Below, piece after piece: positions 1-37,181 of a stretch of DNA of 37,181 bases; position 1 is the stretch's first letter, and every line of letters begins with the position of its first letter. The notes beneath the pieces were generated by a model. The model worked only from the letters and a program-made list of their open reading frames with translations, did no database searches and was not told the DNA's origin. The translations under genes and the position numbers were made by a program. Source of the DNA: Kiloniellales bacterium. Its GTDB lineage: Bacteria; Pseudomonadota; Alphaproteobacteria; Kiloniellales; JAKSBE01. The DNA lies in the NCBI GenBank assembly GCA_028282935.1, contig JANQGU010000365.1, forward strand, positions 1 to 37,181. Reading direction: 5' to 3'.

Positions 1-1119
1 CACGTTGACGATGGACAGGATCTGCTGCCCCTGCGACTTGGCGTAGTGCAGCGCCGAGAGGGTGTCGATGGTCTCGCCCGACTGCGAGATGAAGATCGAG
101 AGGCCGCCCTCGGGCATGGGCGCCTCGCGGTAGCGGAACTCCGAGGCGATGTCGATCTCGACCGGCTGGCGGGCGATCTGCTCGAACCAGTACTTGGCGA
201 CCATGGCGGCGAGGAAGGCGGTGCCGCAGGCCGAGATGGTGATCCGCGGGATCTTGCCCAGGTCGAAGGGCAGCGCCGGCAGGGTCACCTCGCGCGACAG
301 CGGGTTCAGGAAGGAGTGCAGGGTGTCGCCGATGACCGCTGGCTGCTCGAAGATCTCCTTCTGCATGAAGTGGCGGTACTGGCCCTTGCCGATGGCGGCG
401 CCCGAAAGCGCGGTCTGGGTCACCTTGCGCTCGACCACGGCGTCGGTCGCGTCATGGACCGTCGCGCTCTCGGGGCCGACCACGACCCAGTCGCCCTCCT
501 CCAGGTAGCAGATGCGGTCGGTCAGAGGCGCCAGGGCCATGGCATCGGTGCCGAGGAACATCTCGCCCTCGCCGTAGCCGACCGCCAGCGGGCTGCCGCG
601 GCGCGCGCCGATCATCAGGTCGTGGCGCCCGGCGAAGACGATGGCCAGCGAGAAGGCGCCCTCCAGGCGCTTGAGCGCGGCGGCCACCGCCTCCTGCGGC
701 GTCTTCTGCTGATTCAGGCCCTCGGTGATCAGATGGACCACGACCTCGGTGTCGGTCTCGGTCTCGAAGCGGTGGCCCAGGCCGGCCAGCTCCTCGCGCA
801 GCTCGCGGAAGTTCTCGATGATGCCGTTGTGGACCAGCGCGACCCGCTCGTTGGCGTGGGGATGGGCGTTGGTCTCGTTGGGCACGCCGTGGGTGGCCCA
901 GCGGGTGTGGCCGATCCCGGTGGTGCCTTCCAGGGGCTCGCTGTCCAGACGCTTCGCCAGGTTGACCAGCTTGCCCTCGGCGCGGCGGCGCTCGATCTTG
1001 CCGTTGACCAGGGTCGCCACCCCGGCCGAGTCGTAGCCGCGGTACTCCAGGCGCTTCAGCGCATCGACCAGCAGCGCCGCCGCCGGCGCCTTGCCCAGGA
1101 TTCCGATGATGCCGCACAT
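1..1119 (-). CDS. glmS: Glutamine-fructose-6-phosphate aminotransferase (isomerizing), partial
   Basis: GlmS converts fructose-6-phosphate and glutamine to glucosamine-6-phosphate, the first committed step of UDP-GlcNAc synthesis, in the cytoplasm. The window holds the first 373 codons; the family is about 605 residues, so most of the second SIS domain lies beyond position 1. The product begins MCGIIGILGK, with Cys2 as the N-terminal nucleophile of the class II glutaminase domain, followed by LEYRGYDSAGVA and GHTRWATHG, both typical of GlmS. The last residues in the window read SQSGETIDTLSALHYA, the sugar-phosphate loop of the first SIS domain. The gene is absent from the ORF track because it runs off the edge. 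It starts 3 bases after the glmU stop, and AAAGGA inside the end of glmU serves as its ribosome binding site, so the two genes are translationally linked. Confidence 0.97.
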   Translation of the reverse strand, partial: MCGIIGILGKAPAAALLVDALKRLEYRGYDSAGVATLVNGKIERRRAEGKLVNLAKRLDSEPLEGTTGIGHTRWATHGVPNETNAHPHANERVALVHNGIIENFRELREELAGLGHRFETETDTEVVVHLITEGLNQQKTPQEAVAAALKRLEGAFSLAIVFAGRHDLMIGARRGSPLAVGYGEGEMFLGTDAMALAPLTDRICYLEEGDWVVVGPESATVHDATDAVVERKVTQTALSGAAIGKGQYRHFMQKEIFEQPAVIGDTLHSFLNPLSREVTLPALPFDLGKIPRITISACGTAFLAAMVAKYWFEQIARQPVEIDIASEFRYREAPMPEGGLSIFISQSGETIDTLSALHYAKSQGQQILSIVNV

Positions 1120-1122
1120 GGG

Positions 1123-2502
1123 TCAGCCGTCCTTTGCCTTGGGTTCGCCGTCAGCCTTCCCCGTCTTCTGCTTCAGCTCCCGATAGCGCTTGGCCCGGCC
1201 CTGTCTGTTCTGCTGGTCGTTGCGCTCGACCGCCAGGGCGTCCTCGGGCACGTCGCGGGTGATCGTGCTGCCGGCGCCGACGATCGCACCGGCGCCGACC
1301 TTGACCGGAGCGACCAGCGCGGTGTTGGAGCCGATAAAGGCGCCCGCCCCGATCTCGGTGCGCGACTTGGTGAAGCCGTCGTAGTTGCAGGTGATGGTGC
1401 CGGCGCCGACGTTGGCCTCGGGGCCGATCTCGGCGTCGCCCAGGTAGGTCAGGTGGTTGGCCTTGGCGCCCTTGCCGAGCCGGGCGTTCTTGACCTCGAC
1501 GAAGTTGCCGACCTTGGCCCCTTCCGACAGCTCGGTTCCGGGCCGCAGGCGGGCATAGGGCCCGACCGTGGCCCCGGCGCCGATGCGCGCGCCTTCCAGG
1601 TGGCTGAAGGCGCGGATCCGCGCGCCCTCGCCGACCGACACGCCGGGGGCGAAGACGACGTTGGGCTCGACCAGGACGCCGGGCGCCAGCGCGGTGTCGT
1701 GGCTGAACCAGACCGCGGCCGGATCGATCAGGGTCACCCCGCCGGCCATGGCGGCGGCGCGCAGCCGGGTCTGCATCTCGGCCTCGACCACGGCCAGTTC
1801 GGCCTGGGTGTTGACGCCCTGGACCTCGGCCTCGCTCGCCTCGACCACGCTGCCGTGCAGGCCGGCCTGATAGGCCAGGCGGTAGACGTCGGGCAGGTAG
1901 TACTCGCCCTTGGCGTTGTCCTTGCCGACCTTGGCCAGCAGGTCGAAGAGGCAGCGGCGCTCGGCCAGCATGACCCCAGCGTTGCAGAGGTCGATGCGGC
2001 GCTGCGCGGCGTCGGCGTCGACCGCCTCGACGACGCCAGTCAGGCGGCCGGAGTCGTCCAGCAGCATGCGGCCGTAGGGCGCCGGATCGGCGGCCCGGAA
2101 GGCCAGCGCCACCAGCGCCGGGGCCGGCTGCGCGGCCCTCGCCGCGACCAGGCGCTTCAGGGTCGCGACCGTGATCAGGGGCGTGTCGCCGAAGACCACC
2201 AGCAGGTCGCCGTCGCGGTCGATGTCGGCCAGCGCCTCGGCCGCGGTCAGCACCGCGTGTCCGGTGCCGAGCTGCTCCGCCTGCACCACGCAGGGGTGCG
2301 GCGCCGCGGCGGCGGCCGTCTCCGGCATGTCGGGCCCGACGACCACGACGATGCGGGCCGGGTCCAGGGCCTGCAGGCTGTCCAGGACGTGGCCGAGCAT
2401 GGAGCGGCCGGCGACCTCGTGCAGCACCTTGGGCTGCCGGGACTTCATCCGGGTGCCCTTTCCGGCGGCTAGCACGACGCAGACGAGGTGATCGGAGGCC
2501 AT
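1123..2502 (-). CDS. glmU: Bifunctional UDP-N-acetylglucosamine pyrophosphorylase / glucosamine-1-phosphate N-acetyltransferase
   Basis: GlmU acetylates glucosamine-1-phosphate and then uridylylates it to UDP-GlcNAc for peptidoglycan and lipopolysaccharide. I place the start at the ATG giving MASDHLVCVVLAAGKGTRMK, for 459 residues, the usual family length; the 563-residue ORF in the track only adds an unconserved upstream stretch. The nucleotidyltransferase signature LAAGKGTRMKS lies near residues 11-21, and EQLGTGHAVLTA and VVFGDTPL follow. The C-terminal half is a left-handed beta-helix of hexapeptide repeats containing NHLTYLGDAEIG and GAGTITCNYDG, the acetyltransferase active-site region. 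No strong Shine-Dalgarno precedes the ATG. It is divergent from gph, with 145 bp between the two starts, and forms an operon with glmS, the enzyme two steps earlier in the same pathway. Confidence 0.96.
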   Translation of the reverse strand: MASDHLVCVVLAAGKGTRMKSRQPKVLHEVAGRSMLGHVLDSLQALDPARIVVVVGPDMPETAAAAAPHPCVVQAEQLGTGHAVLTAAEALADIDRDGDLLVVFGDTPLITVATLKRLVAARAAQPAPALVALAFRAADPAPYGRMLLDDSGRLTGVVEAVDADAAQRRIDLCNAGVMLAERRCLFDLLAKVGKDNAKGEYYLPDVYRLAYQAGLHGSVVEASEAEVQGVNTQAELAVVEAEMQTRLRAAAMAGGVTLIDPAAVWFSHDTALAPGVLVEPNVVFAPGVSVGEGARIRAFSHLEGARIGAGATVGPYARLRPGTELSEGAKVGNFVEVKNARLGKGAKANHLTYLGDAEIGPEANVGAGTITCNYDGFTKSRTEIGAGAFIGSNTALVAPVKVGAGAIVGAGSTITRDVPEDALAVERNDQQNRQGRAKRYRELKQKTGKADGEPKAKDG

Positions 2503-2647
2503 GTGAAAGATAATGCGGATGCTTACGGGCGTTCCAGGATCCGCGCCTTGCCAGCCGGACTCGGCGCTGGCAAAAGACCCGGGCCTGCCGAGCACTTGCC
2601 ACAAGGGGCAGGCGGACCGCAAGTCATCATTGCTTTGGGGCGGATTT

Positions 2648-3349
2648 ATGACCGCAGCGCAGCCCGGGCGCCGATCCGCCCTGCTCTTCGACCTGGACGG
2701 CACCCTGGTCCACAGCCTGCCCGACATGGCCGGCGCCCTGAACAGCCTGCTCGAGGAGCTGGCCCTGCCCGGCCTCGCCGTCGAGGAGGTCCGGCAGATG
2801 ATCGGCGACGGCATCCCGGCCCTGGTGCACCGCGCCCTGGAGGCCGAGGGCCAGGCCGCCCAAGGGCTGGCGCTGGAGGAAGCCGAGATCGTCCAGCGCT
2901 TCCGGGGCCACTACCGCGCCCGCCTGACCCGCGAGACCCGGCCCTATCCCGGCGTGGTCGAGACCCTGAGCCGGCTCCGCGACGGCGGCTGGTCCATGGC
3001 GGTCTGCACCAACAAGGCCGAGACCCCGGCGCGCGAGATCCTGGACGACCTGGGCCTCGCGCGCTTCTTCGACGGCCTCGCCGGCGGCGACACCTACGCC
3101 GCGGCCAAGCCGGCCGCCGACCCGCTGCTGGGCCTGGCCGAGGTCCTGGGCCGGCCGCGGACGGAGACGGTCATGGTCGGCGACAGCCCGGCCGACGTCG
3201 GCGCGGCGCGCAACGCCGGCATGGCGGTGGTGGCGGTGTCCTACGGCTATCGCAAGGTGCCGGCCGAGGCGCTGGGCGCGGACGCCCTGATCGACCGCTT
3301 CGACGACTTGCCGGCCGCCCTGGGCGGCCTGATCGACACGGCCGGGTGA
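2648..3349 (+). CDS. gph: HAD-family hydrolase, phosphoglycolate phosphatase-like
   Basis: This is a 233-residue cytoplasmic HAD phosphatase. Motif I is LLFDLDGTLVHS with the nucleophile Asp and the general acid Asp two residues later. The helical cap follows. Motif II is the Thr of VCTNKAE, motif III the Lys of AAAKPAADPLL, and motif IV is MVGDSPADVGAARNAGM with the metal-binding Asp residues. Length and motif spacing fit Gph, which removes 2-phosphoglycolate formed by DNA repair or RuBisCO oxygenation. HAD phosphatases are hard to tell apart, so the exact substrate is inferred. The start is the ATG of MTAAQPG, preceded by GGGGCGG; the track ORF extends upstream without conserved sequence. 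It is divergent from glmU and convergent with the DUF3108 gene, 41 bp away. Confidence 0.85.
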   Translation: MTAAQPGRRSALLFDLDGTLVHSLPDMAGALNSLLEELALPGLAVEEVRQMIGDGIPALVHRALEAEGQAAQGLALEEAEIVQRFRGHYRARLTRETRPYPGVVETLSRLRDGGWSMAVCTNKAETPAREILDDLGLARFFDGLAGGDTYAAAKPAADPLLGLAEVLGRPRTETVMVGDSPADVGAARNAGMAVVAVSYGYRKVPAEALGADALIDRFDDLPAALGGLIDTAG

Positions 3350-3390
3350 CTGGGCCCGGATGACCGGGGCGCCTTCGGCCCGCGCGGCGC

Positions 3391-4224
3391 TCAGAAGCCC
3401 AGGCTGGCCGGCTGCACGCCGCGGCTCAGCCTGGCGTCGACCATGTGGATGATGATCGAGAAGAAGTCGTTCTTGGCTTCCAGGCGGACCGGCACCGGCG
3501 GCACGTCCTCGAGGATCGGCGCCAGGAAGATCCGCAGCTCGTTGTAGTCGTGCTCGTCCTTATCGGTGTCGTGCCAGAAGCCGCCGATCTTCTTCATGCC
3601 GGCGCGGCACTCGACCGCCGGTCCGGCGTAGGGCGAATAGCTGGTCTGCGAGACCTCGGTCGGGCCGATGTGGCGCACCACCATGTCGTAGCGGCGGCGA
3701 CCGTCGAAGACCGGGATCTCGCCCTGGCAGCGGCCCAGGACCGCGCTCTGCTCCAGCAAGGTGAGGACCGCGCTCATCGGGTCCACGGTGCCCAGGATCT
3801 GGTCCATCGGCACCGGGTCGCGGTTGTCGTCCTCGGCCGGCGGATCGACCTTGACCAGCGGCTTGGCGTCGGCGTAGTCGATCGCCACCAGGCGGTCCTG
3901 GTCGCGCCACTTGGAGCGGACCTCGTAGGCCTCCGGCCGCGGGTTGTCGCGGCTCTCCGCCGGCCGCGTCCCCTGGGTGCGGGCGCTCAGCTTGAAGGGG
4001 AAGAGCCGGCCGAGCATGCCGGCCGACTCGACCGTCACGTCGACCTGGTAGCGGTCCTGAGCCCGGAGCATCCGGGTCTCCAGGCTCATGGCCTGCAGGC
4101 CGCCGGCCCAGACCTCGTAGTCGAGCTCGACCGATTTCTGTTGCGACGCCCCGGCCGAAGTCGCCAGCAGCAACGCAACCGCACCGGCAGAAAAGCCTGC
4201 CAGAGACAACCGCATCTCGTTCAT
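3391..4224 (-). CDS. DUF3108 domain-containing exported protein
   Basis: The product is about 277 residues with an N-terminal export signal: a short basic and polar start, then hydrophobic SLAGFSAGAVALLLATSAGA, with probable cleavage near AGA-SQQ. The mature part has the features of the DUF3108 family: LDYEVWAGGLQAMSLETRM near its start, SAGMLGRLFPFKLSARTQG, then DYADAKPLVKVDPP, DPMSAVLTLL and a C-terminal section with FDGRRRYDM and PVPVRLEAKNDFFSIIIHM. The family is a beta-rich periplasmic or envelope protein of unknown biochemical role, common in alphaproteobacteria. The track uses a TTG two codons further upstream; I prefer the ATG at 4224, and an in-frame ATG at 4215 is also possible. No strong ribosome binding site decides between them. 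There is no operon partner. Confidence 0.85.
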   Translation of the reverse strand: MNEMRLSLAGFSAGAVALLLATSAGASQQKSVELDYEVWAGGLQAMSLETRMLRAQDRYQVDVTVESAGMLGRLFPFKLSARTQGTRPAESRDNPRPEAYEVRSKWRDQDRLVAIDYADAKPLVKVDPPAEDDNRDPVPMDQILGTVDPMSAVLTLLEQSAVLGRCQGEIPVFDGRRRYDMVVRHIGPTEVSQTSYSPYAGPAVECRAGMKKIGGFWHDTDKDEHDYNELRIFLAPILEDVPPVPVRLEAKNDFFSIIIHMVDARLSRGVQPASLGF

Positions 4225-4325
4225 GGCCAAAAGGTAACAGGCTTTGCGGCGCGCGTCTCGTGTCAGATTGCGGACACGCGCACTTTCCGCGGCGGAATCC
4301 GGGGGCGGGCTCGCGGTCCCCTCGC

Positions 4326-4354
4326 TTGACAGGCCAAGGAGGCTCGCCTACATC
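4326..4354 (+). promoter_or_regulatory. Sigma-70-type promoter of tRNA-Val
   Basis: A perfect -35 hexamer TTGACA is followed by a 17-base spacer and TACATC as the -10. Predicted transcription starts about 20 bases before the tRNA, as expected for a stable-RNA promoter. The -10 matches the consensus only partly. Confidence 0.65.
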
Positions 4355-4379
4355 GGGGACCCCATCCGAATGCGGGCAA

Positions 4380-4454
4380 GGGCGCATAGCTCAGCGGGAG
4401 AGCGCCTCGTTCACACCGAGGAGGTCCCTGGTTCAATCCCAGGTGCGCCCACCA
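4380..4454 (+). tRNA. tRNA-Val (anticodon CAC)
   Basis: The sequence folds as a complete cloverleaf. The acceptor stem is GGGCGCA/TGCGCCC, the D stem GCTC/GAGC, the anticodon stem CCTCG/CGAGG with loop TTCACAC giving anticodon CAC (reads GUG), and the T stem CCTGG/CCAGG with loop TTCAATC. The discriminator base is A and a CCA end is encoded. I see no integrase gene or repeated tRNA 3' end nearby, so there is no sign that it served as an attachment site. Confidence 0.96.
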
Positions 4455-4605
4455 TCCACGGTCCCAGGCCTATCGGCTGCAATCCAATCCGCGTCCTCGC
4501 GGCGCCGAGCGACGGCGAGAAGCTGAACGATCAGGTCGCTTTCATGGCCTTGCGCTGTGCTAGGGTCGCGGCCGGTTTCATCGCTCCGGGATGGAGGGCG
4601 CGAAG

Positions 4606-5013
4606 ATGGGCGGCGGAAGACCGCGGAGGCGGACGACAGGCCTTGCCGTCGTGGCAGGGGTCATCCTGCTGACGGGATGCGGCAGCGACAGCAGCAGTAG
4701 CAGCGACTTCATACCTACGGACTTCCGGCCGCAGATCAAAGAGTACCGCGGCCAGGACCACTACCGGGCCTTCGCGAGCACGGCGGCGGCGGCGGCGCGG
4801 CGGCGCGCCTTTGGATCGTCCTGGAACCAGGGCAGCATCGACAGGGCCATCGACGATGCGCTGGAGCGCTGCCGGAGAAATGCCGAGATCGCGGAGTCCT
4901 GCCGACTCCACTACCTGGGAGACATCGACGTGTCGGGCCTGAACGAGGAAGAGCTCGGACGCGCCAAGGCGGTCTACAGACGCAACCTCTCGGCCACCAT
5001 CGACGATCTCTGA
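4606..5013 (+). CDS. Small putative lipoprotein, copy A of a tandem pair
   Basis: The product is 135 residues and I do not recognise a named family. The start chosen is the second ATG (MGGGRPRRRT) because GGAGGG lies 7 bases before it; the track starts 5 codons earlier. A twin-arginine-rich basic start and a hydrophobic segment end in the lipobox LLTGC, so the mature protein should be lipid-anchored at Cys, followed by a serine-rich linker. The body contains DHYRAF, a pattern of A..ALERC....C, and YLGDIDVSGLNEEELGRAKAVY, ending in ATIDDL. The gene at 5322-5702 encodes a clear paralog sharing HYRAF/HFRAF, the two cysteines, YLGDIDV, EEL..AK.VY and AT.DDL. The spacing of the AL..C....C block loosely recalls DUF4189-like secreted proteins, but that is only an impression. 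Confidence 0.75.
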   Translation: MGGGRPRRRTTGLAVVAGVILLTGCGSDSSSSSDFIPTDFRPQIKEYRGQDHYRAFASTAAAAARRRAFGSSWNQGSIDRAIDDALERCRRNAEIAESCRLHYLGDIDVSGLNEEELGRAKAVYRRNLSATIDDL

Positions 5014-5067
5014 CTGCGCCGCCCCGAAGACGGGCCGGTTCTCCGCATCCGATACGACCGACCCCAC

Positions 5068-5206
5068 GGCGCCGGCCCCTGTCCCTGTGGCTTGGCGTGG
5101 CGGTCTTCGATCAGTCCGCAGCGGGGCCTTTCCGTAGCTCGGTTCCACCTTTGCCCGGGTCGAGGCCACGCGGACATCGAGGCTGACCGTCCCCCGCCCT
5201 TCGGGG
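5068..5206 (-). pseudogene. Decayed duplicate of the 3' end of the downstream NAD-dependent epimerase gene
   Basis: Read on the minus strand, this segment encodes VSLDVRVASTRAK..PSYGKAPLRT and then, after a shift of reading frame, LIEDRHAKPQGQGPAP. The intact gene at 5788-6774 ends VSLDARVVSTRAKEELGYENVPLRTLIEDSHAWLQGQGLVP. The DNA similarity is visible directly, for example TTTGCCCGGGTCGAG in both, and covers roughly the last 45 codons. The fragment has at least one frame-changing indel and no start, so it is non-functional. It sits just after lipoprotein copy A in the same relation as the intact 3' end has to copy B, marking a past tandem duplication. Confidence 0.85.
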
Positions 5207-5321
5207 CAACGCACGCGCAGCACATAGCTGAGATGGCGAGATCACACTGACGCATAAGTTGTGCTAACATTTCGCACTGGTAGCGTTCTTTCGATCGGGA
5301 ATGACAGGGAGTCACGTTTTC

Positions 5322-5702
5322 ATGTGCACGGTGAGATTGGCGAGGGGCCTGACCGCCCTTTTCGTCCTTGTCCTGTTGGGCGGATGCGAGAACACCTCGT
5401 CGCTGCCGCCCTATTGGGGCGGGGACGTCGAGACCTATAAGAAGAGGCCCCACTTCAGAGCCTTTGTCCTATCGGGTCGCGGTGCGACCTCGAGCGCCGG
5501 CTACTCCTGGGTCTCCTCGCAGGAAAGTGCCGACGAGGCAATCAAACTCGCTCTCGATCGCTGCGAGTCCATGCCCATCGGATATGTCTGCAAGGTTGTC
5601 TACCTTGGCGACATCGATGTCTGGGGCATGAGCAAGGAAGAGTTGGAGCACGCGAAGGAGGTCTACACCGAGAATCCCGCGGCCACCAATGACGACCTGT
5701 GA
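5322..5702 (+). CDS. Small putative lipoprotein, copy B of a tandem pair
   Basis: The product is 126 residues from the ATG giving MCTVRLARGLTALF; an in-frame ATG at 5301 (MTGSHVF) is the alternative. AGGGAG lies about 10 bases before the chosen start. The signal sequence ends in the lipobox LLGGC. The mature part has RPHFRAFV, the block SWVSSQESADEAIKLALDRCE with a second Cys in YVCKVV, then YLGDIDVWGMSKEELEHAKEVY and a C-terminal ATNDDL. It is paralogous to copy A but lacks its serine-rich linker and alanine/arginine run. The function is unknown; an envelope location is inferred from the lipobox. It is convergent with the epimerase gene, 85 bp away. Confidence 0.75.
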   Translation: MCTVRLARGLTALFVLVLLGGCENTSSLPPYWGGDVETYKKRPHFRAFVLSGRGATSSAGYSWVSSQESADEAIKLALDRCESMPIGYVCKVVYLGDIDVWGMSKEELEHAKEVYTENPAATNDDL

Positions 5703-5787
5703 GGCGCGGAGCGTTCCGGCTCCCGCCCCCTGACGGCGATCTGAAAGCTCATCCCTAGAGCGGCGTGGGTTTTGGGCGGCGTGGATT

Positions 5788-6774
5788 TCAGGGCACCAGC
5801 CCCTGGCCCTGCAGCCAGGCGTGGCTGTCCTCGATCAGGGTGCGCAGCGGCACGTTCTCGTAGCCCAGTTCCTCCTTTGCCCGGGTCGAGACCACGCGGG
5901 CGTCGAGGCTGACCATCTCGACGCCTTCGGGGGTGATCTCCGGCTCGTAGCCCAGGACCGCGGCCAGCATCACGTTGATCCGCGCGACCGAGCGGAAGGC
6001 GAAGGCGGGGACGCTGCGGCTCGGCACCTTGCAGCCGGAAACCTCGCCGATGATCCGGAAGACCTTGAGCAGCGTCGCGTGCTCGCCGCCCAGCAGGTAG
6101 TTCAGGCCGCTGCGGCCGCGCTCGGCGGCGGCGATCTGGGCCCGGGCGATCGCCGCGCCGTGGCAGAAGCAGCCGGCGCCGGGCGCCGCCGCCGGGATCC
6201 AGCGGCTGCAGAGGTCGATCACGATCCGCGCCCAGCTGTGCCGGTCGTAGCGGCCCATGATGTGGCAGGGGTTCAGGATCACCGTGTCGAGGCCGCGCGC
6301 GCCGGCAGCGCGCACCGCCTCCTCGGCCAGGAACTTGGTGCGGTTGTAGTTGATCCAGGAGCCGCCGCCGAGCTGCGGCAGGTCCTCGTGCAGCTCGCCC
6401 TGCTCCAGGCCGTAGGTGTTCCAGGTCGAGGTGTGGAGGAAGCGCCGCGCCTTGGCCGCCAGCGCCGCCTCCAGGACGTTCTCCGTGCCCTCGACGTTGA
6501 TCCGGGTCTGGCGCCGGTCGTTGCGCGCCCAGACCGAGGTGTCCGCCGCGACGTGGAAGACCGCGTCGACGCCTTGGGGCAAGGCCCGCTTCAGCGACGG
6601 CGGGTCGAGCAGGTCGCCCTCGACCGGCTCGACCGGATAGGCCCGCAGCGGGCCGAGATCCGAGGTCGGCCGATGCAGCGCGACCACCGACCAGCCCGCG
6701 GCGGTCAGCTGCTCGACCAGGTTCAATCCCAGGAACCCGGTCGCGCCGGTGACGAAAGCGGTTTTATCGGCCAT
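5788..6774 (-). CDS. NAD-dependent epimerase/dehydratase (extended SDR, dihydroflavonol-reductase/HpnA-like)
   Basis: The product is 328 residues starting MADKTAFVTGATGFLG, with the Rossmann dinucleotide motif TGATGFLG near residues 9-16. GDLLD, VFHVAADTSVW and NVEGTENVLEAAL follow, as in extended short-chain dehydrogenases. The catalytic Tyr and Lys are in NYNRTKFLAE, and the upstream hydroxyl residue is in FLHTSTWNTYG. Similar proteins include dihydroflavonol-4-reductase-like and hopanoid-associated sugar epimerases; the substrate cannot be told from sequence alone. The start is firm because a strong GGAAGGAGGT ribosome binding site lies just upstream; the track's 391-residue ORF runs back through a REP-like repeat. 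A decayed copy of its last 45 codons lies at 5068-5206. Confidence 0.88.
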   Translation of the reverse strand: MADKTAFVTGATGFLGLNLVEQLTAAGWSVVALHRPTSDLGPLRAYPVEPVEGDLLDPPSLKRALPQGVDAVFHVAADTSVWARNDRRQTRINVEGTENVLEAALAAKARRFLHTSTWNTYGLEQGELHEDLPQLGGGSWINYNRTKFLAEEAVRAAGARGLDTVILNPCHIMGRYDRHSWARIVIDLCSRWIPAAAPGAGCFCHGAAIARAQIAAAERGRSGLNYLLGGEHATLLKVFRIIGEVSGCKVPSRSVPAFAFRSVARINVMLAAVLGYEPEITPEGVEMVSLDARVVSTRAKEELGYENVPLRTLIEDSHAWLQGQGLVP

Positions 6775-6904
6775 GGACCTCCTTCCGGATCGCTGCAGGC
6801 CAAGGGGCCTGCTGTTTCCTTTCCTTGAAGGACACCGCCTACTGCGAAGTCTTCCCCGGTCGCCGATCGGCCCACGCCCGTGCTGGCTTGCATAGATCGG
6901 GAAG

Positions 6905-6955
6905 CCACCTCCGCCCCAGCCCTCCCCCTTGATGGGGGTGGCCCTCCGAAACCTC
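6905..6955. repeat. REP-like palindromic intergenic repeat (single copy)
   Basis: The core CCCTCCCCCTTGATGGGGGTGG is a near copy of the core found twice at 32275-32384, with similar flanks (CCGCCCCAG before, CTCCGAA after). It lies between the divergently placed ends of the epimerase upstream region and the methyltransferase stop. Such elements are spread through many alphaproteobacterial genomes as non-coding palindromes. Confidence 0.7.
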
Positions 6956-6959
6956 CAAA

Positions 6960-7778
6960 TCAAGCCGGCTTGCGCGCCGTCACCAGGACCGCCGGCATGG
7001 CGAGTTCGATCCGGCCGTCCTTGCGATGGCCTTCGGCCGCCTCCAGGATCGCCGCCTCGATTCGCGCCCGCGCCTCGGCGGTCTGGGCCTGCATCACCAT
7101 GGCCGTGCGCACGCCGCCCTTGTAGATCGCCTCGATGATCGCCCGGGCCGAGCGGTTGCGCCAGACCAGCGGCAGGTCCCGCAGGGCCGGCTCGACGAAG
7201 CCGGCCGCGCCCAGCAGCGCCGACGCCACCGCCGGGTCGGCCAGCCGGTCGGCGGGCGGTGCCGCGGGCAGGCCGACCTCGGCCTCGCCCTCGGCCTCGA
7301 TCGCGCCGCGGGTCAGGGCGAAGAACTCGCAGCCGTCCTCCGGCCCGCGCCAGATCGTGAAGCCGTAGCGTCCGCGCGGGCGCAGGACCCGGTGGGCCTC
7401 CGCGATCGCGGCCTCCTGGTCGCTCAGGTGCAGCAGCGCGAAGGAGCAGACCACGGCGTCGAAGCTGGCGTCGGCGAGGTCCAGGGCTTCGGCGTCGCCC
7501 TGCCGGAAGGCGATCCCGGGATAGTTCGCCCGCGCCCGCGCGACCATGGTCTCGGCGAAATCGACGCCCAGCACCTCGGCGCCGCGCCGCGCCGCCGCGG
7601 CGGCGAGATGGCCGGTGCCGCAGCCGACATCGAGCAGGCGCTTGCCGCCGAGCGGCCCCAAAGCGTCGAGAATCGGGGCGATCGCCGCGCCGGTCATCTC
7701 CGCGAAGTGATCGTCGAAGGTCGTCGCGCGCGCCGACCAGCCCTCGTACTCGAGCTGCTTGAAGCTCTTCTTCAACAT
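6960..7778 (-). CDS. Class I SAM-dependent methyltransferase
   Basis: The product is 272 residues from the ATG of MLKKSFKQLEYEGW, which has GGGGGAGAGG just upstream; the track ORF adds 11 unneeded residues. Motif I is LLDVGCGTGHLA (about residues 48-59), which binds S-adenosylmethionine; an acidic residue at the end of strand 2 is in LGVDFAE, then QGDAEALDLADASFDAVVCSFALLHL and HRVLRPRGRYGFTIW follow. This is the UbiE/Methyltransf_11 type. The C-terminal 120 residues are probably a substrate-binding cap. The substrate is unknown and the neighbours do not help. No membrane segment is seen, so it should be cytoplasmic. Confidence 0.9.
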   Translation of the reverse strand: MLKKSFKQLEYEGWSARATTFDDHFAEMTGAAIAPILDALGPLGGKRLLDVGCGTGHLAAAAARRGAEVLGVDFAETMVARARANYPGIAFRQGDAEALDLADASFDAVVCSFALLHLSDQEAAIAEAHRVLRPRGRYGFTIWRGPEDGCEFFALTRGAIEAEGEAEVGLPAAPPADRLADPAVASALLGAAGFVEPALRDLPLVWRNRSARAIIEAIYKGGVRTAMVMQAQTAEARARIEAAILEAAEGHRKDGRIELAMPAVLVTARKPA

Positions 7779-7884
7779 GACCTCTCCCCCCTCCGCCTCG
7801 GGGAGGACCATAGCACGTCGTAGAGTTGTGTCGCGGCCAAGCTTTTCGCCGGGCCGCCGCCCCGGTGCAATCCGCGGCGCGGAC

Positions 7885-7925
7885 GAAGGCCGGCCGGCCT
7901 CCGCAGGACGTTGAAGGCCGGCCGG
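7885..7925. repeat. Short direct repeat GAAGGCCGGCCGG (two copies)
   Basis: The 13-base sequence occurs at 7885-7897 and again at 7913-7925. Each copy contains the palindrome CCGGCCGG, so the pair can also base-pair with each other. It lies between the methyltransferase start and the nuclease stop. No T-run follows, so a terminator role is unproven. Confidence 0.5.
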
Positions 7926-7952
7926 AACGGTGTTGGAGTCGACTCCTCTCGC

Positions 7953-10496
7953 TCAGTCCTCGTCGAGGCCGTCGTCCTTCGCGACCTGGTGGAAGCCGCC
8001 GAACATCGGGAAGCTGGCGACGATGGGGTCATGGTCGCTGGCCTGGTCCGAGAACTCGCTGTTCACGTGGACGACGTCGACCTTGCCCAAAAAGCCGAGC
8101 CGCCGGCTGACCAGGATGTTGTCCAGGGCCTGGGAGTTGCCGTCGAAGATGAAGGTGTAGCGGTCCCGGGCGGGAAGCCGGCCGAGCAGGTCCTTGAGCA
8201 CGGGCGGCTTCCACCGGAACCCGCGCCGCCCGTCGTCCTCGCCCTCGGCGGTCGCGGTGCCCCGCAGCACGTCGAGGGGCGGCGAGAAGGGGAAGTCGTT
8301 GAGGTCGCCCAGGACGATGACCTTCGCCCAGCGGTCCTCGGCCAGGATCGCGTCGACGAAGTCGTTGATGACCTGCGCCTGCTGCAGACGCTGGGTCTCG
8401 GAGATCAGCGTCGGCCGCTGCGACGGCCCGAAGAGGGGCTGGTCGCCGCCCTTGGAGTTGAAGTGGTTAGCGACGACGAAGATCCGGTTGCGGCCGAAGC
8501 GAAACTCGGCGGCCAAGGGCTTGCGGCTGGACGCGAAGGCGTCGCCGTCGGAAAGGTCGGGATCGAGGACCCGCCCGGGGTTGAACGACAGCCTGGGTCC
8601 GGGCAGCACCGTGGTGTTGCTGGTCGCGTCGCCCGCATCCCCGGGGGCCAGGCTGGTGCGGTCCTGGCGGAACAGGAAGCCGACCCGGATGTTGCCGCCC
8701 GGCTGGCCGCCGTCCCGGCCGTCCTCGGGATCGATCTGGGCGAAGTCGTAGACCCCGGCCAGGGCGGGATCGGCGGCCTCGATCGCGGCGATCAGCTCGG
8801 CGAAGCTCTGCGCCGCCGAGACCGTGCCGTCGTCGTTGGGCCCGGTGTCGTCCTGCACCTCCTGCAGCGCCAGGATGTCGGGCGCCTTGAGGTTGTCGAC
8901 GATGATCCCGGCCAGCTCGCCGATCCGCGCGCCATCGCCGGGATCGAGGTTCTCGACGTTGAGGGTGGCGACGGTGAGCGCGAAGCGCGACCCCTTGAGC
9001 TTGGTGACCTCGCGGGTCAGGTCGTTGGAGACCACCTCGAGCGGCGCCAGGGTGTCGATCTCGAAGTTCTCGAAATCATAGCGCAGCACGCCGACCACCG
9101 GCTCCAGCCGGGCGCCGACGTCGAGGTCGTCCGGCACGGCGCCGCCGACGATGCCGTCGTCGATCTGGATCCGCTCGGGGTTGAAGTCCCTGGCGCGGAT
9201 GGTGATGCCGCCGCGCGCGTTGACGCCGCTCGCCGCCGCGCCGTCGTCGGCGACCACCCAGACCTCGCCGAAGCGGCTGGGCGGCGAGACCACCTGCGGG
9301 GCGGAGACCTCGACCAGCATGCCTTCGAGGCTCTCGTAGAAGTCGAGGCCCTCGGAGAGCTCGAGCGCCGCCGCGTCCTCGATGAAGCCGTCGAAGCGCG
9401 AGATCGTCCTGTCCGGCGGCAGCAGGCCGGCCTGGCCCAGCAGCGTCGGCGCGATGGCGCCGCCGCCGCCCAGGACCGTGACCTGATTCGCGGGATCAGC
9501 GTTGGCGCGGATCCGGGTGGTGGTCAGGTTCTCGACGTTGGCCGCCGGGCGTTCCTCCTCGACCACGCCGTCGACCTGGATCAGGCTGCCGATCGTGACG
9601 CCGAGGTCTGCGGGATCGCTGCGGCCGATCAGCACGAAGACGCCCTCGGAGCTGCGCGGATCCCCGTCCGGCGCGGCCTCCTGCATGTAGAAGCCGCGAG
9701 CGAAGCTGGGGCTGGTGTCGATCGCCGTCACCACGCCCTCCAGGCCCGCCACCGCCTGGCCCTCGAAGACCGAGCGATGGGCGATGCCCTGGACGTCGTG
9801 GATGCGCAGGCCCGCCGGGGCGTCGCCGCCGCCGCTGGCGTAGTCGCGGGCGTTGGGATCGGCCGGCGTGTTGAGCGCCTCGACCGCCGGATCGAGGTCG
9901 CCGTCGAAGCCGGGAATGCCCTCGGCGAAGAAGTCGTTGCGCAGCCAGACCCCGGAGACCAGCGAGGCGCCGCCGACGGTGAACGCGCCGCCGTCGAAGT
10001 CCGGGTCCAGGACCAGGTCCGCGTAGACCAGGTCGCCCGCCCCGCCGTCGCTGACCGCGATCGAATCGAGGATCTCGTCCCAGAAGGTCGCGGTGATCGC
10101 GCCGCTGCCGCCCGGGTCGACGTTGTCGCCGACCGCCCCGGAGAAGTTGGTGACCAGCAGGAGCGTGTTGGTCCCGTTCTCGAAGCGGTTGTTCTGGTAG
10201 CGCGTCGTGACCAGTCCGCGCGTGTCGGAGGTGCCGAAGCGCTGGGCGGCGTCGATGCGGCCCTGCGGGGCGTTGCTGTCGCCCTCGATGGACAGCACCC
10301 AGACGTCGAAGTAGCTCGTGTTCGGCTCGCCCAGGATCTCGACGTATTCGTTGAAGTCGCTGCCCACGTGGTTGAGCACGAACTCGTTGAGGCGCGGCGG
10401 CGTCTCGGCGGCGGCGGCGAAGGGGCCGCTCGCGGCAAGGGCCAAGGCGCCGGCGACGGCCGTCAGGCCGCGGCGCCGTAAGAGCGCAGGTTTCAT
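7953..10496 (-). CDS. Secreted endonuclease/exonuclease/phosphatase family nuclease (ExeM/NucH-like)
   Basis: The product is 847 residues with a signal peptide (MKPALLRRRGLTAVAGALALAAS...AAAAE). After it, LNEFVLNHVGSDFNEYVEILG looks like a lamin-tail or similar beta domain (about 35-190). An OB-fold-like region near 240-340 has GFYMQEAAPDGDPRSSEGVFV, as in ExeM/NucH extracellular DNases. The C-terminal EEP domain (about 500-840) starts ALTVATLNVENLDPGDG and carries ILALQEVQD, ANHFNSKGGD, VIVLGDLNDFPFSPP and SDHDPIVASF, supplying the Asn, Glu, Asp and His residues of the metal-dependent active site. Inferred role: breakdown of extracellular DNA, either for nutrients or in biofilm remodelling. 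GGGAG precedes the ATG. It stands alone and is divergent from the trehalose operon. Confidence 0.88.
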   Translation of the reverse strand: MKPALLRRRGLTAVAGALALAASGPFAAAAETPPRLNEFVLNHVGSDFNEYVEILGEPNTSYFDVWVLSIEGDSNAPQGRIDAAQRFGTSDTRGLVTTRYQNNRFENGTNTLLLVTNFSGAVGDNVDPGGSGAITATFWDEILDSIAVSDGGAGDLVYADLVLDPDFDGGAFTVGGASLVSGVWLRNDFFAEGIPGFDGDLDPAVEALNTPADPNARDYASGGGDAPAGLRIHDVQGIAHRSVFEGQAVAGLEGVVTAIDTSPSFARGFYMQEAAPDGDPRSSEGVFVLIGRSDPADLGVTIGSLIQVDGVVEEERPAANVENLTTTRIRANADPANQVTVLGGGGAIAPTLLGQAGLLPPDRTISRFDGFIEDAAALELSEGLDFYESLEGMLVEVSAPQVVSPPSRFGEVWVVADDGAAASGVNARGGITIRARDFNPERIQIDDGIVGGAVPDDLDVGARLEPVVGVLRYDFENFEIDTLAPLEVVSNDLTREVTKLKGSRFALTVATLNVENLDPGDGARIGELAGIIVDNLKAPDILALQEVQDDTGPNDDGTVSAAQSFAELIAAIEAADPALAGVYDFAQIDPEDGRDGGQPGGNIRVGFLFRQDRTSLAPGDAGDATSNTTVLPGPRLSFNPGRVLDPDLSDGDAFASSRKPLAAEFRFGRNRIFVVANHFNSKGGDQPLFGPSQRPTLISETQRLQQAQVINDFVDAILAEDRWAKVIVLGDLNDFPFSPPLDVLRGTATAEGEDDGRRGFRWKPPVLKDLLGRLPARDRYTFIFDGNSQALDNILVSRRLGFLGKVDVVHVNSEFSDQASDHDPIVASFPMFGGFHQVAKDDGLDED

Positions 10497-10700
10497 GTCT
10501 TGGACTCCCTATTGCTGGTGAGGAGGCGGCCGAAACTGCGATGGCTGGAAGGATGGAACGCCACGGCGGGACCGCCTGTGGTTGCAGGTTACCTCAGGCG
10601 CTCTAGCCTCGGCATATGACCGGGCGATAACAGTTGCTTGAGACTTTGGTGACGAGGCCGGGGACGGGAGCACGTTACGGGGCCTGGCGGCCGCGGGCGT

Positions 10701-11597
10701 TTGAGGCGTTTGAAAACCCGGCCCCGCGCGATAGAAACAAGGCGTCGCCAGAAACTTCGCAGGACCGCCGCGGGACTTCGCCCCTTGCCCCACCCCGCCC
10801 CGACATCGGCCAGGACGATCCCGGCCCGCCCGGACTGGGCCTTGTTCCTCGACGTCGACGGCACCCTGCTGCCGATCGCCGAGACGCCGGACGGCGTCGC
10901 GCGGAGCGACGACCTCTGCCATATCCTCGCGCGCCTGGTCCCCGCGCTGGACGGCGCGCTGGCCCTGATCAGCGGCCGGACCATCGCCAACCTCGACCGG
11001 CTTTTCGCGCCCCTGACGCTCTGCGCCGCCGGCCTGCACGGCCTGGAGCGCCGGGGCGCCGACGGCCGGCTGCACCTATTGGGAGAGGCCGCGGCATTGG
11101 ACCACCTGCGGGCGCCGCTGGCGGCGCTGGCCGCCGAGGACCCCGGCCTGATCCTGGAGGACAAGGGCCGGGCGCTGGCCGTGCACTACCGCCAGGCGCC
11201 CGGGCTGGCGGCGCGCGTCAAGGACCGGATCGCGGGCCTGGTGGCGGGATCGCGGGACGAGCTCCGCCTGATCCACGGCAAGATGGTGGTCGAGATCAAG
11301 CCGCGCCACGCCGACAAGGGCTCTGCCGTGCAGGCCTTCATGGCCGAGCCGCCTTTCGCCGGGCGGACAGCGGTCTTCATCGGCGATGACGTGACCGACG
11401 AAGACGGCTTCCGGGCGGTCAACGCCATGGACGGCCTGTCGATCTACGTCGGCGCGGACCAGGTCGGCAGGGGTCAGGTCGGGCTGGCCGAGCGGACGGT
11501 GGCGCGCTATCAGCTATCCCAGGTCGAGCAGGTCTGGCGCTGGCTGGAAGCGACGGCCGACGCCTTGGACGCGCTGAGAGAAGGACCGACGCCTTGA
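10701..11597 (+). CDS. otsB: Trehalose-6-phosphate phosphatase
   Basis: OtsB removes phosphate from trehalose-6-phosphate to give trehalose. The HAD motifs are clear: ALFLDVDGTLLPIA (nucleophile Asp), ALISGRT, KMVVEIKPRHADKGSAV (with the conserved Lys) and FIGDDVTDEDGF. The start is uncertain because there is no ATG: the track begins at a TTG giving a basic, proline-rich leader of about 40 residues. A start nearer to PARPDWALFLD, such as the in-frame TTG in RPLPHP, would match the usual family length better. The stop overlaps the TTG start of the GH15 gene as TTGA. It is the first gene of an otsB-GH15-otsA-glk operon. Confidence 0.92.
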   Translation: MRRLKTRPRAIETRRRQKLRRTAAGLRPLPHPAPTSARTIPARPDWALFLDVDGTLLPIAETPDGVARSDDLCHILARLVPALDGALALISGRTIANLDRLFAPLTLCAAGLHGLERRGADGRLHLLGEAAALDHLRAPLAALAAEDPGLILEDKGRALAVHYRQAPGLAARVKDRIAGLVAGSRDELRLIHGKMVVEIKPRHADKGSAVQAFMAEPPFAGRTAVFIGDDVTDEDGFRAVNAMDGLSIYVGADQVGRGQVGLAERTVARYQLSQVEQVWRWLEATADALDALREGPTP

Positions 11598-13378
11598 CCT
11601 CCCTGGATCTCTCGATCATCGGCAACGGCAACTTCAGCGCCCTTATCGACCTGCGCGGCAAGATCGTCTGGAGCTGCCTGCCGCGCTTCGACAGCGATCC
11701 GCGCTTCTGCGCCCTGCTGAACGATCACCAGGACGGCGACAAGGGCTTCTACGAGATCGAGCTGCTGGGCCTCGCCGAGGCCGAGCAAAGCTACCGCGGC
11801 AATTCCGCCGTGGTCGAGACCCGGCTCAAGGACGGCAACGGCGGCGTGGTCCAGATCACCGACTTCGCGCCGCGCTTCCATCAGTTCGGGCGCATGTTCC
11901 GTCCGGGCATGCTGATCCGGCAGATCACGCCGCTGGCCGGCACGCCGCGGGTGCGGATCCGGATGCGGCCGACCTTCGGCTACGGCCAGGGCAAGCCCGA
12001 GCGGACCCGGGGGTCGAACCACATCCGCTACGTGATGCCGGACCTGACCCTGCGGCTGACCACCGACGCCTCCGTGACCTATGTCTGGGACGAGGTCGCC
12101 TTCGTCCTGGAGCGGCCGATCTCGCTCCTGCTGGGGCCGGACGAGAGCTTCACCCTGCCGGTCGCCGAGACCAGCCGAGAGTTCCTGGAGAAGACCGACG
12201 ACTACTGGCGGAACTGGTCGCGCAGCCTGTCCCTGCCCTTCGAGTGGCAGGACGCGGTGATCCGCGCCGCGATCACCCTCAAGCTCTGCAGCTTCGAGGA
12301 GACCGGCGCCATCGTGGCGGCGCCGACGACCTCGATCCCGGAAGCCCACGGCAGCGAGCGCAACTGGGACTACCGCTTCTGCTGGCTGCGCGACTCCTAC
12401 TTCGTGGTCCACGCCCTGAACGCCCTCGGCGCGACCCGGACCATGGAGGAGTACCTCAGCTACATCACCAACATCGTCGCCGCCTCGGAGGACGGCTATC
12501 TGCAGCCGGTCTTCGGGATCACCCTGGAGACCCGCCTGGACGAGACCGTGGTCGACAGCCTGGCCGGCTACCGCGGCATGAGGCCGGTGCGGATCGGCAA
12601 CGACGCCTACAAGCAGGTCCAGAACGACGGCTACGGCGCCGTGGTCCTGTCCTCGGCGCAGGCCTTCTTCGACCGCCGGCTGGAGCACCCCGGCGGCGTC
12701 ACCCTGTTCCGCCGGCTGGAGCGGCTCGGCGAGCAGGCGGCGAAGCGCTGGAACCAGCCGGACGCCGGAATCTGGGAATACCGCGGCCGCGAGGCGGTCC
12801 ACACCTATTCGAGCGTGATGTGCTGGGCCGCCTGCGACCGGCTGAACAAGATCGCCCGGCACCTGGGGATCGAGGATCGCGCCGCCTACTGGTCCAAGAA
12901 GGCCGAGGCGATCCGCAAGGAGATCCTGAAGCGCGCCTGGAACCCGAAGCTGGAGAGCTTCACGGCGACCTTCGACGGCGAGGCGATGGACGCCGTGCTT
13001 CTGCTGCTGCCGCAGCTCGGCTTCATCGCCGTCGACGACCAGCGCTACGTCAAGACGGTCGAGCGGATCGAGACGGTCCTGCGCCGCGGCGACCACATCT
13101 TCCGCTATGCCGAGGCCGACGACTTCGGCGTGCCCTCGACCGCCTTCAACGTCTGCAGCTTCTGGTTCATCGAAGCCCTGGCCGCGCTGGGGCGGGAGGA
13201 GGAGGCGCGCGCGCTCTTCGAGAAGATGCTGGGGGCCCGCAACCCGGTCGGCCTGTTGTCCGAGGACATCGATCCGGCAAGCGGAGAGCTCTGGGGCAAT
13301 TTCCCGCAGACCTATTCGATGGTCGGTCTGATACACTGTGCCATGAAGCTCTCGAAGCCCTGGGAGGAAGCCTTTTGA
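11594..13378 (+). CDS. Glycoside hydrolase family 15 protein (trehalase or glucoamylase-like)
   Basis: The product is 594 residues, the usual length of bacterial GH15 enzymes with an N-terminal beta-sandwich (about 1-220) and a C-terminal (alpha/alpha)6 barrel. Barrel signatures are ERNWDYRFCWLRDSYF, DAGIWEYRG with the likely general acid Glu395, and SGELWGNFPQTYSM with the likely general base Glu565. Family members hydrolyse trehalose, alpha-glucans or isomaltose-type sugars from the non-reducing end and release glucose. Its place between otsB and otsA, with glk after, makes trehalase plausible, but this is context only. No signal peptide is seen, so it is probably cytoplasmic. The TTG start is supported by AAGGA 8 bases upstream, and the start and stop codons of neighbours overlap as TTGA. 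Confidence 0.9.
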   Translation: MTSLDLSIIGNGNFSALIDLRGKIVWSCLPRFDSDPRFCALLNDHQDGDKGFYEIELLGLAEAEQSYRGNSAVVETRLKDGNGGVVQITDFAPRFHQFGRMFRPGMLIRQITPLAGTPRVRIRMRPTFGYGQGKPERTRGSNHIRYVMPDLTLRLTTDASVTYVWDEVAFVLERPISLLLGPDESFTLPVAETSREFLEKTDDYWRNWSRSLSLPFEWQDAVIRAAITLKLCSFEETGAIVAAPTTSIPEAHGSERNWDYRFCWLRDSYFVVHALNALGATRTMEEYLSYITNIVAASEDGYLQPVFGITLETRLDETVVDSLAGYRGMRPVRIGNDAYKQVQNDGYGAVVLSSAQAFFDRRLEHPGGVTLFRRLERLGEQAAKRWNQPDAGIWEYRGREAVHTYSSVMCWAACDRLNKIARHLGIEDRAAYWSKKAEAIRKEILKRAWNPKLESFTATFDGEAMDAVLLLLPQLGFIAVDDQRYVKTVERIETVLRRGDHIFRYAEADDFGVPSTAFNVCSFWFIEALAALGREEEARALFEKMLGARNPVGLLSEDIDPASGELWGNFPQTYSMVGLIHCAMKLSKPWEEAF

Positions 13379-14769
13379 ACCGGCTGGTCGTCGTCTCCAA
13401 CCGTGTGGCTCCGGTGCGCCGAGGCGGGACCGGCGCGGAGGGCGGCCTGGCGGTCGCCATGCAGGGCGCGATGAAGGACCGGGGCGGCGTCTGGTTCGGC
13501 TGGAGCGGCAATACCGTGGCGCACGATTCCAGCCAGGCCAAGGTGATCGAGACCGGCCGGATCTCCTACGCCACCCTCGACCTGACCCAGCGGGACTACA
13601 ACGAGTACTACACCGGCTTCGCCAACTCGGTGCTCTGGCCGCTGTTCCACTACCGCCTGGACCTGACCGACTTCAGCCGCCGCGACATGGCGGGCTACCA
13701 CCGGGTCAACGCGATGTTCGCGAGCCGCCTGCTGCCTCTGCTGAAGGACGGCGACGTGATCTGGGTGCACGACTACCACTTCATCCCCCTGGGCGCCTAC
13801 CTGCGGCAGGCGGGCAGCCGGCAGAAGCTGGGCTTCTTCCTGCACATCCCCTGGCCGCCGATGGAGCTGCTGGCGACCCTGCCGAACCACGAGGCCCTGG
13901 TCCGGGACCTCTGCACCTACGATCTCATCGGCTTCCAGACTCGGACCGACCTCCATGCCTTCGAGGCCTACATCCGCGAGGAGGCCGGCGGCGAGGTCCT
14001 TTCGGGCGGCCGAATCAAGGCCTTCGGCCGCAGCACCCTGGCCAAGGCCTTTCCGATCAGCATCGACACCGAGGAGGTCGCCAAGCTGGCGCGCAGGGCC
14101 GAGCACAGCCCGCAGAGCCGGCGGCTGAGAGAGAGCCTCTCGGACCGTCAGCTGATCACCGGCGTCGACCGGCTCGACTACACCAAGGGCCTGACCGAGC
14201 GCCTGGAGGCCTATCAGCACCTTCTGGCCGGCTATCCGGCCTACCGCGGCCAGGTGACCCTGCTTCAGATCGCGCCGCCGTCGCGCGGCGACCTCTCCGA
14301 CTACCAGCAGATGCGCCAGCAGGTCGAGGCGATCGCGGGGCACATCAACGGCCGCTTCGCCGAGTTCGACTGGTCGCCCGTGCGCTACCTCAACCGGGGC
14401 TTCAAGCGCCAGACCCTGATGGGCTTCCTGAGGCTCAGCGACGTCGGCCTGGTCACGCCCCTGCGCGACGGCATGAACCTGGTCGCCAAGGAGTTCGTGG
14501 CGGCGCAGCCGCCCGAGGACCCCGGCGTCCTGGTCCTCTCCCGCTTCGCCGGCGCGGCGCGCGAGCTCGACGGCGCCCTCATCGTGAACCCCTACGACAT
14601 CGAAGGGGTCGGCGACACCCTGGCGCGCGCCCTGTCGATGGCCCTGCCCGAACGGCGCGAGCGCTGGGAGGCGATGTTCGAGCGGCTGAGCCGCCACGAC
14701 CTCGCGGCCTGGCGCAACGCCTTCATGACCAACCTGGACGCAGCCCCCTGCGCCGCCGCCGCTGCCTGA
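13375..14769 (+). CDS. otsA: Alpha,alpha-trehalose-phosphate synthase (UDP-forming)
   Basis: OtsA transfers glucose from UDP-glucose to glucose-6-phosphate, giving trehalose-6-phosphate. The product is 464 residues from a TTG start ([11 protein letters not shown]), inside a longer track ORF that begins in the GH15 gene. The strong GGGAGGAA about 6 bases before this TTG supports it, and the TTG overlaps the GH15 stop as TTGA. GT20 family signatures are [67 protein letters not shown] and [21 protein letters not shown]. The soluble enzyme works with OtsB encoded first in the operon; trehalose normally protects against osmotic and drying stress. Confidence 0.97.
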
Positions 14770-14773
14770 CGCA

Positions 14774-15727
14774 ATGACCCACGACCTCGTCCTCCTGGGC
14801 GACATCGGCGGCACCAACGCCCGCTTCGCCCTGGCCCGGAACGGCAAGATCAAGACGGTGGCGAGCCTGCGGGTCGCGGAGCATCCGACCGCGAGTTCGG
14901 CGCTGGCCGAGGTCCTGCAGCGGCTTCCGGATGCCCGGCCGCGCCGGGCGGTCTTCGCCTGCGCCGGCCCGGTCGAGGCCGGCGCCATCGCCCTGACCAA
15001 CAGCGCGTGGCGCCTCGAGGAGGGCGAGCTCGAGGCGCGTTTCGGCTTCGAGCGGGTCCTCCTGGTGAACGACTTCGTCGCCGTCGCCTGGGCGCTGCCC
15101 CATCTGCAGCCGGAGCACCTGCGGCCGATCGGTACGGGCGGCGGCAAGCCCGGACGGCCCTGCGTCGCGCTGGGCCCCGGGACCGGCCTCGGCGTCGCCG
15201 CCTACCTGCCGCCGCCGCTGGGCCCGCAGGTGATCACCGGCGAAGGCGGCCACGTCACGCTGCCGGCCGCCGACGACCGGGAGGCCGAGGTCCTGCGGCG
15301 CCTGCGGGGACAGCTCGGGCATGTCTCGGCGGAGCGGCTGCTGTCCGGCGGCGGCCTGGTCCGGCTCTACCAGACCCTGGCCGAGGTCGACGGCCTGAGC
15401 CCGCCGCCGCGCGCCGCCCCGGAGATCACCGCGGCCGCGGCCGCGGGCGGCTGCGCCGCCAGCCGGGCCGCGCTCGACATGTTCTGTGCCATGCTGGGCG
15501 GCTTTGCCGGAAACCTGGCCCTGACCTGGGGCGCCCAGGGCGGCGTCTACATCGCCGGCGGCATCGCGCCGCGGATCGCCGAGCAGCTCGCCGCCTCCGC
15601 CTTCCGGGCCCGCTTCGAGGCCAAGGGCCGGTTCCGGCCCTACCTGGAAGCGATTCCCACCTGGATCGTCCGCCATCCCGAGCCCGCCTTCCTCGGCCTG
15701 TCGCGGATCCGGATCGAAGCCCGCTGA
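14774..15727 (+). CDS. glk: Glucokinase
   Basis: The product is 317 residues, matching the proteobacterial Glk family. LLGDIGGTNARFAL is the N-terminal phosphate-binding loop, NDFVAVAWALP the glucose-contact region, GPGTGLGVAAYL the second phosphate loop, and GEGGHVTLP contains the conserved Glu and His of the sugar site. GGVYIAGGIAPRI is the adenosine region. It phosphorylates glucose with ATP. The ATG is 4 bases after the otsA stop, so it is in the trehalose operon; this fits recycling of glucose released by the GH15 enzyme, with glucose-6-phosphate feeding OtsA again. Confidence 0.95.
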   Translation: MTHDLVLLGDIGGTNARFALARNGKIKTVASLRVAEHPTASSALAEVLQRLPDARPRRAVFACAGPVEAGAIALTNSAWRLEEGELEARFGFERVLLVNDFVAVAWALPHLQPEHLRPIGTGGGKPGRPCVALGPGTGLGVAAYLPPPLGPQVITGEGGHVTLPAADDREAEVLRRLRGQLGHVSAERLLSGGGLVRLYQTLAEVDGLSPPPRAAPEITAAAAAGGCAASRAALDMFCAMLGGFAGNLALTWGAQGGVYIAGGIAPRIAEQLAASAFRARFEAKGRFRPYLEAIPTWIVRHPEPAFLGLSRIRIEAR

Positions 15728-15837
15728 CCTGACAGGAATCGTGCCTGACCGGCCGGCTGTGCTAGTCTCTGGGCAAGGGACCCGGGTGGGGCCGAGAAGC
15801 GCAGGCGAAACCTGCCAAACGGGACGGTGGAGGCAAG

Positions 15838-17735
15838 GTGTTCAAGCTCAAGAAGCACACCGCGGTGCTGGCGATCGCGGCCGTGGTTCTCTTGCCGCTG
15901 TTGCTTTGGCAGACCGCGGTCTGGACCGAGCGCGTGGCCCTGCGCCAGGTGGCCGAGCAGGCCGCCTCGACCCTGGCGCTCTACGCCACGGGCCTGCAGG
16001 AGGCGGTCGGCAAGTACGAGGCCCTGCCCCGCCTGCTGGCCCGGGACCCGACGCTCGCCGACCTGCTGCGCAACCCCGACGACCCGGCCCGGCGGGACCG
16101 GGTCAACCGCGCCCTGGAAGAGGTCAATGCGATCGCCGGCACCGCCGACACCTATCTGCTCGACCGGGACGGCCTGACCCTGGCCGCGAGCAACTGGAAC
16201 GGCCCGACGCCCTTCGTCGGCCGCAGCTACAGCTACCGCCCTTATTTCCAGCAAGCGATCCGGGGCCGGCTCGGCCGCTACGTCGCCTTGGGCACGGCCT
16301 CCGGCAAGCGGGGCTACTACTTCGCCTATCCGGTCCGCGACCCGGGCGGCGAGATCCTCGGCGCGATCACGGTCAAGGTCCTGCTCGGGCCACTCGAGGC
16401 CGCCTGGCCCGGCACCCCGGACCGTGTGATCGTCACCGATTCGGTCGGCGTGATCCTGATGAGCAGCCGCGATGACTGGCGCTACCGGACCCTGGCGCCG
16501 CTGAGCCCGGCCGAACTGAGCCGGATCAAGACCCAGCGGCAGTACACCGGCACCTCCCTCGCCCCGCTGCCGATCGCCGACCGCCGTGCCTTCGGCGCCA
16601 AGGCGGAGCGGGTCGAGCTGACCGAGGAGACGGCCGGCGGTCCCGCCGCCGGCGGCGAGGCCTTCCTCTTGGAGTCCTTCCCGCTGCGGGGCATCGGCCT
16701 GACGGTCTGGTCGCTTTCGCCGGTCAGCCAGGTCCGCGGCGCTGTCACCCAGGCCATGGTCCTGGCCGCCTTCGGCTTCCTCATCGTCATCGGCCTGACC
16801 TGGATCTGGCTGCAGCGCCGCCTGGCGATCCGCGAGCGCTTCGAGACCGACGAGCGCCACAAGGCGGAGCTGGAAGGCAAGGTCGCCGCCCGCACCCGGG
16901 CGCTGCAGACGGTCAACGCCGACCTGCGCGCGGAGGTCGCGGAGCGCCAGAAGACCGAGCGCGAGCTGCGCGAGACCCAGGCCGAGCTGGTCCAGGCGGC
17001 CAAGATGGCGGCCCTGGGACAGCTCTCGGCCGGCATCGGCCACGAGCTGAACCAGCCCCTGGGCGCGATCCGCTCCTATGCCGACAATGCCAAGGTCCTG
17101 CTGACCCGCGACCGCCTGCCGGAGGTCGAGGCCAACCTGACCCAGATCTCCGGCATCACGACCCGCATGGCCGAGATCATCCGCCGGCTCAAGACCTTCG
17201 CCCGCAAGCCCAGCCACAAGGCCGAGGCGGTCTGCCTGCGCGAGGCCCTGGACGACGCGCTGGCGCTGATGGACTCCCGGATCGACGGTGAGCGCATCGA
17301 GATCGAGGTGCCGGCCGAGGACGCGCGGGTGCTGGCCGACCCGGTGCGCCTGCAGCAGACCCTGGTCAACCTGATCGGCAACGCCCTCGACGCCATGGCC
17401 GAGACCGAGGCGCCCTGCCTGCGCTTCGTCGCCGAGACTCAGGGCGATCAAGTGGCCCTGCAGGTGATCGACTGCGGCCCCGGGATCGCGGAGGCGGCCC
17501 TGGACCACGTCTTCGACCCCTTCTACACCACCAAGGACCCCGGCCAGGGCCTGGGGCTCGGCCTGTCGATCTCCTACAACATCCTGCGCGACCTCGGCGG
17601 CTCGCTGACTGCGCGCAACCGGCCCGAGGGCGGCGCCTGCTTCACCCTGACCCTGCCACGGGCCGTGCCCGCGCCGGCCCCGGCGAAGGCGGAAGAGGTC
17701 GCCGGCCTGGCGCCGCGGCCCAGGGAAGCGGTCCG

Positions 17736-17739
<4 letters not shown>
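15838..17739 (+). CDS. dctB: C4-dicarboxylate sensor histidine kinase DctB
   Basis: The product is 633 residues from a GTG start with GGAGG about 8 bases upstream. A membrane segment near residues 9-25 is followed by a large periplasmic sensor of the double-Cache type; the motifs SYSYRPYFQQAIRG and GKRGYYFAYPV are characteristic of DctB and form the dicarboxylate pocket. A second membrane segment lies at about 300-320 (AMVLAAFGFLIVIGLTWIWL). A coiled coil then leads to the HisKA domain with phospho-acceptor His402 in GIGHELNQPLGAIRSY, and an ATPase domain with NLIGNALDA, CGPGI and GLGLGLSISYNI. It senses succinate-type acids and phosphorylates DctD. Its stop overlaps the dctD start as GTGA. 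Confidence 0.94.
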
Positions 17740-19088
<1,349 letters not shown>

Positions 19089-19157
19089 GCGCGCCCGGAA
19101 GGACGCCCGGGAGTCCCTGTGCCGTGTGGCGGGGGTGACAGTCGAAGCCGAAGGGCC

Positions 19158-19173
19158 GTGTGGAAATCCGCAC
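19158..19173. promoter_or_regulatory. Probable DctD upstream activating site
   Basis: GTGTGGAAATCCGCAC is an inverted repeat with one mismatch between its arms, of the form expected for DctD sites (a GTGCGGAAATCCGCAC-like palindrome, from memory of rhizobial dctA promoters). Its centre is about 145 bp before the predicted transcription start of the sigma-54 promoter, a normal enhancer distance. Confidence 0.7.
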
Positions 19174-19283
19174 GCCGCAGAGGCCGGCCCGACGCAGCGG
19201 GTTCCGGAAAGCGGCGGCGAAGTTACAAGCCGAGCGGGCCTTTGCCCGGGTTCGAGCCGGGTTGCCAAGGAAACCTCTTGCTC

Positions 19284-19300
19284 TTGGCACAGCTCTTGCT
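19284..19300 (+). promoter_or_regulatory. Sigma-54 promoter of dctPQM
   Basis: TTGGCACAGCTCTTGCT matches the -24/-12 consensus TGGCAC-N5-TTGCW completely, with GG and GC elements correctly 12 bases apart. The predicted start is near 19311, leaving a 5' leader of about 90 bases before dctP. It lies between dctD, encoding a sigma-54 activator, and the TRAP operon. Confidence 0.9.
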
Positions 19301-19349
19301 CACAAGACGGGTACAAGAAAGACTTCAGATGTTCTACTCCGGCGGGTAG

Positions 19350-20426
<1,077 letters not shown>

Positions 20427-20447
20427 ACTTCTCCAAAGAAAGACGGA

Positions 20448-20488
20448 TTCGAGACGGCGGCCTGCAATCGCGGGCCGCCGGACTCGAA
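20448..20488 (+). promoter_or_regulatory. Hairpin between dctP and dctQ
   Basis: TTCGAG at 20448-20453 pairs with CTCGAA at 20483-20488, and inside it GGCGGCC pairs with GGCCGCC, giving a two-part stem with small internal loops and a 10-base apex. No T-run follows, so it is more likely to protect the dctP message from 3' decay or cause partial termination than to end transcription fully. Such an element suits a transporter that needs more binding protein than membrane protein. Confidence 0.6.
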
Positions 20489-20583
20489 AACTGTGTATAA
20501 GACTCCGGAGACGAACCGGGGCGAGTTGAGCTTCGTCAGCGCCGGCAAGCAAAACAAGGCGCGCGAGCAGGGGGAAAGAGAAC

Positions 20584-21201
20584 ATGCAAGCGCTCGGCAG
20601 AGCCGTGAATCAGATCGAGGAAACGCTGATTGCCGCGATCCTCGGCCTGATGACCGTCATCACCTTCGCCAACGTCATCGCCCGCCAGGTCTTCGCGGAC
20701 AACATTCTCTGGGCCCTGGAAGCGACCGTCTTCCTCTTCGCCTGGCTGGTGCTGCTGGGGGTGTCCTACTGCGTCAAGATCACGGCGCATCTGGGCGTCG
20801 ACGTCGTCGTCGGCGCCGTGAACCCGAGGGTCCGCAAGGTCCTGACCCTGATCTCGGTCGTCTGCTGCCTCGCCTTCAGCCTGCTGCTGCTGGTCGGCGG
20901 CTGGAACTACTGGTGGAAGTTCGCCACCACGGCCTCCTTCCTGGAGGTCAACGACATCCCCATGCCCGATTTCCTCCAGTTCCTGGCGGACTCGATGAAC
21001 GAGGGCGAAGCCTACGAGAAGATCCCCCGCTACATACCGTACTTCGTGCTGCCGCTGAGCATGGCCCTGCTGACCTTCCGCTTCCTGCAGGCGGCCTGGC
21101 GGGTGCTGCAGGGCCGGCAGGAGATGCTGATCGCCAGCCACGAGGCCGAGGAACTGATCGAAGAGGCGAGCGCCCAGGGCGCCGCCGGCCGGGAGGGCTG
21201 A
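20584..21201 (+). CDS. dctQ: TRAP transporter small permease subunit DctQ
   Basis: The product is 205 residues with four predicted membrane segments: IAAILGLMTVITFANVIARQ, ALEATVFLFAWLVLLGVSY, VLTLISVVCCLAFSLLLLVGG and PYFVLPLSMALLTFRFLQA. The N-terminal pattern and FANVIARQVF are typical of DctQ. It forms the integral membrane complex with DctM in the cytoplasmic membrane. The start is the ATG of MQALGRAVNQ, with GGGGGAAAGAGA just before it. The stretch from about residue 120 to 150 is a longer periplasmic loop than in many DctQ proteins. Confidence 0.93.
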   Translation: MQALGRAVNQIEETLIAAILGLMTVITFANVIARQVFADNILWALEATVFLFAWLVLLGVSYCVKITAHLGVDVVVGAVNPRVRKVLTLISVVCCLAFSLLLLVGGWNYWWKFATTASFLEVNDIPMPDFLQFLADSMNEGEAYEKIPRYIPYFVLPLSMALLTFRFLQAAWRVLQGRQEMLIASHEAEELIEEASAQGAAGREG

Positions 21202-21205
21202 TCCC

Positions 21206-22576
21206 GTGGAAGCCTTCCTGCTGTTCCTTCTGGTCATCGTCCTGCTGCTGATCGGCGTGCCCATCGCGGTCGCGCTGGGCCTCTCCAGCGTGGTCTTCCT
21301 GCTGGCCTACTCCGACGCCTCGCTGGCCTCCATCGCGCAGACCCTGTTCGCGGCCTTCGACGGCCACTACACCCTGCTGGCGATTCCTTTCTTCATCCTG
21401 GCCTCGGCCTTCATGTCGACCGGCGGCGTCGCCCAGCGCATCATCCGCTTCGCCATCGCCTGCGTCGGCCACTTCCAGGGCGGGCTGGCCATCGCCGGCG
21501 TCTTCGCCTGCATGCTCTTCGCGGCGCTCAGCGGCTCCTCGCCGGCCACCGTCGTCGCCATCGGCACCATCGTCATCGCCGGCATGCGCCAGGTCGGCTA
21601 CACCAAGGAGTTTGCCGCCGGCGTGATCTGCAACGCCGGAACCCTTGGCATCCTGATCCCGCCGTCCATCGTCATGGTGGTCTACGCCGCCGCGGTCGAC
21701 GTCTCGGTCGGCCGGATGTTCCTGGCCGGGGTCATCCCCGGCCTGCTGGCCGGCCTGATGCTGATGATCGGCATCTACATCGCGGCCAAGATCAAGCACC
21801 TGCCGGCGCAGCCCTGGGCCGGCTTCAAGGAGATCTTCCAGTCCGCCCGGGACGCCGCCTGGGGCCTGTTCCTGATCGTCATCATCCTGGGCGGCATCTA
21901 CGGCGGCGTCTTCACGCCGACCGAGGCCGCCGCGGTGGCCGCGGTCTACGCCTTCTTCATCGCCAACTTCGTCTACCGCGACATGGGGCCCTTCAGCCGC
22001 GATAGCGGCGGGCGGAACCTGGCGATGATCCCCTGGCTGGCGCTGACCACCCTGTGGCACCCGGACACCCGGAAGACGCTGCTCGAGGCCGGCAAGCTCA
22101 CCATCATGCTGATGTTCATCATCGCCAACGCGCTGATCCTCAAGCACGTCCTGACCGAGGAGCAGATCCCGCAGTCGATCGCCGCGGCCATGCTGGACGC
22201 CGGCTTCGGGCCGGTGATGTTCCTGGTGATCGTCAACGTGATCCTCTTGATCGGCGGCCAGTTCATGGAGCCCTCGGGCCTGATCGTGATCGTCGCGCCG
22301 CTGGTCTTCCCGATCGCCATCGAGCTGGGCATCGATCCGATCCACCTCGGCATCATCATGGTCGTCAACATGGAGATCGGCATGATCACGCCGCCGGTCG
22401 GGCTGAACCTCTTCGTCACCTCGGGCGTGGCGCAGATGCCGATGATGAGCGTGGTGCGCGCGGCCCTGCCCTGGCTGGGCATCCTGTTCATCTTCCTGAT
22501 CATGGTGACCTACATACCCGAGCTTTCGACCCTGATCCCCAACGCCCTGATGGGGCCGGAGATCATCACCCGCTGA
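21206..22576 (+). CDS. dctM: TRAP transporter large permease subunit DctM
   Basis: The product is 456 residues from a GTG start 4 bases after the dctQ stop, with GGAGGG inside the end of dctQ. It is very hydrophobic with about 12 membrane segments. DctM signatures include FFILASAFMSTGG, FAALSGSSPATVVAIG, GTLGILIPPSIVMVVYA, GGIYGGVFTPTEAAAVA and EIGMITPPVGLNLFV. It is the ion-driven translocating subunit. A loop of about 30 residues (FSRDSGGRNLAMIPWLALTT) in the middle lengthens it beyond the common 425-430 residues. Confidence 0.95.
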   Translation: MEAFLLFLLVIVLLLIGVPIAVALGLSSVVFLLAYSDASLASIAQTLFAAFDGHYTLLAIPFFILASAFMSTGGVAQRIIRFAIACVGHFQGGLAIAGVFACMLFAALSGSSPATVVAIGTIVIAGMRQVGYTKEFAAGVICNAGTLGILIPPSIVMVVYAAAVDVSVGRMFLAGVIPGLLAGLMLMIGIYIAAKIKHLPAQPWAGFKEIFQSARDAAWGLFLIVIILGGIYGGVFTPTEAAAVAAVYAFFIANFVYRDMGPFSRDSGGRNLAMIPWLALTTLWHPDTRKTLLEAGKLTIMLMFIIANALILKHVLTEEQIPQSIAAAMLDAGFGPVMFLVIVNVILLIGGQFMEPSGLIVIVAPLVFPIAIELGIDPIHLGIIMVVNMEIGMITPPVGLNLFVTSGVAQMPMMSVVRAALPWLGILFIFLIMVTYIPELSTLIPNALMGPEIITR

Positions 22577-22582
22577 GCGGTC

Positions 22583-22609
22583 GCCGGCGCCCTCGCCAGG
22601 GGCGCCGGC
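22583..22609 (+). terminator. Hairpin after dctM
   Basis: GCCGGCGCCC pairs perfectly with GGGCGCCGGC around a 7-base loop, starting 6 bases after the dctM stop. No T-run follows, so it is either a weak intrinsic terminator or an mRNA 3' stabiliser. Confidence 0.55.
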
Positions 22610-22739
22610 GCCCCGGGGCCGGGGCCGCGGCGGCATGGCGTCCGAGGCCGAGATCTGCGATAATTCCCATTGGATCGTCGGCCGGGCCGCCGGCACGCAA
22701 GGCGCCCGGGAGCCGACGCGCAATCAGGCGGGAAACGCG

Positions 22740-23072
22740 ATGAAACGGAGAACGGCCCTGGGCGCCGTCTTGGCGCTTCTCGGCTCTGTCTCGTTTTTTC
22801 CCGACGCCGGCCAGGCTGACGAAGGGCGCTGCGCCGCTGCCACGTCCCAGCACCTGGCCAGCCTCGGGATCGAGCAGGCCGAGGTGCAAGAGATCTCGAT
22901 CGTGGAACAGTCTCAATTCGTCGACGGGGAGCCCAAGACCATCGGCTATCAGGCCTGGGTCGGTCTGAGCTCCTGCAGCCGGGGGAAGCTCGTGATCAAG
23001 ATGAGCCTGCTCTGCCAGTTCAAGACCGCCTTCACCACGTCCGGCTGCGAGGTGGCGGGCGTCTGCGACTGA
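22740..23072 (+). CDS. Small exported cysteine-containing protein, copy 1 of a tandem pair
   Basis: The product is 110 residues from the ATG of MKRRTALGAVLALLG; the track ORF starts 35 codons earlier without similarity to the paralog. The signal peptide probably ends near GQADEG. The mature part has four family cysteines plus one more: RCAAATSQHLASLGIEQAEV, SSCSRGKLVIKMSLLC and SGCEVAGVCD. The neighbour at 23326-23652 shares the pattern C...L..LG(I/V)....V, G(Y)(Q/E)AW..L.SCSRG.LV....S..C and FTT..C.VAGV.D. I do not recognise a family; the cysteines suggest a periplasmic or secreted, disulfide-bonded protein. There is no obvious link to the TRAP operon upstream. Confidence 0.72.
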   Translation: MKRRTALGAVLALLGSVSFFPDAGQADEGRCAAATSQHLASLGIEQAEVQEISIVEQSQFVDGEPKTIGYQAWVGLSSCSRGKLVIKMSLLCQFKTAFTTSGCEVAGVCD

Positions 23073-23104
23073 CCGGCCGGCGTCCGCCCGGACGCTGACG
23101 CGTT

Positions 23105-23134
23105 GCCAGGGCGCCGCCGACGCGCCGCCCTGGC
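23105..23134. terminator. Hairpin between the two small exported protein genes
   Basis: GCCAGGGCG pairs with CGCCCTGGC around a 12-base loop, 32 bases after the copy 1 stop. There is no T-run, so a terminator role is only possible. Confidence 0.4.
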
Positions 23135-23325
23135 GCTCACGAGGTCGTGTCCTTCGATTGGCCCGGCGGCGTTGATGGCGTCGCGCGCGGCCCCTACCTC
23201 TATAGCCGAAGCGCAGGTCCCGGCCGGCTTGGCAGCGCCTCGAGCCGGCGTGGAAGGCCGGGAGCCGGAGCGCAGTTGCGACTGCCAAGCCGTTGCGATC
23301 ACAGCGGACGCTCGGGGAGACGCCT

Positions 23326-23652
23326 TTGAGACATCTTTTCCTGGCCGCCGCCGCCCTCCTTGGCGGCTTCGCAAGCCTGCCGCAATCCGCCCTGGCCGAA
23401 AACCATCCCTGCACGGCCAGCGTCGAGCAGCGCCTGGCCGAGCTCGGCGTCGACAAGAGCGATGTCAAGAAACTGCGCTTCGGCGGGCGCTATCAGTCCA
23501 GAGGCCAGAGCAGCCGCTTGGTCGGCTACGAAGCCTGGATGGAGCTGGAGTCCTGCTCCCGGGGGCAGCTCGTGGTCGTGGTAAGCCGCCAATGCCGGCA
23601 TATCACGGAGTTCACGACGGGAAGCTGCAAGGTGGCCGGCGTCGACGACTGA
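23326..23652 (+). CDS. Small exported cysteine-containing protein, copy 2 of a tandem pair
   Basis: The product is 108 residues from a TTG start (LRHLFLAAAALLGGFASLPQSALA), chosen because GGGGAG lies 6 bases before it and because translation then begins directly with a signal peptide; the track uses a TTG 11 codons earlier. Cleavage is expected after SALA. The mature protein has PCTASVEQRLAELGVDKSDVKK, GYEAWMELESCSRGQLVVVVSRQC and FTTGSCKVAGVDD. It has four cysteines in the same positions as copy 1, which carries an extra Cys near its end. About 250 bp separate the two genes, so each may have its own promoter. The function is unknown. Confidence 0.7.
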   Translation: MRHLFLAAAALLGGFASLPQSALAENHPCTASVEQRLAELGVDKSDVKKLRFGGRYQSRGQSSRLVGYEAWMELESCSRGQLVVVVSRQCRHITEFTTGSCKVAGVDD

Positions 23653-24088
23653 TATCCAGGCCCCCTGATACCCCAACCGTCCGGGCTCGCCCGGCGGTCC
23701 ACCACAGAAAAGTCACAGCTGTGCCGTGCGTGTCGGCGACGGCTCGAGAGGCGTTTACCAGGCGACCCGCCCACGGGCGACGACGTGGCCGCCAGCGCGG
23801 CCGGCCCGGCGGCCGCGCAAGGGCCGGCGTTTGCTGGCTCCAGCGCCGGTGCGACAGGCGTCATCGGCAAAATACATACTAAATAATATCCAATAAATAC
23901 ATTGATTACCATAAGTATTTATCGCCTTATTACTGACACACGCCCTCCAAATGACACTGTCTATTCTACTTCGCTTCCGGTTCAATAGCTGACCCTTGAG
24001 GCCGCAGAACGCAGCCGTCAAGCCCCGTTCCAGAAACACCTCCGCGGGACGCGGTGTATCTGCGGAAACAGGCGAAGGAGTAAGGTCC
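23653..24088. other. Non-coding stretch with an AT-rich block upstream of the TadG-like gene
   Basis: No convincing gene is seen. From about 23870 to 23970 the composition turns sharply AT-rich (TAAATAATATCCAATAAATAC) in an otherwise GC-rich window, then returns to normal before the start of the vWA gene. It most likely holds the promoter and regulatory region of that gene. TTGATT at 23902 could be a -35 element, but I see no well-placed -10. Confidence 0.5.
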
Positions 24089-25351
24089 ATGAGGCCGAAG
24101 CCAGGCTCTTGCCGCCCAGGGCGGCTTCGCAGCTATGCGGCTGACGAGAGCGGCGCTGCGATGGTTTTCCTCGCGGCGACCGTGGTGGTCCTTGTCGGTG
24201 CCGCCGGCCTCGCGTTCGATGCCGGACGCGGCTACATGGTCAACGCCCGCCTGAGCCAGGCCGTCGATGCCGCGGCCCTGGCCGGCGGCCGCTCGCTGAC
24301 CATCGGCGGAGGCGGCGACTACGCGGCGCAGATCACCAAGTACTTCGACGCCAACTTCCCCCCGGGCTACATGGGCGCCGACGTTTCCGAGCCCGATATC
24401 ACGGTCAACACCAGCGGCGACCAGATCACGGTGGTGGCCACGGCGAGCATCCCGACGACCCTGATGCGGGTCCTCAGCGTCCAAAACGTCGAGGTGTCCG
24501 CGAGCGCGACCGTCAACCGCACGATCAAGGGGCTGGAGGTCGCCATGGTGCTGGACAACTCCGGCTCCATGAAAGGCGGCAAGCTCGGCGACCTGAAGGC
24601 CTCCTCCAAGCTGCTGCTCGACATCCTCTACGGCGAAAACGACTCGGTCGAGGACCTCTACGTCGCCCTGGTGCCCTTCACCGCACGCACCAACGTGACC
24701 GGCTTTCCGAGCGTGCATCCGGTGTCGCCGCTGGACCCCGACTACGTCTGCCTGGCCCCGCGCGCGGCGCCCCACCACACCAACGACACCTCTCCGGCCG
24801 AGGCGCTCTTCAGCCACTATTCCGGCCCCTTCGCCCCGCCGTCGTCCGAGTACCGGAGCCGGATCTGCCCGAAGGCCCCGGTGCTGCCGCTGGTCGAGAG
24901 CAAGTCGGCGGTCAAGTCGGCGGTCGACTCCATGACCGCAAAGGGCTGCACCCGCTACGACATCGGCTCGGTCTGGGGCTGGCGCACGCTGTCGCCGAAC
25001 TGGCGGACCTACTGGGAGAACAACGTGCTGCCGCTGGACTACGGCCATCAGCAGATGAGCAAGGCGATCATCATCATGACCGACGGCGCCAACACGCCGG
25101 ACTGCGCGGGCGACCCGCTGACCAAGGCCCAGACCGAGACCATGTTCGACCAGCAGTGCCAGGCCATGAAGAACGAGGGCGTGATCATCTACACCATCAC
25201 CTTCCAGCTGAACGATCCGGACACCAACAATCTCTTCCGCGACTGCGCCTCGGGCGCGGAGCGCTACTTCAAGTCGCCGAGCGGCGAGGAGCTGGAACTC
25301 GCCTTCACCACGATCGCCAACGACCTGAGCACCTTGAGACTGACCCAGTAA
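24089..25351 (+). CDS. TadG-like pilus-type protein with von Willebrand factor A domain
   Basis: The product is 420 residues from the ATG of MRPKPGSC, supported by AAGGAG 8 bases upstream. Residues 18-52 (ADESGAAMVFLAATVVVLVGAAGLAFDAGRGY) form the N-terminal TadE/TadG-type segment: a short basic tail, one membrane helix, then NARLSQAVDAAALAGGRSL, the Tad-like helical region. A vWA domain starts near residue 150 with the MIDAS metal motif VLDNSGSM (Asp156) and a second motif MTDGANT (Asp332). The family is linked to Flp/Tad pilus systems and surface adhesion. No other tad genes are in the window, so it is an orphan here. It should be anchored in the inner membrane with the vWA domain in the periplasm. 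Confidence 0.85.
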   Translation: MRPKPGSCRPGRLRSYAADESGAAMVFLAATVVVLVGAAGLAFDAGRGYMVNARLSQAVDAAALAGGRSLTIGGGGDYAAQITKYFDANFPPGYMGADVSEPDITVNTSGDQITVVATASIPTTLMRVLSVQNVEVSASATVNRTIKGLEVAMVLDNSGSMKGGKLGDLKASSKLLLDILYGENDSVEDLYVALVPFTARTNVTGFPSVHPVSPLDPDYVCLAPRAAPHHTNDTSPAEALFSHYSGPFAPPSSEYRSRICPKAPVLPLVESKSAVKSAVDSMTAKGCTRYDIGSVWGWRTLSPNWRTYWENNVLPLDYGHQQMSKAIIIMTDGANTPDCAGDPLTKAQTETMFDQQCQAMKNEGVIIYTITFQLNDPDTNNLFRDCASGAERYFKSPSGEELELAFTTIANDLSTLRLTQ

Positions 25352-25380
25352 GCCGAAGGGAAGAAGAGGGGCGGCTCCGG

Positions 25381-25419
25381 CGACGGCGCGGCAGGTAGCC
25401 GCGCCGTCGTTCTTTCTTG
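25381..25419 (+). terminator. Intrinsic terminator of the TadG-like gene
   Basis: CGACGGCGCGGC pairs perfectly with GCCGCGCCGTCG (12 bp) around the loop AGGTA, and the stem is followed by TTCTTTCTTG. It lies 30 bases after the stop codon. This is the clearest Rho-independent terminator in the window. Confidence 0.88.
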
Positions 25420-25450
25420 TCTGGCTTTCTTGTCTGGCTTTCTTGTCTGG
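25412..25450. repeat. Three perfect tandem copies of CTTTCTTGTCTGG
   Basis: The 13-base unit is repeated exactly three times without spacers, beginning inside the T-rich tail of the terminator. It looks like recent slippage or duplication, and could vary in copy number among strains. Confidence 0.85.
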
Positions 25451-25928
25451 AGCCTGGCCCGTGGGACCGGCTTGGCGACCCCTCTGAAAATCAGGAAGTC
25501 GTCCTTGGCATAGCCCGGCCGCCACCGCCGAGACCGCAAGCATCTTCCGGCAGCGGAACGGAAAGCCGAAGTAAGGCGCTTCGAGATCCGCACCAAAGAC
25601 CTGCGCACATACCTAGAGTCCTCAAATACAATTTATACGATAAAATCTCTCCCTTCCCATCTCTATGCCAGGTGCTTGGAAAGGCATATACGGTTCGGAG
25701 ATTCACCGAAAATCCTGAAATAGTACTTTATTTATAACGCATAGCTCGTAAGTGAGCCCCGGGGCGGGTGCCACTGGGAAGAATTTTATTCAATTTATAG
25801 TTGTATTTCTATACTATCTCTCCGCCTGCAAACGCTGTGGGCCCAAAGCCGAAACAGGGTCGCAACGCTCTTGCCGGACCGAATGCGGGACGGTCCGGCC
25901 AAACGGCAACGCACTCATGGAGAGATCG
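25451..25928. other. Long non-coding, partly AT-rich leader before the peroxidase gene
   Basis: About 480 bp carry no convincing gene; the ORFs in the track here lack ribosome binding sites and family features. AT-rich blocks occur near 25620-25740 and 25780-25820. The part from about 25820 to 25928 would be transcribed as a leader if the candidate promoter at 25789 is used. I looked for riboswitch boxes and found none that I can defend. Confidence 0.5.
25789..25817 (+). promoter_or_regulatory. Candidate sigma-70 promoter of the peroxidase gene
   Basis: TTCAAT and TACTAT are separated by 17 bases in an AT-rich block, about 110 bases before the chosen start codon. Both hexamers match the consensus only partly. 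Confidence 0.35.
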
Positions 25929-28220
25929 ATGCGCAACGAGAGACTGACGAAGAGGCGTCGGATGAGATCCTTGGTGGCTTCGCTGACGTTGGCGGGCTTG
26001 GCCTGGTCAATTACGGATGCTCCTGCGCAAGCACAGAACGCTGGCATAGAGCCGATCCTGCCGGACCTGACCGGGATCGTGAAGGACGAGGATTGGGCAC
26101 GGATCCTCGGCAAGGCCTTGTTCTGGGAGCAGTGGGCCGGCAGCGACGGCATGGCCTGCGCCAGCTGCCACTTCAGCGCGGGCGCCGACAGCCGCCTGAC
26201 CAACCAGTTGAGCCCGGGCCTGCTGGACGTGACGCTCGATGTCCTGGGGAACCAGATTCCCGATCCCGACACCGGCTTCGGTGCCACCGAGCCTGCCTCT
26301 CAGGCAGGACTGACGGCATCGGGAAACCTCTCCGGCTCAAACTACACGGTCGAACCGAACGATTTCCCCTTCCATCAACTGGCCGATCGGATCGACCGCA
26401 ACTCGGAGATCGTGATCACGACCAACGACCGGATGTCGTCCTCCGGCTCCTTCGACGCTACCTTTGTCAGCGCCGGGCGCTACTTCGACCGCTGCCGGGA
26501 CTTCAGGTCCGACGTTTTTCACGTCAACGGCCGCCCGGCCCGGACCGTGGAGCCGCGCAACACTCCGACGACGATCAACGCGGTCTTCAACCACCGGAAC
26601 TTCTGGGACGGGCGTGCCAAGAACATCTTCAACGGCAAGGGCGTCTTCGGCCGCAGCGAAATCAAGAACGACCCGGCCGCCCGCATCATCAGTTTCGACG
26701 GCAATCGCGTCGAAGTCGTCGCCATGGAGATCGACAACGCGAGCCTGGCGTCCCAGGCTGTCGGACCGCCGCTGAGCAACCTCGAGATGTCCTGCGACGG
26801 CCGGACCTTCCCCGACGTCGGCTTCAAGATCCTGTCCCTCGTGCGGCGTCCCCTGGCGACCCAGAGGATCCACCCGGACGACAGCCTGCTGGGCGCGCCC
26901 GGGCCAAAGGGAAGTCTCGTCCTGTCAGGCGGGCGGGGCCTCAGCATAACCTACGAAGAACTGGTCAAGCGCGCCTTCGAGGACGCCTATTGGGCCGCCG
27001 ACGGCCGCTTCGTGATCCAGCCGGACGGAACGCTCGTGGAGGTGACCAACGGCAGCCGAGAAGGCTTCACCCAGATGGAGCAGAACTTCTCGCTCTTCTG
27101 GGGACTATCGATCCTGCTCTACGAGGCGACGTTGATATCCGATCAGAGCCGCTTCGATACCGCCGACGCCGCCGGCTGCGTTTCGCTGGGCGACTTCCAG
27201 TTCCCAGGCGGCGAACCGGCCAGCGCGCAGGCCTGTGTCGACCGGGGCCTCCTGACCGAGAAGGAGGCCGATGGCCTCGCCCTGTTCTTCAACCAGGGGA
27301 ACTGCGGCCTCTGCCACGTCCCGCCCCTGTTCACTGATGCGGCGCAGTTCGTCGGACAGGACGGCATCGCGGATCAACCCGTCAATCGTACTCTCCTCCC
27401 GCCCTTCACGCCCGCCACGGTACCGCTCGCGGACCGCGGCTTCCTGTCAGTCGGCAGTCGGCCCGTGGATCAGGACCTGGGGATCGGCGGCAGCGACCCC
27501 TGGGGCGAGCCGCTGTCCTTCGCCCGCCAACTGAAGCGCTTCCTGCAGACCGGGGCCGAGCCCGCCGACGGTTCGCAGGTCGACCCCTGCAACCCGAGCG
27601 ACCCGAACCTCTTCGAGTCCGAGGGCATCTGCGGCATCACCGGCAGCGCGGCGGACGATCTCGTGCTCCAGATCGACGGCACCATGAAGACACCCGGACT
27701 GCGCAACATTGCCCTGACGCCACCCTACTTCCACTACGGCGGCTACTCGACCCTGGAGCAGGCCGTGGACTTCTACGTCCGCGGTGGCAGCCGGCGAGAA
27801 GCGAGCCTCCTGGACCCCACCTGGACCGGCGACGACTCCGGCACCGGGCCGAACGGCGATCTGGGTGCCCCCGCCAACCTGCACCCGGACTTCACCGGCG
27901 ACTTCGGCACCAACACGCCGGGCATCATCGAGGTCTTCGATCCCTCCCTGGATCCGGACAACGGCAAGGGCCTGCAGTACGGCATCGAGGCCATGGCGGA
28001 CTTCCTCCGCACCCTGACCGACTTCAGGGCCGCTTGTGATCAGGCGCCCTTCGACCACCCTTCATTGCTGATCCCGAACGGCCACAACCCCGACGGCAGC
28101 GACATCGTCATCATGCTGCCGGCGGTTGGAGAAGACGGCTATGCCGGCACCGGCTTCGGGTGCCTGCCGAACAGCGGCGATCTCTTCGCTCTCCAGAACC
28201 GGATCGAACCGGCGAGGTAG
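25929..28220 (+). CDS. Large di-heme cytochrome c peroxidase-family protein
   Basis: The product is about 763 residues from MRNERLTKRRRM, with GGAGAG just before the ATG; MERSMRNERL, 4 codons earlier, is an alternative. A signal peptide ends near PAQAQ. Two haem c attachment motifs are present: CASCH at 77-81 and CGLCH at 459-463. Between them RNTPTTINAVFNHRNFWDGRAKNIFNG matches the peroxidase family, and the C-terminal part has MKTPGLRNIALTPPYFHYGGYSTLEQAVDFY, also typical. Classical CcpA-type enzymes are about 320-350 residues, so this is a greatly extended form with about 380 residues between the haems. It would act in the periplasm, reducing peroxide with electrons from cytochrome c or oxidising another substrate as MauG does; the substrate is unknown. 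It stands alone. Confidence 0.85.
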   Translation: MRNERLTKRRRMRSLVASLTLAGLAWSITDAPAQAQNAGIEPILPDLTGIVKDEDWARILGKALFWEQWAGSDGMACASCHFSAGADSRLTNQLSPGLLDVTLDVLGNQIPDPDTGFGATEPASQAGLTASGNLSGSNYTVEPNDFPFHQLADRIDRNSEIVITTNDRMSSSGSFDATFVSAGRYFDRCRDFRSDVFHVNGRPARTVEPRNTPTTINAVFNHRNFWDGRAKNIFNGKGVFGRSEIKNDPAARIISFDGNRVEVVAMEIDNASLASQAVGPPLSNLEMSCDGRTFPDVGFKILSLVRRPLATQRIHPDDSLLGAPGPKGSLVLSGGRGLSITYEELVKRAFEDAYWAADGRFVIQPDGTLVEVTNGSREGFTQMEQNFSLFWGLSILLYEATLISDQSRFDTADAAGCVSLGDFQFPGGEPASAQACVDRGLLTEKEADGLALFFNQGNCGLCHVPPLFTDAAQFVGQDGIADQPVNRTLLPPFTPATVPLADRGFLSVGSRPVDQDLGIGGSDPWGEPLSFARQLKRFLQTGAEPADGSQVDPCNPSDPNLFESEGICGITGSAADDLVLQIDGTMKTPGLRNIALTPPYFHYGGYSTLEQAVDFYVRGGSRREASLLDPTWTGDDSGTGPNGDLGAPANLHPDFTGDFGTNTPGIIEVFDPSLDPDNGKGLQYGIEAMADFLRTLTDFRAACDQAPFDHPSLLIPNGHNPDGSDIVIMLPAVGEDGYAGTGFGCLPNSGDLFALQNRIEPAR

Positions 28221-28287
28221 GCTGGGCGGCGGTGCCGATCCGAGGTCGATGCCGTGGCGCCATCCAACCGCGGCATCGGCCCGGGAT

Positions 28288-28325
28288 CGAACTGCGCGCA
28301 ATCGGACTCAATTGCGCGCAGTTCG
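28288..28325. repeat. Perfect 15-bp inverted repeat with 8-base spacer
   Basis: CGAACTGCGCGCAAT and ATTGCGCGCAGTTCG are exact reverse complements around CGGACTCA. The element lies between the convergent peroxidase and GNAT genes. It can form a strong hairpin on either strand, so a bidirectional terminator is plausible, although neither side has a T-run. Confidence 0.85.
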
Positions 28326-28388
28326 GTCCATTTCATGTCGTTGGAGCAGCTTACCCGCGTTCGAACGAATGCGGGCAGCGGTAGCGCC

Positions 28389-28982
28389 TCAGAACGACAG
28401 GCGCAGGGCCGCGTCCCGCGCCTTCCGGCCCAGGGCGGAGTCGGGAAAGCCGTCCAGGGTTTCCGGCAGGCGGGCCGAGACATCGATGCAGTCCCCGGTC
28501 GAGGCTTCGATCCGGGCGTCGAACTGGGCCAGGATCGCCAGCATCGGGGCATTGCCGGCCTGGATCTGACCGGAGAAGCGGCGCAGGCCCTGGGCCCGCC
28601 CGAGACGCCACAGCAGGGCCAGGAGCAGGATCCCGAGGCCCCGCCGCTGATGGGCGTCGACCACGGTCAGCGCGATCTCGGCAGTGCCCGGCCGATCCGC
28701 CAGCCGCACGAAGCGGGCGACGCCGATGCCCTTGCGACCGGGCGCGCTCAGGTCGCTCGCGCCCCAGGCGACGTGGTGGCGTTGATCGACCGCGGTCAGA
28801 TAGCGCAGTTCCTCGGCCGAGAAGCGCGAAACCGGCCGTCCAAACCGCCGATAGCGGGAAAGGGGGGAGAGGCGCTGCAGCCCGGCCTGCAAGCCCGGAG
28901 CATCTTTCGGCGAAAGCGGGTGCAGACGGACCTCTCCCCCGTCGGCCAGCGGAACCCGGAAAGCGGCCTTGGCTGGGATCAT
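28389..28982 (-). CDS. GNAT-family N-acetyltransferase
   Basis: The product is about 197 residues from the ATG of MIPAKAAFRVPLADGG; the track ORF extends 51 codons further upstream into arginine-rich sequence without family features. The N-terminal part has VRLHPLSPKDAPGLQAGLQRLSPLSRYRRF, a pattern seen in GNAT domains attached to acetyl-CoA synthetase-like proteins and in stand-alone relatives. AEIALTVVDAHQRRGLGILLLALLWRLGRAQGL is strand 4 and the acetyl-CoA pyrophosphate loop (QRRGLG). The acceptor is unknown. It is divergent from the HxlR regulator, about 235 bp between starts, and could be its target. Confidence 0.82.
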   Translation of the reverse strand: MIPAKAAFRVPLADGGEVRLHPLSPKDAPGLQAGLQRLSPLSRYRRFGRPVSRFSAEELRYLTAVDQRHHVAWGASDLSAPGRKGIGVARFVRLADRPGTAEIALTVVDAHQRRGLGILLLALLWRLGRAQGLRRFSGQIQAGNAPMLAILAQFDARIEASTGDCIDVSARLPETLDGFPDSALGRKARDAALRLSF

Positions 28983-29177
28983 GACGCCGCCCCGGCAGCG
29001 GCCGCGCCGAAAAGCGCCATCTCCGAGCGGCAGGGCAAGGCGGCGAAGCGGGCAGGGAAAGCGATCGGCAGGGGCATGTTCCGAACACCCTTCTGCGGCG
29101 TTTCCAGCGGCGGGCTCGGCGCGATGAGCGCCCATCCGTTTTGAAATGAAACTTGGCTGCGGGAGGAATGCAAGAGG

Positions 29178-29198
29178 AAAGTTGTATAATACAACTTT
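29178..29198. promoter_or_regulatory. Perfect 21-bp palindromic operator upstream of the HxlR gene
   Basis: AAAGTTGTATAATACAACTTT has two exact 10-base arms around a central A and contains TATAAT. It ends 20 bases before the regulator's start codon. HxlR proteins are dimers that commonly bind such GTA-N-TAC palindromes, so autoregulation, and perhaps control of the divergent GNAT gene, is likely. Confidence 0.75.
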
Positions 29199-29218
29199 TC
29201 TTCCTAGACTCCGGATCC

Positions 29219-29719
29219 ATGCGAAAGCGCTTCGATGACATGAACTGCTCGGTCGCGCGCGCCCTCGACCTTCTGGGCGAATGGTGGACGATCCTGATCA
29301 TCCGCGAGGCCTTTGCCGGCACCCGCCGCTTCGAGGACTTCCAGCAGCGCCTCGGGATCGCCCGGAACATCTTGACCTCGCGCCTGCGACGGCTGACCGA
29401 CCAGGGGGTGCTGGAGCGGGTCGCCGCCCGGGAAGGCGGGCGGCGGAAGGTCTATCGCCTGACGCGCAAGGGCCGGGACCTGCTGCCGGTGCTGGTCGCG
29501 CTGATGCAGTGGGGTGACCGCTGGGTCACCGGCCCCGGCCGGGAGCCGCTGCGGCTGGTCGAGCGGGCCAGCGGCCTGGGCATCGCCCGCGTCACGGTGC
29601 AGAACCTGCACGGCCGGACGCTCGGCCTCGAGGACCTCAAGACCTTGCCGGGCCCCGGATTCGTTCGGGAAACCCAGGCCAGGCCCCGATCCGAGGCGGC
29701 GGAGACCGAGGGCGCCTGA
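29219..29719 (+). CDS. HxlR-family winged helix-turn-helix transcriptional regulator
   Basis: The product is 166 residues from the ATG of MRKRFDDMNCSVARALDLLG. The HxlR domain covers about residues 9-100: CSVARALDLLGEWWTILIIREAF, RRFEDFQQRLGIARNILTSRLRRLTDQGVLER and GRRKVYRLTRKGRDLLPVLVALMQWGDRW. The Cys in MNCSVA is at the position that senses electrophiles or oxidants in several family members. The C-terminal 50 residues are extra and end in an acidic tail. No typical ribosome binding site is close to the ATG, so the transcript may be short-leadered from the palindromic promoter just upstream. The target is unknown. Confidence 0.9.
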   Translation: MRKRFDDMNCSVARALDLLGEWWTILIIREAFAGTRRFEDFQQRLGIARNILTSRLRRLTDQGVLERVAAREGGRRKVYRLTRKGRDLLPVLVALMQWGDRWVTGPGREPLRLVERASGLGIARVTVQNLHGRTLGLEDLKTLPGPGFVRETQARPRSEAAETEGA

Positions 29720-29879
29720 ACCGAGAGCCCATCACAGGCGCCCGTCATCCGGCCGCGCGTGATTACCGAGAGTTAACGACACTTGTGGACTATGTCCTTC
29801 GGCAGGCTATCTCCCCGCGAGGCCGGGGGCCGGCAGGCCGAGCGATTCCCAGGGACAGAGACCGGCGCGGGCGAGTGAT

Positions 29880-30926
29880 ATGACGGCAGACACGGCCAAA
29901 GGCGGAACCCAGGCGGAAGCCGTCAGCTTCGAGCACAAGCTGTTCTCCTCCATGGAGAACTTGCACTTCCGCCTCTCGGTGCAGAACCCCGACCAGCCGG
30001 TCATGATGGTCACCTTCGGCGAGAACGAGGTCGCCCTGCCCTTCGACGGCATCCGCAAGGAGTTCGCGATCGAGGAGGGCTCGGCCGACGACCACATGCT
30101 GAAGCTGGTCGCCGAGGGCCTCAACTTCGTCGTGCTGCTGCGCCCCGGCGACCCGATCCCGGCCGAGCTCCTGACCGGCGCCCCCTCGGCGGAAATCTCC
30201 CCGGACCACCGCCTGATCGCCTTCCAGCGCCTGACCCTGCAGCTCGCGACCTGGGTCTCGGGCGACGAATCCCTGATCACCGACCGCGAGCAGCTGGCCC
30301 AGATCGCCGAGGACCCGGAGACCAAGAAGCGGATCAACAACGCCATGGGCGAGGCGGCGGCGCAGCTCGGCCTGGAGCCCGGCGACAAGGACAAGGTGCT
30401 GCAGCTGATCGAGCGCCTGGCCGACGACCTCGCCGCCATCGAGGCGCTGCGCGACCGCTTCGTCGGGATCAAGGCCATGGACGAGAAGATCCAAGGCCTG
30501 CGCGGGGCGATGAAGAGCCAGCAGATCGTCATGGAGCTGATCGACCCCGTCGCCCGCCTGATGACCGAGGCAACCAAGAAGTTCGGCGCCGACTTCGAGC
30601 AGATCGATGCCCAGACCGGCGAGATCATCGCGCTCCTCAAGAACATCGACTCCCAGGTCCGCTTTATCCGCGAGCAGCGCAACGACCTCCATCACCGCCT
30701 GCTGGCCTGGGACGAGATGTTCGAGGCCTGGGACAAGGTCAAGATCGAGGACAGCGAGGCCAACGTCCGGCTGCTGCGCGAGACCTACCGCTTCCTGGCG
30801 CCGCGCTTCATGCCGGTCGACGAATGGTCGCTGCGCAGCAAGCTGCAGACGGCCGGCGGCACCGAGGTCGACCAGCGCCGGAGCGAGACCAACCACGGGC
30901 TCGCCAAGACCGAGGTGATCTGGTAG
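29880..30926 (+). CDS. Conserved-looking cytoplasmic protein of unknown function with helical/coiled-coil region
   Basis: The product is 348 residues and I do not recognise a family. There is no signal peptide and no membrane segment. Residues 15-125 look like a beta-rich globular part (LHFRLSVQNPDQPVMMVTFGENEVALPF, LNFVVLLRPGDPIPAE). From about 130 to 300 the sequence is strongly helical and charged with heptad-like spacing, for example KVLQLIERLADDLAAIEALRDRF and EQIDAQTGEIIALLKNIDSQVRFIREQRNDLHHRLLAWDEMFEAWD. The final part has LLRETYRFLAPRFMPVDEW. Codon use and GC content match the neighbours, so it is a real gene of the core genome type. It is convergent with the YeeE gene, only 6 bases apart. 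Confidence 0.75.
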   Translation: MTADTAKGGTQAEAVSFEHKLFSSMENLHFRLSVQNPDQPVMMVTFGENEVALPFDGIRKEFAIEEGSADDHMLKLVAEGLNFVVLLRPGDPIPAELLTGAPSAEISPDHRLIAFQRLTLQLATWVSGDESLITDREQLAQIAEDPETKKRINNAMGEAAAQLGLEPGDKDKVLQLIERLADDLAAIEALRDRFVGIKAMDEKIQGLRGAMKSQQIVMELIDPVARLMTEATKKFGADFEQIDAQTGEIIALLKNIDSQVRFIREQRNDLHHRLLAWDEMFEAWDKVKIEDSEANVRLLRETYRFLAPRFMPVDEWSLRSKLQTAGGTEVDQRRSETNHGLAKTEVIW

Positions 30927-30932
30927 CGCCGG

Positions 30933-32159
30933 TCAGCTCCGGCGGCCCGCGCGGCCCTCGACCAGCAGGCCGAAGGCCGGCCGCAGCCGGGTCCCAAGGT
31001 AGCTGCCGACCAGGGCGGCCAGGAACCAGAGCCAGCCGTGCAGGCTGCCCGAGGCGATGCCGCTGAAGTAGGCCCCGACGTTGCAGCCGAAGGCGAGGCG
31101 GGCGCCATAGCCCATCAGCAGGCCGCCGACGACGGCGGCCAGCAGCGAGCGCCAGGGGATGCGCCGCTCGGGCGCGAAGCGGCCGGCCAGGCCCGCCGCC
31201 AGGAAGGCGCCGACGATGATCCCGAAGTTCATCACCGAGGTGGTGTTGGCGAAGACCGAGGCCTCCAGCAGGTTCTGCCGGCCGGGCGTGGCCCAGTAGG
31301 TCCAGCCGCCGAGGTCGACGCCCAGGGCCGAGGCCGCCTTGGCGCCCCAGATCGTGTAGCCGAAGCTGACCCCCCAGGGATGGCCGGCCAGGGCCAGGGT
31401 CGCCAGGTTGAGCCCGGCGAGCAGGACCGCGCCGGCGATCAGCGGCCAGGGCCCCTGCAGCAGGCGGCTGCGGCCCTTGGCGGTCCGGAGGATCGGCTCC
31501 AGGCGGCCGTGGCGCCGGCGCTCGACGACCACGGTGGCGAGGACGATGGCGCCGAAGGCCGCCCATTGCAGGGCGATGGCCCCGAGGGCGCCGAACTCGC
31601 GGCTCAGCGAGATGCTGCCCAGGCTGTACTGCTGCAGCCACCAGGGCAGATGGGCGGTGCCGATGACCGAGCCGACGCAGAAGAACACCAGGGTGACCAG
31701 CATCCGGCTCCGCCCGCCACCCACGGTGAAGAGCGTGCCCGAGGCGCAGCCGCCGCCGAGCTGCATGCCCAGGCCGAAGAGGAAGGCACCGACCGTGACC
31801 GAGACCCCGACCGGGGCGATAAAGCCGCCGGCCGGGCGGCCGAAGAGGCTGCCGGCGGCGATGATCGGCAGGAAGCAGGCGGTGGTCAGGGCCAGCATGA
31901 CCATCTGGGCGCGCAGCCCGGCCCCGCGCCCGTCGGCGATGAAGACCCGCCAGGCCCCGGTGAAGCCGAAGCTGGCGTGATAGAGCACCAGGCCGAAGCC
32001 GCCGCCGAGCAGGTAGAGCCAGGCCTGCCGGCCCTCGAAGCTCCGGCTCAGCGCCAGGGCGCCGCCGAGAAGCAGCAGCAGGCCCAGGCCCGTGACCCAG
32101 GGGTCGGGGCTGCGCGGCCGGCTCTCCGGCGCGCCCAGCGCGGCATCGACGGCGGTCAT
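30933..32159 (-). CDS. YeeE/YedE-family membrane transporter
   Basis: The product is 408 residues with about 10 or more hydrophobic segments. Both halves carry the family's conserved cysteine motif: LGGGCASGTLFTVGGG in the N-terminal half and AFGCNVGAYFSGIASGSLHGWLWFLAALVGSYLGTRLRP in the C-terminal half. These cysteines line the path for thiosulfate in the characterised member TsuA, so uptake of thiosulfate or a related sulfur compound is the likely role. No TusA-like protein (its common partner) is adjacent. The start is the ATG of MTAVDAALGAPE; no strong ribosome binding site is seen. Confidence 0.9.
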   Translation of the reverse strand: MTAVDAALGAPESRPRSPDPWVTGLGLLLLLGGALALSRSFEGRQAWLYLLGGGFGLVLYHASFGFTGAWRVFIADGRGAGLRAQMVMLALTTACFLPIIAAGSLFGRPAGGFIAPVGVSVTVGAFLFGLGMQLGGGCASGTLFTVGGGRSRMLVTLVFFCVGSVIGTAHLPWWLQQYSLGSISLSREFGALGAIALQWAAFGAIVLATVVVERRRHGRLEPILRTAKGRSRLLQGPWPLIAGAVLLAGLNLATLALAGHPWGVSFGYTIWGAKAASALGVDLGGWTYWATPGRQNLLEASVFANTTSVMNFGIIVGAFLAAGLAGRFAPERRIPWRSLLAAVVGGLLMGYGARLAFGCNVGAYFSGIASGSLHGWLWFLAALVGSYLGTRLRPAFGLLVEGRAGRRS

Positions 32160-32274
32160 CGCGGAGTCGGGTTCCGTGTCATGGGAGGACTATGGCCAGC
32201 CTCCGACCGGCCTGTCGAGCCGCCCCACGCAGATGTGAACCTAGTCCCGGGTGCCGACGCTTGCAGGAGTAGAA

Positions 32275-32384
32275 GAGTCACCCCCACCCCAGCCCTCCCC
32301 CATCAAGGGGGAGGGAGCAGGATCGGGACCGCCGCCCAATCAAGCCCTCCCCCTTGATGGGGGAGGGTTGGGAGGGGGTGACTC
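32275..32384. repeat. REPIN-like inverted pair of palindromic repeats
   Basis: The left arm begins GAGTCACCCCCACCCCAG and ends CATCAAGGGGGAGGG (32275-32315). The right arm, starting CCCTCCCCCTTGATGG and ending GGGGGTGACTC (32345-32384), is nearly its reverse complement. Each arm itself holds a palindrome around the TTGATG/CATCAA centre, and a 29-base spacer separates the arms. A single related copy is at 6905-6955. This is the layout of REP doublets moved by RAYT transposases. Confidence 0.78.
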
Positions 32385-32405
32385 TCCGAATTGCACAGGT
32401 GAGTC

Positions 32406-33134
32406 CTACAGCAGCCGGAGCTGGGCGGCGGGCTCGGGCGCCGCGGCGCCTTCCTCCAGCGGCGCGGCCGCCTCGGTCAGCGAGGCATCGTCGTTGCGGA
32501 CCGCGTTGACCCGGGTCGAGACCGGCGTGGCGACGAAGGTCGCCTCCGGCGCCGGACGCAGCAGCGCCTGCAGCGCGTCGCCGGCGGCCTCGGGGTCGAG
32601 CCAGGCGGCATGGTCGGCCGGCGCCAGGACCACCGGCATGCGGTGGTGGATGGCCTCGAGTCCCCGGTTCGCTTCGGTGGTGACGATGGTGAAGCTCTCC
32701 ACCGCCTCGCCGCCGGCCCGGTCGGTCCAGCGCTCCCAAAGGCCGGCGAAGGCGAAGGGGCCGCCTTCCGGGCGGGCGATGTGATAGGGCTGCTTGGGAC
32801 CCGAAGGCCGCGCCTGCCACTCGTAGAAGCCGTCGGCCGGGATCAGGCAGCGGCGCTGGCGGAAGGCCGCCCGGAAGGCCGGCTTCTCGGCGACGCTTTC
32901 GGCCCGGGCGTTGATCATGCGGCTGCCGATCGAGGCCTCCTTGGCCCAGGACGGGATCAGGCCCCAGCGCAGCGGGACCAGATGCCGCTTGCCGTCCTCC
33001 GGCCCCAGCCGGACGGCCGGCACCTCCTGGGTCGGCGCGATGTTGTAGCGCGGCGCAAGGTTGGGGGACTCCTCGAAGAGGAAGACCTCCCGCAGGCCCT
33101 CCAAGGGCGTGGTCAGGGTGTAGCGTCCGCACAT
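32406..33134 (-). CDS. SOS response-associated peptidase (SRAP; YedK/HMCES family)
   Basis: The product is 242 residues starting MCGRYTLTTP, so removal of Met exposes the catalytic Cys2. SRAP signatures follow: NLAPRYNIAPTQEVPAV, LVPLRWGLIPSWAK, MINARAESVAEKPAFR, RRCLIPADGFYEWQ (active-site Glu) and IHHRMPVVL (His). The family crosslinks through Cys2 to abasic sites in single-stranded DNA and shields them. The last 40 residues are an alanine- and glutamate-rich tail. It is alone, and I did not see a LexA box before it. The REPIN-like repeat lies just after its stop. Confidence 0.95.
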   Translation of the reverse strand: MCGRYTLTTPLEGLREVFLFEESPNLAPRYNIAPTQEVPAVRLGPEDGKRHLVPLRWGLIPSWAKEASIGSRMINARAESVAEKPAFRAAFRQRRCLIPADGFYEWQARPSGPKQPYHIARPEGGPFAFAGLWERWTDRAGGEAVESFTIVTTEANRGLEAIHHRMPVVLAPADHAAWLDPEAAGDALQALLRPAPEATFVATPVSTRVNAVRNDDASLTEAAAPLEEGAAAPEPAAQLRLL

Positions 33135-33314
33135 GGCCCCATGCTGGCCTCAAGCCGCCGCGGAGGCAAAGCAGAACTGCAGGGCCCGGTGAGAAATCAC
33201 ACAGGCAAGAGCGCGGTTTCCGGGGATGCTCGCTTGAGGCGGAACCGCCTGAAGGCTCTTCCCCACGGACCTGCGGGCGCGCTTCCCGCCACTCGAAATC
33301 CGGGGAGAGGACCT

Positions 33315-34226
33315 ATGCCGTTGACCCGTACGCTGAAGCTGACGCGTCCCTTGCTGCACGGCGACGATGTCAGGCAGGTCCAGGAACGCCTCTTGGAGCT
33401 GGGCTACCATCAGGTCGGCCGCGCCGACGGGATCTTCGGCGCCGATACCGACAGGGGGTTGCGTCTGTTCCAGCGCGACCGCCGGCTCGGGGTCGACGGA
33501 ATCGTCGGCGAGAACACCTGGGCCGCGCTCTTCGAGGCCCCTGACCGGCAAGCGCCGAGCGGGACGCCCGGCGCCTGGATCGAGCTGCTGCCGCCGCTGA
33601 CCGTGAACCACGGCATCTTCGGCAGCGTCGAGTGGCGCCTGGCGGAGGACGGCATCCGAATCGCGGATGCCGGTCCCGAGGTCACCGGCGGCCCGCCGCT
33701 GACGGTGCGGCGGGTCTGGGAGGACTTCGGCGTCTCGATCTCGCGCTGGTGCGGCGCGTTCGACGTCCCGGTGGAACTGATCCTGGCGACGATCTGCACG
33801 GAGACCGGGGGCAAACCCGAGGCGCTGCGCACCGAGCCGGGCTACGTCAGCGACGAGGCGACGCCCGACCGCGTCTCGCCGGGGATCATGCAGACCCTGA
33901 TCTCGACCGCGCGCGAGGCCCTGGACGACCGGAACATCGACCGGGACTGGCTGCTGGTCGCCGACAACTCGATCCAGGCCGGGACCGCCTACATCAGCCA
34001 GCAGCGGCGCAAGACCGACCTCGACCCGCCCAAGGTCGCCTGCGCCTACAACGCCGGCAGCGTGATCCGCAACGACGGCCCCGGCAACCGCTGGAAGATG
34101 CGCCAGTTCCCGATCGGGACGAGCCATCACGCCGACCGCTTCGTCGCCTGGTTCAACGACGCCTTCCGGTACTTCGAAACCCTGGATACCCCGCCGGGCA
34201 ACGGCTTCTGGCAGGCCCTGCGCTAA
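33315..34226 (+). CDS. Peptidoglycan-binding and lytic transglycosylase-like protein
   Basis: The product is 303 residues from the ATG of MPLTRTLKLTRPLLHGDDVR, with GGGGAGAGG immediately upstream; the track ORF runs back over the SRAP gene and is not real there. Residues 13-73 are a PG_binding_1 domain (HGDDVRQVQERLLELGYHQVG, IFGADTDRGLRLFQRDRRLGVDGIVGENTWAAL). From about 140 a transglycosylase-like fold has AFDVPVELILATICTETGG with the likely catalytic Glu163, SPGIMQTLISTA, and VACAYNAGSV. No signal peptide is visible, unlike most envelope lytic enzymes, so release may need lysis or another route. A phage-derived or secretion-associated origin is possible, but no phage genes are near. Confidence 0.82.
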   Translation: MPLTRTLKLTRPLLHGDDVRQVQERLLELGYHQVGRADGIFGADTDRGLRLFQRDRRLGVDGIVGENTWAALFEAPDRQAPSGTPGAWIELLPPLTVNHGIFGSVEWRLAEDGIRIADAGPEVTGGPPLTVRRVWEDFGVSISRWCGAFDVPVELILATICTETGGKPEALRTEPGYVSDEATPDRVSPGIMQTLISTAREALDDRNIDRDWLLVADNSIQAGTAYISQQRRKTDLDPPKVACAYNAGSVIRNDGPGNRWKMRQFPIGTSHHADRFVAWFNDAFRYFETLDTPPGNGFWQALR

Positions 34227-34413
34227 TACCAAGGCGCGTTGATACCGACTCATTTGATGGCGCGCGGCGGCCCGCGGGGCCGAGCGACCGACGGAGTCCG
34301 GCCATCGCCGCCTTGCGATCGGCGACGTCATCCATTAACCTCAATGTTCCTTTTTTGTTCCCGATGACAGGACCGTGACGGTCTTCTACATTTGGGGGTC
34401 TGGGGCTAGCGAC

Positions 34414-34429
34414 ACCCTATATCTTGTAG
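34414..34429. promoter_or_regulatory. Candidate NrdR box upstream of nrdA
   Basis: ACCCTATATCTTGTAG matches the general NrdR pattern ACACWATATATWGTGT at about 12 of 16 positions and lies 75 bases before the nrdA start. NrdR normally represses ribonucleotide reductase genes from paired boxes; I see no convincing second copy. Confidence 0.45.
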
Positions 34430-34445
34430 ATTTACACAATTCATC

Positions 34446-34587
34446 CCATCCACAGCTGTGGAAAACGGCCCGCAGCGCGGTGGATAGACGAAGGGGGAGA
34501 CACCATGGACCGAGCGGCCAGCCTGGAGGAGCGAAGGGACAGCGGGACCACGGCCCTTGTGGATAACGCGAGGAGCGCTGTGGATGA
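34446..34587. promoter_or_regulatory. Cluster of DnaA-box-like sequences at the nrdA 5' end
   Basis: Five sequences resemble the DnaA box TGTGGATAA (or its complement TTATCCACA): CCATCCACA at 34446 and TGTGGAAAA at 34457, which face each other in the perfect palindrome TCCACAGCTGTGGA; GGTGGATAG at 34479; the exact TGTGGATAA at 34558; and TGTGGATGA at 34579. In E. coli the nrdAB operon is known to be controlled by DnaA. The last two boxes fall inside the annotated start of nrdA. Confidence 0.6.
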
Positions 34588-36596
34588 GTCCCTTCAACCT
34601 TCCCCGGGCGACTCGGCCGCCGCCGCGGAAAGCCAGGGCGAGAGCCTTCGGGGCGCGGGCCTTCTGGGCGAGGAGATTCTCGGTAACGGCCAGATCCGGG
34701 ACGTCTTCCAGAACGGGCGCGGTATCACGGTCCGGATCGATCGCGACCGCGATACCCTGCTGACCGAGTTCGGCAAGGCCACCCTCACCGACCGCTATCT
34801 CATGCCCGGCGAGAGCTTCCAGGACCTCTTCGCCCGGGTCGCGGCCCATTTCGCCGACGACTCGGCCCATGCCCAGCGGATCTACGACTACATCTCGCGG
34901 CTCTGGTTCATGCCGGCGACCCCGGTCCTGTCCAACGGCGGCACCGGCCGCGGCCTACCGATCTCCTGCTTTCTCAACGAGTCCCAGGACAGCCTGGACG
35001 GCATCGTCGGCCTGTGGAACGAAAACGTCTGGCTGGCGGCGCGCGGCGGCGGCATCGGCAGCTACTGGGGCAACCTGCGCTGGATCGGCGTAGATCCGGG
35101 CGGAGGGCAGGCCGCGCTGGGTCAGGAGGCGGCAGGCGGCCTCGACCATCGGCGGCCGGGTCGGCCACAACGGCAAGACCTCGGGCGTGGTGCCCTTCAT
35201 CCGGGTCATGGATTCCCTGACCCTGGCCATCAGCCAAGGCTCGCTGCGCCGCGGCTCGGCCGCCGTCTACCTGCCGGTCAGCCATCCTGAGATCGAGGAG
35301 TTCATCGAGCTGCGCCGGCCGACCGGCGGCGACCCCAACCGCAAGGCGCTGAACCTGCACCACGGCGTGGTCATCCCGGATGCCTTCATGCGCGCGGTCG
35401 AGAAGGACGAGGACTGGGCCCTGACCAGCCCCAAGGACCAGACGGTGGTCCGGACGGTCAAGGCCCGGGCGCTGTGGATCCGCATCCTGACGGCGCGGAT
35501 CGAGACCGGCGAGCCCTACCTGATCTACGTCGACCACGTGAATCGGGCGATCCCCGAGCACCACAAGCTGGCCGGCCTGTCGGTCAAGATGTCCAACCTC
35601 TGCAGCGAGATCACCCTGCCGACGGGCATCGATCACCTGGGCAAGGACCGGACGGCGGTCTGCTGCCTCTCCTCCCTGAACCTGGAGACCTATTTCGACT
35701 GGCAGGACGACCCGCGCTTCGTCGAGGACGTGCTGCGCTTCCTGGACAACGTCCTGGAGGACTTCATCGAGCGCGCGCCGGACTCCATGGCCCGGGCGCG
35801 CTATTCGGCCATGCGGGAGCGTTCGGTCGGCCTGGGAGTCATGGGCTTCCACTCCTTCCTGCAGCAGAACGGCATCCCCATCGAGGGCGTCATGGCCAAG
35901 GTCTGGAACCGGCGCATATTCCAGCAGATCCGCGAGGCCGCCGACGCCGCCTCGGCGAAGCTGGCCGAGGAGCGCGGCCCCTGCGAGGATGCCAAGGAAC
36001 TGGGCATCGCCGAGCGCTTCTCCAACAAGATGGCCATCGCGCCGACGGCCTCGATCTCGATCATCTGCGGCGGCGCCTCGCCGGGGATCGAGCCCATCGC
36101 CGCCAACAGCTACACCCACAAGACGCTGTCCGGCTCCTTCAACGTGCGCAACAAGTACCTGGCCGAGCTGCTGGCGTCGAAGGGCCGCAACGACGAGGAG
36201 GTCTGGACCTCGATCACCCTGCACGAGGGCTCGGTCCAGCAGCTGGACTTTCTCAGCGACGAGGAAAAGGACGTCTTCAAGACCGCCTTCGAGATCGACC
36301 AGCGCTGGCTGATCGAGCATGCGGCCGACCGGGCGCCGCACATCTGCCAGGCCCAGTCGCTGAACGTCTTTCTGCCGGCCGACGTGCACAAGCGCGACCT
36401 GCACCAGATCCACTTCCAGGCCTGGAAGAAGGGCGTGAAGAGCCTCTACTACTGCCGCTCCAAGTCGATCCAGCGCGCCGAATCGGGCCTGGGCGCGCCG
36501 GCGCCCAAGGCCGTGCCCCTGCTGGGCAAGGTCAACGGCCGGGAGCAGCCGCAGGCCGGCAGCACCGACTACGAGGAATGCCTGGCCTGTCAGTGA
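34505..36596 (+). pseudogene. nrdA: Ribonucleoside-diphosphate reductase subunit alpha, interrupted by a 64-bp insertion
   Basis: NrdA reduces ribonucleotides to deoxyribonucleotides with NrdB. The reading frame is broken: the first part is open from 34505 to 35290 and the second from 35187 to 36596, one frame apart. Removing 35090-35153 joins them as NLRWIGGRVGHNGKTSGVVPF and yields a normal protein of about 675 residues. Active-site features are otherwise intact: PISCF, SNLCSEI and CCLSSLNLE supply the three active-site cysteines, PTASISIICGGASPGIEP the substrate loop, and the C-terminal YEECLACQ the redox cysteine pair. AGGGGGAG precedes the ATG. The first 60-70 residues are unconserved; GTG at 34580, preceded by GAGGAG, is an alternative start. 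Either the gene is dead and another reductase is used, or the insertion is a sequence or assembly error. Confidence 0.88.
35090..35153. other. 64-bp insertion in nrdA with ATCGGC at both ends
   Basis: ATCGGC occurs at 35084-35089 and again at 35148-35153; the second copy continues in frame with the rest of nrdA. Read on the minus strand, 35081-35155 encodes PPMVEAACRLLTQRGLPSARIYADP. This resembles the C-terminal part of FNR-type flavin or iron-sulfur oxidoreductases, where a CGPPPMV motif is followed by such a helix and a strand. The piece is therefore probably a stray fragment of another gene, inverted. Confidence 0.75.
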
Positions 36597-36638
36597 GCCG
36601 GGACAGAAGAACAATCAGACCGAGAGAACGAGACCCGC

Positions 36639-37181
36639 ATGTCCCTGCTCGAACACAACCCCGTCTACAAGCCCTTCAAGTATCCCTGGGCCTATGAGGC
36701 CTGGCTGACCCAGCAGCGCATCCACTGGCTGCCGGAAGAGGTGCCCCTGGCGGACGACGTCAAGGATTGGCAGCGCAACCTCAGCGCCGCCGAGCGCAAC
36801 CTGCTGACCCAGATCTTCCGCTTCTTCACGCAGTCGGACGTCGAGGTCAACAACTGCTACATGAAGCACTACGCCCGGGTCTTCGGGCCGACCGAGATCC
36901 AGATGATGCTGGCCGCCTTCTCCAACATGGAGACGGTGCACATCGCGGCCTACTCCCACCTGCTGGACACCATCGGCATGCCGGAGTCGGAGTACTCGGC
37001 CTTCCTCCACTACAAGGAGATGAAGGACAAGTACGACTACATGCAGGGCTTCGGCACCGAGACCAAGGAGGACATCGCGCTGACCCTCGCGGTCTTCGGC
37101 GCCTTCACCGAGGGCCTGCAGCTCTTCGCCTCCTTCGCGATCCTGCTGAACTTCCCGCGCTTCAACAAGATGAAGGGCATG
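36639..37181 (+). CDS. nrdB: Ribonucleoside-diphosphate reductase subunit beta, partial
   Basis: NrdB carries the di-iron centre and tyrosyl radical for NrdA. The window holds the first 181 codons, running to the last base with no stop. The product starts MSLLEHNPVYKPFKYPWAYE. Iron-ligand regions are visible: FFTQSDVEVNNCYMKHY, then NMETVHIAAYSHLLD with ligand Glu and His and a Tyr seven residues after the Glu, the position of the radical Tyr in E. coli NrdB, and FGAFTEGLQLFASFAILL with a further Glu. It starts 42 bp after the nrdA stop, so it is co-transcribed. The frame is intact, unlike nrdA. Confidence 0.96.
   Translation, partial: MSLLEHNPVYKPFKYPWAYEAWLTQQRIHWLPEEVPLADDVKDWQRNLSAAERNLLTQIFRFFTQSDVEVNNCYMKHYARVFGPTEIQMMLAAFSNMETVHIAAYSHLLDTIGMPESEYSAFLHYKEMKDKYDYMQGFGTETKEDIALTLAVFGAFTEGLQLFASFAILLNFPRFNKMKGM

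Follow-up and report, generated by a model that had tools for sequence, protein, structure and literature searches.

Cargo addition at a conserved anchor has been described for the orphan immunity-gene arrays of the V. cholerae T6SS; there, homology-facilitated illegitimate recombination is the proposed mechanism, and the 3' end of a displaced effector gene may come to lie further back among the array genes (Kirchberger et al. 2017, PMC5361080). The locus reported here shares two properties with these arrays: cargo appears to be added by a conserved anchor with the older cargo kept and pushed back, and the displaced 3' end of the anchor may stay between cargo genes (PMC5361080). However, its anchor is a metabolic-type epimerase gene and not an effector gene, and its two cargo genes, lipoA and lipoB, are only putative immunity genes. 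A second point of comparison is provided by tRNA-associated insertion hotspots and small islands, which the locus resembles in that the variable cargo begins at a tRNA 3' end and, in one congener, is bounded on its other side by a partial copy of the tRNA 3' part. Unlike such islands, it spans less than 1.4 kb, shows no integrase-like gene among its ORFs as judged by eye, and carries as its repeated piece in the genome under study the tail of a protein gene rather than part of a tRNA. The process is thus of a familiar kind, and what is unusual about it is the anchor.

The window, a stretch of 37,181 nucleotides, is contig C335 of a draft genome (G000; 460 contigs, 81% complete), and the genus comparison comprised this genome and two congeners, G001 and G002. 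A variable slot of about 1.3 kb was delimited between the tRNA-Val (CAC) gene and the 3' end of an intact SDR epimerase gene (Table 1). The epimerase matched the Pfam Epimerase model (1.8e-31) and had orthologs in the congeners with 90% and 87% amino acid identity; it resembles HpnA, with a score against the HpnA model of 235.9 bits, under the model cut-off of 367.65. No tRNA-Val fragment was found within the slot of G000. Fourteen bases of the tRNA-Val T-arm (GGTTCAATCCCAGG, 4430-4443) recurred at 6720-6733, within the 5' portion of the epimerase coding sequence, and this recurrence was beyond chance in shuffles.

Table 1. Features of the variable slot in the window, and genes noted in other genomes.
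Feature	Position	Strand	Remarks and basis
tRNA-Val (CAC)	4380..4454	+	Left border of the variable slot; ARAGORN, synteny
lipoA, small lipoprotein, lipobox LLTGC	4606..5013	+	Distantly DUF4189-like; reading frame open from 4591 as well; ORF, family alignment
Spacer, lipoA stop to remnant	5014..5064	.	No homology to the spacer after lipoB; shuffle test
Epimerase 3' end (last ~142 bp), decayed and frameshifted copy	5065..5206	-	Read as a stranded resident tail
Putative added segment with lipoB	5207..5787	.	Composition; between two direct tail copies
lipoB, small lipoprotein, lipobox LLGGC	5322..5702	+	Paralog of lipoA; ORF also open from 5301
SDR epimerase, intact, HpnA-like	5788..6774	-	Right border, proposed recombination anchor; tail copy, 5789-5932
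Tsi3-family (T6SS immunity) lipoprotein gene	L060 7347-7823 (G001:C114)		Slot cargo of G001
Tse3-like muramidase gene	L147 3309-5095 (G002:C60)		Beside a Tsi3-family gene
Tse3-like muramidase gene	L138 5427-7183 (G013:C93)		Beside a Tsi3-family gene

The same slot was located in both congeners. G002 was syntenic with the window through 4455, where homology ended at the tRNA-Val 3' end, and again from 5776, with 240 bp in between that were non-coding and showed no convincing similarity to the slot of G000. This 240-bp spacer contained an inverted repeat (GCCGCCGACGTGT ... ACACGTCGGCGGC; L061 about 7710-7772, G002:C51), which may be a terminator or else a small repeat element. In G001 the slot held a single gene in the same orientation as lipoA and lipoB, and a 65-nt decayed copy of the 3' part of tRNA-Val stood directly before the epimerase. 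This gene scored above the cut-offs of both Tsi3 models, with 69.8 bits against PF22211 (Pfam cut-off 26) and 86.9 bits against NF038331 (NCBIfam cut-off 45). It looks like an orphan immunity gene, because no Tse3 catalytic domain was found in G001. Tse3-like muramidase genes were found beside Tsi3-family genes in G002 and G013, where the neighbours form apparent effector-immunity pairs. lipoA and lipoB were absent genome-wide from G001 and G002, each of which had only lipoC, a further member of the family. The preliminary description had asked how many copies relatives carry at this place, and both sequenced congeners have none. The contents of the slot thus differed in all three genomes; the site between the tRNA-Val and epimerase genes is a small hotspot whose cargo is exchanged within the genus.

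The tail copy in the slot of G000 proved to be genuine. The preliminary description claimed a pair of paralogous lipoprotein genes, behind each of which one and the same epimerase gene is represented by its 3' end on the opposite strand, and both parts of this claim held, the lipoproteins sharing 39% amino acid identity (E about 1e-17) and the tails 114 of 143 ungapped sites. The local alignment of 5065-5206 with 5789-5932 scored 140, compared with maxima of 32-34 in shuffles, and the lack of significant identity between the two tails that would have refuted the preliminary description was accordingly not observed. The block is slightly larger than the 5068-5206 first given for it, and the homology halts sharply at the epimerase stop codon, the adjoining spacers being dissimilar. 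Compared with the intact gene, the remnant is 2 bp short (opposite 5837-5838), and its reading frame is shifted. Of the 26 changes private to it, 4, 13 and 9 fell on codon positions 1, 2 and 3, from which it follows that it is under no protein-level constraint. Two copies of the epimerase tail were present in G000, including the intact one, and one in each congener; no further copy was found in these three genomes.

The interpretation of the arrangement as a single old tandem duplication was not sustained in its simple form. The order and orientation of the two units do agree, each consisting of a lipoprotein gene and then an antisense epimerase tail. However, a single event would give the whole unit one age, and both the spacers and the divergences disagree with this. 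Homology did not run through the spacers, as 5014-5064 and 5703-5788 were unrelated (shuffle p about 0.6), so that the unit is not colinear. Neutral divergence was also unequal among the parts: lipoA and lipoB were identical at 58 of 127 third codon positions, the tail copies at 114 of 143 sites (p=7.5e-9), and the synonymous divergence of the lipoprotein genes (dS 1.43, CI 0.89-3.9) far exceeded the divergence of the tail (K 0.24, CI 0.15-0.34). For scale, dS between G000 and G001 was 0.51 for lipoC and 0.24 for the epimerase, the lipoA/lipoB value being about three times that of lipoC. On account of the unrelated spacers and the diverged synonymous sites, a single tandem duplication was rejected. 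The tail is a genuine scar, which most likely records that cargo was added later to a variable slot, and a leftover gene tail beside paralogs need not date the duplication of those paralogs.

The age of the tail relative to the genus was assessed from its substitutions. The remnant grouped weakly with the epimerase of G000 itself (90/91), and placing it before the split of the genus cost 3 log units (p=0.07). Four states found only in the epimerase of G000 were common to the tail (5845, 5877, 5878 and 5896), three of them within a single 26-bp tract, 5874-5899. A young tail, arising after the split from the congeners, is favoured by these sequence comparisons but not proven, as gene conversion over the short stretch 5874-5899 could give the same picture.

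On a slight balance of probability, DNA with lipoB and the epimerase from a related haplotype joined a resident tRNA-lipoA-epimerase arrangement through homology-facilitated illegitimate recombination; of this reading, we infer the donor haplotype and the recombination step. The incoming DNA would have been anchored by homologous recombination inside the epimerase, and its other end would have joined illegitimately inside the 3' end of the resident epimerase, with the junction at 5206/5207. As a result, lipoB and its own spacer would have been added and the epimerase kept intact, while the last 142 bp of the resident copy would have been stranded, together with the resident spacer, between lipoA and lipoB, non-functional and subsequently decaying. 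Unrelated spacers on the two sides of the tail would be expected, because they would stem from different haplotypes, and the lipoproteins would likewise differ more from each other than the tail copies do. The arrangement in G001 would follow from the converse event, in which the tRNA served as anchor. Two features expected of such accretion were observed, namely an intact, conserved anchor gene whose end recurs as a stranded fragment amid the cargo, and site content that varies among close relatives (three genomes). A haplotype with lipoB and without lipoA was found in none of the three genomes of the genus, of which G000 is 81% complete. The regions upstream of lipoA and lipoB gave p=0.42, 0.05 and 0.008 under three scoring schemes; the lowest value came from the loosest scheme and the similarity is weak. 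Such similarity is also predicted by an old duplication, a point against accretion.

That same upstream similarity is one of the points in favour of a more elaborate duplication history, which we regard as unlikely. Here, one old tandem duplication of a lipoprotein gene with the epimerase 3' end would have preceded the genus, followed by gene conversion that held the tail close to the intact gene, divergence or indel replacement of the spacers, and loss in both congeners. The equal order and orientation of the two halves would be explained, as would the concentration of three of the four shared tail states in one short tract, and lipoA, lipoB and lipoC do fall into one genus-level clade. Against this history, conversion would have to be confined to a non-functional tail and losses would be required in both congeners, the spacers cannot be aligned, and recombination between direct repeats lying so near each other, whether by conversion or by crossing-over, would also tend to delete lipoB. 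Accretion and duplication can be told apart simply, by setting tail divergence against synonymous divergence and by testing the spacers for homology.

Site-specific integration was weighed as a further alternative and appears improbable. A small element bearing lipoB along with a duplicate of the epimerase 3' end would have integrated into this end of the gene, restoring the gene and displacing the original tail as a direct repeat. Direct repeats of a gene 3' end do flank the lipoB segment in the topology of attachment sites, with the 65-nt tRNA-Val copy as the equivalent in G001, and by topology alone, accretion is indistinguishable from site-specific integration into the 3' end of a gene. 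However, no integrase-like ORF was seen among the translations of 4456-5787, which were judged by eye, and lipoB had no match in phage, plasmid or viral collections. For an attachment core, a length of 142 bp would also be on the long side.

Two other explanations carry very little weight. One recent tandem duplication with very fast diversifying selection on the lipoproteins would account for a fairly young tail beside very different proteins, but it is contradicted by the strong divergence of synonymous sites as well (dS 1.43 versus 0.24 for the tail) and by the unrelated spacers. An assembly artefact or chimeric contig, conceivable in so fragmented and incomplete a draft, is highly improbable given that both flanks are syntenic with G002 and that the tail is a diverged, decayed copy, not a product of misassembly.

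Common to lipoA and lipoB are conserved cysteines, a lipobox and, at the C terminus, the block YLGDIDV...EEL..AK.VY, which, as originally noticed, has been kept in both despite their divergence. Judged by the lipobox, they are predicted to be lipid-anchored exported proteins. Their scores against DUF4189 (PF13827) were 14.2 and 14.8 bits, under the gathering score of 25; weak matches to this family were obtained for nine of 12 members of the lipoprotein family (best 2e-9), and a distant relationship is suggested by these profiles. Among 63 order-level and 385 class-level genomes there was no closer relative of either lipoprotein gene, and neither had a match on viral contigs. The predicted structure of lipoB, obtained from a two-sequence alignment, had a pLDDT of 62.8 and is too uncertain for fold matching; the fold search in the PDB yielded no meaningful match (best E 1.9), and no sequence relative of lipoB was found there. 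lipoB and its upstream region had a lower GC content than their surroundings, with 51% in 5207-5321. GC3 was 0.79 for lipoB, 0.85 for lipoA, 0.82 for lipoC and 0.69 for the G001 cargo, compared with 0.93-0.96 for neighbouring genes, and this lower GC and GC3 fits a cargo character.

A protective, immunity-like role of lipoA and lipoB is doubtful, being suggested solely by the company of the slot in G001, where it holds the Tsi3-family gene. Pfam and NCBIfam scans detected no homology of lipoA or lipoB to a known immunity family; neither matched Tsi3, and no Tsi3 was found in G000. No obvious effector was recognised among the ORFs listed beside other family members, which were judged mostly from the listing, with few profile-scanned. 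It is a speculative proposal, to which we give little credence at present, that the slot serves as a docking site in which each lineage gathers small orphan lipoproteins protecting against the toxins of neighbours (Tsi3 in G001; the DUF4189-like lipoA and lipoB here), with a non-toxin gene as anchor and with the tails of flanking genes recording additions. Should orphan immunity-like lipoproteins indeed accumulate in the slot, it would supply candidate new protective proteins in a little-studied lineage. The T6SS sheath gene (VipB) was present in G001 and G002, and none was found in the 81% complete G000.

lipoC was located beside a tRNA-Ser gene in all three genomes. A general tie of the lipoprotein family to tRNA genes was considered and dropped, as no tRNA was near members outside the genus. 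Close to lipoC and tRNA-Ser in G001, four direct repeats with a period of 66 were observed beside a Cas2 gene (L015 3623-4280, G001:C184), which likely represent a CRISPR-Cas locus.
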